A stretch of DNA of 40,421 nt from a virus. The position numbers and the translations under genes are program-made. The stretch spans positions 1 through 40,421 of IMG/VR virus record IMGVR_UViG_3300037584_004175, one strand, 5' to 3'. Numbering within the stretch: the first letter of the stretch is position 1; each line of letters starts with the position of its first letter. Under the pieces are notes generated by a model. It made no database searches and had not been told where the DNA came from. It worked only from the letters and a program-made list of their open reading frames with translations. Shown piece after piece: positions 1-40,421 of this stretch.

Positions 1-1
1 T

Positions 2-553
2 GTTGACTGTGTTGTCTTTGGTCTTGCTTCTATTTCAGGGCGTGCAATATTGTTTCACTGCATGCTTCCGAATGGTGCAGTCTTTTACAGACTACCTATT
101 AGTGCGTTTTTTCAAAAAGAATTCGAAAGACATCAAGTGCCAGATATGCGAGTGGATCAACTCCAACTGTGGAACTGTTTTAGTTATTATCCTAGTGTTC
201 ATTGTTTTGATTGGTTGGCTGGTATAAACGGTAAATTTATTGGAAAAGATAAAAAATTTTATCATGGTGAGTATCTTTTTACACTTGACTGGGCACATCC
301 AGAGACTAATATACTAAACACGGAACATTCTGAGATACCGCAAGAGCATAAGTGTGCTCACATAATGGCATTGAAAAATGGTAATTATGCAGCCCAGCCA
401 AATAACAGAATCATTTGGCATGTTAATAGCTACACAACAGAAAATGATTGGCCGGACTATAAGGTGCAAACAACATACTGGGATGTAGAGGGAGACGATT
501 GGGTAACTGAAGATTCTGATAAAATGTTTTATAATATTGAGGATAAAAAATGA
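2..553 (+). CDS. Conserved marine-phage protein, 5' end missing
   Basis: The frame is open from base 2, so the start lies outside the window and 183 residues are visible. Recognisable stretches are LPNGAVFYRLPISAFF, LWNCFSYYPSVHCFDWL, FTLDWAHPE and NYAAQPNNRI, with many Trp, Tyr and His residues. From memory this matches a protein common in uvMED-type phages that begins a few residues upstream of base 2. I do not know its function. The stop overlaps the next start (ATGA, 550-553), so it is translationally coupled to the small genes that follow. The first ATG inside the window (50) is probably internal. Confidence 0.8.
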   Translation, partial: VDCVVFGLASISGRAILFHCMLPNGAVFYRLPISAFFQKEFERHQVPDMRVDQLQLWNCFSYYPSVHCFDWLAGINGKFIGKDKKFYHGEYLFTLDWAHPETNILNTEHSEIPQEHKCAHIMALKNGNYAAQPNNRIIWHVNSYTTENDWPDYKVQTTYWDVEGDDWVTEDSDKMFYNIEDKK

Positions 554-762
554 TTTGTATAACTTGTGATCATGATTGCCATTGTGGCGATAGTTGTAAC
601 GCACTTCCTACAGACGGGGGTTGTGGTTGCAGGATTTGTGAACATAAAGAGGAGGACAATATGATTAAAAAAATAGCAAATAAGGTTATGCACTACTGGA
701 CTGACCACAAGACTGAAACTCTTGTGTTTATTGCTTTAGTTGCAGTAATAATCTACAAATAA
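550..762 (+). CDS. Small Cys-rich protein with C-terminal membrane segment
   Basis: Seventy codons in two unlike halves. Residues 1-37 hold eight cysteines and several histidines (CDHDCHCGDSC, CGCRIC), suggesting metal binding. Residues 38-70 (MIKKIANKV onward) end in a hydrophobic helix, LVFIALVAVII. A strong ribosome-binding site (GAGGAGG at 650-656) precedes an in-frame ATG at 661, so the membrane part may also, or only, be made as a separate 33-residue protein. In relatives I remember these as two genes, so this could be a fusion or two nested starts. Function unknown. Confidence 0.65.
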   Translation: MICITCDHDCHCGDSCNALPTDGGCGCRICEHKEEDNMIKKIANKVMHYWTDHKTETLVFIALVAVIIYK

Positions 763-771
763 TTACATAAC

Positions 772-858
772 ATGGTTGAGATGGACTATAAATTCACAGC
801 ACTATTAATTATATTATTAGTGGCATTGGCTTTATTTGGAGGTCCGAATGTCCAATAA
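772..858 (+). CDS. Tiny single-pass membrane protein
   Basis: Twenty-eight codons, almost entirely one hydrophobic helix (FTALLIILLVALALF) followed by GGPNVQ. A second in-frame ATG at 781 would give 25 residues and sits behind a GGTTGAG sequence. It lies between two other membrane proteins and upstream of the endolysin, so a holin-like or accessory lysis role is possible, but nothing in the sequence proves it. Its end overlaps the start of the next gene (848). Confidence 0.5.
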   Translation: MVEMDYKFTALLIILLVALALFGGPNVQ

Positions 859-1279
859 ACCATTAAATATTTCTGAGGAGGCAGCTGTGCAAATGCCTAT
901 GAAGACAGTTGCCTCTTTGATAATTATCGTGGCACTTGGCACGATGGGTTATTTTCAAATTGTAGAAAGATTAAATATAGCTGACACTCGAATACAATTA
1001 ATGGAAAAAGATTTAACAGAGAATACAGACTTTAGGATCAAATGGCCACGTGGACAACTAGGTTCATTGCCCGCTGACTCTGAGCAGTTTATGCTTATCG
1101 AAGATCTATATAAACAAGTGGAACAATTACAAAAAAATCAAGAGATGAACATGAGTAATAAAATTAAAATTGAATTTATTGAAGGCCAACTTAAAAAGGC
1201 TTTAACTGATATCGAAAAATTAAAAGATGCAAATCGAGAAATGAAATATACAAATGGTAATGGGAGTTATTCACAATGA
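848..1279 (+). CDS. Single-pass membrane protein with coiled coil
   Basis: 143 residues. The ATG at 848 is chosen over an upstream in-frame TTG (836) because GGAGG at 838-842 is correctly placed for it. Residues about 20-40 (VASLIIIVALGTMGYF) form a membrane helix, and residues 85-135 are heptad-rich and charged, consistent with a coiled coil. The middle is conserved in relatives as I remember them (IKWPRGQLGSLPADSEQF). Inner-membrane anchoring with a long soluble domain, next to the M15 peptidase, would fit a lysis accessory such as a spanin, but no lipoprotein partner is visible. The stop overlaps the next start at 1276. Confidence 0.8.
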   Translation: MSNKPLNISEEAAVQMPMKTVASLIIIVALGTMGYFQIVERLNIADTRIQLMEKDLTENTDFRIKWPRGQLGSLPADSEQFMLIEDLYKQVEQLQKNQEMNMSNKIKIEFIEGQLKKALTDIEKLKDANREMKYTNGNGSYSQ

Positions 1280-1485
1280 TAGAGTCTATAGTGGCCCTTT
1301 TGATGTTTGTAAACGGAGAGATCAAGGAACACTTGGTGCAAAAAAATATGGCTCATTGCCTCCGAGGCAAGCGCCACGCGGAGAGACAGTATTCAGAATC
1401 TGTATCTTACAAATGCTATAAAGGTAAGGCTCAAATAGAGATATACCAAGGTAGAAAATATATTAAAGCTTTGATCCTTGAGTAA
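1276..1485 (+). CDS. Conserved small phage protein
   Basis: 69 residues, ATGA-coupled to the preceding gene. The N-terminus (MIESIVALLMFVNGEIKEH) is hydrophobic, and the rest is basic with conserved-looking CLRGKRHAER and YKCYKGKAQIE containing two cysteines. I recognise it as a recurrent neighbour of the membrane/coiled-coil gene in uvMED phages. Its role is unknown. A periplasmic protein with an uncleaved signal anchor is possible. Confidence 0.75.
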   Translation: MIESIVALLMFVNGEIKEHLVQKNMAHCLRGKRHAERQYSESVSYKCYKGKAQIEIYQGRKYIKALILE

Positions 1486-1498
1486 GAAAAAAAATAAA

Positions 1499-1597
1499 AT
1501 GGCAAAAATGCTACGTACACCAAGGTTCAGGCAACTTGTAATTAAAAACAAAAAACGATATAATAGAAAGAGAAACAAAAATGAATCTATCACGTAA
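1499..1597 (+). CDS. Very small basic protein
   Basis: Thirty-two codons from ATG 1499 (or 1508), very rich in Lys, Arg and Asn (LRTPRFRQLVIKNKKRYNRK). It overlaps the first 17 bases of the endolysin in another frame. The upstream ribosome-binding site is weak. It resembles other tiny basic proteins in this phage and may bind nucleic acid, but the call rests only on composition and position. Confidence 0.45.
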   Translation: MAKMLRTPRFRQLVIKNKKRYNRKRNKNESIT

Positions 1598-2057
1598 CTT
1601 TACACTTCAAGAATTAATTAAATCAGACACTGCTGTCAGGTTGGATATCAATAACAATCCAAATTCTGGTCAGATAGAGAAACTAAAAGCATTATGTGAG
1701 AACATACTGCAACCGGTACGTGACCACTTCGGCAGAGTAAAAGTGACTAGCGGATTTCGTAGTGAACAACTTTGTATTAAGATAGGTAGCTCTATAAATT
1801 CACAGCATGCCAAGGCTGAGGCCGCAGACTTCGAAGTGATGGGTACAGACAATGCTGAATTAGCTGATTGGATTTATGCAAACCTAGAATTTGATCAATT
1901 AATATTAGAATTTTATACACCAGGAGAACCAAACAGTGGGTGGATACATTGTAGCTATACACCTGATCAACCAAGAAAACAATTTTTACATGCATATAAA
2001 TCAGAAGGTAAAACTAAATATAAACCAGTAATAGGAAAAGCTAAAGATCTTGTATGA
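1581..2057 (+). CDS. Peptidase M15-family endolysin
   Basis: 158 residues of the peptidase M15A/D-Ala-D-Ala carboxypeptidase-like fold. Visible zinc-site pattern: SGFRS (57-61), SQHAKAEAADF (His76, Asp83) and WIHCSY (His123). Known phage members cleave peptidoglycan stem peptides, so this is the likely lysis enzyme. No signal peptide is present, so it needs a holin or membrane damage to reach the wall, which fits the membrane proteins just upstream. The start follows AGAAAGAGAAAC. It overlaps the next gene by 4 bases. Confidence 0.88.
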   Translation: MNLSRNFTLQELIKSDTAVRLDINNNPNSGQIEKLKALCENILQPVRDHFGRVKVTSGFRSEQLCIKIGSSINSQHAKAEAADFEVMGTDNAELADWIYANLEFDQLILEFYTPGEPNSGWIHCSYTPDQPRKQFLHAYKSEGKTKYKPVIGKAKDLV

Positions 2058-2278
2058 CAATAGATAGAAAGGCAGTAAAATTATTTAACAAGATAGACAC
2101 CGTACATGGACATTGTGAAGAATGTGAGGAAGAAGCAATCTTAGTTGCAATCGTTCAAGAGTATTACAGATGCACTAATTGTGGACATGATACAAAACAA
2201 CATGTAAATGGTAGAATAAGATACATGCAATTATCTGATGCAGATAGAAATTTTATAAAGAATCATTTTAGAGATTAA
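2054..2278 (+). CDS. Small zinc-ribbon-like protein
   Basis: 74 residues with two CxxC pairs (CEEC near 21-24, CTNC near 40-43), the layout of a zinc ribbon or rubredoxin knuckle. HVNGRIRYMQLSDADR follows and looks conserved in relatives I remember. It starts in an ATGA overlap with the endolysin. Function unknown; metal-stabilised nucleic-acid or protein binding is plausible. Confidence 0.75.
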   Translation: MTIDRKAVKLFNKIDTVHGHCEECEEEAILVAIVQEYYRCTNCGHDTKQHVNGRIRYMQLSDADRNFIKNHFRD

Positions 2279-2293
2279 AAAGGATGAATAGAA

Positions 2294-2815
2294 ATGAAAT
2301 ACGTAGAAAATGTTTTATTAAAAAAAGAATTATTTAATTTATATAGAGGATTAATATCTTCTAATACTTGGAACTTAGCACGGCATTCTGTAGGTAATGA
2401 AATTGGAACTTTTCCTGGATTTTCTGTCAGGGGTAATTATACAGAAGTATACAATCATTATTGGAATGGATATTTTACATCTCTTTTTGAAAGAATAAAA
2501 ATAAAATTTTTTGAAAAATATAATTATGAACTACCTAGTAATATCATGAGAATAGATCTAGGTGCTAAAAATGAAACATCTATTCCTGAATTTCATAGAG
2601 ACGCTCACGACAATAATTCACCTATAAGTATTTTAGGTTTTCTAACTCCTGTTTGGGCTGAAGATTGGGGAGGATCTTTACAACTAGAAGAAAACAAAAT
2701 TAATTTTGAACCAGGTAAGTTTATGATATTTGATAGTAACAAAATTCACAACGGAGTAGGACCTAATAAAAAAATACCTTATTGGAGAATATCAATTAAT
2801 TATATCGTAACATAA
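2294..2815 (+). CDS. 2-oxoglutarate/Fe(II) dioxygenase (1)
   Basis: 173 residues with the 2OG-Fe(II) facial triad: HRD (His101, Asp103), distal His152 in DSNKIHNG, and Arg165 in YWRISIN for the 2OG carboxylate. The core strands GFLTPVW, GGSLQLEE and PGKFMIFDS are typical of the prolyl-4-hydroxylase-like group. The substrate cannot be deduced. It is first of three tandem dioxygenase genes and has a ribosome-binding site (AAAAGGATG) about 15 bases upstream. It is only distantly similar to its neighbours, so they are not recent duplicates. Confidence 0.85.
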   Translation: MKYVENVLLKKELFNLYRGLISSNTWNLARHSVGNEIGTFPGFSVRGNYTEVYNHYWNGYFTSLFERIKIKFFEKYNYELPSNIMRIDLGAKNETSIPEFHRDAHDNNSPISILGFLTPVWAEDWGGSLQLEENKINFEPGKFMIFDSNKIHNGVGPNKKIPYWRISINYIVT

Positions 2816-2817
2816 AA

Positions 2818-3303
2818 ATGACCTTGCCTACCTTGCAAATGAAAGATAATTTTTTAAATAAAGAAGAATTAAATATATTATTAAAGAACATTGATAATAT
2901 TGATTATTCATTGATGAGTAATAAAGAGGGTAATTTTGGTTTTAGACATCATTTTAAAAAAGATAAAGAAAACGAATGGTTATATAAAAAAATAAAAAAA
3001 CAATTTTTTCCTCAAGTAAATTTAAAACCAGAAGTAAGTTCATTTCATTTAAGACATAACTTTAAAAAAGTTATGTCTCATACAGATGCATGTGATTATA
3101 ATTTTATATTATATTTAAAAGGTAAGGAATTGATTTACAATGGCACTGGATTTTATTATAATAATAACTTAAATACTTACGTAGGATTTATAGTAAATAG
3201 AGCGTTATTTTTTAATGGAAGAAGTACAGTACATTCTGATTTACAAGCTTTAGGAGAAAGTTCTTTTAGAAACACAATAAATATATTTTATAATTATGGC
3301 TAG
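2818..3303 (+). CDS. 2-oxoglutarate/Fe(II) dioxygenase (2)
   Basis: 161 residues. HTD (His88, Asp90), His139 in STVHSD and Arg151 (SSFRNTINIFY) make a complete 2OG-Fe(II) triad plus the 2OG-binding arginine. NGTGFYYNN and ALFFNGRSTVHS are the usual jelly-roll strands. It starts two bases after the previous stop with no clear ribosome-binding site, suggesting coupling. It is very Lys- and Asn-rich, like the rest of the AT-rich genome. Substrate unknown. Confidence 0.82.
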   Translation: MTLPTLQMKDNFLNKEELNILLKNIDNIDYSLMSNKEGNFGFRHHFKKDKENEWLYKKIKKQFFPQVNLKPEVSSFHLRHNFKKVMSHTDACDYNFILYLKGKELIYNGTGFYYNNNLNTYVGFIVNRALFFNGRSTVHSDLQALGESSFRNTINIFYNYG

Positions 3304-3430
3304 ACAAAAATTTACGCACTTCGTACCAAGACCAAAACCTCGTAAGCGTCCAAGACGTCACAAGAAAAATTTATCAAAATCAGAAAAAAGAGATCACAAA
3401 CCTTACAACCGTCAAGGTCGTCCACAATAG
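3296..3430 (+). CDS. Small basic conserved protein
   Basis: 44 residues, about half Lys, Arg or His (KFTHFVPRPKPRKRPRRHKK). It begins inside the last codons of the preceding dioxygenase, and its TAG supplies the first base of the GTG of the next gene. I remember near-identical proteins in related marine phages, always between short genes. The composition suggests nucleic-acid binding. Function unknown. Confidence 0.75.
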   Translation: MARQKFTHFVPRPKPRKRPRRHKKNLSKSEKRDHKPYNRQGRPQ

Positions 3431-3960
3431 TGAAAATTGATAATTTATTTCCAAACCTTGTAGCAATACAAAATTTAGATTTATCTAAATTAAAAGTAAT
3501 TGGTAAAAATTTTCAAAAAACATTTGAATCAAACGTGGAAACAACATTAGAGGGTGAAACTTTATTTGATAAAGATTCAATGAATTATTTAAATTTAGAA
3601 TTAACAAAAATGTTAAGCTATTTACTTAAACCTTATTGTAAAAATTTTTCATTTAATGTACCCAACATTTGGATTAACAAATACTATGAAAAAGATTATC
3701 AAGGATCACATGTTCATCCAAGTGATTTTTCATTTATAATATACTACAAAGTAGATAGATCACACACAGTTTTTAATTCACCTGTTAAAAAATTACTAGA
3801 AAGTTCAAATACTAAATGTTTTTTTACAAATTACGAACCTAATTTAAAACAAGGAGATATAATAGTTTTTCCTTCGTATATAGAGCATTGGGTTAGACCA
3901 AATTCAGACAACACAACGGTAGCTGGAAATATAAAAATAGTAAAACTAATAAAGGAGTAA
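3430..3960 (+). CDS. Putative 2OG-Fe(II) oxygenase (3), atypical C-terminus
   Basis: 176 residues from a GTG start overlapping the previous stop. NIWINKYYEKDYQGSHVHPS (His94, His96) and GDIIVFPSYIEHWVRP (His153) match the family of putative 2OG-Fe(II) oxygenases common in cyanophages and marine phages (Pfam PF13759 as I recall). The position where other members usually carry the 2OG-binding arginine reads NTTVAGNIKI, without Arg, so 2OG binding may differ or activity may be lost. It ends in a good ribosome-binding site for the next gene. Confidence 0.78.
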   Translation: MKIDNLFPNLVAIQNLDLSKLKVIGKNFQKTFESNVETTLEGETLFDKDSMNYLNLELTKMLSYLLKPYCKNFSFNVPNIWINKYYEKDYQGSHVHPSDFSFIIYYKVDRSHTVFNSPVKKLLESSNTKCFFTNYEPNLKQGDIIVFPSYIEHWVRPNSDNTTVAGNIKIVKLIKE

Positions 3961-3961
3961 G

Positions 3962-4141
3962 ATGAATACAAACATGCTAATGAATAAACTGACTAGAGAA
4001 GCTGATGAATTAGCGCGTCAGTGGAACAAGACTAAGGATCCAAGCATCGGGGATCAGTGGTTTAAATTAATTAGGACTCGAGTTCCGGTTCCTGTTGAAA
4101 AGGAACACATGTATACTTTGGGTAAAATTTATACTGATTAA
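3962..4141 (+). CDS. Small conserved protein
   Basis: 59 codons, start supported by AAAGGAG at 3951-3957. The N-terminal half is helical and charged (LTREADELARQWNKTKD); the C-terminal part is KEHMYTLGKIYTD. No known domain. Its last 71 bases overlap the convergent minus-strand gene at 4071-4319 tail to tail, and both look genuine. Confidence 0.65.
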   Translation: MNTNMLMNKLTREADELARQWNKTKDPSIGDQWFKLIRTRVPVPVEKEHMYTLGKIYTD

Positions 4142-4319
4142 TTTCATCTTCTTTAAATAATTCACCATTAAATAATACTTCAAACGACTCACCTAATCCG
4201 TTCTTTATACAACTAGAGTGAGTATCATAAACCTGCTTATATGCATATTTATTTTGGTCTACTTCTCCACACTGATTTGCGACAACTGAGCATATGTATA
4301 TTGTAAGAAAAAATTTCAT
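4071..4319 (-). CDS. Small secreted or periplasmic protein
   Basis: 82 residues beginning with a classic short signal peptide (MKFFLTIYICSVVANQC). The mature part has two more cysteines (SSCIKNG and KYTCVPF) and the sequence SFEVLFNGELFKEDEI. I recall similar proteins in uvMED phages. Export suggests an envelope or superinfection-exclusion role, but that is inference. It is one of few minus-strand genes in this half and lies convergent to, and overlapping, the upstream plus-strand gene. Confidence 0.7.
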   Translation of the reverse strand: MKFFLTIYICSVVANQCGEVDQNKYAYKQVYDTHSSCIKNGLGESFEVLFNGELFKEDEINQYKFYPKYTCVPFQQEPELES

Positions 4320-4347
4320 TGATTTATGGGTTGAAATAGTTTATAAT
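4319..4347 (+). promoter_or_regulatory. Sigma-70-type promoter
   Basis: TTGATT (4319-4324), a 17-base spacer and a perfect TATAAT (4342-4347). It drives the ribbon-helix-helix gene at 4394 and the rightward block to 7.9 kb. It sits in the gap between divergent genes. Unlike the early promoters at 12-14.7 kb it has canonical spacing and no TGCGACA box. Confidence 0.6.
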
Positions 4348-4393
4348 TATCCTATATTTGTTACTAAAAATAATTTTTTGAAAGGATATAGTA

Positions 4394-4573
4394 ATGACGG
4401 ACGTAAGTAAATATAAATCTGTCGCTTTATCACATACCAGTTGTGATAAACTTGATAAGATAAGAAAAGTAATCGTACCTGAGGTTTCGGTTTCAAGAGC
4501 CAAGGCTTTAGATATATTAATAAATGAGAAAGCGAGAAAATTAAATGGGAAACTCTCAGTACATAATAAGTAA
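4394..4573 (+). CDS. Possible ribbon-helix-helix regulator
   Basis: 59 residues. MTDVSKYKSVALSHTSCDKL followed by a short strand VPEVSVSRA and a helix ALDILINEKARKL resembles small Arc/ParD-like ribbon-helix-helix proteins encoded next to similar genes in related phages (memory, not searched). It has its own promoter (4319-4347) and a GAAAGGA ribosome-binding site. A role as repressor of the divergent genes is plausible. It overlaps the next gene by 29 bases. Confidence 0.6.
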   Translation: MTDVSKYKSVALSHTSCDKLDKIRKVIVPEVSVSRAKALDILINEKARKLNGKLSVHNK

Positions 4574-4928
4574 AACAATTCAACTACATGAACAAAAAGA
4601 TCCATACAGAGATTTATGGAGAAATGTTTTGATTGTAGGTATCGAAGATCTTTTGAAAAAAAGAGAACTTCAAATTAAATTTGATAATAAGAAAGTATCT
4701 TTAGAGGAACTTTGGTTTCATCATGAAGATTTTAATTTGGTTTGTGAATGGGCACAACTAGAACCAAGTATAGTAAGAAAAAGAGTGTATGAAGCAATAG
4801 AAAGGATAAAAAAGAAATATGCCAAAACAAATATGTCCAAGATGCCAGGGAAATGGCTTTATAAAAGTAAAGAAATCAATCGACCAGCCAATAGATACAG
4901 TACAACAATGTACTCAGTGCAACAGTGA
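4545..4928 (+). CDS. Conserved phage protein of unknown function
   Basis: 127 residues. The N-terminal 95 or so (SQYIISKTIQLHEQKDPYRD, WFHHEDFNLVCEWAQLEP, VRKRVYEAIERIKK) look like a helical DNA-binding-type domain that I remember from related phages. The last 35 residues (after KKKYAKTN) overlap the next gene in another frame for 110 bases and are low in family character, so an ancestral stop near 4825 may have been lost. Function unknown. Confidence 0.7.
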   Translation: MGNSQYIISKTIQLHEQKDPYRDLWRNVLIVGIEDLLKKRELQIKFDNKKVSLEELWFHHEDFNLVCEWAQLEPSIVRKRVYEAIERIKKKYAKTNMSKMPGKWLYKSKEINRPANRYSTTMYSVQQ

Positions 4929-5121
4929 AGGAGAAATCATGATTGATGAACAAAGAAGTAAATCAATAGAAACTCAAAGACTAACATTAGAATCTGTTTT
5001 AGTTAAAGAATTAAATGGAATCATAAAAAAACAAAATGATGAAATTGATATGTTGATTAAACAGAAAAATTTTTTGCAATCTAAATTAAGAGAGAAAGAA
5101 AAAAATGATCAGAGGGGATAG
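4819..5121 (+). CDS. DnaJ-type zinc-finger protein with coiled coil
   Basis: 100 residues. Residues 6-38 carry CPRCQGNGFI and CTQCNSEGEI, one full CxxCxGxG pair as in the DnaJ zinc-finger region, so one zinc ion is expected. The rest (SIETQRLTLESVL, IDMLIKQKNFLQSKLREKEK) is a predicted coiled coil. No J-domain is present. It may be an adaptor for host chaperones or a redox/zinc scaffold. It overlaps both flanking genes. Confidence 0.72.
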   Translation: MPKQICPRCQGNGFIKVKKSIDQPIDTVQQCTQCNSEGEIMIDEQRSKSIETQRLTLESVLVKELNGIIKKQNDEIDMLIKQKNFLQSKLREKEKNDQRG

Positions 5122-5686
5122 TACTGAATATGATTTGTTGGAAAAGTGGTCTAAAGATTTTGATTGCCAAGGTTATAAAACTTGTGAGATCGGTGTTCGA
5201 GAAGGATTGGGAAGCAAAATTATTATGGATGGTGTTCGCAATAACTATATTCATGTGGGTGTCGATCCTTACGGGGACTTAGTTTATCAACATTGTGATG
5301 ATCAAGCTAATCATCAGTGGATAGGGTATGAGCCAGGGGTTGCTCCTACATATCCAGATTCAATGCGAGATACATTACTCTACGATATGATGCCATATCG
5401 AAAGCAAGGTAAATTTACTTTGTGTAACATGACTGACGAAGATTTTATGAACATATCAAAACATAAAGATTCTAAATTTGCTTTTGTATATTTAGATGGA
5501 CCGCACACTACTAAAGCTGTTTCAACTGAAGCAGTTTGGTTTGCTAATCACAGTGCACCAAACACACGTATTGTATTTGATGATTATAAAACCTACGACA
5601 TGGCTGTGATTGCTAGGTTATTAGAATACTATGATTTTAAAGTAATAGAGTCTGGTAAAAACAAATGTTTAATGGAGAAAAAATAA
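5105..5686 (+). CDS. Class I SAM-dependent methyltransferase
   Basis: 193 residues of the small Rossmann methyltransferase type (Methyltransf_24-like). Motif I is CEIGVREGLG (27-36), the ribose-binding acid is in VGVDPYGD (Asp54), the catalytic/metal-type segment is VYLDGPHTT (Asp131, His134), and TRIVFDDY (159-160) resembles divalent-metal O-methyltransferases. The substrate is unknown; sugars or small molecules are common in this group. It overlaps the zinc-finger gene by 17 bases. Confidence 0.82.
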   Translation: MIRGDSTEYDLLEKWSKDFDCQGYKTCEIGVREGLGSKIIMDGVRNNYIHVGVDPYGDLVYQHCDDQANHQWIGYEPGVAPTYPDSMRDTLLYDMMPYRKQGKFTLCNMTDEDFMNISKHKDSKFAFVYLDGPHTTKAVSTEAVWFANHSAPNTRIVFDDYKTYDMAVIARLLEYYDFKVIESGKNKCLMEKK

Positions 5687-5937
5687 TGGCTGATCCTTTT
5701 AGAAAAATGTACGCAGAAAGATACAAACAAATTAGTTTAAACAAACATGCATCAGAAAAAATAAAAAGTTTTGGTAAAAACTTTGTTTGGTCTGGACTCA
5801 GACCAAAACGTGAGATGAAACGTGGTAGAACTATTGAAGCAATGGCATGGCAGTATGGTATTATTAAAAATACTAATAGAGCTATTGTTTGGAGAAATGA
5901 TAAATTTGAAGTTATAGAATTAAAAAAAGAAAAATAA
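5686..5937 (+). CDS. Small conserved protein
   Basis: 83 residues from ATG 5686, which overlaps the methyltransferase stop (TAATG) and follows ATGGAG as ribosome-binding site. An in-frame ATG at 5665 is also possible but lies inside the upstream gene. It is basic, with FVWSGLRPKREMKRGRTIEA and AIVWRNDKFEVIE. No domain recognised. Confidence 0.65.
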   Translation: MADPFRKMYAERYKQISLNKHASEKIKSFGKNFVWSGLRPKREMKRGRTIEAMAWQYGIIKNTNRAIVWRNDKFEVIELKKEK

Positions 5938-5938
5938 A

Positions 5939-6694
5939 ATGATTTTAAAAAAATACGATAAAAAAACAAAAGAAGATTTAAAAAATTTTTTAGTGTTAAA
6001 AGATTTACAGTGCAATAATTTAGATTGGTGTAAATGGGCAGGTTGGTTTGACACAGATGGTTATATACCAAAAAAGACTAGAAAAATTACATTGTCTTTA
6101 AGTGATAAACAACCTGTTGAATTGTTAAGTAACTTCATGGAATCTCCTCTTTATTATGCAGAACATGAAACAACTACTCCAGAACCTTATCGAAATAAAT
6201 ACATTGCAAAAGAATTTATTACTACAATAAGTGGACAAAAATCTATATTTTTTATTAAAAAAATTTATCCCTATATGTTAAATGAAGAAAAAAAATTACG
6301 TGCATGCAAAATACTTGGTTATCAACCAGAATCTAAAAAATTAGATGATTGGACTAAAGAAGAAGTAGTAAGTTATGTTGCAACTGCTCTTGAAGGTGAT
6401 GGTAATGTAGTAATTGAAAAAAGAAAAAGAACAAAAGATTATTTACGTATATGTATAGATTCCTCTAACGCAGAATATTTATCTTTAATTAAATACTTAA
6501 TAGATAAACAGTTTAATAGTTGTATAAATATTGCAGAAGTTAGAATTTATAAAACTAAAAAAGGTCTTAAAGCAAAATATAAAATGTATCTTCCAAATGT
6601 AGATGAATTACATAAAATGTTAGCTGTAAATAACGTAATGACTTTAGATAGAAAAAAAAATAAAATTTTATATTACATTAACCAAGGACAATAA
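5939..6694 (+). CDS. Free-standing LAGLIDADG homing endonuclease
   Basis: 251 residues with two LAGLIDADG motifs: WAGWFDTDGYI (33-43, catalytic Asp40) and YVATALEGDGNVVI (146-159, Asp154). A two-motif monomer is expected to cleave an asymmetric 20-odd-base site and promote its own spread. It is not inside an intron or intein: both flanking genes appear intact. The very AT-rich codon use matches its neighbours, so insertion is not recent or came from a similar genome. Confidence 0.85.
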   Translation: MILKKYDKKTKEDLKNFLVLKDLQCNNLDWCKWAGWFDTDGYIPKKTRKITLSLSDKQPVELLSNFMESPLYYAEHETTTPEPYRNKYIAKEFITTISGQKSIFFIKKIYPYMLNEEKKLRACKILGYQPESKKLDDWTKEEVVSYVATALEGDGNVVIEKRKRTKDYLRICIDSSNAEYLSLIKYLIDKQFNSCINIAEVRIYKTKKGLKAKYKMYLPNVDELHKMLAVNNVMTLDRKKNKILYYINQGQ

Positions 6695-6695
6695 C

Positions 6696-7175
6696 ATGGA
6701 AAACGAAGACAAAGACTATAAAAAAGCTTTAAAGAAATTAGAAGAAGTTAAAAAAATAAAAACAAAATGTCTTGTGCGAGCAAGAAGAGCGGAGTTTTGG
6801 ATTGAAGAACATAGACAAGAATTAAATAATGTAACAAGAAACTATCAAAGTGCGAAGACAAGATTAGAAGAACTATTTAAAATAAAACGTTTACCTTGGT
6901 GGATTCATGTTCTTGCACATATTAAAATGTTTTTTATTAGACCTGTAGGATATTTTTTAGAACGTCCTTTTCATAAAAAAATATTGATAGAATCGTATTG
7001 GACATTCAAACGTATTAAGAAAGAATGGGAAGATGATTTTGATATGACTGAAGAAGCGATTGATAGAGATTATGATACTTATAAGGAAGGTAATAAAACT
7101 GTTAAAAAAATGGAATCTTTACTAAATAAATGGAAAATAAATATAATAAAAAGGAAGAAACTAAATAATGATTAA
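6696..7175 (+). CDS. Coiled-coil protein, possibly membrane-associated
   Basis: 159 residues. Charged helices flank a central aromatic segment, LPWWIHVLAHIKMFFIRPVG (67-86), that could lie in or on a membrane. The N-terminal part has heptad-like DYKKALKKLEEVKKIK. No domain recognised and I do not remember a relative. It starts two bases after the endonuclease stop, so the pair may move or be expressed together. Confidence 0.65.
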   Translation: MENEDKDYKKALKKLEEVKKIKTKCLVRARRAEFWIEEHRQELNNVTRNYQSAKTRLEELFKIKRLPWWIHVLAHIKMFFIRPVGYFLERPFHKKILIESYWTFKRIKKEWEDDFDMTEEAIDRDYDTYKEGNKTVKKMESLLNKWKINIIKRKKLNND

Positions 7176-7866
7176 ATGGAATAAACAATTTACTTACCCT
7201 GAGAGTATCCGGAGTTTAATTAATAATAAAAGACACTATGATGTAGGAGAAGAGAAACTACCATCAGTGACGACTATTCTTCAAGCCACACAAACTGAAG
7301 AGAAGAGACAGAGCCTTGAGCGATGGAAACAACGTGTCGGGGATCAGGCCGCAGAGAACATTAAAAACACTGCTGCAAATAGAGGATCAATCATGCACCA
7401 CATCCTAGAATCCTATTTACTGGACCAAAGACATGCTGATTTAAGCGATTTGGGACAGCAGGCAGGGGTAATGGCTCAAACTATCTATGATGAAGGTCTA
7501 CGTGGCTGTATGAACGAAATATGGGGTACTGAGATCACTTTATACTATCCTGGTTTATATGCAGGAGCCTGCGATTTAGCGGGTATTTATGAAGGAAAAC
7601 AGGCTATATTGGACTTTAAACAGTCTAATACCAGAAAAAAGAAAGAATGGATTACTGATTATTTCTTACAATTAGCAGCGTATGCAACAGCTCACAACCA
7701 AGTTTATGGTACAGGTATTAACTCTGGAGTTGTATTAATGTGTACTAAAGACAATGTGTTTCAAAAATTTACTGTATCTGGAACCGAGTTTCAAAAATAT
7801 ATGTGGGATTGGCTTAGACGTGTGGACCAATACTATGCTGAATTAGGCAAAAATGAGGCTAAATAA
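7168..7866 (+). CDS. PD-(D/E)XK nuclease, Cas4/RecB-like
   Basis: 232 residues. The RecB-nuclease core is visible: HHILESYL (His77/78), Glu122, CDLAG (Asp136), ILDFKQS (Asp149, Lys151) and the motif QLAAYA (Gln168, Tyr172). The catalytic element reads DFKQS where DxK plus Thr/Ser is usual. No Cas4-type C-terminal cysteine cluster is evident. Phage members act as 5'-3' exonucleases in recombination or replication. It is the only clear DNA-processing enzyme in this block. A 356-base noncoding region follows. Confidence 0.82.
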   Translation: MIKWNKQFTYPESIRSLINNKRHYDVGEEKLPSVTTILQATQTEEKRQSLERWKQRVGDQAAENIKNTAANRGSIMHHILESYLLDQRHADLSDLGQQAGVMAQTIYDEGLRGCMNEIWGTEITLYYPGLYAGACDLAGIYEGKQAILDFKQSNTRKKKEWITDYFLQLAAYATAHNQVYGTGINSGVVLMCTKDNVFQKFTVSGTEFQKYMWDWLRRVDQYYAELGKNEAK

Positions 7867-8222
7867 AGGCATCATGGTTCAGGCATCAGGATTCGGGGAT
7901 TGTTCCATAATATATAATTTTACTGTTTTATTTTTTTATTTTTTAAAAAAAAAAAAATACTGGAACATTGGAACATTTAGGTAAACATTTCTTAAACTAT
8001 TGAAATTAAAGAATAAAATTGATGTTTTTTGTTCTAAAACGTCTTAATACGCCAGAACATAGCAATACCAACACTTTTTTACATATGGCTTTTTAATAAC
8101 ATAATAAAATCAATGCTTATTTCTGTTCCAAAATGTTCCAGACATAAGGCCCTACTCAGCGTTTAGTGTTTAGATTTTTTTAAAAAAAGATAAAACAGTA
8201 AAAAAATATACTATAGAAGAAA
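7867..8222. repeat. AT-rich noncoding region with nested inverted repeats
   Basis: No gene seen. The outer arms are TTTTACTGTTTTA (7918-7930) and TAAAACAGTAAAA (8191-8203), a perfect 13-bp inverted repeat bordered inward by A/T tracts. The inner arms are two tandem TGGAACAT (7961-7976) and, inverted, TGTTCCA and ATGTTCCA (8124-8140). More half-sites (GTTCCA at 7902, GTTCTA at 8031, CAGAACAT at 8053) dot the region, and a run of 13 A lies at 7945-7957. It could be a replication origin with iterons, a protein-binding region or a remnant of a small mobile element. Confidence 0.6.
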
Positions 8223-8495
8223 ATGAAAAAACCAATCGTCTGTCAAATTAAGAAGAAAAAATATTATCTATATAAGGTGACTTGGATTGATATTACAGGT
8301 GAAGAAGACCATGCTCACATTGAACAATTTGATAAAATGAATTATTCAACTTTAATTACGTATGGATTTTTATATTCTAAAGATAAAAAAATGCTCAAAA
8401 CATTTTCTACATATGATACAGAAGATGAAGTTTTTAGTGGAAGAAATGTATTTCCAATTGGATGTATTAAAAAATTAGAGAAGGTCTTCGTTTGA
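8223..8495 (+). CDS. Conserved phage protein of unknown function
   Basis: 90 residues, alternating beta-like and aromatic (YYLYKVTWIDITGEEDHAH, NVFPIGCIKKLEKV). It starts right after the inverted-repeat region with a TATACT-like box at 8207-8212. Ribosome-binding site GAAGAAAATG is weak. I recall this family in related phages. It converges with the terminase small subunit and overlaps it by 21 bases. Confidence 0.7.
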   Translation: MKKPIVCQIKKKKYYLYKVTWIDITGEEDHAHIEQFDKMNYSTLITYGFLYSKDKKMLKTFSTYDTEDEVFSGRNVFPIGCIKKLEKVFV

Positions 8496-9023
8496 TGAAT
8501 TTGTTTCTTTTAGATTTTTATCTGTATATTGTTTCGGTTCTTCTTTTACTTTCTCTTTTATCTCTTCAATTGCTACACCATCTAGGATTGGTGAGTAATC
8601 GTCAATTATTTGTTTCATCCGTGACTCTAGTTCTTCTGTCGATAGGTCTTCTAGCTTACCAGTACGGATTATCTTTTGTTCTATATATAGACCAGCCGCC
8701 TTTCCTCTCGCAACTTCAGCATTAACTGCAGCTGACCATGCTTTTTTATCTCTAGCTTCATTTCTTAATTTAGCTAATTCTGCAATGTGATTACCAAAAG
8801 TAACTTCATATTGTTTTTGCCATTCTTCTCTTAATTCACCAATGTATTGTACTACTAATGGATATTTTTTTGGATTCTGTAACACACTGGCTGCTTGTCT
8901 AGCTGAATCTTTTGCATAACCTGCTTCTATTGCACATTGTGTAGCTGTTTTTCTTCCTTGTTCAGCTACTAATAAATTTGCAAATTTAATCTGTTGATTG
9001 GTTAGTCTCTTCGGTACTCCCAT
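8475..9023 (-). CDS. terS: Terminase small subunit
   Basis: 182 residues from ATG 9023, chosen because GAGGAG lies just upstream; an in-frame TTG at 9038 is less likely. The N-terminal helix-turn-helix type region LTNQQIKFANLLVAEQG, AIEAGYAKDSARQAASVL matches the Terminase_2-type DNA-binding domain, followed by a helical middle and an acidic, Lys-rich tail. It should recognise the packaging site. Unusually it is on the minus strand, about 6 kb from the large subunit, which is on the plus strand. Confidence 0.82.
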   Translation of the reverse strand: MGVPKRLTNQQIKFANLLVAEQGRKTATQCAIEAGYAKDSARQAASVLQNPKKYPLVVQYIGELREEWQKQYEVTFGNHIAELAKLRNEARDKKAWSAAVNAEVARGKAAGLYIEQKIIRTGKLEDLSTEELESRMKQIIDDYSPILDGVAIEEIKEKVKEEPKQYTDKNLKETNSSNEDLL

Positions 9024-9195
9024 TTTGCTCCTCTTCAAATCCTTCCTGTAATAATTCAGATACAGATTTTTCTTTTTTAAATATTTCGTCCCAACGTTTA
9101 CGATATGTATCGTTAGAAATCCTAGACTTTCCGTCCCATTGTCTACCTTTTTCTTTTGTCATTTTGCCGCAATAAGTTCTATTGACTTTTACCAT
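8986..9195 (-). CDS. Small conserved protein upstream of terminase small subunit
   Basis: 69 residues, overlapping the terminase small subunit by 38 bases and probably co-transcribed. It contains GRQWDGKSRISNDTYRKRWDEIF, a stretch I remember in related phages at this place, followed by an acidic tail (FEEEQNGSTEETNQSTD). Function unknown; a packaging accessory is possible from position only. Confidence 0.7.
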   Translation of the reverse strand: MVKVNRTYCGKMTKEKGRQWDGKSRISNDTYRKRWDEIFKKEKSVSELLQEGFEEEQNGSTEETNQSTD

Positions 9196-9391
9196 AACAA
9201 TACTAAATTACAAGTGTTGTCAGGTCGAAACAATATCCTGACAACTAGTGTATGCTAGGGATAGAAAACAAACAATTGTATTCTGGTTCACCCTAGCCTC
9301 CATTGTTTTTGTTGATTGGGCAGTGGGGCGTTGGCTTACGAAACTAATCCTAACTTAGTGGATACTGAGCGCTCCATTGTTTAAAGAAATT
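9196..9391. promoter_or_regulatory. Divergent intergenic regulatory region
   Basis: The 196 bases separate the leftward terminase genes from the rightward dioxygenase block. They hold a perfect 9-bp inverted repeat GTTGTCAGG (9216-9224)/CCTGACAAC (9237-9245), a perfect 7-bp repeat GCTAGGG (9254-9260)/CCCTAGC (9291-9297), and an 11-base direct repeat CTCCATTGTTT (9298-9308 and 9372-9382, 74 bases apart). A leftward promoter TTGTTT-17-TAATTT could overlap the first repeat. Operator function or a structured RNA leader are both open. Confidence 0.5.
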
Positions 9392-9619
9392 ATGAACGGA
9401 AAATTATTAAGACAAGTTTTAGATAAAATGATGAAAGGCAACTTGCATGCTGGTGAAGCAAGAATTCAAGTGTGTTTGCCTGATGGAAAATATTACGATA
9501 TTACTTCATTACAATTAATGGAAAATAAATTAATTGGAGTGAGAGAAACACATCGACTAGTATTTACTGTTAAAGCTGAAACATGGAATATGGGTAAAGT
9601 CATAAATAAAATAGGCTAA
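9392..9619 (+). CDS. Conserved small protein
   Basis: 75 residues from ATG 9392 (an in-frame TTG at 9377 is possible). The sequence MNGKLLRQVLDKMMKGNLHA, EARIQVCLPDGKYYDI and ENKLIGVRETHRLVF reads as one helix and a small beta sheet. I remember homologues in related phages. Its stop overlaps the start of the next dioxygenase (TAATG at 9617-9621), so they are coupled. Confidence 0.7.
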   Translation: MNGKLLRQVLDKMMKGNLHAGEARIQVCLPDGKYYDITSLQLMENKLIGVRETHRLVFTVKAETWNMGKVINKIG

Positions 9620-10155
9620 TGAAATTAGCATACTCGATACCCAATAAATTATGGTATATTCATAATTTTTTAGATTATACCTTTTATAAAGATATACATA
9701 ATTCAATTATAAAAGATAGAAAATTACTTAAATTAAACTCTGCTAAAGACACTTGGCAAAAAATACTTATTAAAAATATAAACCCACCTGACGTAACAAA
9801 TATTCATAATTACCCACCTTTTGAAAAATTAAAAATTTTAATTCAACACAATCCTTATTTTAAAATTAAAAAGCCTATAAATAATTTTAGTTCCATGATT
9901 TATTTTTGGAAAAAAGGAGCAGGGATAAATTGGCATAATGATGGACGTTGGAAATACGGAGCAACTTATTATATTAATCATAAATGGAATGATCAATGGG
10001 GTGGTGAATTTATGTTTCATGATGAAAATAATTTTGGTTTTTTTCCTGTCGTTGGTAATTCTTTAGTGGTTGTAAAAGCTCCTTTCATGCATAAGGTTAA
10101 CCCTATAATTAGTCCAATTGTACCTAGAATTTCTATTCAAATGTTTATTAAATAA
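9619..10155 (+). CDS. 2-oxoglutarate/Fe(II) dioxygenase (4)
   Basis: 178 residues. WHNDGR (His106, Asp108), distal His158 (FMHKV) and Arg170 (VPRISIQMF) form a complete triad. YGATYYINHKW and WGGEFMFHDE are typical core strands of prolyl-4-hydroxylase-like oxygenases. It is a full-length single domain without signal peptide and is coupled to the small gene upstream. Substrate unknown. Confidence 0.84.
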   Translation: MKLAYSIPNKLWYIHNFLDYTFYKDIHNSIIKDRKLLKLNSAKDTWQKILIKNINPPDVTNIHNYPPFEKLKILIQHNPYFKIKKPINNFSSMIYFWKKGAGINWHNDGRWKYGATYYINHKWNDQWGGEFMFHDENNFGFFPVVGNSLVVVKAPFMHKVNPIISPIVPRISIQMFIK

Positions 10156-10159
10156 GCTA

Positions 10160-10783
10160 GTGTTTAACATAAATGATAAAGAAGAGTTTATTGTTAATAA
10201 AGAGGTAGTTAGAGTTTATTATAATTTTTATACAGATCCAAGCGTAATACTAGAACAAATTTTAAATTGTAAACTTAGTTATCATAAAAATGATAGTTTA
10301 ACTTATAACGGAAAATATTTTTATGATTTAAGACACACTGGTTATTTCTATAAATTAAATGAAATTGTTAAATATTTTGAAAAATTAACAGGACAAAAAT
10401 TAAGACACCCTGAGAACAATATATTTACTAATTTTCAAAGATGGATTCCAGATAATTTTAATGATTATAAAAATAACTATTGGTGGCCTCACTATGATGA
10501 GGGCCATACTCTTTTAATATATTTAAACCATGATAATGAAAAAAATGGTCTTAATTTATATGCTGATTCTAATTATACTAAAAAACAATTTAATAATTTC
10601 CATGAACATTTAAAACCTTGGCATGATAAAAAAAATTACCAACTATTAAGACATATTAAAACACCTTTTAATACAGCTGTTCTTTTCAATGCTAAAAAAT
10701 TATTACATGGTTGTGCTGTAAATGACCTAACATATGTTGATAAACATAGATTGAGTCAGGTTATGTTTTTTGTTGACAAATAG
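10160..10783 (+). CDS. 2-oxoglutarate/Fe(II) dioxygenase (5)
   Basis: 207 residues if translated from GTG 10160, four bases after the previous stop; an in-frame TTG at 10118 would overlap the upstream gene. HYDEG (His111, Asp113), His183 (LLHGCAV) and Arg197 (HRLSQVMFF) make the metal and 2OG site. The N-terminal 80 residues resemble the lid region of phage/cyanobacterial oxygenases (VRVYYNFYTDPSVI, YDLRHTGYFY). Substrate unknown. Confidence 0.8.
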   Translation: MFNINDKEEFIVNKEVVRVYYNFYTDPSVILEQILNCKLSYHKNDSLTYNGKYFYDLRHTGYFYKLNEIVKYFEKLTGQKLRHPENNIFTNFQRWIPDNFNDYKNNYWWPHYDEGHTLLIYLNHDNEKNGLNLYADSNYTKKQFNNFHEHLKPWHDKKNYQLLRHIKTPFNTAVLFNAKKLLHGCAVNDLTYVDKHRLSQVMFFVDK

Positions 10784-10823
10784 CCTAATAGGTATATTGA
10801 AAAAATATCACTGTTAGTGTGAA

Positions 10824-11033
10824 TTTCACATGAAACCCGAGACCAAATTTTATGCACAAGTTAAAAAACATTTTAAAGAATTTTCGCTTATTAGACTGGA
10901 GAATCTTAGCGTTCCCGGTACTCCTGATCTATTGGTCTATAATAATAACTGCAACTTTTTCACAATAGAATTAAAAGTTACAAAAACTAACAAGATTAAA
11001 TTTTCACCACATCAAATTGGGTTTCATGTGAAA
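10824..11033. repeat. Perfect 15-bp inverted repeat spanning the nuclease start
   Basis: TTTCACATGAAACCC (10824-10838) contains the ATG of the nuclease gene, and its exact reverse complement GGGTTTCATGTGAAA lies at 11019-11033 inside the same gene. The second copy, extended to 11020-11035 (GGTTTCATGTGAAACA), differs from the ParB-binding parS consensus TGTTTCACGTGAAACA at only two positions. The arms could also pair in the mRNA and hide the start codon. Confidence 0.5.
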
Positions 11034-11192
11034 CATCCACTGAACACATTTATCCTGGTTCTTGATGCCTCTCTTAACGTTCCAAAACTTTATGAAGGAA
11101 AAGAAATAAGGGTTCTTGCATCCAGAGGCCTGAAGCTTGAACCAAAGCGCCAGGGATTTCCCGACATTAAAAATTTTTTAAAGTGCTTGTAG
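10830..11192 (+). CDS. VRR-NUC-like PD-(D/E)XK nuclease
   Basis: 120 residues. PGTPDLLVYN (Asp33), FFTIELKV (Glu47, Lys49) and a glutamine-bearing helix SPHQIGFH (Gln62) match the VRR-NUC/Holliday-junction-resolvase-like nuclease fold, with Glu4 in the first helix. Likely role: resolving branched DNA before packaging or degrading host DNA. Its stop codon lies inside the first unit of a GCTTGNN repeat array, suggesting that the array has replaced its original 3' end. Confidence 0.82.
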   Translation: MKPETKFYAQVKKHFKEFSLIRLENLSVPGTPDLLVYNNNCNFFTIELKVTKTNKIKFSPHQIGFHVKHPLNTFILVLDASLNVPKLYEGKEIRVLASRGLKLEPKRQGFPDIKNFLKCL

Positions 11193-11226
11193 CTTGATGC
11201 TTGTCGCTTGACGCTTGTGGCTTATT
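11185..11226. repeat. GCTTGNN heptamer array 1
   Basis: Six back-to-back heptamers: GCTTGTA, GCTTGAT, GCTTGTC, GCTTGAC, GCTTGTG and GCTTATT. The first two bases of each unit pair vary while GCTTG is fixed. It starts within the last codons of the nuclease gene. There are no spacers, so it is not a CRISPR array. Confidence 0.85.
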
Positions 11227-11235
11227 GTCCCTGCG

Positions 11236-11424
11236 TCATTTTGTCGCGCGACATTTTGTCGCATAGTCTGAACTATTGTATCTGGATCCCTGGAGCTTGA
11301 TGCTTGACGCTTGTGGCTCCAGGTATCCATTCTCTATGCACCAGGCATCATGAATCTTCATGGCCTTCTTGCTCAATCGCTTGTCGCTTGTCGCTTGATG
11401 CTTGTCGCTTGTCGCTTTCTTCAT
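11236..11424 (-). CDS. Small protein partly built from heptamer repeats
   Basis: 62 residues. A purine-rich AGGAAGGAAGGAAG sequence directly upstream supports the ATG at 11424. The N-terminus (ATSDKHQATSDKRLS) is the translation of GCTTGNN units. The middle, AMKIHDAWCIENGYLEP, looks like the conserved core. The next part (QASSIKLQ) is again repeat-derived and sits in the loop of a 13-bp hairpin (11284-11296 with 11316-11328, one mismatch). Function unknown. It overlaps the upstream gene by 77 bases. Confidence 0.6.
   Translation of the reverse strand: MKKATSDKHQATSDKRLSKKAMKIHDAWCIENGYLEPQASSIKLQGSRYNSSDYATKCRATK
11242..11263. promoter_or_regulatory. TGTCGCGCGACA palindrome plus TGTCGCA box
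   Basis: A perfect 12-bp palindrome TGTCGCGCGACA (11242-11253) followed by TGTCGCA (11257-11263). Both contain the heptamer TGCGACA, or its near form CGCGACA, that marks the early promoters, but no TATAAT-like box is found at the expected distance on either strand. It may be an operator or end-of-block site for the same DNA-binding protein. Confidence 0.5.
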
Positions 11425-11509
11425 TCTTCCTTCCTTCCTGCTCGAGCTGGCGCTCGAGCTCTTTTCTTTTTTTAGCTAGTTCTTTGTAATAGTTCGGGTG
11501 ATGCCACAT
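11348..11509 (-). CDS. Small charged protein with repeat-derived tail
   Basis: 53 residues from ATG 11509; ATG 11524 or TTG 11530 are alternatives, none with a good ribosome-binding site. MWHHPNYYKELAKKRKELER is a charged helix, and the C-terminal half (SDKRQASSDKRQA) is the translation of five consecutive GCTTGNN heptamers on the minus strand (11379-11413). It runs straight on from the GP88-like gene (stop at 11511). The coding status of the tail is uncertain. Confidence 0.5.
   Translation of the reverse strand: MWHHPNYYKELAKKRKELERQLEQEGRKNEESDKRQASSDKRQAIEQEGHEDS
11379..11413. repeat. GCTTGNN heptamer array 3
   Basis: Five perfect-length units (GCTTGTC twice, GCTTGAT, GCTTGTC twice). A shorter set of three (array 2) lies at 11295-11315. 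Since 7 is not a multiple of 3, three units encode the seven-residue period SDKRQAS. Here the array is read on the minus strand in two different overlapping frames by the two small genes. Confidence 0.85.
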
Positions 11510-11510
11510 A

Positions 11511-12113
11511 CTAGTGTTTACCATATGCAACGTTTTTTACTTCAGGATCCCAGCAGGCTCTACAATCACCGCATTCATTATTTTGATCAGGGGCCGGGCA
11601 AGTTCTGCCTTTACCGCTCACCACGGTTGACGTGTTTTTCCAATTGCCGGCTGCTTCTTGGTCAACCATCGGCATAGAAAATCTTAATGTTAAGTTTCCT
11701 GGTACCTGGTCCAGGTACTTTTGCGTCCATGCTTCTCTAGTTGGTAACCAGTGTTTGGTCTCAGGTGTTTGTTTACATACTTCAAAAATTTTTAGAAGGT
11801 GTTCAACGTCCTGAACATCGCCTGAGTCATGCCATCTAAACCATTTTGATTTTTTAGAATTAATTAAAGTTGTCATTGCTTCGACCCAATACGGGTTACG
11901 TATAGACGCCAGTCTTCTATATTGTGCAGCCTGGACCACTGGAAAAATATAGCAGCCTTTATCCGCGTAGCATCCTTCACAAGTTGATCCCGGTACGTGT
12001 TTTAATTTGCCGCCGGTTTTACATTCTGCAGCTGGTAAACCATACGCCCATCCAGGCATCTTAGATGGTTTAGCAAGGCCGCCTACCAGCTTCAAAGCTT
12101 CAGTTGTATTCAT
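11511..12113 (-). CDS. GP88-like Cys-rich phage protein
   Basis: 200 residues resembling the phage 'gene product 88' family. Cys clusters TCEGCYADKGCY (near 43-54) and CGDCRACW (near 181-188), plus HDSGDVQD, KHWLPTREAW and LTLRFSMP, are the conserved blocks I remember. Several cysteines suggest a metal or iron-sulfur centre. The biochemical function is not known to me. It has its own early-type promoter (12141-12186) and ribosome-binding site AAAAAGGA, with relatively high GC compared with neighbours. Confidence 0.75.
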   Translation of the reverse strand: MNTTEALKLVGGLAKPSKMPGWAYGLPAAECKTGGKLKHVPGSTCEGCYADKGCYIFPVVQAAQYRRLASIRNPYWVEAMTTLINSKKSKWFRWHDSGDVQDVEHLLKIFEVCKQTPETKHWLPTREAWTQKYLDQVPGNLTLRFSMPMVDQEAAGNWKNTSTVVSGKGRTCPAPDQNNECGDCRACWDPEVKNVAYGKH

Positions 12114-12140
12114 GGTTTTTTCCTTTTTGTTAATTGATCT

Positions 12141-12186
12141 ATTATAAACCTTTTTAAAATTTTTTTAAATTGTACACATTGTCGCA
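12141..12186 (-). promoter_or_regulatory. Early-type promoter, copy 1 (GP88-like gene)
   Basis: Read on the minus strand: TGCGACA (12186-12180), 3 nt, TGTACA (12176-12171), exactly 24 nt and TATAAT (12146-12141). The 24-nt spacer is A/T-only apart from GG near its end and forms no hairpin. It is followed by AACAAAAAGGA, the same leader and ribosome-binding site found after copies 5-7. Confidence 0.75.
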
Positions 12187-12227
12187 TGTTGCTTGTTGCT
12201 TGCGGCTCGCTTCGCTCGCCGCTTGTC

Positions 12228-12406
12228 GCTCGAGGCTTGCGCCTCGAGCTCCCTGATCCCAGGTCCATCTAAACTTCCCTATATAGCTTCAGGTTAAAGG
12301 TTAACCATCCAACCATCTCGCCTTCGGTATCGCCGATGGACCAGGGATCAGTCTCGGTCGGGTGAAGACGGGTACCAGCTACCGGTGTGACACCCAACCG
12401 AGTGAT
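12228..12406 (-). ncRNA. Candidate structured phage RNA
   Basis: No coding frame. On the minus strand, starting near 12406 just after promoter copy 2, three helices follow in order. P1 is 12402-12391 with 12364-12353 (12 bp, one mismatch). P2 is 12351-12335 with 12269-12253 (17 bp, one mismatch). P3 is 12249-12241 with 12236-12228 (9 bp, 4-base loop). Between the P2 arms is a small hairpin GGTTAA/TTAACC (12292-12306). A fourth GC-rich hairpin is at 12202-12222. No U-run terminator is seen, so it may continue as leader of the GP88-like mRNA. Confidence 0.6.
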
Positions 12407-12412
12407 TTTGGA

Positions 12413-12458
12413 ATTATATCATAAAATCTTTTTTTATGATATTCTCCAAATTGTCGCA
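12413..12458 (-). promoter_or_regulatory. Early-type promoter, copy 2 (structured RNA)
   Basis: Minus strand: TGCGACA (12458-12452), 3 nt, TGGAGA (12448-12443), 24 nt and TATAAT (12418-12413). The promoter lies inside the 3' end of the small gene 12414-12599, and the TAA stop of that gene is part of the TATAAT box. The expected start near 12406 precedes the first helix of the candidate RNA by a few bases. The -35-like hexamer is the weakest of the eight. Confidence 0.68.
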
Positions 12459-12599
12459 GTCCATACTTTCTATTTCGGAAAGTAATTCCGACAATTTTAT
12501 TTTTGGAAAATAAGCATCAAACATATTATCGTCTAAGCTTGAGGCTTCTTCACACAGCACCTTTTGGGTGCTGTATGAATTTAAATTGAAGTCCGTCAT
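12414..12599 (-). CDS. Small acidic protein
   Basis: 61 residues, start overlapping the upstream stop (ATGA at 12596-12599). It has an acidic helix-forming sequence (EEASSLDDNMFDAYFPKIKL, SELLSEIESMDCDNLENI). No domain recognised. Its last 45 bases double as promoter copy 2 of the following RNA, which constrains both. Second gene of a leftward early operon. Confidence 0.6.
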   Translation of the reverse strand: MTDFNLNSYSTQKVLCEEASSLDDNMFDAYFPKIKLSELLSEIESMDCDNLENIIKKDFMI

Positions 12600-12784
12600 T
12601 TAAGTTCCTCAACGACATCAACTTTGATATTTTCCATACCATGTTGTTCAGGTTCATCTTCTCTAGCCTCAAAATAGTTGTCGTCATGTACCTCAAAAAG
12701 TTCTTTCGCCTTCTCTTTGGACTCTGCTTCAACTATTACACTTTCCCAAATGTCTGCAGTGTAGTGTACTTTGTATCTAGGCAT
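12596..12784 (-). CDS. Small conserved early protein
   Basis: 62 residues with GAGGAAAG ribosome-binding site. The beta-alpha-beta look of MPRYKVHYTADIWESVIVEA, SKEKAKELFEVHDD and ENIKVDVVEE resembles small phage proteins of this type that I remember. It is the first gene of the leftward operon from promoter copy 3. Function unknown. Confidence 0.72.
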   Translation of the reverse strand: MPRYKVHYTADIWESVIVEAESKEKAKELFEVHDDNYFEAREDEPEQHGMENIKVDVVEELK

Positions 12785-12820
12785 CTTTCCTCGCTTTCTT
12801 ATTTAAGTTAATAAAATCTA

Positions 12821-12866
12821 ATTATAGCACAGGTAAATTTTTTATTAAATTGTCATAATTGTCGCA
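12821..12866 (-). promoter_or_regulatory. Early-type promoter, copy 3 (leftward operon)
   Basis: Minus strand: TGCGACA (12866-12860), 3 nt, ATGACA (12856-12851), 24 nt ending in GTGC, and TATAAT (12826-12821). It is back to back with copy 4; a 20-bp palindrome lies between them. The spacer sequence is unrelated to the hairpin spacers of copies 5-8, yet its length is the same. Confidence 0.75.
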
Positions 12867-12908
12867 CCTATAGTTTAGAATTATTCTAAAAAAATCTGTC
12901 AATTTAAC

Positions 12909-12928
12909 AAATTGTCGCGCGACAATTT
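12909..12928. promoter_or_regulatory. Perfect 20-bp palindrome between divergent promoters
   Basis: AAATTGTCGCGCGACAATTT is its own reverse complement. Its arms contain GCGACA, the core of the promoter heptamer, in both orientations. It lies 43 bases from the copy 3 heptamer and 12 bases from the copy 4 heptamer, which is where a dimeric regulator controlling both early units would bind. Confidence 0.65.
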
Positions 12929-12939
12929 GTCGAGACACC

Positions 12940-12985
12940 TGCGACATTATTGCTAATGGTCTAAAATTTTTTAATTTGGTATAAT
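12940..12985 (+). promoter_or_regulatory. Early-type promoter, copy 4
   Basis: TGCGACA (12940-12946), 3 nt, TTGCTA (12950-12955), 24 nt and TATAAT (12980-12985). The spacer is AT-rich and starts ATGG like copies 5-8 but has no hairpin. It drives the gene at 13013 and probably the rightward early run. Confidence 0.75.
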
Positions 12986-13012
12986 TAGGGTTCAATCAAC
13001 AAAGGAGTATAA

Positions 13013-13573
13013 ATGACTAAAATGACTAAATATCAACTGGAACACTTTGAAAGCAAAGTGCGAAGACAGTTTGATCCATTAATCAGCGACCAAGAGTTGT
13101 TGGTTAAACAATACACAACCGAAGCAACTGACAAGGCAGTTGCAAAGCTCTCTAAAAAAATGGGTGCAGATAAGATCATTAATAAATTTAGAGAAGCAGA
13201 AAAACTGTTAGATGAAGCAAGAGCAACTGCTAAAACATTTTTTCAGAAAAAAGCAGAAAACGAAGATGAGCTCAAAAGGAAGTTTCGTAAAGATTATGGT
13301 AATAGATACTATGATAATGATGAAATTTCTTTGTCCGATTGTGAAGAGCAACTGCGAGATTGGGCTTCTAACCTTGCTCAAAAAGAAATAGAGAGAAGAC
13401 CAGAGGGTGCTAAATTAAAACAGTTGAAAGACCTGAAGCAAAAGGCATTGGATACAGTTTTAGAGAGTGGAACGCCTGAAGCGTTGGCGATCTCTTTAGA
13501 CGCTGTATGCAAGAAGATTGGAACATCTTGGAATAAAGAATTGACAGCTTTACCAAGTCCAACAAAAGACTAA
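13013..13573 (+). CDS. Early-type helical protein of unknown function
   Basis: 186 residues behind AAAGGAGTATAA; ATG 13022 is an alternative start. Almost entirely alpha-helical and highly charged (EAEKLLDEARATAKTFFQKK, SDCEEQLRDWASNLAQKEIE). I remember relatives in uvMED phages but no function. As the first rightward early gene it is a candidate for host interaction. A copy of the promoter cassette starts two bases after its stop. Confidence 0.75.
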   Translation: MTKMTKYQLEHFESKVRRQFDPLISDQELLVKQYTTEATDKAVAKLSKKMGADKIINKFREAEKLLDEARATAKTFFQKKAENEDELKRKFRKDYGNRYYDNDEISLSDCEEQLRDWASNLAQKEIERRPEGAKLKQLKDLKQKALDTVLESGTPEALAISLDAVCKKIGTSWNKELTALPSPTKD

Positions 13574-13574
13574 C

Positions 13575-13620
13575 TGCGACACTTTGCACAATGGCGATAC
13601 CCTCGCCATTGTGCTATACT
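13575..13620 (+). promoter_or_regulatory. Early-type promoter, copy 5, with compensated hairpin
   Basis: TGCGACA (13575-13581), 3 nt, TGCACA (13585-13590), 24 nt and TATACT (13615-13620). The region 13588-13614 folds as CACAATGGCGA, loop TACCC, TCGCCATTGTG. The top of the stem differs from copies 6-8 (GGCGA/TCGCC instead of GGCGCC/GGCGCC) but both sides changed together, and the total spacer stays 24. Confidence 0.8.
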
Positions 13621-13644
13621 GCGATTATTAACAAAAGGAGAAAT

Positions 13645-13863
13645 ATGAAAGTAGGAACTAAATTTAAAATTGGATACAGAGCAAAAAAATACAATAACGA
13701 ATTTATCTGGAGAGAGGGTATCTGGACAGATGAATGTAGAATATGGACTGATAAATCTGGTCAAGCGATATTTACTTACTACGACGTGGAGAGAGAGGGA
13801 TATCGTAATGCAACTAGAGATTGGGTTTTCACTTCATCAACAATTAAACAGGGAGTAAATTAA
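13645..13863 (+). CDS. Small early-type protein
   Basis: 72 residues, ribosome-binding site AAAGGAG at the end of the conserved leader. The sequence is beta-rich and basic (GTKFKIGYRAKKYNNEF, GIWTDECRIWTDKSG, RDWVFTSSTIK), perhaps a small barrel. No recognised domain. It is followed by a gene sharing its stop (TAATG). Confidence 0.7.
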   Translation: MKVGTKFKIGYRAKKYNNEFIWREGIWTDECRIWTDKSGQAIFTYYDVEREGYRNATRDWVFTSSTIKQGVN

Positions 13864-14075
13864 TGAGTAACTTTGAAACAAAACAAATATCGTTCAATGA
13901 AGCAGTGGTTAAAAATTTTGACGATTTTAAAAAGATTAGTAATCACACTGACAAGATTATTGATATACAGCAAAATCAAATTTCAGATTTAAGACATGAT
14001 TTAAAAATTTTATCTATTATGTTTTTTACTGTTTCATTTTTCTTTATAATTGCATTGGGAATACTATCTTCATAG
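13863..14075 (+). CDS. Tail-anchored small membrane protein
   Basis: 70 residues: a polar helical N-terminus (NHTDKIIDIQQNQISDLRHD) and one C-terminal membrane helix (ILSIMFFTVSFFFIIALGILSS). Start follows GGGAGTAAAT. Expected to sit in the inner membrane facing the cytoplasm. It might affect superinfection or host membrane functions (inference from early position). It is the only gene of the rightward early run without its own promoter cassette. Confidence 0.68.
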   Translation: MSNFETKQISFNEAVVKNFDDFKKISNHTDKIIDIQQNQISDLRHDLKILSIMFFTVSFFFIIALGILSS

Positions 14076-14121
14076 TGCGACAATATTGACAATGGCGCCT
14101 TCGGCGCCATTGTGCTATACT
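14076..14121 (+). promoter_or_regulatory. Early-type promoter, copy 6, with hairpin
   Basis: TGCGACA (14076-14082), 3 nt, TTGACA (14086-14091, perfect -35), 24 nt and TATACT (14116-14121). The hairpin ACAATGGCGCC-TTC-GGCGCCATTGT (14089-14113) overlaps the hexamer and spacer. The heptamer begins immediately after the stop of the previous gene. Confidence 0.8.
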
Positions 14122-14146
14122 ACGATTATTAACAAAAAGGAGAAAT

Positions 14147-14335
14147 ATGAAAACATTTATATACGAAGGTACAAAATACAAATTTAAAAACATGGAAGAG
14201 GCAAACGATAAATTGCCTTTAGGTCATGGAAGATGGGACGAGAGAAGTGGTGGTTGTTATAGTTGTGCTCACAATGGAAATTATATTGCAATTAAAAAAC
14301 ATCACGCATGGGTTAAGGGTAATTTTTTTGATTAA
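14147..14335 (+). CDS. Small early-type protein
   Basis: 62 residues after AAAAAGGAGAAAT. It contains GRWDERSGGCYSCAHNGNYI with a CxxC and several histidines (IKKHHAWVKG), so metal binding is possible. N-terminal MKTFIYEGTKYKFKNMEEA is strand-turn-helix. Function unknown. Confidence 0.68.
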   Translation: MKTFIYEGTKYKFKNMEEANDKLPLGHGRWDERSGGCYSCAHNGNYIAIKKHHAWVKGNFFD

Positions 14336-14337
14336 CC

Positions 14338-14383
14338 TGCGACAATATTGACAATGGCGCCTTCGGCGCCATTGTGCTATACT
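14338..14383 (+). promoter_or_regulatory. Early-type promoter, copy 7, with hairpin
   Basis: TGCGACA (14338-14344), 3 nt, TTGACA (14348-14353), 24 nt and TATACT (14378-14383). It is identical to copy 6 from the heptamer through the ribosome-binding site, so the two are recent duplicates or gene-converted. Confidence 0.8.
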
Positions 14384-14408
14384 ACGATTATTAACAAAAA
14401 GGAGAAAT

Positions 14409-14642
14409 ATGACAGAACAAAAAACACATGAACGACAAAATAGATTTTCTGGTGAGTCTATTATGCTTACTAGAGAAGAAGCTACTAAACATGACGCTAT
14501 TTTTTATTATGAATATCTAGCGACTTTAGAAGATAAAAAAGTTGGGATTGATGGACATTCAAAACTTTGGGACAAAGTCAGAAAAAATTTAGATTGGTTC
14601 AGACAAAATAATGCTGAAGCATATATGGTATTACTAGACTAA
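14409..14642 (+). CDS. Small early-type protein
   Basis: 77 residues, helical and charged (TREEATKHDAIFYYEYLATL, HSKLWDKVRKNLDWFRQNN). Start after AAAAAGGAG; an internal ATG at 14463 gives a shorter form. No recognised domain. Copy 8 of the promoter begins within two bases of its stop. Confidence 0.68.
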   Translation: MTEQKTHERQNRFSGESIMLTREEATKHDAIFYYEYLATLEDKKVGIDGHSKLWDKVRKNLDWFRQNNAEAYMVLLD

Positions 14643-14643
14643 C

Positions 14644-14689
14644 TGCGACACTATGTACAATGGCGCCTTCGGCGCCATTGTGCTAATAT
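14644..14689 (+). promoter_or_regulatory. Early-type promoter, copy 8, leaderless
   Basis: TGCGACA (14644-14650), 3 nt, TGTACA (14654-14659), 24 nt with the GGCGCC-TTC-GGCGCC hairpin, and TAATAT (14684-14689). Six bases further on is the ATG of the zinc-knuckle gene, so the expected start site is at or within a base or two of the ATG. This copy lacks the leader and ribosome-binding site seen after copies 5-7. Confidence 0.72.
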
Positions 14690-14695
14690 TAGATT

Positions 14696-14827
14696 ATGAC
14701 AAAAAGAAAGAAAAAAGATAACTCAAAACCAAGCGATTATTTTATCGACTGCAGGTGTTGTGGAAAATACATAAGACCAGATTGGCGATCCACATTTGAT
14801 AAAAGATATTGCATGGATTGTCTATAG
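14696..14827 (+). CDS. Tiny zinc-knuckle protein
   Basis: 43 residues. A basic N-terminus (TKRKKKDNSKPSD) precedes CRCCGKYIRP and KRYCMDCL: paired CxxC-type knuckles for one zinc ion, similar to a zinc ribbon. Probably nucleic-acid binding. It lacks a ribosome-binding site, consistent with a leaderless mRNA from promoter copy 8. Last gene of the rightward early run. Confidence 0.68.
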   Translation: MTKRKKKDNSKPSDYFIDCRCCGKYIRPDWRSTFDKRYCMDCL

Positions 14828-14971
14828 AACTACTCCTCCTAGTAGTTAATAAACCATGACGCAGGCGACAAAATCGCCTGCGTCACGTTAATGCGCGACA
14901 AAATGTCGCAGGGCGCGGCCTTCGGCCGCACTGCTCGACGCTTCGCGTCTCGACTCGCGCGCTTCGCGCGC
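14828..14971. repeat. Cluster of six hairpins closing the early region
   Basis: In order: AACTACT-loop CCTCCT-AGTAGTT (14828-14847); TGACGCAGGCGA-CAAAA-TCGCCTGCGTCA (14857-14885, perfect 12 bp); GCGACA-AAA-TGTCGC (14895-14909, promoter-heptamer core in both orientations); then three GC hairpins with the same TTC triloop: GCGGCC/GGCCGC (14915-14929), GACGC/GCGTC (14937-14949) and GCGCGC/GCGCGC (14957-14971). No U-run, so not classical terminators. It marks the border between early and structural modules. Confidence 0.7.
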
Positions 14972-15162
14972 TCGCCAATAGAGGTACCAAACCATTTATA
15001 TAATTTGAACTTTTCTATAAATTTAATCTGCTTGTAAATATAAGGAGTCTCTATATATTGTTATTTATATAAGCTTTTATAAATAAGTAAGGCCAAAATA
15101 CTTTTGCTTTATTTGAAAACATATCTGAAAAAATTTTGCGAAAAATTTTTTCGAATGCATTT
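14972..15162. other. AT-rich leader before the terminase gene
   Basis: About 190 bases with no gene. It is mostly A/T with several TATA-like words (15054-15090) but no promoter with convincing boxes and spacing, and no clear ribosome-binding site before the terminase ATG. A packaging site here is possible but unproven. Confidence 0.4.
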
Positions 15163-16635
15163 ATGGATATAGAGAAATTAAAAAATTTTGAAAAGTTACC
15201 ACCTGATATAAGAAGAGAACTAGCTTTGTATATGGCTAAGTATCAGGAGAAGAAAAAACAATCTACAATTAAAAATGACTTCATGTCATTTGTAAAACAT
15301 GTTTGGCCAGATTTTGTAGAAGGTAGACACCATAAAGATGTAGCTAAAAAATTTAATGACATTGCAAATGGAAAAACAAAACGTGTTATTATCAATATGG
15401 CACCTAGACATACTAAGTCTGAGTTTGCATCTTATTTACTTCCTGCATGGATGGTAGGTAGAAATCCTAAATTAAAAATTATCCAATCTACAAACACAAC
15501 TGAATTATCTGTACGATTTGGTCGTAAGGCAAAACAACTAATTGACTCACCAGAGTATCAACAAGTTTTTAAAACAAGATTAAAAGAAGATAGTCAGGCT
15601 GCAGGTAAATGGGAAACAGAACAAGGTGGTGAATATTATGCTGCTGGTGTTGGATCTGCAATTACAGGTCGTGGTGCCGATCTCTTGATTATTGATGACC
15701 CACATACTGAACAAGATGCAATGAATGCACAAGCTCTTGAGAGAACTTATGAGTGGTATACATCTGGTCCACGTCAACGTCTTCAACCTGGTGGAACAAT
15801 TATTATTGTAATGACAAGATGGAATGAAAAAGATCTTGCAGGTAGATTAATCAAAGCACAAAAAGAAGCAAAAGCAGATCAATGGGAAGTGATAGAGTTC
15901 CCTGCCATCCTACCATCTGGTAAACCCCTGTGGCCTGAATACTGGTCCCTGGAGGACTTAGAAGGAGTTAGAGCTTCTATTCCATTATCAAAATGGAATG
16001 CACAATATATGCAGAATCCTACAGGAGAAGAAGGAGCATTAATTAAAAGAGAATGGTGGCAAGATTGGGAAGGAGATATCCCGCCTCTTGAACATGTCAT
16101 TCAATCTTATGATACAGCATTTATGAAAAAAGAATCTGCAGACTATTCTGCTATTACCACCTGGGGTGTGTTTACACCTAATGAAGATTCTGGAAAAGCA
16201 TTAATATTAGTTGATGCAATTAAAGGAAGATACGAGTTTCCTGAACTACGGCGTATTGCACTCGATCAATATGGATACTGGAAACCGGAAACAGTGATTG
16301 TAGAAAGCAAAGCATCAGGACTTCCTTTAACTTATGAATTACGTAAAGTAGGTATTCCAGTAATTAATTTTACACCAAGTCGCGGTAACGATAAACATAC
16401 ACGTGTTAATTCTGTATCACCATTATTTGAGTCTGGTAAAATTTATGCACCTAAAGAAATGGAGTTTGCACAAGAAGTTATTGAAGAATGTGCAGCGTTT
16501 CCATATGGAGATCATGATGATTTAGTAGACTCTATGACTCAAGCAGTCATGAGATTTAGACAGGGTGGATTAATTCAACACCCTGAAGATTATGAAGATG
16601 AGCCTTTACAACGGACTCCAAAAGTGTATTATTAG
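15163..16635 (+). CDS. terL: Terminase large subunit
   Basis: 490 residues from ATG 15163 (an in-frame TTG at 15136 is possible). ATPase part: INMAPRHTKSEF as Walker A-like loop (77-88), LLIIDDPHTE as Walker B (174-182), and the coupling region IIIVMTRWN. Nuclease part: SYDTAF (Asp317), VIVESKASG (Glu381) and GDHDDLVDSM (Asp452/453), the three acidic clusters of the RNase H-like terminase nuclease. It packages DNA through the portal encoded downstream. First gene of the rightward structural block. Confidence 0.95.
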   Translation: MDIEKLKNFEKLPPDIRRELALYMAKYQEKKKQSTIKNDFMSFVKHVWPDFVEGRHHKDVAKKFNDIANGKTKRVIINMAPRHTKSEFASYLLPAWMVGRNPKLKIIQSTNTTELSVRFGRKAKQLIDSPEYQQVFKTRLKEDSQAAGKWETEQGGEYYAAGVGSAITGRGADLLIIDDPHTEQDAMNAQALERTYEWYTSGPRQRLQPGGTIIIVMTRWNEKDLAGRLIKAQKEAKADQWEVIEFPAILPSGKPLWPEYWSLEDLEGVRASIPLSKWNAQYMQNPTGEEGALIKREWWQDWEGDIPPLEHVIQSYDTAFMKKESADYSAITTWGVFTPNEDSGKALILVDAIKGRYEFPELRRIALDQYGYWKPETVIVESKASGLPLTYELRKVGIPVINFTPSRGNDKHTRVNSVSPLFESGKIYAPKEMEFAQEVIEECAAFPYGDHDDLVDSMTQAVMRFRQGGLIQHPEDYEDEPLQRTPKVYY

Positions 16636-16640
16636 CCATT

Positions 16641-17402
16641 ATGGCTAAAGAAGACGATCAAAGATTAAAAGATATGATGCGAGCAATCGAGCTCGGTGAA
16701 ATCGAAGAAGACATTTTAGAGGGAGATCCAGAAGACTACGAAGATATGGGTGGTATCAACTCTCTAAAAAAAGGTGCGCCATCAATTAAAATGGCTAGTG
16801 AAACTCCAGAAGAAGAATTTGAATTAGAATTAGGAACTGTCATAAAAGAATACAACGATTTAAAAGAACAAGGTTTAATCAGAGACATCTCTATAGAAGA
16901 ATATATTGATAAGTATTTATCTAAAAAGAGATCAATGAATAAAAAAATAGCTTTAGGTGAAGGATATAAATCACCAGAATTAAATTCTATGTCTATGAGT
17001 ATGTTTGGTAAACCTGTAAAATTATTAACACCAGATGAAATGGACCAGTTAAGACAAGCTTATGACGATGCAAAAGGTAGAACAGAGGCCATGTATGGTG
17101 GTCGAATGCAGTATGCAGGTGGAAGCGATGATTACAATCCAGGTAAAATGGGTAACCCAGCAGTCATGACAAAAATTGAAAATATGAGAGAAGAACGAAT
17201 TATGAATCCTGATGTAGAAGACGTTGCAGATTATCTAACCTACTACAAAAAGAAAAAGAAACAGGATGATGATCAAGATATTCCAATTAAAAAAGAAGGT
17301 GATAAACTAGATTTAGATATTGAGAAAATTAAAAAATTAATTGAGAACAGAAAAAAAGAAAAAGCAAAAAGAGCTAAAGGCGGCATTGCAGGAGTCCTGT
17401 AA
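16641..17402 (+). CDS. Acidic conserved protein between terminase and portal
   Basis: 253 residues, highly charged. The N-terminus is acidic (GEIEEDILEGDPEDYEDMGG). The C-terminus is a basic coiled region (KIKKLIENRKKEKAKRAKGG) ending GGIAGVL. MYGGRMQYAGGSDDYNPG (152-169) resembles the GGR-type motif of the next gene. It starts six bases after the terminase stop. Function unknown; a head-assembly or internal virion role is inferred from position. Confidence 0.75.
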   Translation: MAKEDDQRLKDMMRAIELGEIEEDILEGDPEDYEDMGGINSLKKGAPSIKMASETPEEEFELELGTVIKEYNDLKEQGLIRDISIEEYIDKYLSKKRSMNKKIALGEGYKSPELNSMSMSMFGKPVKLLTPDEMDQLRQAYDDAKGRTEAMYGGRMQYAGGSDDYNPGKMGNPAVMTKIENMREERIMNPDVEDVADYLTYYKKKKKQDDDQDIPIKKEGDKLDLDIEKIKKLIENRKKEKAKRAKGGIAGVL

Positions 17403-17950
17403 TGTCTGATGTACCTCCAAAAAAACCCTACACAGAAGATATATTTAAAAAGGAAGCTGACCTTTTCATAAAAGGTTTTCTTGGTGGCTTTCCTAAAAAC
17501 GATATGAATAATCTTTTAAAAGATAGAATATCAAAGATAGAAGATGCTGGAGTCATGAGTACTGAAGAAGCAATAGATTTCATAAAAGAAAGAGCAGATT
17601 ATTTAAAAGAATTTATAAAAGAAAACCCAGGTGAAACATTTCCAGAATTAAAAGCTGATGGTGGTCGAATTGGTTTTCTAGAGGGTGGTGACACAAAATA
17701 CAATGCAATGGTTACTGAGATGTATATTAAAGCTGGTGGTAAAGAAGGAACTGGAATGGACATTGATACATTTGCAGAAAAATATTTTAAAAAATTTTCA
17801 ACAGGTGGCAGAGTAAATTATGATGAAGGCGGAAGTTCCGTGGATCCTGATACTTTGGCTCTTAGAAAAAGAGTTGAAGAGTTAATGGATGATGGAGAAA
17901 CCTTCGGCGATGCAGTGAGAAAAGCAGTAAAAGAATTGGAGAATGGTTAA
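17402..17950 (+). CDS. Protein with GGR(I/V) repeat motifs
   Basis: 182 residues, overlapping the previous stop (TAATG). It carries two copies of a motif I recall from many pelagiphage-type proteins, DGGRIGFLEGG (near 85-95) and TGGRVNYDEGG (near 138-148), each after a helical stretch. The last part (RKRVEELMDDGETFGDAVRK) is a short helix pair. The motif's role is unknown; a processing or assembly signal is a guess. Confidence 0.72.
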   Translation: MSDVPPKKPYTEDIFKKEADLFIKGFLGGFPKNDMNNLLKDRISKIEDAGVMSTEEAIDFIKERADYLKEFIKENPGETFPELKADGGRIGFLEGGDTKYNAMVTEMYIKAGGKEGTGMDIDTFAEKYFKKFSTGGRVNYDEGGSSVDPDTLALRKRVEELMDDGETFGDAVRKAVKELENG

Positions 17951-18104
17951 AAGATTAACGACGACAGTGCCTCCAGAATCAGGGCCCCAGAGTCAAGGCT
18001 TGAATATTTCCTATAATACTGTTAAAACTGTAAAACTTACGGAGAAAAATTATAATGGCAGACATAGACAAAGCACTTCCAAACGAACCAAGAAAAGAGT
18101 TTAA
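17943..18104 (+). CDS. Small conserved protein overlapping the portal start
   Basis: 53 residues. TTTVPPESGPQSQGLNISYN and VKTVKLTEKN match a small protein I remember just before portal genes in related phages. Its last 50 bases overlap the portal gene in another frame, and that basic tail (RHRQSTSKRTKKRV) may be an unselected extension. Function unknown. Confidence 0.65.
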   Translation: MVKRLTTTVPPESGPQSQGLNISYNTVKTVKLTEKNYNGRHRQSTSKRTKKRV

Positions 18105-20565
18105 TGTTCCTGGACAGGAAGAGATACAAGAAGAGATTGTAGAAGAAGTTAAAGAAGTTCAAGAATCACCAGACGATGTTGAAGTTCAAGAGAACGAAGA
18201 TGGATCAGTAGATATTAATTTAGATCCTGCAGCAGCGAGTCCTGAAGGTGGTGATGAGCATTATGCAAACTTAGCAGAATTTTTACCTGATGATGTTTTA
18301 GGAAGACTAGCATCAGACCTTTCATCCAAATATCAAGATTATGTATCGAGTAGAAAAGATTGGGAAAGAACTTACACTCAAGGTTTAGATTTATTAGGTT
18401 TTAAATATGATAATAGAACAGAACCATTTAGTGGTGCATCAGGTGCAACACATCCAGTATTAGCAGAAGCAGTTACACAGTTTCAAGCTCTTGCTTATAA
18501 AGAACTACTTCCTGCAGATGGTCCTGTAAGAACTCAAATTTTAGGAGTGCCTACTCCAGAAAAAACTCAACAAGCAACTAGAGTAAAAGATTTCATGAAC
18601 TATGAACTCATGGAAAAAATGAAAGAGTATGAACCTGACTTTGATCAAATGTTATTTAACTTACCACTAGCAGGTTCAGCTTTTAAAAAAGTCTACTATG
18701 ACGATATGGAACAAAGAGCCGTAAGTAAATTTGTTCCTGCAGATGATTTAATTGTTCCGTATACAGCTACCTCATTAGATGATGCGGAAGCAATTATTCA
18801 TCGTGTAAAAGTTTCGGAAAACGATTTAAGAAAACAACAGGTCGGTGGTTTTTATAGAGACATTGATATTGGAAAACCACAAGATAAAGAAACTGATGTT
18901 GAGAAAAAAGAAAGAGAACTTGAAGGAGTAACTAAGAGTGCAAACGAAGATGTATTTACATTATTAGAGTGTCATGTTGATTTAGATCTTGAAGGTTTTG
19001 AAGATACTAATCCACAGACTGGTGAGCCGTCAGGAATTAAAGTTCCATACATTGTAACTTTTGAAGAAGGATCAAGAGAAATTTTATCTATTAGAAGAAA
19101 TTATGAAATAGGTGATGCAATGAAAAACAAAGTAAATTATTTTGTACACTTTAAATTTTTACCAGGTTTAGGTTTTTATGGTTTTGGTTTAATTCACATG
19201 ATCGGTGGATTATCAAGAACAGCTACAACTGCATTAAGACAATTATTAGATGCAGGTACATTGTCTAATTTACCAGCAGGATTTAAAATGCGTGGTATTA
19301 GAATTAGAGACGACGCACAATCAATTCAACCAGGAGAGTTTAGAGATGTAGATGCACCTGGAGGAAATTTAAGAGATTCATTTATGATGCTTCCGTTTAA
19401 AGAACCAAGTCAAACATTATTAAGTTTGATGGGTATTGTTGTTCAAGCAGGTCAAAGATTTGCATCAATTGCAGATCTACAAGTTGGTGATGGTAATCAA
19501 CAAGCTGCAGTTGGAACTACAGTTGCTCTTTTAGAGAGAGGAAGTAGAACAATGTCAGCAATTCACAAAAGAATTTACTCTGCTCTTAAACAAGAATTTA
19601 AATTGTTAGCAAGAGTATTCAAGTTATATCTACCACCGGAATATCCGTATGATGTAGTTGGGGGTCAAAGAATGATTAAACAAACAGACTTTGATGATAG
19701 AGTAGATATACTGCCAGTTGCTGACCCTAACATTTTCTCACAAACACAGCGTATTTCACTTGCGCAAACAGAACTCCAACTGGCAACTTCTAATCCACAA
19801 ATGCACAATATGTATCAAGCATATAGAAATATGTATGAAGCGTTAGGTGTAAAAAATATTGATCAAGTATTAATTAGACCAATGCAACCAATGCCAAAAG
19901 ATCCTGCATTAGAACACATTGATGCACTAGCTGGAAAACCTTTTCAAGCGTTTCCTGGTCAAGATCATAGAGCACACATCACAGCTCACCTAAATTTCAT
20001 GGCAACTAACATTGCAAGAAACAATCCAATGGTTATGGCGTCGTTAGAAAAAAATATTTTTGAACATATTAGTCTAATGTCTCAAGAACAAATTGAAATA
20101 GAGTTTAGAAACGAGTTAATACAACTACAACAAATGCAACAAGCTATGCAACAGAACCCACAAATGGCTCAACAGATGCAAATGCAAGTAAAAATGTTGC
20201 AAGAAAAAATAGAATCTAGAAAAGCAGTATTGATTGCTGAGATGATGGAAGAATTTATGAAGGAAGAAAAAGAAATTACTTCACAATTTGACAATGATCC
20301 TATTGCAAAATTAAGATCAAGAGAATTAGATCTTAGAGCAATGGAAAATCAGCGTAAAAAACAAGAATCTGATGAAAAAATTAACTTAGATAAGATGAAA
20401 GCAATGATGAATCAGGCAAATCAAGATGAAAAACTTGAACAAAACGAAGAATTAGCAAATTTAAGAGCTGATACGTCAATTCAAAAAACTATTTTAAGTA
20501 AAACTTTACCAAATGCTAAAGATATGGTGCCAAATATTGAAATAATGAGAAGTGGAGAAGAGTAA
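18055..20565 (+). CDS. Portal protein (P22-like)
   Basis: 836 residues, in the size class of P22-type portals. After an acidic 60-residue N-terminus, the clip/stem/wing body includes DVLGRLASDLSSKYQDYVSS, GASGATHPVLAEAVTQFQA and LEHIDALAGKPFQAFPGQDH. The C-terminus (about 690-800) is a long Met/Gln-rich coiled coil (QMQQAMQQNPQMAQQMQMQV), comparable with the barrel extension of P22 portals. It forms the dodecameric DNA channel that binds terminase and tail. ATG 18055 follows ACGGAG. Confidence 0.9.
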   Translation: MADIDKALPNEPRKEFNVPGQEEIQEEIVEEVKEVQESPDDVEVQENEDGSVDINLDPAAASPEGGDEHYANLAEFLPDDVLGRLASDLSSKYQDYVSSRKDWERTYTQGLDLLGFKYDNRTEPFSGASGATHPVLAEAVTQFQALAYKELLPADGPVRTQILGVPTPEKTQQATRVKDFMNYELMEKMKEYEPDFDQMLFNLPLAGSAFKKVYYDDMEQRAVSKFVPADDLIVPYTATSLDDAEAIIHRVKVSENDLRKQQVGGFYRDIDIGKPQDKETDVEKKERELEGVTKSANEDVFTLLECHVDLDLEGFEDTNPQTGEPSGIKVPYIVTFEEGSREILSIRRNYEIGDAMKNKVNYFVHFKFLPGLGFYGFGLIHMIGGLSRTATTALRQLLDAGTLSNLPAGFKMRGIRIRDDAQSIQPGEFRDVDAPGGNLRDSFMMLPFKEPSQTLLSLMGIVVQAGQRFASIADLQVGDGNQQAAVGTTVALLERGSRTMSAIHKRIYSALKQEFKLLARVFKLYLPPEYPYDVVGGQRMIKQTDFDDRVDILPVADPNIFSQTQRISLAQTELQLATSNPQMHNMYQAYRNMYEALGVKNIDQVLIRPMQPMPKDPALEHIDALAGKPFQAFPGQDHRAHITAHLNFMATNIARNNPMVMASLEKNIFEHISLMSQEQIEIEFRNELIQLQQMQQAMQQNPQMAQQMQMQVKMLQEKIESRKAVLIAEMMEEFMKEEKEITSQFDNDPIAKLRSRELDLRAMENQRKKQESDEKINLDKMKAMMNQANQDEKLEQNEELANLRADTSIQKTILSKTLPNAKDMVPNIEIMRSGEE

Positions 20566-20566
20566 A

Positions 20567-20731
20567 ATGAGAAAAAAAATGACAAAATCTGAAAAAAAGG
20601 TTAAAAAGGTTATGAGGGAATTCAAAAAAGGTGAATTACCTATAGGGAAGTCGAAGAAAAAAGTAAAAAGTCGTAAACAAGCGATTGCAATTGCTTTATC
20701 AGAGGCTGGAAAATCTAAACCAAGGAGATAA
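20567..20731 (+). CDS. Small Lys-rich protein (DUF6496-like)
   Basis: 54 residues: KKVKKVMREFKKGELPIGKS and VKSRKQAIAIALSEAGKS match the small domain I remember as DUF6496, found in phages and bacteria with unknown role. It is strongly basic. One base separates it from the portal stop. It opens a run of at least nine tiny Lys-rich genes that ends before GroES. Confidence 0.8.
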   Translation: MRKKMTKSEKKVKKVMREFKKGELPIGKSKKKVKSRKQAIAIALSEAGKSKPRR

Positions 20732-20732
20732 A

Positions 20733-20915
20733 ATGGAAAAACTAGACAACATACAAGAAGTAAAAGTTGGTGAGCAGCAAACTGAGATTGATCCTAGATC
20801 AAAAACTACTGCTGACAAGTCTTACAACTTAATCGGCACTGGTGGACCTGAAATGGAAGTTAAAGGTCAAGGCGCAGTGTTAGCAGAAAAGAAAAGAAGT
20901 TCTAAAGCGTACTAA
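20733..20915 (+). CDS. Small conserved protein
   Basis: 60 residues from ATG 20733 behind AAGGAGATAA. VKVGEQQTEIDPRSKTTADK and GTGGPEMEVKGQGAV look conserved in relatives I remember. It is soluble and less basic than its neighbours. Position between portal and a membrane protein suggests a virion or assembly role; function unknown. Confidence 0.75.
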   Translation: MEKLDNIQEVKVGEQQTEIDPRSKTTADKSYNLIGTGGPEMEVKGQGAVLAEKKRSSKAY

Positions 20916-20917
20916 TT

Positions 20918-21304
20918 ATGTGGTTCAGTGCTCTTAAATTAGGCTTAAACGCAGCAACGCACATCTATAAGAAAAAACAAGAGACAAAGATGGCGATGGC
21001 AGACGCACAGCACATGCATGCTTCTAAGATGGCCCGTGGGGAGAGTGAGTACCAAGGTAAATTGTTAGAGGCAAGACAATCGGACTGGAAAGACGAGTTC
21101 GTTTTGCTCGTGTTAACGGCTCCGATATTAGTGATCGCGTGGGGAGTCTTCAGTGAGGATCCTGGTGCAGCAGAAAAGATAAAATTGTTCTTTGAACAGT
21201 TCCAACAGCTGCCGAGCTGGTTCACTAATTTATGGATTCTTGTCGTGGCGAGTATTTATGGTATAAAGGGAACTCAAATATTTAAAAACGGAGGAAAAAA
21301 ATAA
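20918..21304 (+). CDS. Membrane protein, possibly holin-like
   Basis: 128 residues. An N-terminal charged region (YKKKQETKMAMADAQHMHAS) is followed by two membrane segments, FVLLVLTAPILVIAWGVF (62-79) and WFTNLWILVVASIYGI (101-116), and a basic tail. The WKDEF...W...YGIKG layout resembles the 3TM holin family of gene transfer agents and marine phages, but with two clear helices here. It could equally be a structural membrane-interacting protein. It is unusually GC-rich for this genome. Confidence 0.7.
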   Translation: MWFSALKLGLNAATHIYKKKQETKMAMADAQHMHASKMARGESEYQGKLLEARQSDWKDEFVLLVLTAPILVIAWGVFSEDPGAAEKIKLFFEQFQQLPSWFTNLWILVVASIYGIKGTQIFKNGGKK

Positions 21305-21465
21305 TGCCTGGAACAATGATGAAAAGACCTATGTACAAAAAAGGTTCAAAACCTAAAAAGAAAAAATCATTTCCTGATATGTCAGGTGATGGTAAGGTAA
21401 CTAAAAAAGATATTTTAATGGCAAGAGGAGTCATTAAAAAACCAATGAAGAAGAAGAAAAAATAA
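21304..21465 (+). CDS. Tiny basic protein with an EF-hand-like loop
   Basis: 53 residues. Between two Lys-rich ends lies DMSGDGKVTKKDILMARGVI, whose Asp1, Ser3, Asp5, Gly6, Val8 and Asp12 fit the canonical calcium-binding EF-hand/dockerin loop followed by a helix. A single loop could bind calcium after dimerisation or serve as a docking peptide. It overlaps both neighbours by one base (TAATG). Confidence 0.72.
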   Translation: MPGTMMKRPMYKKGSKPKKKKSFPDMSGDGKVTKKDILMARGVIKKPMKKKKK

Positions 21466-21635
21466 TGTCCAACAGAAGATATAACTCACAAACTAGAAAA
21501 AACTTTTTTGGAGGTGGTAGTTCTAATAAAAAATTAGAACAATTAAAAAAACTTTTGGCTGGAAAAAATAAAAAGAAAAAAACAATGAAACAAAAACCAT
21601 CTATGATGATGATGGCTATGAAGGGTAAAAAATAA
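21465..21635 (+). CDS. Tiny basic protein
   Basis: 56 residues, rich in Lys, Asn and Met (KKLEQLKKLLAGKNKKKKT, MMMMAMKGKK). No domain. It is linked to both neighbours by TAATG. It may be a minor virion or DNA-binding peptide; only composition and position support this. Confidence 0.6.
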   Translation: MSNRRYNSQTRKNFFGGGSSNKKLEQLKKLLAGKNKKKKTMKQKPSMMMMAMKGKK

Positions 21636-21838
21636 TGGCAAAACTTTGTGCTAAAGGTAAAGCAGCTGCGAAAAGAAAATTCAAAGTGTACCCTTCGGCG
21701 TACGCGAACATGTACGCTTCTGGAGTTTGCTCTGGTAAAATTACACCAGGTGGTAAAAAAGGAAGTAGAAAAAAAGCTGCCGGTGGTGGTCATATGGTTG
21801 CTGGTTTAGCAAGAAGAAAAAGAGCAGCGTGTGCGTAG
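21635..21838 (+). CDS. Small basic conserved protein
   Basis: 67 residues. CAKGKAAAKRKFKVYPSAYA and YASGVCSGKITPGGKKGSRK form a short domain I remember from marine phages and some algal viruses, with two cysteines and an aromatic core. Very basic. It likely interacts with the following DUF5872-like protein, with which it overlaps by eight bases. Function unknown. Confidence 0.76.
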   Translation: MAKLCAKGKAAAKRKFKVYPSAYANMYASGVCSGKITPGGKKGSRKKAAGGGHMVAGLARRKRAACA

Positions 21839-22196
21839 TTATTTTTCAGAAGGGGGATTAAGAAAATGGGTAGCCGAGAAATGGGTAGACATTGGAGCTC
21901 CGAAGAAGAATGGAAAATATCAACCATGCGGGAGATCAAAAGGCTCAAAGAGAAAATATCCAAAATGCGTTCCACTTGCAAAAGCCACACGGATGACAAA
22001 GTCGCAAAAGGCGAGTGCTGTCAGACGAAAGAGAGCTGCAGGTAACCCTGGAGGAAAACCAACTAACGTTGCAACATTTGCAAAAAGAAAAAAAGCAATG
22101 GGCGGTGGATACATGGGGCCAGCAATTAATTCAGATTATGGTGGAGTAAAATTAAATAATCCATCTTACAGTAAATATTATAAAGGAATGATTTAA
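21831..22196 (+). CDS. DUF5872-like basic protein
   Basis: 121 residues from GTG 21831. LRKWVAEKWVDIGAPKK, YQPCGRSKGSKRKYPKC and MTKSQKASAVRRKRAAGNPG match the DUF5872-type domain (name from memory) shared by phages and large algal viruses. The C-terminal 35 residues (YMGPAINSDYGGVKLNNPSY) are a flexible tail. Strongly basic with two cysteines. Probably a virion component or nucleic-acid binding protein. Confidence 0.78.
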   Translation: MRSYFSEGGLRKWVAEKWVDIGAPKKNGKYQPCGRSKGSKRKYPKCVPLAKATRMTKSQKASAVRRKRAAGNPGGKPTNVATFAKRKKAMGGGYMGPAINSDYGGVKLNNPSYSKYYKGMI

Positions 22197-22318
22197 TGGT
22201 AAAAGGATTAAAAAAAGTAGCTAAAGGTTTGGAGAAGGCATCTAAGACACATGCTAAACAAGCTAAGATAGTTAAAAAACATATTAAGAAAATGGGTAGA
22301 CATGCGAAGAAGAGATAA
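22196..22318 (+). CDS. Tiny Lys/Ala-rich helical protein
   Basis: 40 residues, nearly all Lys, Ala, His and Gly (LKKVAKGLEKASKTHAKQAK), resembling histone H1-type tails. Coupled by TAATG upstream and overlapping the next gene by 17 bases. DNA condensation is an attractive but unproven role. Confidence 0.6.
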   Translation: MVKGLKKVAKGLEKASKTHAKQAKIVKKHIKKMGRHAKKR

Positions 22319-22583
22319 GCAACCACCTAAAACTAAAAAATATTTTAGATCAACGAAGTCTGGTGCAGGTATGACTAAGGCTGGCGTTGCAAGATACAGA
22401 CGTGAAAACCCTGGATCTAAACTAAAAACAGCTGTGACTGGTAAAGTAAAACCAGGATCAAAAGCTGCAAATCGTAGAAAGTCATATTGTGCACGTAGTG
22501 CAGGACAAATGAAAAAGTTTCCGAAAGCAGCAGCAGATCCTAATTCTAGACTAAGACAAGCTCGTAGAAGATGGAAATGTTAA
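22302..22583 (+). CDS. DUF6321-like basic protein
   Basis: 93 residues. GAGMTKAGVARYRRENPGSK, VKPGSKAANRRKSYCARSAG and DPNSRLRQARRRWKC match a widely conserved small domain I remember as DUF6321, in phages and some protists. It has two cysteines and a very high Arg/Lys content. Function not established. Confidence 0.82.
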   Translation: MRRRDKQPPKTKKYFRSTKSGAGMTKAGVARYRRENPGSKLKTAVTGKVKPGSKAANRRKSYCARSAGQMKKFPKAAADPNSRLRQARRRWKC

Positions 22584-22856
22584 ATGGCAGATCCTAAAAA
22601 AGGCACAGGTAAAAAACCAAAAGGTTCTGGTAGAAGACTTTACACAGATGAAAATCCAAAAGATACAGTTGGTATAAAATTCGCTACACCTACAGATGCA
22701 AGAAAAACTGTTGCAAAAGTAAAAAAAATTAATAAACCATTTGCGAGAAAAATACAGATTTTAACTGTTGGAGAGCAACGTGCTAAAGTCATGGGTAAAT
22801 CAAAAGTTGCTTCAATATTTAAAAAAGGAAAAGAGGCTATAAGAAATGCTAGATAA
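22584..22856 (+). CDS. Conserved basic phage protein
   Basis: 90 residues, starting directly after the previous stop. KKPKGSGRRLYTDENPKDTV is the conserved N-terminal block I recall. The middle VGIKFATPTDARKTVAKVKK is followed by a helical, Lys-rich C-terminus. Function unknown; part of the basic-protein cluster. Confidence 0.78.
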   Translation: MADPKKGTGKKPKGSGRRLYTDENPKDTVGIKFATPTDARKTVAKVKKINKPFARKIQILTVGEQRAKVMGKSKVASIFKKGKEAIRNAR

Positions 22857-22992
22857 GATAGTTTACAAATTTTTTGCTGGTCTTGACAATATTTGTATAA
22901 AGATAGATAGTATGTTTTATGAGGGACACGAAAAAATTAGAAGCTTTTTCAAAAGAAAAAGAAAAACAAAACAAAGAAAAAATTCTTTTTAA
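22846..22992 (+). CDS. Small helical basic protein
   Basis: 48 residues. An amphipathic, aromatic N-terminus (MLDKIVYKFFAGLDNICIKI) and a basic tail (FFKRKRKTKQRKNSF). It overlaps the previous gene by 11 bases and the next by 74. It resembles a small phage protein I remember. Function unknown. Confidence 0.58.
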   Translation: MLDKIVYKFFAGLDNICIKIDSMFYEGHEKIRSFFKRKRKTKQRKNSF

Positions 22993-23089
22993 GAATCTTA
23001 GAAAGGAAGTAGAAACAGGTGCGAATGGCACTCAAGACTACATTATTAAAGAAGGAATAAATAAAGGAAAAAAACCACATGTTACCTGA
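22919..23089 (+). CDS. Small charged helical protein
   Basis: 56 residues: TKKLEAFSKEKEKQNKEKIL and NLRKEVETGANGTQDYIIKE. It starts inside the previous gene in another frame; the ribosome-binding site is poor. It overlaps the start of the next gene by 11 bases. Conserved in relatives as far as I remember. Confidence 0.6.
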   Translation: MRDTKKLEAFSKEKEKQNKEKILFKNLRKEVETGANGTQDYIIKEGINKGKKPHVT

Positions 23090-23327
23090 AGAAACAATAA
23101 TAATACATAAACTACAAAAACATTTAAAAGAGTCTTATCAAAGTATTGGTGATTCCATGATTGCAGGCGGTATTGACAATATGGAAAAATATAAGTATAT
23201 GATGGGACAGGCACATGCCTATTTAAGAATATCACAGGAAATATCATCCCTGCTAAATCCTAAGGAGGAAAAAAATGATACTAAAAGATCAGAAAACGTC
23301 GTCGACTTCGGAAACCCCAAAAGTTAA
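23079..23327 (+). CDS. Small helical protein upstream of GroES
   Basis: 82 residues. Two helices (ETIIIHKLQKHLKESYQS, YMMGQAHAYLRISQEISSLL) and a charged tail. An equivalent small helical protein precedes virion genes in many podoviruses. It starts behind AAAGGAAAAAA. It overlaps the GroES gene by 53 bases in another frame. Function unknown. Confidence 0.72.
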   Translation: MLPEETIIIHKLQKHLKESYQSIGDSMIAGGIDNMEKYKYMMGQAHAYLRISQEISSLLNPKEEKNDTKRSENVVDFGNPKS

Positions 23328-23736
23328 ATCAGCATTATTAGATAAATACGCAGAAGATCATCAAAAAGAAGTTGATGGTTATGAACGTTTAAAAACAAAA
23401 GAATCAAATAAATTACCTAAACCAACTGGATGGAGAATGGTTGTACTACCATTTAAAATGCCAGAAAAAACAAAAGGTGGATTATATCTTGGACAAGATA
23501 CTTTAGAGAGACAACAAGTAGGTTCTACTTGTGGTTTGGTTCTTGCCATGGGTCCACATTGTTATGACAAAGAAAAATTTCCTGAAGGACCTTGGTGTAA
23601 AAAAGGTGATTGGGTAATTTTCGCAAGATACGCTGGATCAAGAATCCAGATCGATGGTGGGGAAGTAAGATTGCTAAATGACGATGAAGTTTTAGCAACC
23701 ATCGAAAACCCTGAAGATATACTTCATCAATATTAA
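23275..23736 (+). CDS. Phage GroES-like co-chaperonin
   Basis: 153 residues. After a 50-residue N-terminal extension comes a Cpn10 fold: GWRMVVLPFKMPEKTKGGLY, the mobile-loop region GLYLGQDTLERQQVG that should dock on host GroEL, GPWCKKGDWVIFARYAGSRI, and LLNDDEVLATIEN. Comparable with T4 gp31-type co-chaperonins, it likely supports folding of the capsid protein by host GroEL. It sits directly before the scaffold and capsid genes and has AAGGAGG as ribosome-binding site. Confidence 0.88.
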   Translation: MILKDQKTSSTSETPKVKSALLDKYAEDHQKEVDGYERLKTKESNKLPKPTGWRMVVLPFKMPEKTKGGLYLGQDTLERQQVGSTCGLVLAMGPHCYDKEKFPEGPWCKKGDWVIFARYAGSRIQIDGGEVRLLNDDEVLATIENPEDILHQY

Positions 23737-23760
23737 ACATAGTAATACTAGGAGGAGACT

Positions 23761-24735
23761 ATGCAACAAGAAGAAAATAAAACTGTCGACATTGACACAT
23801 CTGGTCCAGGTGCTGAAATAGAATTAGAAAATGATTCTAAAGAAACGGAAACACCAGAAATAGAAACAGCTCAACAAGAAGAAACTAAAACTGAAGTTGT
23901 TGAAGAACAACCACAAGAAGAAACTAAAGTTGAAGAAAAAAAAGAAGAAAAAAAAGAAGATGAATTAGCTCAATATTCTGAGAGCGTTCAAAAAAGAATA
24001 GCAAAGCTTACCAAAAAATGGAGAGAAGCGGAGAGACAAAAAGATGAAGCTTTAGTTTATGCTAAGTCAGTTATAACTGAAAAAGAAAAAGCAGAAAATA
24101 AGCTATCCAAAATGGAACCAAGCTTTTTAAAAACTACTGAAGAAGGAATTAAATCTGGTTTAGAAGCAGCAAAATCAAAATTAGCTGCAGCTAGAGAAGC
24201 AGGTGATATTAACGCTGAAGTAGAGGCTCAATCTTTAATTTCAGAGTATGCTTATAAACAAGCTAAATTTGTTGAAGCAAAAGCTCAACAAGAAGAGTTT
24301 GAAAAGCAGAGAGAACAACAAATTAAAACTCCTGAAATCAATTTAAATAGGCAAGAAGTAGCACAAGGAACTCCTGATCCTAAAGCTGAATCATGGGCAT
24401 CTAAAAATACATGGTTTGGTCAAGATACGGCAATGACTTATACTGCTTTTGATTTACATAAAAAATTGACTGAACAGGAAGGTTTTGATCCATCAACTGA
24501 TGAATATTATGAAGAAATAGATAAAAGAATAAGACTTGAATTTCCTCATAAATTTGTTACAAATGAAACTAAGGAAACGGCCAAGCCTGTACAAACTGTT
24601 GCATCTGCAAAAAGAAGTACAAAAACTGGTCGCAGAACTGTGAGGCTCACACCATCACAAGTAGCAATTGCTAAAAAATTAGGTGTGCCACTAGAAGAAT
24701 ATGCGAAACAATTAAATATCACTAAGGAGGTATAA
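23761..24735 (+). CDS. Scaffold protein
   Basis: 324 residues. The first 70 are extremely acidic (Glu-rich, with repeats of EEKKEEKKEDE type). Residues 75-200 are long charged helices (SESVQKRIAKLTKKWREAER, ARE-AGDINAEVEAQSLISEY). The basic C-terminus (STKTGRRTVRLTPSQVAIAK) would bind the inside of the capsid. Composition, length and place before the capsid are typical of podovirus scaffolds. Ribosome-binding site AGGAGGAG. Confidence 0.82.
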   Translation: MQQEENKTVDIDTSGPGAEIELENDSKETETPEIETAQQEETKTEVVEEQPQEETKVEEKKEEKKEDELAQYSESVQKRIAKLTKKWREAERQKDEALVYAKSVITEKEKAENKLSKMEPSFLKTTEEGIKSGLEAAKSKLAAAREAGDINAEVEAQSLISEYAYKQAKFVEAKAQQEEFEKQREQQIKTPEINLNRQEVAQGTPDPKAESWASKNTWFGQDTAMTYTAFDLHKKLTEQEGFDPSTDEYYEEIDKRIRLEFPHKFVTNETKETAKPVQTVASAKRSTKTGRRTVRLTPSQVAIAKKLGVPLEEYAKQLNITKEV

Positions 24736-24739
24736 GCAT

Positions 24740-25204
24740 ATGGAAAATAATAATGATAAAAGAACCTCTCGTGCGAGTCAAACTAGAGAAAAAACGGCAA
24801 AGAAAAAAGTTTGGACTCCACCATCATCTTTAGATGCACCCCCTGCGCCTACAGGTTTTCAACATAGGTGGATAAGAGCTGAGTCTTTAGGATTCCAAGA
24901 TACTAAGAATATCGCTGGAAGAATAAGATCAGGATATGAGTTAGTTAGATCTGATGAATATCCAGATTCAGATTATCCAATCGTTGAAGACGGTAAATAT
25001 AAGGGAGTGATCGGAGTTGGTGGCCTTGTGCTGGCAAGGGTACCGGAAGAGATTGCACAACAACGGTCTGAGTATTATCAAAAACAAGCTCAGGAAAACG
25101 TTGAGGCAGTAGATAACGATCTTATGAAGGAACAGCACCCAAGTATGCCTATCAATATTGATAGACAAACTAGTGTATCCTTTGGTGGTACTAAGAAATC
25201 CTAA
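24740..25204 (+). CDS. Conserved head-module protein
   Basis: 154 residues. VWTPPSSLDAPPAPTGFQHR, IRSGYELVRSDEYPDSDYPI, IGVGGLVLARVPEEIAQQRS and NDLMKEQHPSMPINIDRQTS are blocks I recall from a virion-associated family between scaffold and capsid in marine podoviruses. The C-terminus SVSFGG is typical. Ribosome-binding site AAGGAGG. Exact role unknown. Confidence 0.78.
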   Translation: MENNNDKRTSRASQTREKTAKKKVWTPPSSLDAPPAPTGFQHRWIRAESLGFQDTKNIAGRIRSGYELVRSDEYPDSDYPIVEDGKYKGVIGVGGLVLARVPEEIAQQRSEYYQKQAQENVEAVDNDLMKEQHPSMPINIDRQTSVSFGGTKKS

Positions 25205-25268
25205 TTTAAGAATTTCTTAACCAACAGAGTACGCTTAAACTAATAACTGTCTAAGGAGGACAACTAAT

Positions 25269-25838
25269 ATGGCAAATAAAGACGCTGCGTTCGGTTTAAG
25301 ACCGATCGGAAAAGTTGGTCAGAATAGAGACAACCAAGGTTTAAGTGAATATGACATAGCAGCTTCGGCTACTGCAATTTACCAAAACGATCCAGTAGAA
25401 ATGTTAAATACTGGAACTATTGGTGTAGCAGCGGCAGGAGATGTGTTGTTAGGTTCTTTAAACGGGGTGTTTTTTACTGATGCATCAACAAGCAAACCTA
25501 CATTTGCGAATCACTTAGAAGCATCTAACACTGCAACTGACATTGTTGGATTTATTTCTGATGATCCGTATGAGAGGTTTGAAGTACAATCAGACAACAC
25601 AGGTGCTTCTGCACAAACTGATATTGGTAATGTAGCTGATATCGTGTATGCAGCAGGAAGCTCACCTAACTACATTTCAAAAGTTGAATTAGATGATTCA
25701 GATCTAGCGACTTCTGATGGTCAATTAAAAGTAATTGGTCTATCAAAAGATCCAGATAATAATGATCTAACTTCTGCGAATGTAAACTGGGTTGTTACGA
25801 TTAACGAACACTTCTTGAAACAAACAGCCGGAATCTAA
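25269..25838 (+). CDS. Probable head decoration protein
   Basis: 189 residues, beta-rich and acidic. MANKDAAFGLRPIGKVG and later YDIAASATAIYQNDPVEML, FISDDPYERFEVQSDNTG and NWVVTINEH match a structural family encoded directly before the capsid in related phages. Strong ribosome-binding site AAGGAGG. A capsid-decorating or stabilising role is inferred from position and composition. Confidence 0.78.
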   Translation: MANKDAAFGLRPIGKVGQNRDNQGLSEYDIAASATAIYQNDPVEMLNTGTIGVAAAGDVLLGSLNGVFFTDASTSKPTFANHLEASNTATDIVGFISDDPYERFEVQSDNTGASAQTDIGNVADIVYAAGSSPNYISKVELDDSDLATSDGQLKVIGLSKDPDNNDLTSANVNWVVTINEHFLKQTAGI

Positions 25839-25853
25839 TAGAGGAGGATAATT

Positions 25854-26765
25854 ATGGCGATAAGTAGAGGACAACTAGTCAAAGAACTAGAGCCAGGTTT
25901 GAATGCTTTATTCGGTCTGGAATATAAACGTTATGAGAATCAGCATGCTGAGATATACACTACTGAGTCTTCAGACAGAGCGTTTGAAGAAGAAGTTATG
26001 TTATCAGGTTTCGCTCAAGCTCAAGTTAAACCAGAAGGTTCAGGTGTTTCTTTTGACAATGCTCAAGAGACTTACACTGCAAGATACACACACGAAACTG
26101 TGGCTCTTGCCTTCTCAATAACTGAAGAAGCTATCGAGGACAACTTGTATGACAGACTTGCTAGTAGATATACAAAAGCATTAGCTAGATCTATGGCGAA
26201 CACAAAACAAGTTAAAGCAGTAAACCCTTTAATTCAGGGTCTACCTACAACTGATAACTTTGATTCAGGTGATGGTGTTTCTTTATTTAACACTGCTCAC
26301 CCAACAATCTCAGGTACAGTTCAAAACACTTTAACAACTCAAGCTGACTTAAACGAAACTTCGTTAGAGCAGTCGTTAATTGATATTGCGGCTATGACTG
26401 ATGAAAGAGGTTTAAAAATTGCAGCAAGAGGAGTAAAAATGATTATTCCTTCTGAGCTACAATTTACAGCTGAGAGATTGATGAAGTCTCAAGGTAGAGT
26501 TGGAACTGCTGACAATGATGTTAACGCAATCGTTTCTATGGGAATGGTTCCTCAAGGTTACAGAGTGAACAATTTCTTAACTGATCCAGATGCGTTCTAC
26601 ATTATTACAGACGTGCCAAATGGTATGAAGTACTTTGAAAGAGCAGCTATTAAAACTGCTATGGAAGGTGACTTTGATACTGGTAACGTAAGATACAAAG
26701 CTAGAGAAAGATACTCATTTGGTGTATCTGACTATAGAGGTATCTTTGGCGTTGAAGGTGCATAA
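25854..26765 (+). CDS. Major capsid protein
   Basis: 303 residues with features of the HK97-fold capsid family of uvMED-type phages as I recall: LVKELEPGLNALFGLEYKRY, YTTESSDRAFEEEVMLSGFA, ARYTHETVALAFSITEEAIE, KMIIPSELQFTAERLMKSQG and the C-terminal RYKARERYSFGVSDYRGIFG. The strong ribosome-binding site GAGGAGG and the terminator right after it fit high expression. Confidence 0.9.
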   Translation: MAISRGQLVKELEPGLNALFGLEYKRYENQHAEIYTTESSDRAFEEEVMLSGFAQAQVKPEGSGVSFDNAQETYTARYTHETVALAFSITEEAIEDNLYDRLASRYTKALARSMANTKQVKAVNPLIQGLPTTDNFDSGDGVSLFNTAHPTISGTVQNTLTTQADLNETSLEQSLIDIAAMTDERGLKIAARGVKMIIPSELQFTAERLMKSQGRVGTADNDVNAIVSMGMVPQGYRVNNFLTDPDAFYIITDVPNGMKYFERAAIKTAMEGDFDTGNVRYKARERYSFGVSDYRGIFGVEGA

Positions 26766-26777
26766 TAATTAATTATT

Positions 26778-26802
26778 TGAGGCGGGACATAATCCCGCCT
26801 CA
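26778..26802 (+). terminator. Terminator hairpin after the capsid gene
   Basis: TGAGGCGGGA (26778-26787), loop CATAA and TCCCGCCTCA (26793-26802), a perfect 10-bp GC-rich stem followed by only a short T run (TTT). It is 13 bases after the capsid stop. Probably a partial or intrinsic terminator that stabilises the capsid message. Confidence 0.75.
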
Positions 26803-26826
26803 TTTAGAAAGTAGAATTAAAAACTC

Positions 26827-27099
26827 ATGAAAAAATTTATAATTACAATAAACGCATACGATCACTACGCAAAATTTGAAGTGTCATCTAACGATGACCC
26901 TATTTCCCTTGAACAAGCTATAGTTGACAAACTAGGAGAAAATGTTATAAAATGGGAATATGTCGGAGCAAATGTATATGCTTCAGACAGATATAGAATA
27001 ACCTATGAGGAGGTTATAAATGACGATGCAAACGCACATCCAGGATCTCTACAAACAGAAGGAAACCCTGGACCTGAAATGGAAGCAAGAGCATCTTAA
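26827..27099 (+). CDS. Small conserved protein
   Basis: 90 residues. A compact beta-alpha-beta start (KKFIITINAYDHYAKFEVSS, SLEQAIVDKLGENVIKWEYV), then ASDRYRITYEEV and a disordered tail. The last 80 bases overlap the next gene in another frame. No recognised domain. Confidence 0.68.
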   Translation: MKKFIITINAYDHYAKFEVSSNDDPISLEQAIVDKLGENVIKWEYVGANVYASDRYRITYEEVINDDANAHPGSLQTEGNPGPEMEARAS

Positions 27100-27244
27100 C
27101 GAGGGTAGATATACTCTTAATATGGTAAGGATCGACGACGAAGTTCGTAGGATTGTTCAACATATTAAAAAGGCAGAGGCTAAAGAGGCCCACCTTAGAA
27201 ATAGAGTTGATGCCATTGCTCCACAAGTTTCTGTAGCTACTTAA
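27020..27244 (+). CDS. Small coiled-coil protein
   Basis: 74 residues starting after TATGAGGAGG inside the previous gene. Helical and charged (IQDLYKQKETLDLKWKQEHL, VRRIVQHIKKAEAKEAHLRN). Ends just before the intergenic region that carries the tail promoter. Function unknown. Confidence 0.7.
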   Translation: MTMQTHIQDLYKQKETLDLKWKQEHLNEGRYTLNMVRIDDEVRRIVQHIKKAEAKEAHLRNRVDAIAPQVSVAT

Positions 27245-27292
27245 TAAAAAGCTACATCGTTGGAAAAAATCCACTCCACACTACGGGACTTC

Positions 27293-27321
27293 TTGCACTC
27301 TATTAAAAACTAGTATATAAA
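27293..27321 (+). promoter_or_regulatory. Sigma-70-type promoter before the tail block
   Basis: TTGCAC (27293-27298), 17-base spacer and TATAAA (27316-27321). Downstream, GAACATAG (27344-27351) can pair with CTATGTTC (27377-27384), or ATAGTC (27358-27363) with GACTAT (27375-27380). These exclude each other, so the leader could switch. It lies 85 bases before the gene at 27406. Confidence 0.55.
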
Positions 27322-27405
27322 ATATTCACTATACAATTAATTAGAACATAGACGCGTATAGTCGACGGCCTAGAGACTATGTTCGGAAACTAGGAGGATA
27401 TAATT

Positions 27406-27804
27406 ATGGCAAATACAACTTTTTCAGGACCGGTACGATCAGAAAACGGTTTTGAATCAATTAGTAAAAACGCAACTACAGGTGCGATTACTGTAGGAAC
27501 TTCTTACAGTAACATCATCACTGGAAGTGTTCAGTCTTTATCAGGAGCAGGAGCTGTTAATCTTACAGATCTTATTACTGAAATAACTACAACTGGAGCT
27601 GACGCTCTAACACTTGCAAATGGTACAGCAGGTCAAGTTAAAATCATTACAATGATTGTTGACGGTGGAAACGGAACTTTAACTCCGACAACTCTTGCGG
27701 GTGGTTCTACAATCACTTTCAATGACGTTGGAGATGGTGTAGTTCTTGTTTACGGCACAGCAGGTTGGGTTGTTGTTGGAAACAACGGCGCAACAATAGC
27801 ATAA
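27406..27804 (+). CDS. Small beta-structured virion protein
   Basis: 132 residues, Gly/Thr/Asn-rich beta structure: NTTFSGPVRSENGFESISKN, VDGGNGTLTPTTLAGGSTIT, FNDVGDGVVLVYGTAGWVVV. I remember the start (MANTTF-GPVRSE-GF) from related phages. Probably a head or tail decoration protein. It follows AGGAGGATA and ends in a terminator. Confidence 0.74.
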   Translation: MANTTFSGPVRSENGFESISKNATTGAITVGTSYSNIITGSVQSLSGAGAVNLTDLITEITTTGADALTLANGTAGQVKIITMIVDGGNGTLTPTTLAGGSTITFNDVGDGVVLVYGTAGWVVVGNNGATIA

Positions 27805-27815
27805 TAAATAATTAG

Positions 27816-27835
27816 TGTGGGCCTTCGGGCCCACA
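27816..27835 (+). terminator. Terminator hairpin with UUCG tetraloop
   Basis: TGTGGGCC (27816-27823), loop TTCG and GGCCCACA (27828-27835): an 8-bp GC stem closed by the stable C(UUCG)G tetraloop, followed by TAATTTT. It separates two small virion genes. Confidence 0.75.
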
Positions 27836-27856
27836 TAATTTTAATAGGAGAAAACT

Positions 27857-28141
27857 ATGGCAGCAAAAGGTGATGTAAAAGCAGTAAGAGTTACAGGCAC
27901 TGGTACAGTATTCGCTGGAAGAACAAGACTAAGAGGATTAATTCTTGCTTCTGATGGTGGTGGCGCTGGAACTATAATTTTACAAGACAATACTGATAGC
28001 ACAACTTTATTCCAAGGAGACTGTCCAACAGGAGATGTCTTTGCATTTAATATTCCAGAGGATGGAGTATTGTTTGCAGGTGGAATGAAAGTGTCAACTA
28101 TTACTAATATTGCAGGTGCAACATTTTTAATAGACAAGTAG
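27857..28141 (+). CDS. Small beta-structured virion protein
   Basis: 94 residues: KAVRVTGTGTVFAGRTRLRG, GGGAGTIILQDNTDSTTLF, GVLFAGGMKVSTITNIAGAT. Jelly-roll-like composition with no charged helices. Similar small proteins sit beside connector genes in related phages. Ribosome-binding site AATAGGAGAAA. Confidence 0.72.
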   Translation: MAAKGDVKAVRVTGTGTVFAGRTRLRGLILASDGGGAGTIILQDNTDSTTLFQGDCPTGDVFAFNIPEDGVLFAGGMKVSTITNIAGATFLIDK

Positions 28142-28152
28142 GAGGTTAATTA

Positions 28153-28875
28153 ATGGCTACCTCTGGAACAACAACTTTTGAATCTACATTCAGTATTGAT
28201 GAAATCATTACTGAAGCGTATGAGAGACTTGGTCGTTTTGATTATTCAGGAAATGATTTAAAATCTGCAAGACGTTCTTTAAACATTATGTTTCAAGAAT
28301 GGGCTAATAGAGGTCTTCATTATTGGGAAGTTGCGAATAATTCGATTACATTAGTTAATGGTCAATCAGAATATACAATGTTTAGATCAACAGCTGATGG
28401 AACATCAAGTGCAACAGCAGTTTATGGTGTAGACGATATATTAGAAGCTGCATATAGAAACTCTTCTTCAGTTGATTTTCCATTAACTAAAATTAATAGA
28501 TCAGCATATCAAGGTTTATCAAACAAAACAGACACAGGAACTCCTACACAATATTTTGTACAAAGATTTATTGATAAAGTTACAATCACTTTATATTTAA
28601 CTCCTGGAAGCAGTGAAGCTGGAAACACAATTAACTATTATTATGTTAAAAGAATTCAGGATGCAGGAGCTTATACTAATGAAGCTGATGTGCCTTATAG
28701 ATTTGTACCATGCATGGTTGCAGGTCTATCTTATTATTTATCACAAAAAATAAATCCACAACTTACACAACAAATGAAATTGTTGTATGAAGATGAATTA
28801 AAGAGAGCACTAGAAGAAGATGGTTCACCTTCAAGTTCTTTCATAACACCAAAAACTTATTATCCAAATGTCTAA
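28153..28875 (+). CDS. Tail adaptor / head-completion protein (P22 gp4-like)
   Basis: 240 residues. IDEIITEAYERLGRFDYSGN, LKSARRSLNIMFQEWANRGL and the C-terminal helix QLTQQMKLLYEDELKRALEE, with VPYRFVPCMVAGLSYYLSQK, resemble the gp4-type tail accessory factor that binds below the portal. The middle part (FPLTKINRSAYQGLSNKTDT, GTPTQYFVQRFIDKVTITLY) is the usual strand region. Ribosome-binding site TAGGAGG. Confidence 0.8.
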   Translation: MATSGTTTFESTFSIDEIITEAYERLGRFDYSGNDLKSARRSLNIMFQEWANRGLHYWEVANNSITLVNGQSEYTMFRSTADGTSSATAVYGVDDILEAAYRNSSSVDFPLTKINRSAYQGLSNKTDTGTPTQYFVQRFIDKVTITLYLTPGSSEAGNTINYYYVKRIQDAGAYTNEADVPYRFVPCMVAGLSYYLSQKINPQLTQQMKLLYEDELKRALEEDGSPSSSFITPKTYYPNV

Positions 28876-29365
28876 TTTATCAAAAGGAAAATACGCACAA
28901 TTTATTTCTGATAGATCAGGACAAGCATTTCCATATACAGAAATGGCTATAGAATGGAATGGATCAAGAGTGCATATTTCAGAATTTGAACCAAAGCAAC
29001 CACAATTAGAACCAAAACCAACTACTGCAGATTCACAAGGTTTAAGAAATGCCAGACCTGCAAGAACTGAACCAGCAACACAGAGTTTATTACCAGGTAA
29101 TCCATTTGATATTACTTCTGGTAGCACAACTATATCTGTAAATGAACCAAGTCATGGAAGAACAACTGCAGACATTGTTGTATTTAGAAATGTAGATGGA
29201 AGTCCCGGAGGCCTAGCGTATACAGTATTTGAAAATGCTGCAGGATTTAGTATAACTGTAGTAGATACAAACAATTATACTTTTACATTAGGATCAACGC
29301 CTACGGTAACAGGAAAATTTGGAGGAGCATTTGTAACTGCAGGACCAGTTACGTTAACACCATGA
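28868..29365 (+). CDS. Virion protein with conserved N-terminal domain
   Basis: 165 residues. The N-terminal block GKYAQFISDRSGQAFPYTEM, IEWNGSRVHISEFEPKQPQL is strongly conserved in marine podoviruses I remember. The C-terminal half is a beta module (SGSTTISVNEPSHGRTTADI, NAAGFSITVVDTNNYTFTLG) resembling the inserted domain in the nozzle protein at 36.9-37.1 kb. It overlaps both neighbours by a few bases. Probably part of the connector or tail. Confidence 0.75.
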   Translation: MSNLSKGKYAQFISDRSGQAFPYTEMAIEWNGSRVHISEFEPKQPQLEPKPTTADSQGLRNARPARTEPATQSLLPGNPFDITSGSTTISVNEPSHGRTTADIVVFRNVDGSPGGLAYTVFENAAGFSITVVDTNNYTFTLGSTPTVTGKFGGAFVTAGPVTLTP

Positions 29366-30015
29366 CTTATTCAGAATTAGTACAAAAAATTAGAGACTAC
29401 ACAGAAGTAGATGCAAATGTTTTAACAGACTCTATTGTTAATGGATTTATTGAAAATGCTGAATGGAGAATATTTAGAGATGTAGATTCTGATAGTAGTA
29501 GAAGATATGCAACAGCTAATTTAATTGCATCACAAAGATTTCTCGATACTCCAGGGGATTTACTAATTATACGGTCTGCACAAATCGTAGATTCTGACGG
29601 AGTAGGTCAAGCAAATAATAGAGATTTTTTACAATTTAGAGATACTAGTTTTATGTCTGAATTTAATCCAGCTGAGTCTACAGGAGTTCCAAAATACTAT
29701 GGCATGTGGGACGATAATACTATTGTAATTGCGCCTACACCAAATGCTACTTACACTATTCAGTTAAATTATATCTTGAAACCAACTGGATTATCTAGTA
29801 CAAATACACAAACATACATTAGTAAATATTTTCCCAATGGACTTTTGTATGCATGCTTAGTCGAAGCATATAGTTTCTTAAAGGGGCCAAATGATCTCTT
29901 GCAATTATACGAAGGAAAGTATAAACAAGTAGTAGAAGGCTTCTCAGTAGAACAAATGGGAAGACGAAGACGAGATGAATATCAATCAGGTGTTCCTCGA
30001 GTCGGAGGAAAATAA
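29362..30015 (+). CDS. Connector adaptor protein (SU10 adaptor-like)
   Basis: 217 residues. TYSELVQKIRDYTEVDANVL, DSIVNGFIENAEWRIFRDVD, GVPKYYGMWDDNTIVIAPTP, YTIQLNYILKPTGLSSTNTQ and YISKYFPNGLLYACLVEAY match the adaptor family I recall from phage SU10-like podoviruses. It should form a ring between portal and nozzle. Starts in an ATGA overlap. The basic tail (GRRRRDEYQSGV) may contact DNA. Confidence 0.82.
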   Translation: MTYSELVQKIRDYTEVDANVLTDSIVNGFIENAEWRIFRDVDSDSSRRYATANLIASQRFLDTPGDLLIIRSAQIVDSDGVGQANNRDFLQFRDTSFMSEFNPAESTGVPKYYGMWDDNTIVIAPTPNATYTIQLNYILKPTGLSSTNTQTYISKYFPNGLLYACLVEAYSFLKGPNDLLQLYEGKYKQVVEGFSVEQMGRRRRDEYQSGVPRVGGK

Positions 30016-30030
30016 ATAAGGAGATAAACT

Positions 30031-30483
30031 ATGGCTATAACACAAGCGATTGCAAATGCTTTTAAAAAACAATTACTAGAAGGTGATGCAAACTTTAAAT
30101 CATCTGGTGGTGATGTTTTTAAATTAGCTCTTTATACTTCTTCAGCAACTCTAAACTCAGCTACTACTTCTTTTACAACTGGAAACGAAGTTGGTAATAG
30201 CGGTACGTATGCTTCTGGTGGAGATAAATTAACAGGTCAAAGCACAAACATTGGAACTGGAACAGGTAAAGGTGTTGCGTTCGTTGACTTTGCTGATTTA
30301 TCATTTACAGGAGTAACACTGACAGCTAGAGGTGCATTAATCTATAACACATCTTCTGCAGTTACTAATGCAGCAGTTGCAGTTTTAGATTTTGGAGCAG
30401 ATAAAACAGCTACATCAGGAACATTTACGATTCAGTTTCCAGCAGCAACGACTTCAGCAGCTATATTAAGAATCTCTGGGTAA
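30031..30483 (+). CDS. Beta-rich virion protein
   Basis: 150 residues: ITQAIANAFKKQLLEGDANF, FKLALYTSSATLNSATTSFT, KGVAFVDFADLSFTGVTLTA. An N-terminal helix followed by a Ser/Thr-rich beta domain that is conserved in many phages as a tail or fibre-associated protein. Ribosome-binding site AAGGAGATA. Confidence 0.74.
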   Translation: MAITQAIANAFKKQLLEGDANFKSSGGDVFKLALYTSSATLNSATTSFTTGNEVGNSGTYASGGDKLTGQSTNIGTGTGKGVAFVDFADLSFTGVTLTARGALIYNTSSAVTNAAVAVLDFGADKTATSGTFTIQFPAATTSAAILRISG

Positions 30484-30495
30484 TAGGAGTTTTAG

Positions 30496-32016
30496 ATGGC
30501 ATTAGTCGTACATGATAGAGTTAAAGAAACCTCTACCACTACTGGTACGGGGACATTTACTCTTGCAGGAGCAGTAACAGGATTTTTAACTTTTTCTAGT
30601 GCAGTTGGAAATACAAACACAACGTATTATGCAATTGTGCACTCAGCAAACTCTGAGTTTGAAGTTGGATTAGGAACAGTAGCAGCTGGAACACTAGCTA
30701 GAACTACTGTTATCACTTCATCAAACTCGGACAGTGCAGTAGATTTTTCTGCAGGAACAAAAAATGTTTTCTGTACTCTTCCTGCTTCTAAATCAGTAAT
30801 ACTTGATGCAAGTGGAAACATTGTTGCAAACAATGCAAGTAATCTTACAGCACTCAATGCAACTCAACTTACTTCAGGTACAGTTCCAAATGCAAGACTA
30901 GATGCACAACTTCAAGATGTTGCAGGTTTAGCTGTAACTGATGGTGGATTTATTGTTGGTGATGGATCTAATTTTGTTTTAGAAACTGGATCAACAGCTA
31001 GAACATCACTTGGATTAGGGACAGCTGCTGTTTTAGATACAGGTATATCAAGTACAAACGTGCCTAAATTTACAAGTGGTGTAGCAGACGATGATTTTTT
31101 ACGTGTTAACGGAACAGATATCGAAGGACGTTCTGCTTCAGAAGTATTATCAGATATAGGTGGTCAAGCTTCATTAACTTTTGGAATAGCAAATACTAAT
31201 GCAGTAAAAATAGACAGTGCCTCTGTAGCTGACGATGATTTTGCTCGTTTTACAGCAAATGGTTTAGAAGGTAGAAGTGCGTCTGAAGTTAGATCAGACC
31301 TAAGTCTAGTTGCTTCTGCAACGACTGATACAACTAACGCAAGTAATATTAGTTCTGGCACTTTAGCCAACGCAAGACTAGACGCACAATTACAAGATGT
31401 AGCAGGTTTAGCAACAACATCAGGTAAAATTATTCAAGGTGATGGATCTAATTTTGTTCTTTCAGCTTTTACACTTCCAACATCAGATGGTTCAGCAAAC
31501 CAAGTTTTACAAACAAACGGATCAGGTGCCGTTAGTTTTGCAACTATTTCAGCAGATATAACTGGTGTCACAGCAGGTAATGGTTTAACAGGAGGAGGCT
31601 CTTCTGGTGATGTTACATTAAATGTTGGTGCAGGAACTGGTATAGATGTTGCAGCAGATGCAATTTCTGTAGATGTTTCTGATTTCATGACTAATGGCTC
31701 TAACAATAGAGTTGTAACTGCTACAGGTACTGATGGTCAAAACGCAGAAGCTAATATGACTTTTGATGGATCTACATTAACTGTGACTGGAGATATTGTT
31801 CCAGGAGCTAATGATAGTCACGACTTAGGTGCATCAGGAAATGTTTGGAGAAACATATACACAGGAGACTTACATTTATCTAACGAAGCTAAAGATGAAG
31901 GTAACGCTGTTGATGGCACTAAAGGTAATTGGACAATCCAAGAGGGTGCCGAACATTTATATATTTTAAATAACAAATCAGGTAAGAAATATAAATTTAA
32001 ACTAGAGGAAATTTAA
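30496..32016 (+). CDS. Tail fibre protein with internal repeats
   Basis: 506 residues, Ser/Thr/Gly/Asn-rich. A duplicated module is visible: ARLDAQLQDVAGL followed by G(F/K)I(V/I)(V/Q)GDGSNFVL occurs at about 133-163 and 295-325, and VADDDF-EGRSASEV twice between them. The last 70 residues (DLGASGNVWRNIYTGDLHLS to the end) are a domain shared with the fibre gene at 33177, perhaps a trimerisation or tip domain. Likely a fibre contacting the host surface. Confidence 0.8.
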   Translation: MALVVHDRVKETSTTTGTGTFTLAGAVTGFLTFSSAVGNTNTTYYAIVHSANSEFEVGLGTVAAGTLARTTVITSSNSDSAVDFSAGTKNVFCTLPASKSVILDASGNIVANNASNLTALNATQLTSGTVPNARLDAQLQDVAGLAVTDGGFIVGDGSNFVLETGSTARTSLGLGTAAVLDTGISSTNVPKFTSGVADDDFLRVNGTDIEGRSASEVLSDIGGQASLTFGIANTNAVKIDSASVADDDFARFTANGLEGRSASEVRSDLSLVASATTDTTNASNISSGTLANARLDAQLQDVAGLATTSGKIIQGDGSNFVLSAFTLPTSDGSANQVLQTNGSGAVSFATISADITGVTAGNGLTGGGSSGDVTLNVGAGTGIDVAADAISVDVSDFMTNGSNNRVVTATGTDGQNAEANMTFDGSTLTVTGDIVPGANDSHDLGASGNVWRNIYTGDLHLSNEAKDEGNAVDGTKGNWTIQEGAEHLYILNNKSGKKYKFKLEEI

Positions 32017-32228
32017 TGATTTTTAATTTTGATGCAAAACACTACGATAGTGAAAAATTATCTGATCAAGGTAAAGCGTATTTATCAAAGCTTCAAGATA
32101 TTGTTTCTAAAAAAAATAAACTAAGTTTAGAATTTGCTGATTTGGAAGTTTTACAAAAACACTATTCTGATTTATTAAAACCAGAATTACCTAAAGAAGA
32201 AAAAGAAGAACAAAAAACAGGAGCCTAG
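32016..32228 (+). CDS. Small coiled-coil protein (DUF6447-like)
   Basis: 70 residues: FNFDAKHYDSEKLSDQGKAY, LSKLQDIVSKKNKLSLEFAD. It matches a short helical domain I remember as DUF6447, regularly next to fibre genes. It may be a fibre-assembly chaperone or co-folding partner. It shares its start with the previous stop (TAATG). Confidence 0.78.
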   Translation: MIFNFDAKHYDSEKLSDQGKAYLSKLQDIVSKKNKLSLEFADLEVLQKHYSDLLKPELPKEEKEEQKTGA

Positions 32229-32231
32229 TCC

Positions 32232-33140
32232 ATGGCTTTTGGAATAATCGCATATTCAGAAGCACCTTTCAGTGCAGAGGATTCAAATGTAATTGTATAT
32301 CCATTAGGTATAGAAATGACTATGCAGGAGAATGCTCCTGCTATCACAGGTGATGCAAATGTACCTGTTACAGGTCAAGCATTAACAGGTGCTTTAGGAA
32401 CAGCAAACGGATCTTCTTTAGTAAATGTCGATGTAACAGGTCAAGCTTTAACTGCAGCAGAAGGAACACTTACACAATCAACAAATCAAGAAATTAATGT
32501 AACCGGTTTTGAATTAACTTTACAAGAGAGTAATCCTACTCACGACACATTAACAGCTTTTGGTGAAGCACCTTTCGCTGCTTTAAGTCCAGCTACATTT
32601 AATATTCCAGTTGAAGTAGAAGCAACTGTTGGAGGAATTTTAGTAGGAACGAATTTACCTATGTCATTAGGTAGTGTTGCAGTTACAGCGGATGCTAATA
32701 CTGGCACATTAACTGGTCAAGCAATGACCATGCAGGAAGGTCAAGCAGAAGCAGATGATGCTCTCGCCATAGTAACAGGTCAAGCTTTAACATCTAATCT
32801 TGGAACTGCTGTATTAGATGCAAATACTATTGCAAGTCCTTCTGGTATAGGAATGGCTATGCAGGAAGGTCAAGCAGAGGCAGATGACGCTAGTGCTGAA
32901 GTAACAGGTATTGGTTTCTCAGCAGCCCTTGGCACAGCTGCATTAGATGCAAATACTATCGCATCTCCAACTGGTCAAGAAATGACCATGAATGAAGGTG
33001 CAGTAATACCAGATGATGCAAGTGCTGAAGTTACTGGAATTAGTATGACAATGACTCAAGGAAGTGTTAAAAATGTTATGTGGAGTGAAGTAAATACAGG
33101 ATCTGCTCCTACATGGACAGAAGTTGACACTGCTGCATAA
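32232..33140 (+). CDS. Repeat-containing beta protein of the tail
   Basis: 302 residues built from about ten imperfect repeats of the type VTGQALT-LGTA and (G)MTMQEGQAEADDA, most evident at 135-270, with the phrase AALDANTIASPTG recurring. It starts with FGIIAYSEAPFSAEDSNVIV. The final residues WSEVNTGSAPTWTEVDTAA are typical of this family in marine phages. Probably a stacked-beta fibre or spike component. Confidence 0.75.
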   Translation: MAFGIIAYSEAPFSAEDSNVIVYPLGIEMTMQENAPAITGDANVPVTGQALTGALGTANGSSLVNVDVTGQALTAAEGTLTQSTNQEINVTGFELTLQESNPTHDTLTAFGEAPFAALSPATFNIPVEVEATVGGILVGTNLPMSLGSVAVTADANTGTLTGQAMTMQEGQAEADDALAIVTGQALTSNLGTAVLDANTIASPSGIGMAMQEGQAEADDASAEVTGIGFSAALGTAALDANTIASPTGQEMTMNEGAVIPDDASAEVTGISMTMTQGSVKNVMWSEVNTGSAPTWTEVDTAA

Positions 33141-33176
33141 ATTTAATAATATGAGAAAACTTAATAAAATTTAAAT

Positions 33177-33845
33177 ATGCCAAATACTACATCAACAAGT
33201 TTAAAATTAACTGTACAAGCTACTGGAGAAAACTCAGGAACTTGGGGACAGATTACCAATACTAATTTACTAATTCTTGAACAAGCAATTGGTGGATATG
33301 ATTCAGTTGGAATTACTGCAGCAGCAACTTTAACTTTTACAAATGGTGCTTTGTCGAATGGTAAAAATCAAGTAATAAAATTAACTGGAACTATTTCTGG
33401 AAATAAAAATGTAGTAATTCCAGACGGAATAGAAAAAACTTATATCGTACAAAATGCTACTACAGGTGCTCACACAGTGACATTTAAAACTACCTCTGGA
33501 ACAGGTGTAACTTGGACAGCAACAGATAAAGGAACCAAGGTTCTTTATTCTGATGGAACAAATGTTGTAGAAGGATTGAGTTCAGTTGGAGCTGTTACAG
33601 CTACAGGACATCTTGTTCCTGGTACTACAGACACTTATGACCTAGGAGCATCAGGAAATGTATGGAGAAATATATATACAGGAGACTTGCATTTATCAAA
33701 TGGACATAAAGAAAAAGGCAATATAGTTGATGGAACTAAAGGAAATTGGACTTTACAGGAAGGTGAAAATGATATATTTATGATTAATAATATATCTGGA
33801 GAAAAATTTAAAATTAATTTATCTAAGATAGAAGGAGATAAATAA
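33177..33845 (+). CDS. Second tail fibre protein, shares tip domain
   Basis: 222 residues. The N-terminal part STSLKLTVQATGENSGTWGQ, TNTNLLILEQAIGGYDSV is a conserved virion-attachment domain in marine phage fibres as I recall. The C-terminal 75 residues repeat the DLGASGNVWRNIYTGDLHLS...GTKGNWTLQEG domain of the fibre at 30496, with the DNA also clearly related. The ribosome-binding site is poor. Confidence 0.8.
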   Translation: MPNTTSTSLKLTVQATGENSGTWGQITNTNLLILEQAIGGYDSVGITAAATLTFTNGALSNGKNQVIKLTGTISGNKNVVIPDGIEKTYIVQNATTGAHTVTFKTTSGTGVTWTATDKGTKVLYSDGTNVVEGLSSVGAVTATGHLVPGTTDTYDLGASGNVWRNIYTGDLHLSNGHKEKGNIVDGTKGNWTLQEGENDIFMINNISGEKFKINLSKIEGDK

Positions 33846-34495
33846 TGGCTATTGTATCAGGTGGAACTACAGTAATTAACAATGGTGCCTTTATAGGTGT
33901 CGAAGGAATTCCTACAGGAACTATTGTTCCTTGGACAGACTCATCTTTACCAACAGGTTTTTTAGAATGTAATGGAGCAAATGTTTCAAGAACAACTTAT
34001 GCAGATTTATTTGCAGTTATTGGTACAACCTACGGATCAGGTGATGGATCAAGTACTTTTGGATTACCAGATTTACAAGATGAAGTAGTTGTTGGTAAAT
34101 CACCAAGTAAAGCTTTGGCTTCAACTGGCGGAGCAAACACTGTATCATCAGGTGGAAGTGTAACTACAAATATTAACGTTACAGGTAACGTTGGAGGAAA
34201 TACAGCGAACGCAACTTTATCAACACCACAACTTGCATCACACAGTCACAGCGCGACTACACCAAGATTTGGTCCTGTTGGAGAAGACGTAGCTGGTGGA
34301 GTACGAAACAACGTTACTGGTGACCAAGCGGGTCAATTTCCTGTAAGTATAGCTAATACAGGTTCAGGGGGTGGTCACTCTCACAATATGAGTGCAAACT
34401 TTTCTGGTAGTGGTAATGCTAGTAGTAACTTTAGTGGAAATGCAACTTCTGTTGTTCAACCTTATATATCTTTAATTTATATTATTAAAACGTAG
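33845..34495 (+). CDS. Phage tail collar domain protein
   Basis: 216 residues. GIPTGTIVPWTDSSLPTGFL, ECNGANVSRTTYADLFAVIG and GDGSSTFGLPDLQDEVVVG are a textbook tail-collar domain (Pfam PF07484). The His-rich ATLSTPQLASHSHSATT and GGGHSHNMSA segments are typical metal-coordinating fibre sequences. It ends SVVQPYISLIYIIKT. Part of the host-recognition fibre. Overlaps the previous stop (TAATG). Confidence 0.88.
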   Translation: MAIVSGGTTVINNGAFIGVEGIPTGTIVPWTDSSLPTGFLECNGANVSRTTYADLFAVIGTTYGSGDGSSTFGLPDLQDEVVVGKSPSKALASTGGANTVSSGGSVTTNINVTGNVGGNTANATLSTPQLASHSHSATTPRFGPVGEDVAGGVRNNVTGDQAGQFPVSIANTGSGGGHSHNMSANFSGSGNASSNFSGNATSVVQPYISLIYIIKT

Positions 34496-34503
34496 GAGAA
34501 ATT

Positions 34504-34872
34504 ATGGCAACAAACGCAACATGGACAGTAGTATTCGAAGATAAACTAATTATCAAACAAAGTGGTGATGGTGCGGGTGGATACGTAATCGATAATGATT
34601 CTTTTTGGAACGATTCTAAATGGTCAAATGTTTGGGCAATCCAGTTTGGAACTTCAAATAGTAATGATGAAGTAGAATACAGAGATGATACTCCTCACTC
34701 TAGTTGGACTAATGCTAACTTAGGAGATTTTTCAAGTCAATTTATTAACAAATGGGATGCAGCTCATTTAGTTAGACTACAATCTGATTGGGACAATAAT
34801 AATGTTGACGGTGAAACTGAATCTGAGAAAATTACTAGATTAGGTGCTAGACCTACTTCTTATACTTCTTAA
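34504..34872 (+). CDS. Conserved protein at the end of the fibre block
   Basis: 122 residues, Trp-rich: ATWTVVFEDKLIIKQSGDGA, DDSFW-type segments, WSNVWAIQFGTSNSNDEVEY and DWDNNNVDGETESEKITRLG. I remember it in the same place in related phages. Converges with the minus-strand dioxygenase block and overlaps it by 20 bases. Function unknown. Confidence 0.72.
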   Translation: MATNATWTVVFEDKLIIKQSGDGAGGYVIDNDSFWNDSKWSNVWAIQFGTSNSNDEVEYRDDTPHSSWTNANLGDFSSQFINKWDAAHLVRLQSDWDNNNVDGETESEKITRLGARPTSYTS

Positions 34873-35428
34873 TAAGAAGATCTTCCTCAGTATCAGTTGC
34901 TTTTCTACCAGTTGCTTTTCTATATTTATCATAAGCGTGATGAGTAAAAGATCCATTTTTATTTACATAATGAAAAAATACTTGAGCCAGTCCTTCTCCT
35001 TTATAAACACCAGGGCGCCAATGTTTTTGATCACATCCTGCATATAATAAAGCATCTCCTTCTTCTAATTCAAAAGATTCTCCTTCAATTACAAGTGGCC
35101 AATTATCGTGTTTTTTAATACATGCCGACACAGATATTTCACATGCTGGTCTATCAGTATGTTTGGACAAGATTCCTCCAAAAACATAATATCTCCAGTA
35201 TGCGTAGGTTGGAAATAATTTTAAATTAGATTCTTTTTCAACTAAAGGTAATTTAATATCTAAAATACCATTCATTAAAGGATCATCATACCATGCGGGA
35301 GAAAACGAATCGTGATCTATTTTATAATCTTTATTGGTATCTAATTTATTATAACAGTATTTATCAAGAATTTCTAATTCTTCTTTTGTAAAAAAGTTTT
35401 TTATAATTTTATAATCTACTGCAGCCAT
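34853..35428 (-). CDS. 2-oxoglutarate/Fe(II) dioxygenase (6)
   Basis: 191 residues. SKHTDRPACEISVSA (His90, Asp92) and CDQKHWRPG (His136) give the metal site. The usual 2OG-binding Arg near the end is replaced in GLAQVFFHYV, as in a subgroup with this HYV ending that I recall from marine phages. ALLYAGCDQKHWR is characteristic of that subgroup. It is last in a leftward three-gene operon and overlaps the middle gene by 13 bases. Substrate unknown. Confidence 0.82.
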   Translation of the reverse strand: MAAVDYKIIKNFFTKEELEILDKYCYNKLDTNKDYKIDHDSFSPAWYDDPLMNGILDIKLPLVEKESNLKLFPTYAYWRYYVFGGILSKHTDRPACEISVSACIKKHDNWPLVIEGESFELEEGDALLYAGCDQKHWRPGVYKGEGLAQVFFHYVNKNGSFTHHAYDKYRKATGRKATDTEEDLLIKKYKK

Positions 35429-35961
35429 GCAACTATGCTATATCTTGTTCCTTTTGTAATCGGTTGTATTCCATGTGGGTACATAAAATTACTTGGAAAA
35501 AATACTATAGAACCTTTTTCAAGTTTTAATCTTTTAATTTCTTTTTCTTTTTGATCAGTAAAAACTAAATCGCCACCTTCATATTCATCATTTAAATTTA
35601 TAATAACACTTAAAAATCTATTCATATTGGTATAAGCATCTGTATGTATTTCATATTTTCCTCCAACTTCATATTTTAATAAATCTATTTGATTTATTTT
35701 ACCAAGATTCATTTTAGGAAATTTTAAAGAATAGTATATATGTAACCTTTGAATTTCAATTTTTATAAGATTCCAATAAAACAGTTTAGTAGGTGTTGTA
35801 AAATCTAAATGATATCCTTTAACATTTCTAATATCTGTTCGTTTACCATCATATACTTCTAAATTATTTTTAGCTTTTTGTTTAATAAAAGGTATTATTT
35901 TTTTTATTAAACCATCATTAACAACTCCTTTTATGTGAACAATTGATTCTGTGTGGTCCAT
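35416..35961 (-). CDS. 2-oxoglutarate/Fe(II) dioxygenase (7), prolyl-4-hydroxylase-like
   Basis: 181 residues. YEIHTDAY (His106, Asp108), YPHGIQP (His163) and TRYSIVAWL (Arg173) form a complete site. LSVIINLNDEYEGGDLVF and KGSIVFFPSNFMYPHG are textbook P4Hc strands. Middle gene of the leftward operon, one base from the next gene. Protein or peptide hydroxylation is typical for this fold but unproven. Confidence 0.88.
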   Translation of the reverse strand: MDHTESIVHIKGVVNDGLIKKIIPFIKQKAKNNLEVYDGKRTDIRNVKGYHLDFTTPTKLFYWNLIKIEIQRLHIYYSLKFPKMNLGKINQIDLLKYEVGGKYEIHTDAYTNMNRFLSVIINLNDEYEGGDLVFTDQKEKEIKRLKLEKGSIVFFPSNFMYPHGIQPITKGTRYSIVAWLQ

Positions 35962-35962
35962 T

Positions 35963-36553
35963 TTATTGTAACAATATCCAAGAGGTTAATATGTATTTTT
36001 CACCAGACAAAGGTGGATTGCCTCTATGAAGATATGGAAAACCAGCAGGCCAAATAACTATTCTTCCTTTTTTAGGTTTAACTCTAATTGAGTGATTTAA
36101 AAATTCTGTTTCACCTCCTTCTTTAACATCATTTAAATATATAGAAAAAACAAAAACTCTTTTACAATCATGAAATGAATTACTCTTTTCTACATGCCAA
36201 ATGTGATATCCTTCTTTAGGTAAAGTTTTTTGAATTTTTAGTGTTGTATATTCTAAAGGTGAGTATACCTTTTCTAATCCATGATTAACATAATAATTTT
36301 TCCATGCCATATCAAAATTTAACATCATTGATTTTAAATCATCAACCCAGACATCTAGATTACTAGAACTTGCAAAAAAATATTTGTCTTTTTTTATGGT
36401 TGATGTGGTATTTTCAAAGTCTAATCTTGTAAAGGTTTTTTTAAATTTATCTCTTTCTTCAAATAATTTGATTGCTTTATCACACTCTTCAGGAAGAATG
36501 TAATTATCGTATATTGCTATAAAATCTTTCTCTTTTACTGATTTATTTTTCAT
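35963..36553 (-). CDS. 2-oxoglutarate/Fe(II) dioxygenase (8)
   Basis: 196 residues. WHVEKSNS (His120, Glu122 in place of Asp), YLHRGNP (His176) and KYILTSWIL (Lys187 where Arg is usual) resemble the marine-phage P4Hc subgroup. FSIYLNDVKEGGETEFLNHS and KGRIVIWPAGFPYLHRG are the core strands. It is first in the leftward operon, whose promoter must lie in the 38-base gap before the nozzle gene; a TATAAT on the minus strand is at about 36560-36565. Confidence 0.85.
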   Translation of the reverse strand: MKNKSVKEKDFIAIYDNYILPEECDKAIKLFEERDKFKKTFTRLDFENTTSTIKKDKYFFASSSNLDVWVDDLKSMMLNFDMAWKNYYVNHGLEKVYSPLEYTTLKIQKTLPKEGYHIWHVEKSNSFHDCKRVFVFSIYLNDVKEGGETEFLNHSIRVKPKKGRIVIWPAGFPYLHRGNPPLSGEKYILTSWILLQ

Positions 36554-36591
36554 CTTTCATTATAAATAGAACTGTTATATAAACATACTAT

Positions 36592-38559
36592 ATGCTACAA
36601 AAATTAAATTTCAAGCCTGGTTTTAACAAAATGGTCACAGATTCAGGAGCTGAATCTCAATGGGTTGATGGTGATTTCGTTAGATTTAGGTATGGATTAC
36701 CTGAAAAAATAGGTGGTTGGAATCAATTAACTACAGATAGTTTAACTTTACCTGGAGCAGCACGTGCACAGCATAGTTGGATAAGTATTGCAGGTGAAAA
36801 ATATGCAGCCATAGGCACATCACAAGGTTTGTTTTTATATTATGGTCAAGATTTTTATGATATCTCTCCATTAGATACGGCTATTACTGGATTTACATTT
36901 ACATCTACAACTGGATCAGCAACTGTCACAGTTAATAAAACTTCTCATGGTTTAACTGCAGGACGATATTTTACATTTACTTCTGTAACATTACCTGGAG
37001 GAGGCGCTACAGGATATGCAACGACTGATTTTACAGACACTCCTTATGAAGTAGTTACTGCGAGCACAAATAGTTTTACAATTACGATGGCATCAAATGA
37101 ATCTGGAACAGGAATGACAGCTGCAGGTTCTGCAACCGTTAATCCATATGTAGAAGTAGGTCCTACAATTCAAACTGCAGGTTATGGTTGGGGCACAGAT
37201 ACTTGGAGCGCATCAACGTGGGGAACAGAAAGAACAACTAGTAATGTAATTCTGGAACCAGGAAACTGGAGTCTTGATAATTTTGGAGAAGTATTAGTCG
37301 CAACTATTACAGGCGGTAAAACATTTACATGGAATGCAGGTGCATCAAACGCACGAACGATTAGAGCGTCAACCACAACTACAAATTTTTCTACATCAAA
37401 CAATCCAACGTCATCTAGATTAACACAGGTTTCAGATAGAGATAGACACCTGTTTCATTTTGGAACTGAGACAACAATAGGAGATACATCAACTGTTGAT
37501 CCAATGTTTATAAGATTTTCTAATCAAGAAGATCTAAATACATATACGCCAACAGCAGTTAATACAGCTGGTAGTTTTAGATTAGATAAAGGAAATAAAA
37601 TTGTAGGCGCTGTATCTGGTAAAGATTATACCTTAGTTTTAACTGATAGTTCTGCATATGTAATTCAATTTGTTGGTCCTCCATTTACATTTAGTGTTAA
37701 ACAAGTTGGCACAAACTGTGGATTAATTGGTCAACATGCATTAAGTTATTCTGATGGTATAGTATTCTGGATGTCAGGTGAAGGTGGATTCTTTTTATTT
37801 GATGGTACAGTTAAATCTATACCTTGTTTAGTTGAGGATTTTGTATTTACTACTGATGGAGATAATTTAGGAATAAATTTTAATTCAAGTGATGTAGTTT
37901 ATGCAGAACATAATACACTTTATAGTGAAGTAAATTGGTTCTATCCAAAGTCAGGATCAGAACAAATAGATAGAGTTGTTACATATAATTATTCAGAAAA
38001 TCTTTGGACTACAGGATCATTAGCGAGAACAAGTTATATAGATACAGGTGTATTTGATGTGCCTTATGCAACTGAATACAGTAAAACTGCAACACCAAAT
38101 ATTTCAATTCAAGGAGTCACTAATGCAAATGGTGCATCAACTTACTATGCTCATGAAACCGGAACTGATCAAGTAAATTCATCAGGCACCACATCTATTG
38201 ATGCATTTATAAAATCTGGTGATTTTGATATATCTGCAAGACGAGGTCTTACAGGTCAAACAACAGGCACGGCTGATTTAAGAGGCGATGGTGAATTTAT
38301 TATGTCTATGAAACGGTTTATACCTGATTTTAAAGTATTAACAGGTAATTCAAAAGTAACATTATTATTAAACAACTATCCAAGTGATACAGCATCAAGC
38401 TCACCATTAGGACCCTTTACAATTACATCAACTACTGATAAAGTAGACACTCGAGCAAGAGGAAGACTTCTTGCAATCAAAATTGAAAATGACGCTGTAG
38501 GTGAAACTTGGCGTTATGGAACACTAAGAGTAGATATAAAACCAGACGGTAGAAGATAA
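36592..38559 (+). CDS. Tail nozzle / tube protein (P22 gp10- or T7 gp12-like)
   Basis: 655 residues. The start LQKLNFKPGFNKMVTDSGAE, WVDGDFVRFRYGLPEKIGGW and later GLIGQHALSYSDGIVFWMSG, EGGFFLFDGTVKSIPCLVED suggest the beta-propeller nozzle that plugs podovirus tails. An inserted beta module at about 98-180 (TSHGLTAGRYFTFTSVTLPG, FTDTPYEVVTASTNSFTITM) resembles the one in the gene at 28868. The C-terminal half has strong Trp/Tyr strands. It should cap the tail tube. Confidence 0.82.
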   Translation: MLQKLNFKPGFNKMVTDSGAESQWVDGDFVRFRYGLPEKIGGWNQLTTDSLTLPGAARAQHSWISIAGEKYAAIGTSQGLFLYYGQDFYDISPLDTAITGFTFTSTTGSATVTVNKTSHGLTAGRYFTFTSVTLPGGGATGYATTDFTDTPYEVVTASTNSFTITMASNESGTGMTAAGSATVNPYVEVGPTIQTAGYGWGTDTWSASTWGTERTTSNVILEPGNWSLDNFGEVLVATITGGKTFTWNAGASNARTIRASTTTTNFSTSNNPTSSRLTQVSDRDRHLFHFGTETTIGDTSTVDPMFIRFSNQEDLNTYTPTAVNTAGSFRLDKGNKIVGAVSGKDYTLVLTDSSAYVIQFVGPPFTFSVKQVGTNCGLIGQHALSYSDGIVFWMSGEGGFFLFDGTVKSIPCLVEDFVFTTDGDNLGINFNSSDVVYAEHNTLYSEVNWFYPKSGSEQIDRVVTYNYSENLWTTGSLARTSYIDTGVFDVPYATEYSKTATPNISIQGVTNANGASTYYAHETGTDQVNSSGTTSIDAFIKSGDFDISARRGLTGQTTGTADLRGDGEFIMSMKRFIPDFKVLTGNSKVTLLLNNYPSDTASSSPLGPFTITSTTDKVDTRARGRLLAIKIENDAVGETWRYGTLRVDIKPDGRR

Positions 38560-39614
38560 TGGCAACTTTTGATGAATTAAGACTGCAACAATTATTAAGA
38601 CCTTTTGAAAACCAATCAGGAATCATAGGAACAAATACAGGTAGTGAAATGATGAATAATATTCCTCTTATAAATACTGCAGATATACTTAATCAATATA
38701 ATGTTCCTGGTTTACAAAATAAAGATTTATTAAATCAAGATTTAATAAATCAAATAATTGCAGACAATCAAAGAAAAACTAAAATGATTATAGAAGATGA
38801 TAAAGTTAAAACAGTTCCTATTTCATATCCTAATGTTAGCGACGCACCTTTAAGATTTGCTACTGATGATCAAGCATCTTTTTTCTTTCCGTCAAATACT
38901 AATAAAGGTATAATGGATTCAACTGTAGCTTCTAACATTCCTTTTGGGACAAGTGTAGACAACATTCAAGGATTCACTGACAAAGTAGATTTCTCAAAAC
39001 CTCAAGAACCGACAGGTATTGCAAAATTAGCTTCTTATTTTCCACTTGGTGAAAACTCTATGGTAGGATCAGTGATAAGATCATTCATACCTAAAGCAGA
39101 TCCAGCAGCTAAATTTATGAATAACTTTTATCGTAATCGATTTGGTTTAACAGACATAGGACAAGTTGCTTCAGGAATTATGAAAGGATATAATCCTGTA
39201 TCAGGTGGTTTAATAAATAGAATAACAAAAGGTAAATATGGTGATCCTATGAAAATTGGATTGCAAGGTGCATATCAAAAAAGAATAGATAGAATTAAAA
39301 AAACATTACAAGATAAATATTTAAGTAAAGGTAGAAGTCTGGATGAAACAGAACTAGATGAAAGACTTGCATTACTTGAACAATTAAAATTAGATGAATT
39401 AAATGCATTTAAACAATTTATAAAATCAAAATCACCTCAATCTAAAGGACTAGGAGATATTGGATCAGCTGGAATAGATAAAACAATTAAAACTGGAGGA
39501 GCAGCTGAAGATAAACCAAGTAATGCGTTTGCACCTCTAAAAGACACTTTCTCTGGTGGTAAAGTAAAAGATGTAAAAAGTGTACCTGGAGGAAAATACG
39601 GGTCACCTAGATAA
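38559..39614 (+). CDS. Probable internal or tail-associated virion protein
   Basis: 351 residues starting in an overlap with the nozzle stop (TAATG). The N-terminal half is Asn/Gln-rich (LNQYNVPGLQNKDLLNQDLI). The C-terminal half is helical and basic (QKRIDRIKKTLQDKYLSKGR, LALLEQLKLDELNAFKQFIK). The end is Gly/Lys-rich. Such proteins in podoviruses are ejected or packed in the virion, but no enzymatic motif is seen. Function inferred from position. Confidence 0.66.
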   Translation: MATFDELRLQQLLRPFENQSGIIGTNTGSEMMNNIPLINTADILNQYNVPGLQNKDLLNQDLINQIIADNQRKTKMIIEDDKVKTVPISYPNVSDAPLRFATDDQASFFFPSNTNKGIMDSTVASNIPFGTSVDNIQGFTDKVDFSKPQEPTGIAKLASYFPLGENSMVGSVIRSFIPKADPAAKFMNNFYRNRFGLTDIGQVASGIMKGYNPVSGGLINRITKGKYGDPMKIGLQGAYQKRIDRIKKTLQDKYLSKGRSLDETELDERLALLEQLKLDELNAFKQFIKSKSPQSKGLGDIGSAGIDKTIKTGGAAEDKPSNAFAPLKDTFSGGKVKDVKSVPGGKYGSPR

Positions 39615-39778
39615 TGGCTAGAATAACTTCATACATACCAGAACCAAAAGAAGAATACGATGTTGAAAACCAAAGACAGATTCTTCGTGCAGTTGATACA
39701 ATTAAAAATGAATTAAATTTTTCTTTTCAACAAGATTTAAAAAATGAACAGGAAGCTTTTAATTATTTTCTATCATGA
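39614..39778 (+). CDS. Small conserved virion-region protein
   Basis: 54 residues: RITSYIPEPKEEYDVENQRQ, ILRAVDTIKNELNFSFQQDL. I remember a nearly identical small protein in related phages. Helical C-terminus with aromatic end. It is joined to both neighbours by TAATG and ATGA overlaps. Function unknown. Confidence 0.75.
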   Translation: MARITSYIPEPKEEYDVENQRQILRAVDTIKNELNFSFQQDLKNEQEAFNYFLS

Positions 39779-40125
39779 CAATAAGATACAAGAACCAGGG
39801 TTTCAAACAAACTGACACAAGTAAAACCACAGTGTTTACATGTCCTAGTGATGCAACAGTTATAGTTAAAAGTATATATTGTGCAAACAACGATGCGTCA
39901 TCATCTATTTTAGTAAATATGAATTTTGTTGACTCATCTGATTCAAACACAGAATATGAGTTTTTTAGAGATGACTTAGCTGCTAAAGAACAAGTAAATG
40001 CTTCACCTCAAGGCTTGAATTTAGAAGCAGGAGATGCTATAACAGTAACAGCAGCTACAGGAAGTAGTAAAATACAAGGTCTAATAAATTATGCTTTAAT
40101 AGATAGATCACAGGAGAACGGATAA
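39775..40125 (+). CDS. Beta-rich tail accessory protein
   Basis: 116 residues: TSKTTVFTCPSDATVIVKSI, YCANNDASSSILVNMNFVDS, LNLEAGDAITVTAATGSSKI. A compact jelly-roll-like protein commonly found near tail genes of marine phages. ATGA overlap with the previous gene. Function unknown. Confidence 0.72.
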   Translation: MTIRYKNQGFKQTDTSKTTVFTCPSDATVIVKSIYCANNDASSSILVNMNFVDSSDSNTEYEFFRDDLAAKEQVNASPQGLNLEAGDAITVTAATGSSKIQGLINYALIDRSQENG

Positions 40126-40127
40126 AT

Positions 40128-40361
40128 ATGGCAAACGAAGATTTACTAAAGATAGATTGTACTACAACAGTTACAATAAGAAACACACAAACAAATTATG
40201 TTTATGTTGATGAAGCAGAAAAAGATGCAGACATTGCAGATCCAAATACTGCAACAACAGCAGAACACATTGCACAAGATATTAAAGTCGAAGTATCACC
40301 GAAAGGATTAAACGTTTTACAGAAAGTATTTAATAACAACAATGACAATTCAAACACCTAA
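40128..40361 (+). CDS. Small conserved protein
   Basis: 77 residues: DLLKIDCTTTVTIRNTQTNY, VEVSPKGLNVLQKVFNNNND. Beta-rich start and Asn-rich end. It resembles the protein before it in including an SPxGLN segment (ASPQGLN versus VSPKGLN), so the two may share a fold. It overlaps the next gene by 20 bases. Confidence 0.7.
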   Translation: MANEDLLKIDCTTTVTIRNTQTNYVYVDEAEKDADIADPNTATTAEHIAQDIKVEVSPKGLNVLQKVFNNNNDNSNT

Positions 40362-40421
40362 AGGTGGAACAGAATTACAATTTGAATTTTTAGAAAAACA
40401 CGTAGATAAAAGTCTACTAGA
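40342..40421 (+). CDS. Glycosyltransferase-like protein, 3' part missing
   Basis: 26 codons before the window ends. QTPKGGTELQFEFLEKHVDK is the conserved start of a group of glycosyltransferases I recall from uvMED-type phages (the TPxGGTE region of GT4/GT-B-like enzymes). Such enzymes may glycosylate tail or host components. The ATG lies within the preceding gene. The reading stops mid-codon at the window edge. Confidence 0.6.
   Translation, partial: MTIQTPKGGTELQFEFLEKHVDKSLL

Follow-up and report, generated by a model that had tools for sequence, protein, structure and literature searches.

Eight sites on the two strands of a 40,421-nt viral sequence (IMGVR_UViG_3300037584_004175, analysed over its whole length and called the window below) are sigma-70 extended -10 promoters (TGnTATAAT) with no recognisable -35 element. 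The hexamer that the initial annotation had taken for a -35 box appears to be a right half-site, now decayed, of the inverted repeat TGCGACA-N3-TGTCGCA. Host RegA probably activates these phage promoters. The virus was read as a pelagiphage type infecting SAR11, a host that we infer from its kinship with HTVC027P.

Eight promoters at a fixed distance from TGCGACA

All eight TGCGACA heptamers initially annotated were found in their places, three on the minus strand and five on the plus strand, and a -10-like hexamer lies exactly 33 nt past every one of them (TATAAT in four copies, TATACT in three and TAATAT in one). TGn directly precedes the -10 box in 7 of the 8 window copies, and in the corresponding logo columns T was found in 21 of 24 and G in 21 of 24 sequences. 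No TTGACA-like hexamer was found 17 nt before the -10 box at any of the eight window promoters. Their designation as promoters was borne out. Each stands ahead of a gene or, in the case of copy 2, a structured RNA; a Shine-Dalgarno sequence and a start codon follow every copy but this one and copy 8 (leaderless ATG). The small accessory genes under these promoters are probably expressed early. The features were located as follows.

11248..11262, unstranded: intact dyad GCGACA-TTT-TGTCGC, away from any recognised promoter position
12141..12146, minus strand: copy 1 -10 box TATAAT without TGn, driving the GP88-like gene 12113-11511
12180..12186, minus strand: copy 1 half-site TGCGACA, at about -52 to -46 of the promoter
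12190..12406, minus strand: predicted structured RNA from copy 2, two long hairpins and then a GC-rich hairpin
12413..12418, minus strand: copy 2 extended -10 TGaTATAAT, driving the predicted structured non-coding RNA
12452..12458, minus strand: copy 2 half-site TGCGACA, with an 11-bp hairpin in the spacer
12821..12826, minus strand: copy 3 extended -10 TGcTATAAT, driving ORFs 12784-12596 and 12599-12414
12860..12866, minus strand: copy 3 half-site TGCGACA, heading the leftward array
12919..12933, unstranded: near-intact dyad GCGACA-ATT-TGTCGA, amid divergent promoters 3 and 4
12940..12946, plus strand: copy 4 half-site TGCGACA, heading the rightward array
12980..12985, plus strand: copy 4 extended -10 TGgTATAAT, driving ORF 13013-13573
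13575..13581, plus strand: copy 5 half-site TGCGACA, directly past the preceding gene's stop codon
13586..13614, plus strand: copy 5 spacer hairpin GCACAATGGCGA-TACCC-TCGCCATTGTGC, 12-bp stem
13615..13620, plus strand: copy 5 extended -10 TGcTATACT, driving ORFs 13645-13863 and 13863-14075
14076..14082, plus strand: copy 6 half-site TGCGACA
14089..14113, plus strand: copy 6 spacer hairpin ACAATGGCGCC-TTC-GGCGCCATTGT, 11-bp stem
14116..14121, plus strand: copy 6 extended -10 TGcTATACT, driving ORF 14147-14335
14338..14344, plus strand: copy 7 half-site TGCGACA, promoter identical to copy 6
14378..14383, plus strand: copy 7 extended -10 TGcTATACT, driving ORF 14409-14642
14644..14650, plus strand: copy 8 half-site TGCGACA
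14684..14689, plus strand: copy 8 extended -10 TGcTAATAT, predicted start at the A of the ATG at 14696
14696 (ATG), plus strand: Cys-rich ORF of 43 aa under copy 8, predicted to be leaderless
14895..14909, unstranded: intact dyad GCGACA-AAA-TGTCGC, in the interval between the cassette array and the terminase gene

Both counts in the window exceeded those of all shuffled sequences: TGCGACA occurred 11 times against 1.85 expected (no shuffle reached 11), and TGCGACA-N33-TATAAT with up to 2 mismatches matched 8 times against 1.4 expected (shuffle maximum 5). In relatives fetched by their terminase alone and thinned to <75% identity, a distance of 33 accounted for 11 exact TATAAT boxes and no other distance for more than 3; over all loci, some of which had been chosen with the pattern itself, the corresponding figures were 66 and at most 3. 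Related contigs of the pelagiphage type (HTVC027P-like) keep the spacing, which was also recovered without searching for TGCGACA: among 63 thinned candidates obtained with TGn-TATAAT, a Shine-Dalgarno sequence and a start codon, 33 had an exact TGCGACA exactly there. The proposal that constant spacing is functional is upheld. The accompanying argument, that it reflects function and not duplication, concerned copies 1-4, the only ones with unrelated spacers; copies 5-8 are kindred, duplicated cassettes with a spacer hairpin, and copies 6 and 7 are identical across the promoter.

The spacers of promoters within gene arrays hold covarying hairpins. A role as intrinsic terminator was rejected since no T-run follows the stem, and a role as required promoter element was rejected since the hairpin is mostly missing from array-head promoters. 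The RNA predicted from copy 2 folds with an MFE of -107.1 kcal/mol (z = -8.2); two-hairpin folds were alike in three relatives, and no match to this RNA was found in Rfam.

An inverted repeat in place of the -35 element

At the promoters the left half of the repeat is exact and the right half has decayed to T(G/T)(G/T)nCAA. Intact dyads of the form GCGACA-Nx-TGTCGC were found in 160 cases with x = 3 and in none with another x in the range up to 12, and they are present in the window and its relatives, in the same genomes as the decayed promoters. Because intact dyads occur with this strict 3-nt gap, the hexamer can be read as a half-site. The reading first given was of a rigid 24-nt spacer joining a -35 hexamer to the -10 box in a promoter of the sigma-70 type. 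TTGACA, present in many relatives as well as in copies 6 and 7, speaks for it, but it is very improbable: besides being disfavoured already by the intact dyads, it is opposed by a hexamer that varies freely (TGGAGA, TGTCAT, TTGCTA and TGTCCA among the variants) and whose end covaries with the stem in hairpin promoters, and sigma region 4 is not known to span the 24 nt to such a -35 element.

A pair of half-sites separated by about one helical turn points to an activator, as had been noted; the half-sites are, however, inverted and not in tandem. The activator-like site occupies the place of the -35 element at a fixed spacing (33 kept), which corresponds to a class II architecture. A dimeric activator would bind the dyad centred at about -44 and switch on the extended -10 promoters, contacting the exact TGCGACA at -52 to -46 and, across the gap of 3, the weak right half at the supposed -35. 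Many extra dyads were observed close to the promoters.

RegA as candidate activator

The activator would most likely be the host redox response regulator RegA (RegA/PrrA/ActR/RegR family), sitting beside RNA polymerase in class II fashion. The motifs quoted for this family are the RegR box GNGRCRTTNNGNCGC, the RegA motif SSGNVRDNHYSNCSS and the PrrA motif YSCGGC(5)GWCRMA (PMC5506826). GCGACA-N3-TGTCGC fits the RegR box except for the central TT and fits the outer positions of the RegA motif, with the same length of 15 bp as both. Intact dyads of the window and relatives also conform to GNGRCR-N4-GNCGC, the 15-bp inverted repeat used as criterion for RegR/RegA operators. RegA boxes are degenerate and hard to recognise (PMC4263372). 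The layout had been annotated as one with no described precedent, a statement that does not stand given the fit of the site to the alphaproteobacterial RegR/RegA box.

RegA is encoded in SAR11 genomes (304-312 bits against a cut-off of 250), its C-terminal domain is close to PrrA 1UMQ (RNVSETARRLKMHRRTLQRILSKRSPR) and the DNA-binding helix is nearly identical. SAR11 has few regulators, RegB/RegA being among these (PMC13198564). When 190 alphaproteobacterial genomes were searched, 5 of the 9 intact dyads adjoined cytochrome c oxidase genes; the total of 9 against 5 for controls was not significant alone. One half-site, TTGTCGC, is kept in 7 of 7 SAR11 coxB promoters, where 41-42 nt separate the dyad centre from TATAwA, matching the phage spacing of 42-43. 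In 400 kb of one SAR11 genome, no TGTCGC other than the coxB site had a -10-like box so placed. GCGACA is rare between SAR11 genes. The SAR11 genomes contained no exact dyad, a count at up to 3 mismatches no higher than in the reversed control and no enrichment of TGCGACA-N33-TATAAT. Among the alphaproteobacteria, the dyad with TATAAT was found in 0 of 289 genomes. A host regulon defined by simple enrichment in SAR11 was rejected since none was found, and so was autoregulation of regA, as the site ahead of regA in one SAR11 genome was not conserved in three others.

In all viral contigs, the dyad with TATAAT was found in 40 nonredundant cases, 5 at distance 33, 15 at 42-43 and 0-3 at every remaining distance. 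The carriers include a T4-like phage; in unrelated phages the intact dyad lies at 33 or one helical turn further upstream, and a normal -35 often accompanies the latter position. Among the lineages checked, a single one (HTVC027P-like contigs) showed the exact 33-nt promoter in which the right half has decayed. The site is absent from the nearest cultured relatives, and close relatives carry other promoter motifs, as though regulators had been swapped. Blastn of a dyad promoter against cultured phages gave chance matches only (E = 8), and L408 had no relative among them. Counts in cultured relatives of Roseobacter, of Caulobacter and of a gammaproteobacterium, over the parts examined, were 0, 1 and 0 dyads and showed no pattern.

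A lineage-specific factor would also account for the 33-nt architecture having been seen in a single lineage. Such a factor could be a phage-encoded activator, an unrecognised early protein binding the dyad in a lineage system that merely resembles RegA sites, with which the swapped motifs and the lack of site enrichment in host genomes also agree. This is unlikely, given that unrelated phages have the same dyad at matching promoter positions, that the dyad or half-site also lies ahead of host cytochrome oxidase genes, and that no DNA-binding regulator was evident in the scanned ORFs, the gene clusters of seven carriers or the HTH_8 search (the window is without a replication module and carriers were scanned partly). 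A phage regulator of the RegA/Fis type was rejected, as HTH_8 gave no match above cut-off in 9 phage records and Pfam found no HTH regulator in the left-hand ORFs of the window. The terminase small subunit was likewise rejected as binder, because HTVC027P shares its conserved HTH region but has no TGCGACA.

The dyad could instead be the operator of a host or phage repressor just upstream of an extended -10 promoter, with the extra dyads as further operators, and RegA-family proteins are also able to repress (PMC7561615). This is improbable, as no -35 hexamer remains to give basal strength, the site ends upstream of the -10 box, and the phase-locked spacing, with two positions that differ by about one helical turn, is expected of an activator. 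A different host regulator of respiratory genes recognising the same dyad would be compatible with the host link, which is drawn from coxB promoters and the motif match, but it too has little probability, considering how few regulators SAR11 has and that the dyad agrees with the published RegR and RegA boxes both in sequence and in its 15-bp geometry. For RegA, we infer binding, activation over repression and early timing of the controlled genes. With this RegA-like site, the virus may be coupling its small accessory genes to the energy state of the infected cell. It is possible that SAR11 phages and unrelated phages of other bacteria independently place spacing-locked RegA operators at their promoters, with the expression of takeover or accessory genes gated by host RegB/RegA redox sensing.

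Significance and comparison with known systems

SAR11 are the most abundant surface-ocean bacteria, and transcription start in their phages is little known; a transcriptome study of HTVC027P left the early switch open (PMC12753301). A defined cis-element and a named candidate host regulator make that question directly testable, and the promoters single out cassette genes, together with a new predicted structured RNA, as subjects of study. If the RegA reading is true, infection would be linked to host energy state, and a consensus-strength site would be available for a family whose binding site is hard to define.

HTVC027P, of the same phage group, has the same genes in the same region between the terminase genes, and expression of its gp33 and gp34 is early to middle (PMC12753301). 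Its promoters differ, with TTGACA-N17-TAGGAT, a TAGGATnRTCCTA-like palindrome and no TGCGACA. Lambda CII, T4 MotA, N4 hairpin promoters and PhoB were set aside on general knowledge of their geometry, which differs; PhoB boxes are direct repeats closer to the -10 box. In class II activator promoters (CRP, FNR, PhoB type) a dyad centred near -40 to -44 replaces the -35 element, as it does here, where the centre at about -44 is combined with an extended -10.

Operators of RegR/RegA/PrrA (ActR) resemble the phage sites in the inverted repeat GCGAC...GTCGC, the 15-bp geometry and the position ahead of cytochrome c oxidase genes, and the host has the regulator. The known sites, however, belong to cellular redox genes, are degenerate and are not spacing-locked, whereas the putative phage operators lie in phage promoters at fixed distances. 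CtrA-dependent promoters of Caulobacterales phages (PMC9437464) likewise carry consensus-like sites for a host master regulator; there the regulator and site differ, and here all cassette-array promoters share the same rigid geometry. If RegB/RegA does gate such phage promoters, the arrangement would amount to a redox equivalent of the CtrA-timed phage programme, and its two promoter classes would differ by one helical turn.

Promoter positions and conserved spacing

The host of the window virus, whose record comprises 40,421 bases, is likely SAR11, as judged from phage kinship alone, since the portal protein is kin to those of Pelagibacter phage HTVC027P (78.5% identity) and 023Pt_psg01 (62.6%). 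All eight TGCGACA promoters (copies 1-8) were located where the initial annotation had placed them, and the distance from TGCGACA to the -10-like hexamer was exactly 33 nt in each. The heptamer was about six-fold over-represented in the window. Downstream of every copy there was a coding start or, in the case of copy 2, a structured RNA. The mRNA from copy 8 (14684-14698) is predicted to be leaderless and to encode a Cys-rich, zinc-ribbon-like product of 43 aa. Elsewhere, a small ORF at 8986-9195 (minus strand) occupies the position of HTVC027P gp30, described as an ArfA ribosome-rescue factor in PMC12753301.

Predicted structured non-coding RNAs of the copy 2 type, in the window and in fetched loci (L numbers)
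Window 12190-12406, minus strand: RNA behind copy 2
L272 9035-9250: RNA of a relative
L281 1610-1827, minus strand: RNA of a relative
L065 2330-2548, minus strand: RNA of a further relative
L070 3780-3996, minus strand: RNA of a further relative

Two consecutive hairpins were found in the window and three relatives, most with a GATCCC...GGGATC stem; the L070 RNA had a different, stable fold. Folding z-scores ranged from -4.7 to -8.2, and the copy 2 RNA matched no Rfam family. Visual inspection also showed GATCCC/GGGATC-like stretches in HTVC027P and psg01.

The proposed constancy of spacing was borne out in 80 loci retrieved from IMG/VR purely by terminase homology: with sites over 75% similar thinned out, exact TATAAT was present at distance 33 in 11 cases and at any other distance in at most 3. 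The pattern TGCGACA-N6-ACAAT-N22-TATAAT matched 34 contigs, many with 2-4 copies, and those fetched by it all carried genes of the window's phage lineage. When candidates were sought blind to TGCGACA, using TGn-TATAAT, a Shine-Dalgarno sequence and a start codon as seeds, 33 of the 63 left after thinning had the exact heptamer where expected, and another four had it with one mismatch. Spacing counts over all loci come partly from pattern-chosen loci; the terminase-fetched and dyad-found sets are independent of that choice. No TGCGACA heptamer was present in the cultured relatives HTVC027P, psg01 and HTVC023P; by eye, HTVC027P and L074 had TTGACA-N17-TAGGAT-like promoters at equivalent genes.

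A probable activator dyad ahead of an extended -10

In the logo of 24 promoters, TGCGACAATnT(G/T)(G/T)nCAAT was followed, after some 17 variable positions, by TGnTATAAT. The -35-like hexamer and 24-nt spacer of the initial annotation were not upheld as sigma-factor elements, as no TTGACA lay 17 nt before the -10 and the extended -10 was strong. In the same genomes, the inverted repeat (dyad) GCGACA-N3-TGTCGC had a gap of exactly 3 in 160 cases and any other gap up to 12 in none, with an A/T-rich centre. Because the promoters have the same 3-nt gap, their -35-like hexamer reads, at sequence level, as the decayed right half-site of the dyad, centred at about -44 if the -10 box is taken as -12 to -7. 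The promoter architecture is real and its geometry conserved, a probable activator dyad plus extended -10 replacing the unusual sigma spacer. Intact dyads also occurred off promoters in the window (11248-11262 and 14895-14909) and in relatives, often beside GC-rich hairpins ahead of the terminase gene.

Among viral contigs retrieved solely by the intact dyad, phages without detectable kinship to the window lineage had promoters with the dyad 32-34 nt ahead of the -10. A scan for dyad plus TATAAT at distances 18-48 gave 40 nonredundant cases (33, five; 42, eight; 43, seven; others, 0-3 each), representing fewer independent lineages than cases, since L308, L409, L430 and L432, all at distance 33 with a common upstream motif, may be one family. 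Several of the 42-43 class, which includes the T4-like L453, had a normal TTGACA/TTGACT -35, and the dyad therefore lies about one helical turn further upstream.

Hairpins and palindromes in the spacer

Among 190 distinct promoter sequences, many had a perfect 8-12 bp stem between half-site and -10. Covarying hairpins were observed at 13586-13614 and 14089-14113 of the window and in spacers of many relatives. For one stem type, both sides changed in 8 of 12 pairs in an alignment of 26 sequences, picked from stem-bearing promoters only, and the covariation score was reached by none of 500 shuffles. Stems of at least 8 bp, counted within the spacer or spanning the -10, were present in 65/90 promoters behind a co-directional gene vs 6/34 others (Fisher p = 4e-8), and the hairpin was mostly missing at array heads. 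Because transcription starts downstream of the stem, only read-through RNA of the preceding gene can carry it. We infer that the stem belongs to an intercistronic RNA element and not to the promoter; it may, for instance, protect 3' ends or take part in processing.

Some spacers contained the palindrome TGTTTCACGTGAAACA, which we take to equal the bacterial parS consensus (L063 424; L021 3336; L269 18623, minus strand; L113 5362, minus strand). A second promoter type had a palindrome like TAGGATTGTCCTA between -35 and -10 or over the -10; it was often divergent from a TGCGACA promoter and was common to phages with and without TGCGACA.

Promoters of the second type, with a palindrome like TAGGATTGTCCTA
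L070 4208, minus strand
L031 1130, minus strand
L066 2707, minus strand
L281 2247, minus strand
L074
HTVC027P 19247

Host sites and the candidate regulator

Intact dyads numbered 9 in 190 alphaproteobacterial genomes vs 5 for the control. Five of the nine (L464, L465, L467, L468 and L469) adjoin genes for cytochrome c oxidase, a respiratory function of the kind controlled by RegA-type regulators. Upstream of SAR11 coxB, TTGTCGC was kept in 7/7 genomes; the distance there between the dyad centre and TATA(T/A)A is 41-42 nt, a spacing equal to that of the 42-43 phage class. No other TGTCGC within 400 kb of sequence from one SAR11 genome had a -10-like box at class I/II distance. The dyad was not enriched in SAR11 genomes and its combination with TATAAT was absent from every alphaproteobacterial genome sampled; the evidence from the host therefore consists of the site kept at coxB and the match between motifs.

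The best candidate for the dyad binder is RegA, which we favor with moderate confidence. SAR11 RegA well exceeded the family cut-off, its C-terminal domain is nearly identical to PrrA in 1UMQ, and the protein has been seen as a phosphoprotein (PMC13198564). A phage-encoded protein may bind the dyad instead, as the window is a fragment and protein-family scans covered part of the relatives' ORFs; in the phages searched, no RegA/Fis-type HTH scored over the cut-off. As for RegA, its DNA-binding HTH is identical to those of PrrA and RegR (PMC5506826). PMC5506826 quotes GNGRCRTTNNGNCGC as the Bradyrhizobium RegR box and SSGNVRDNHYSNCSS as the R. capsulatus RegA motif; the phage GCGACA-N3-TGTCGC is equal in length to both and agrees with the outer positions of each.
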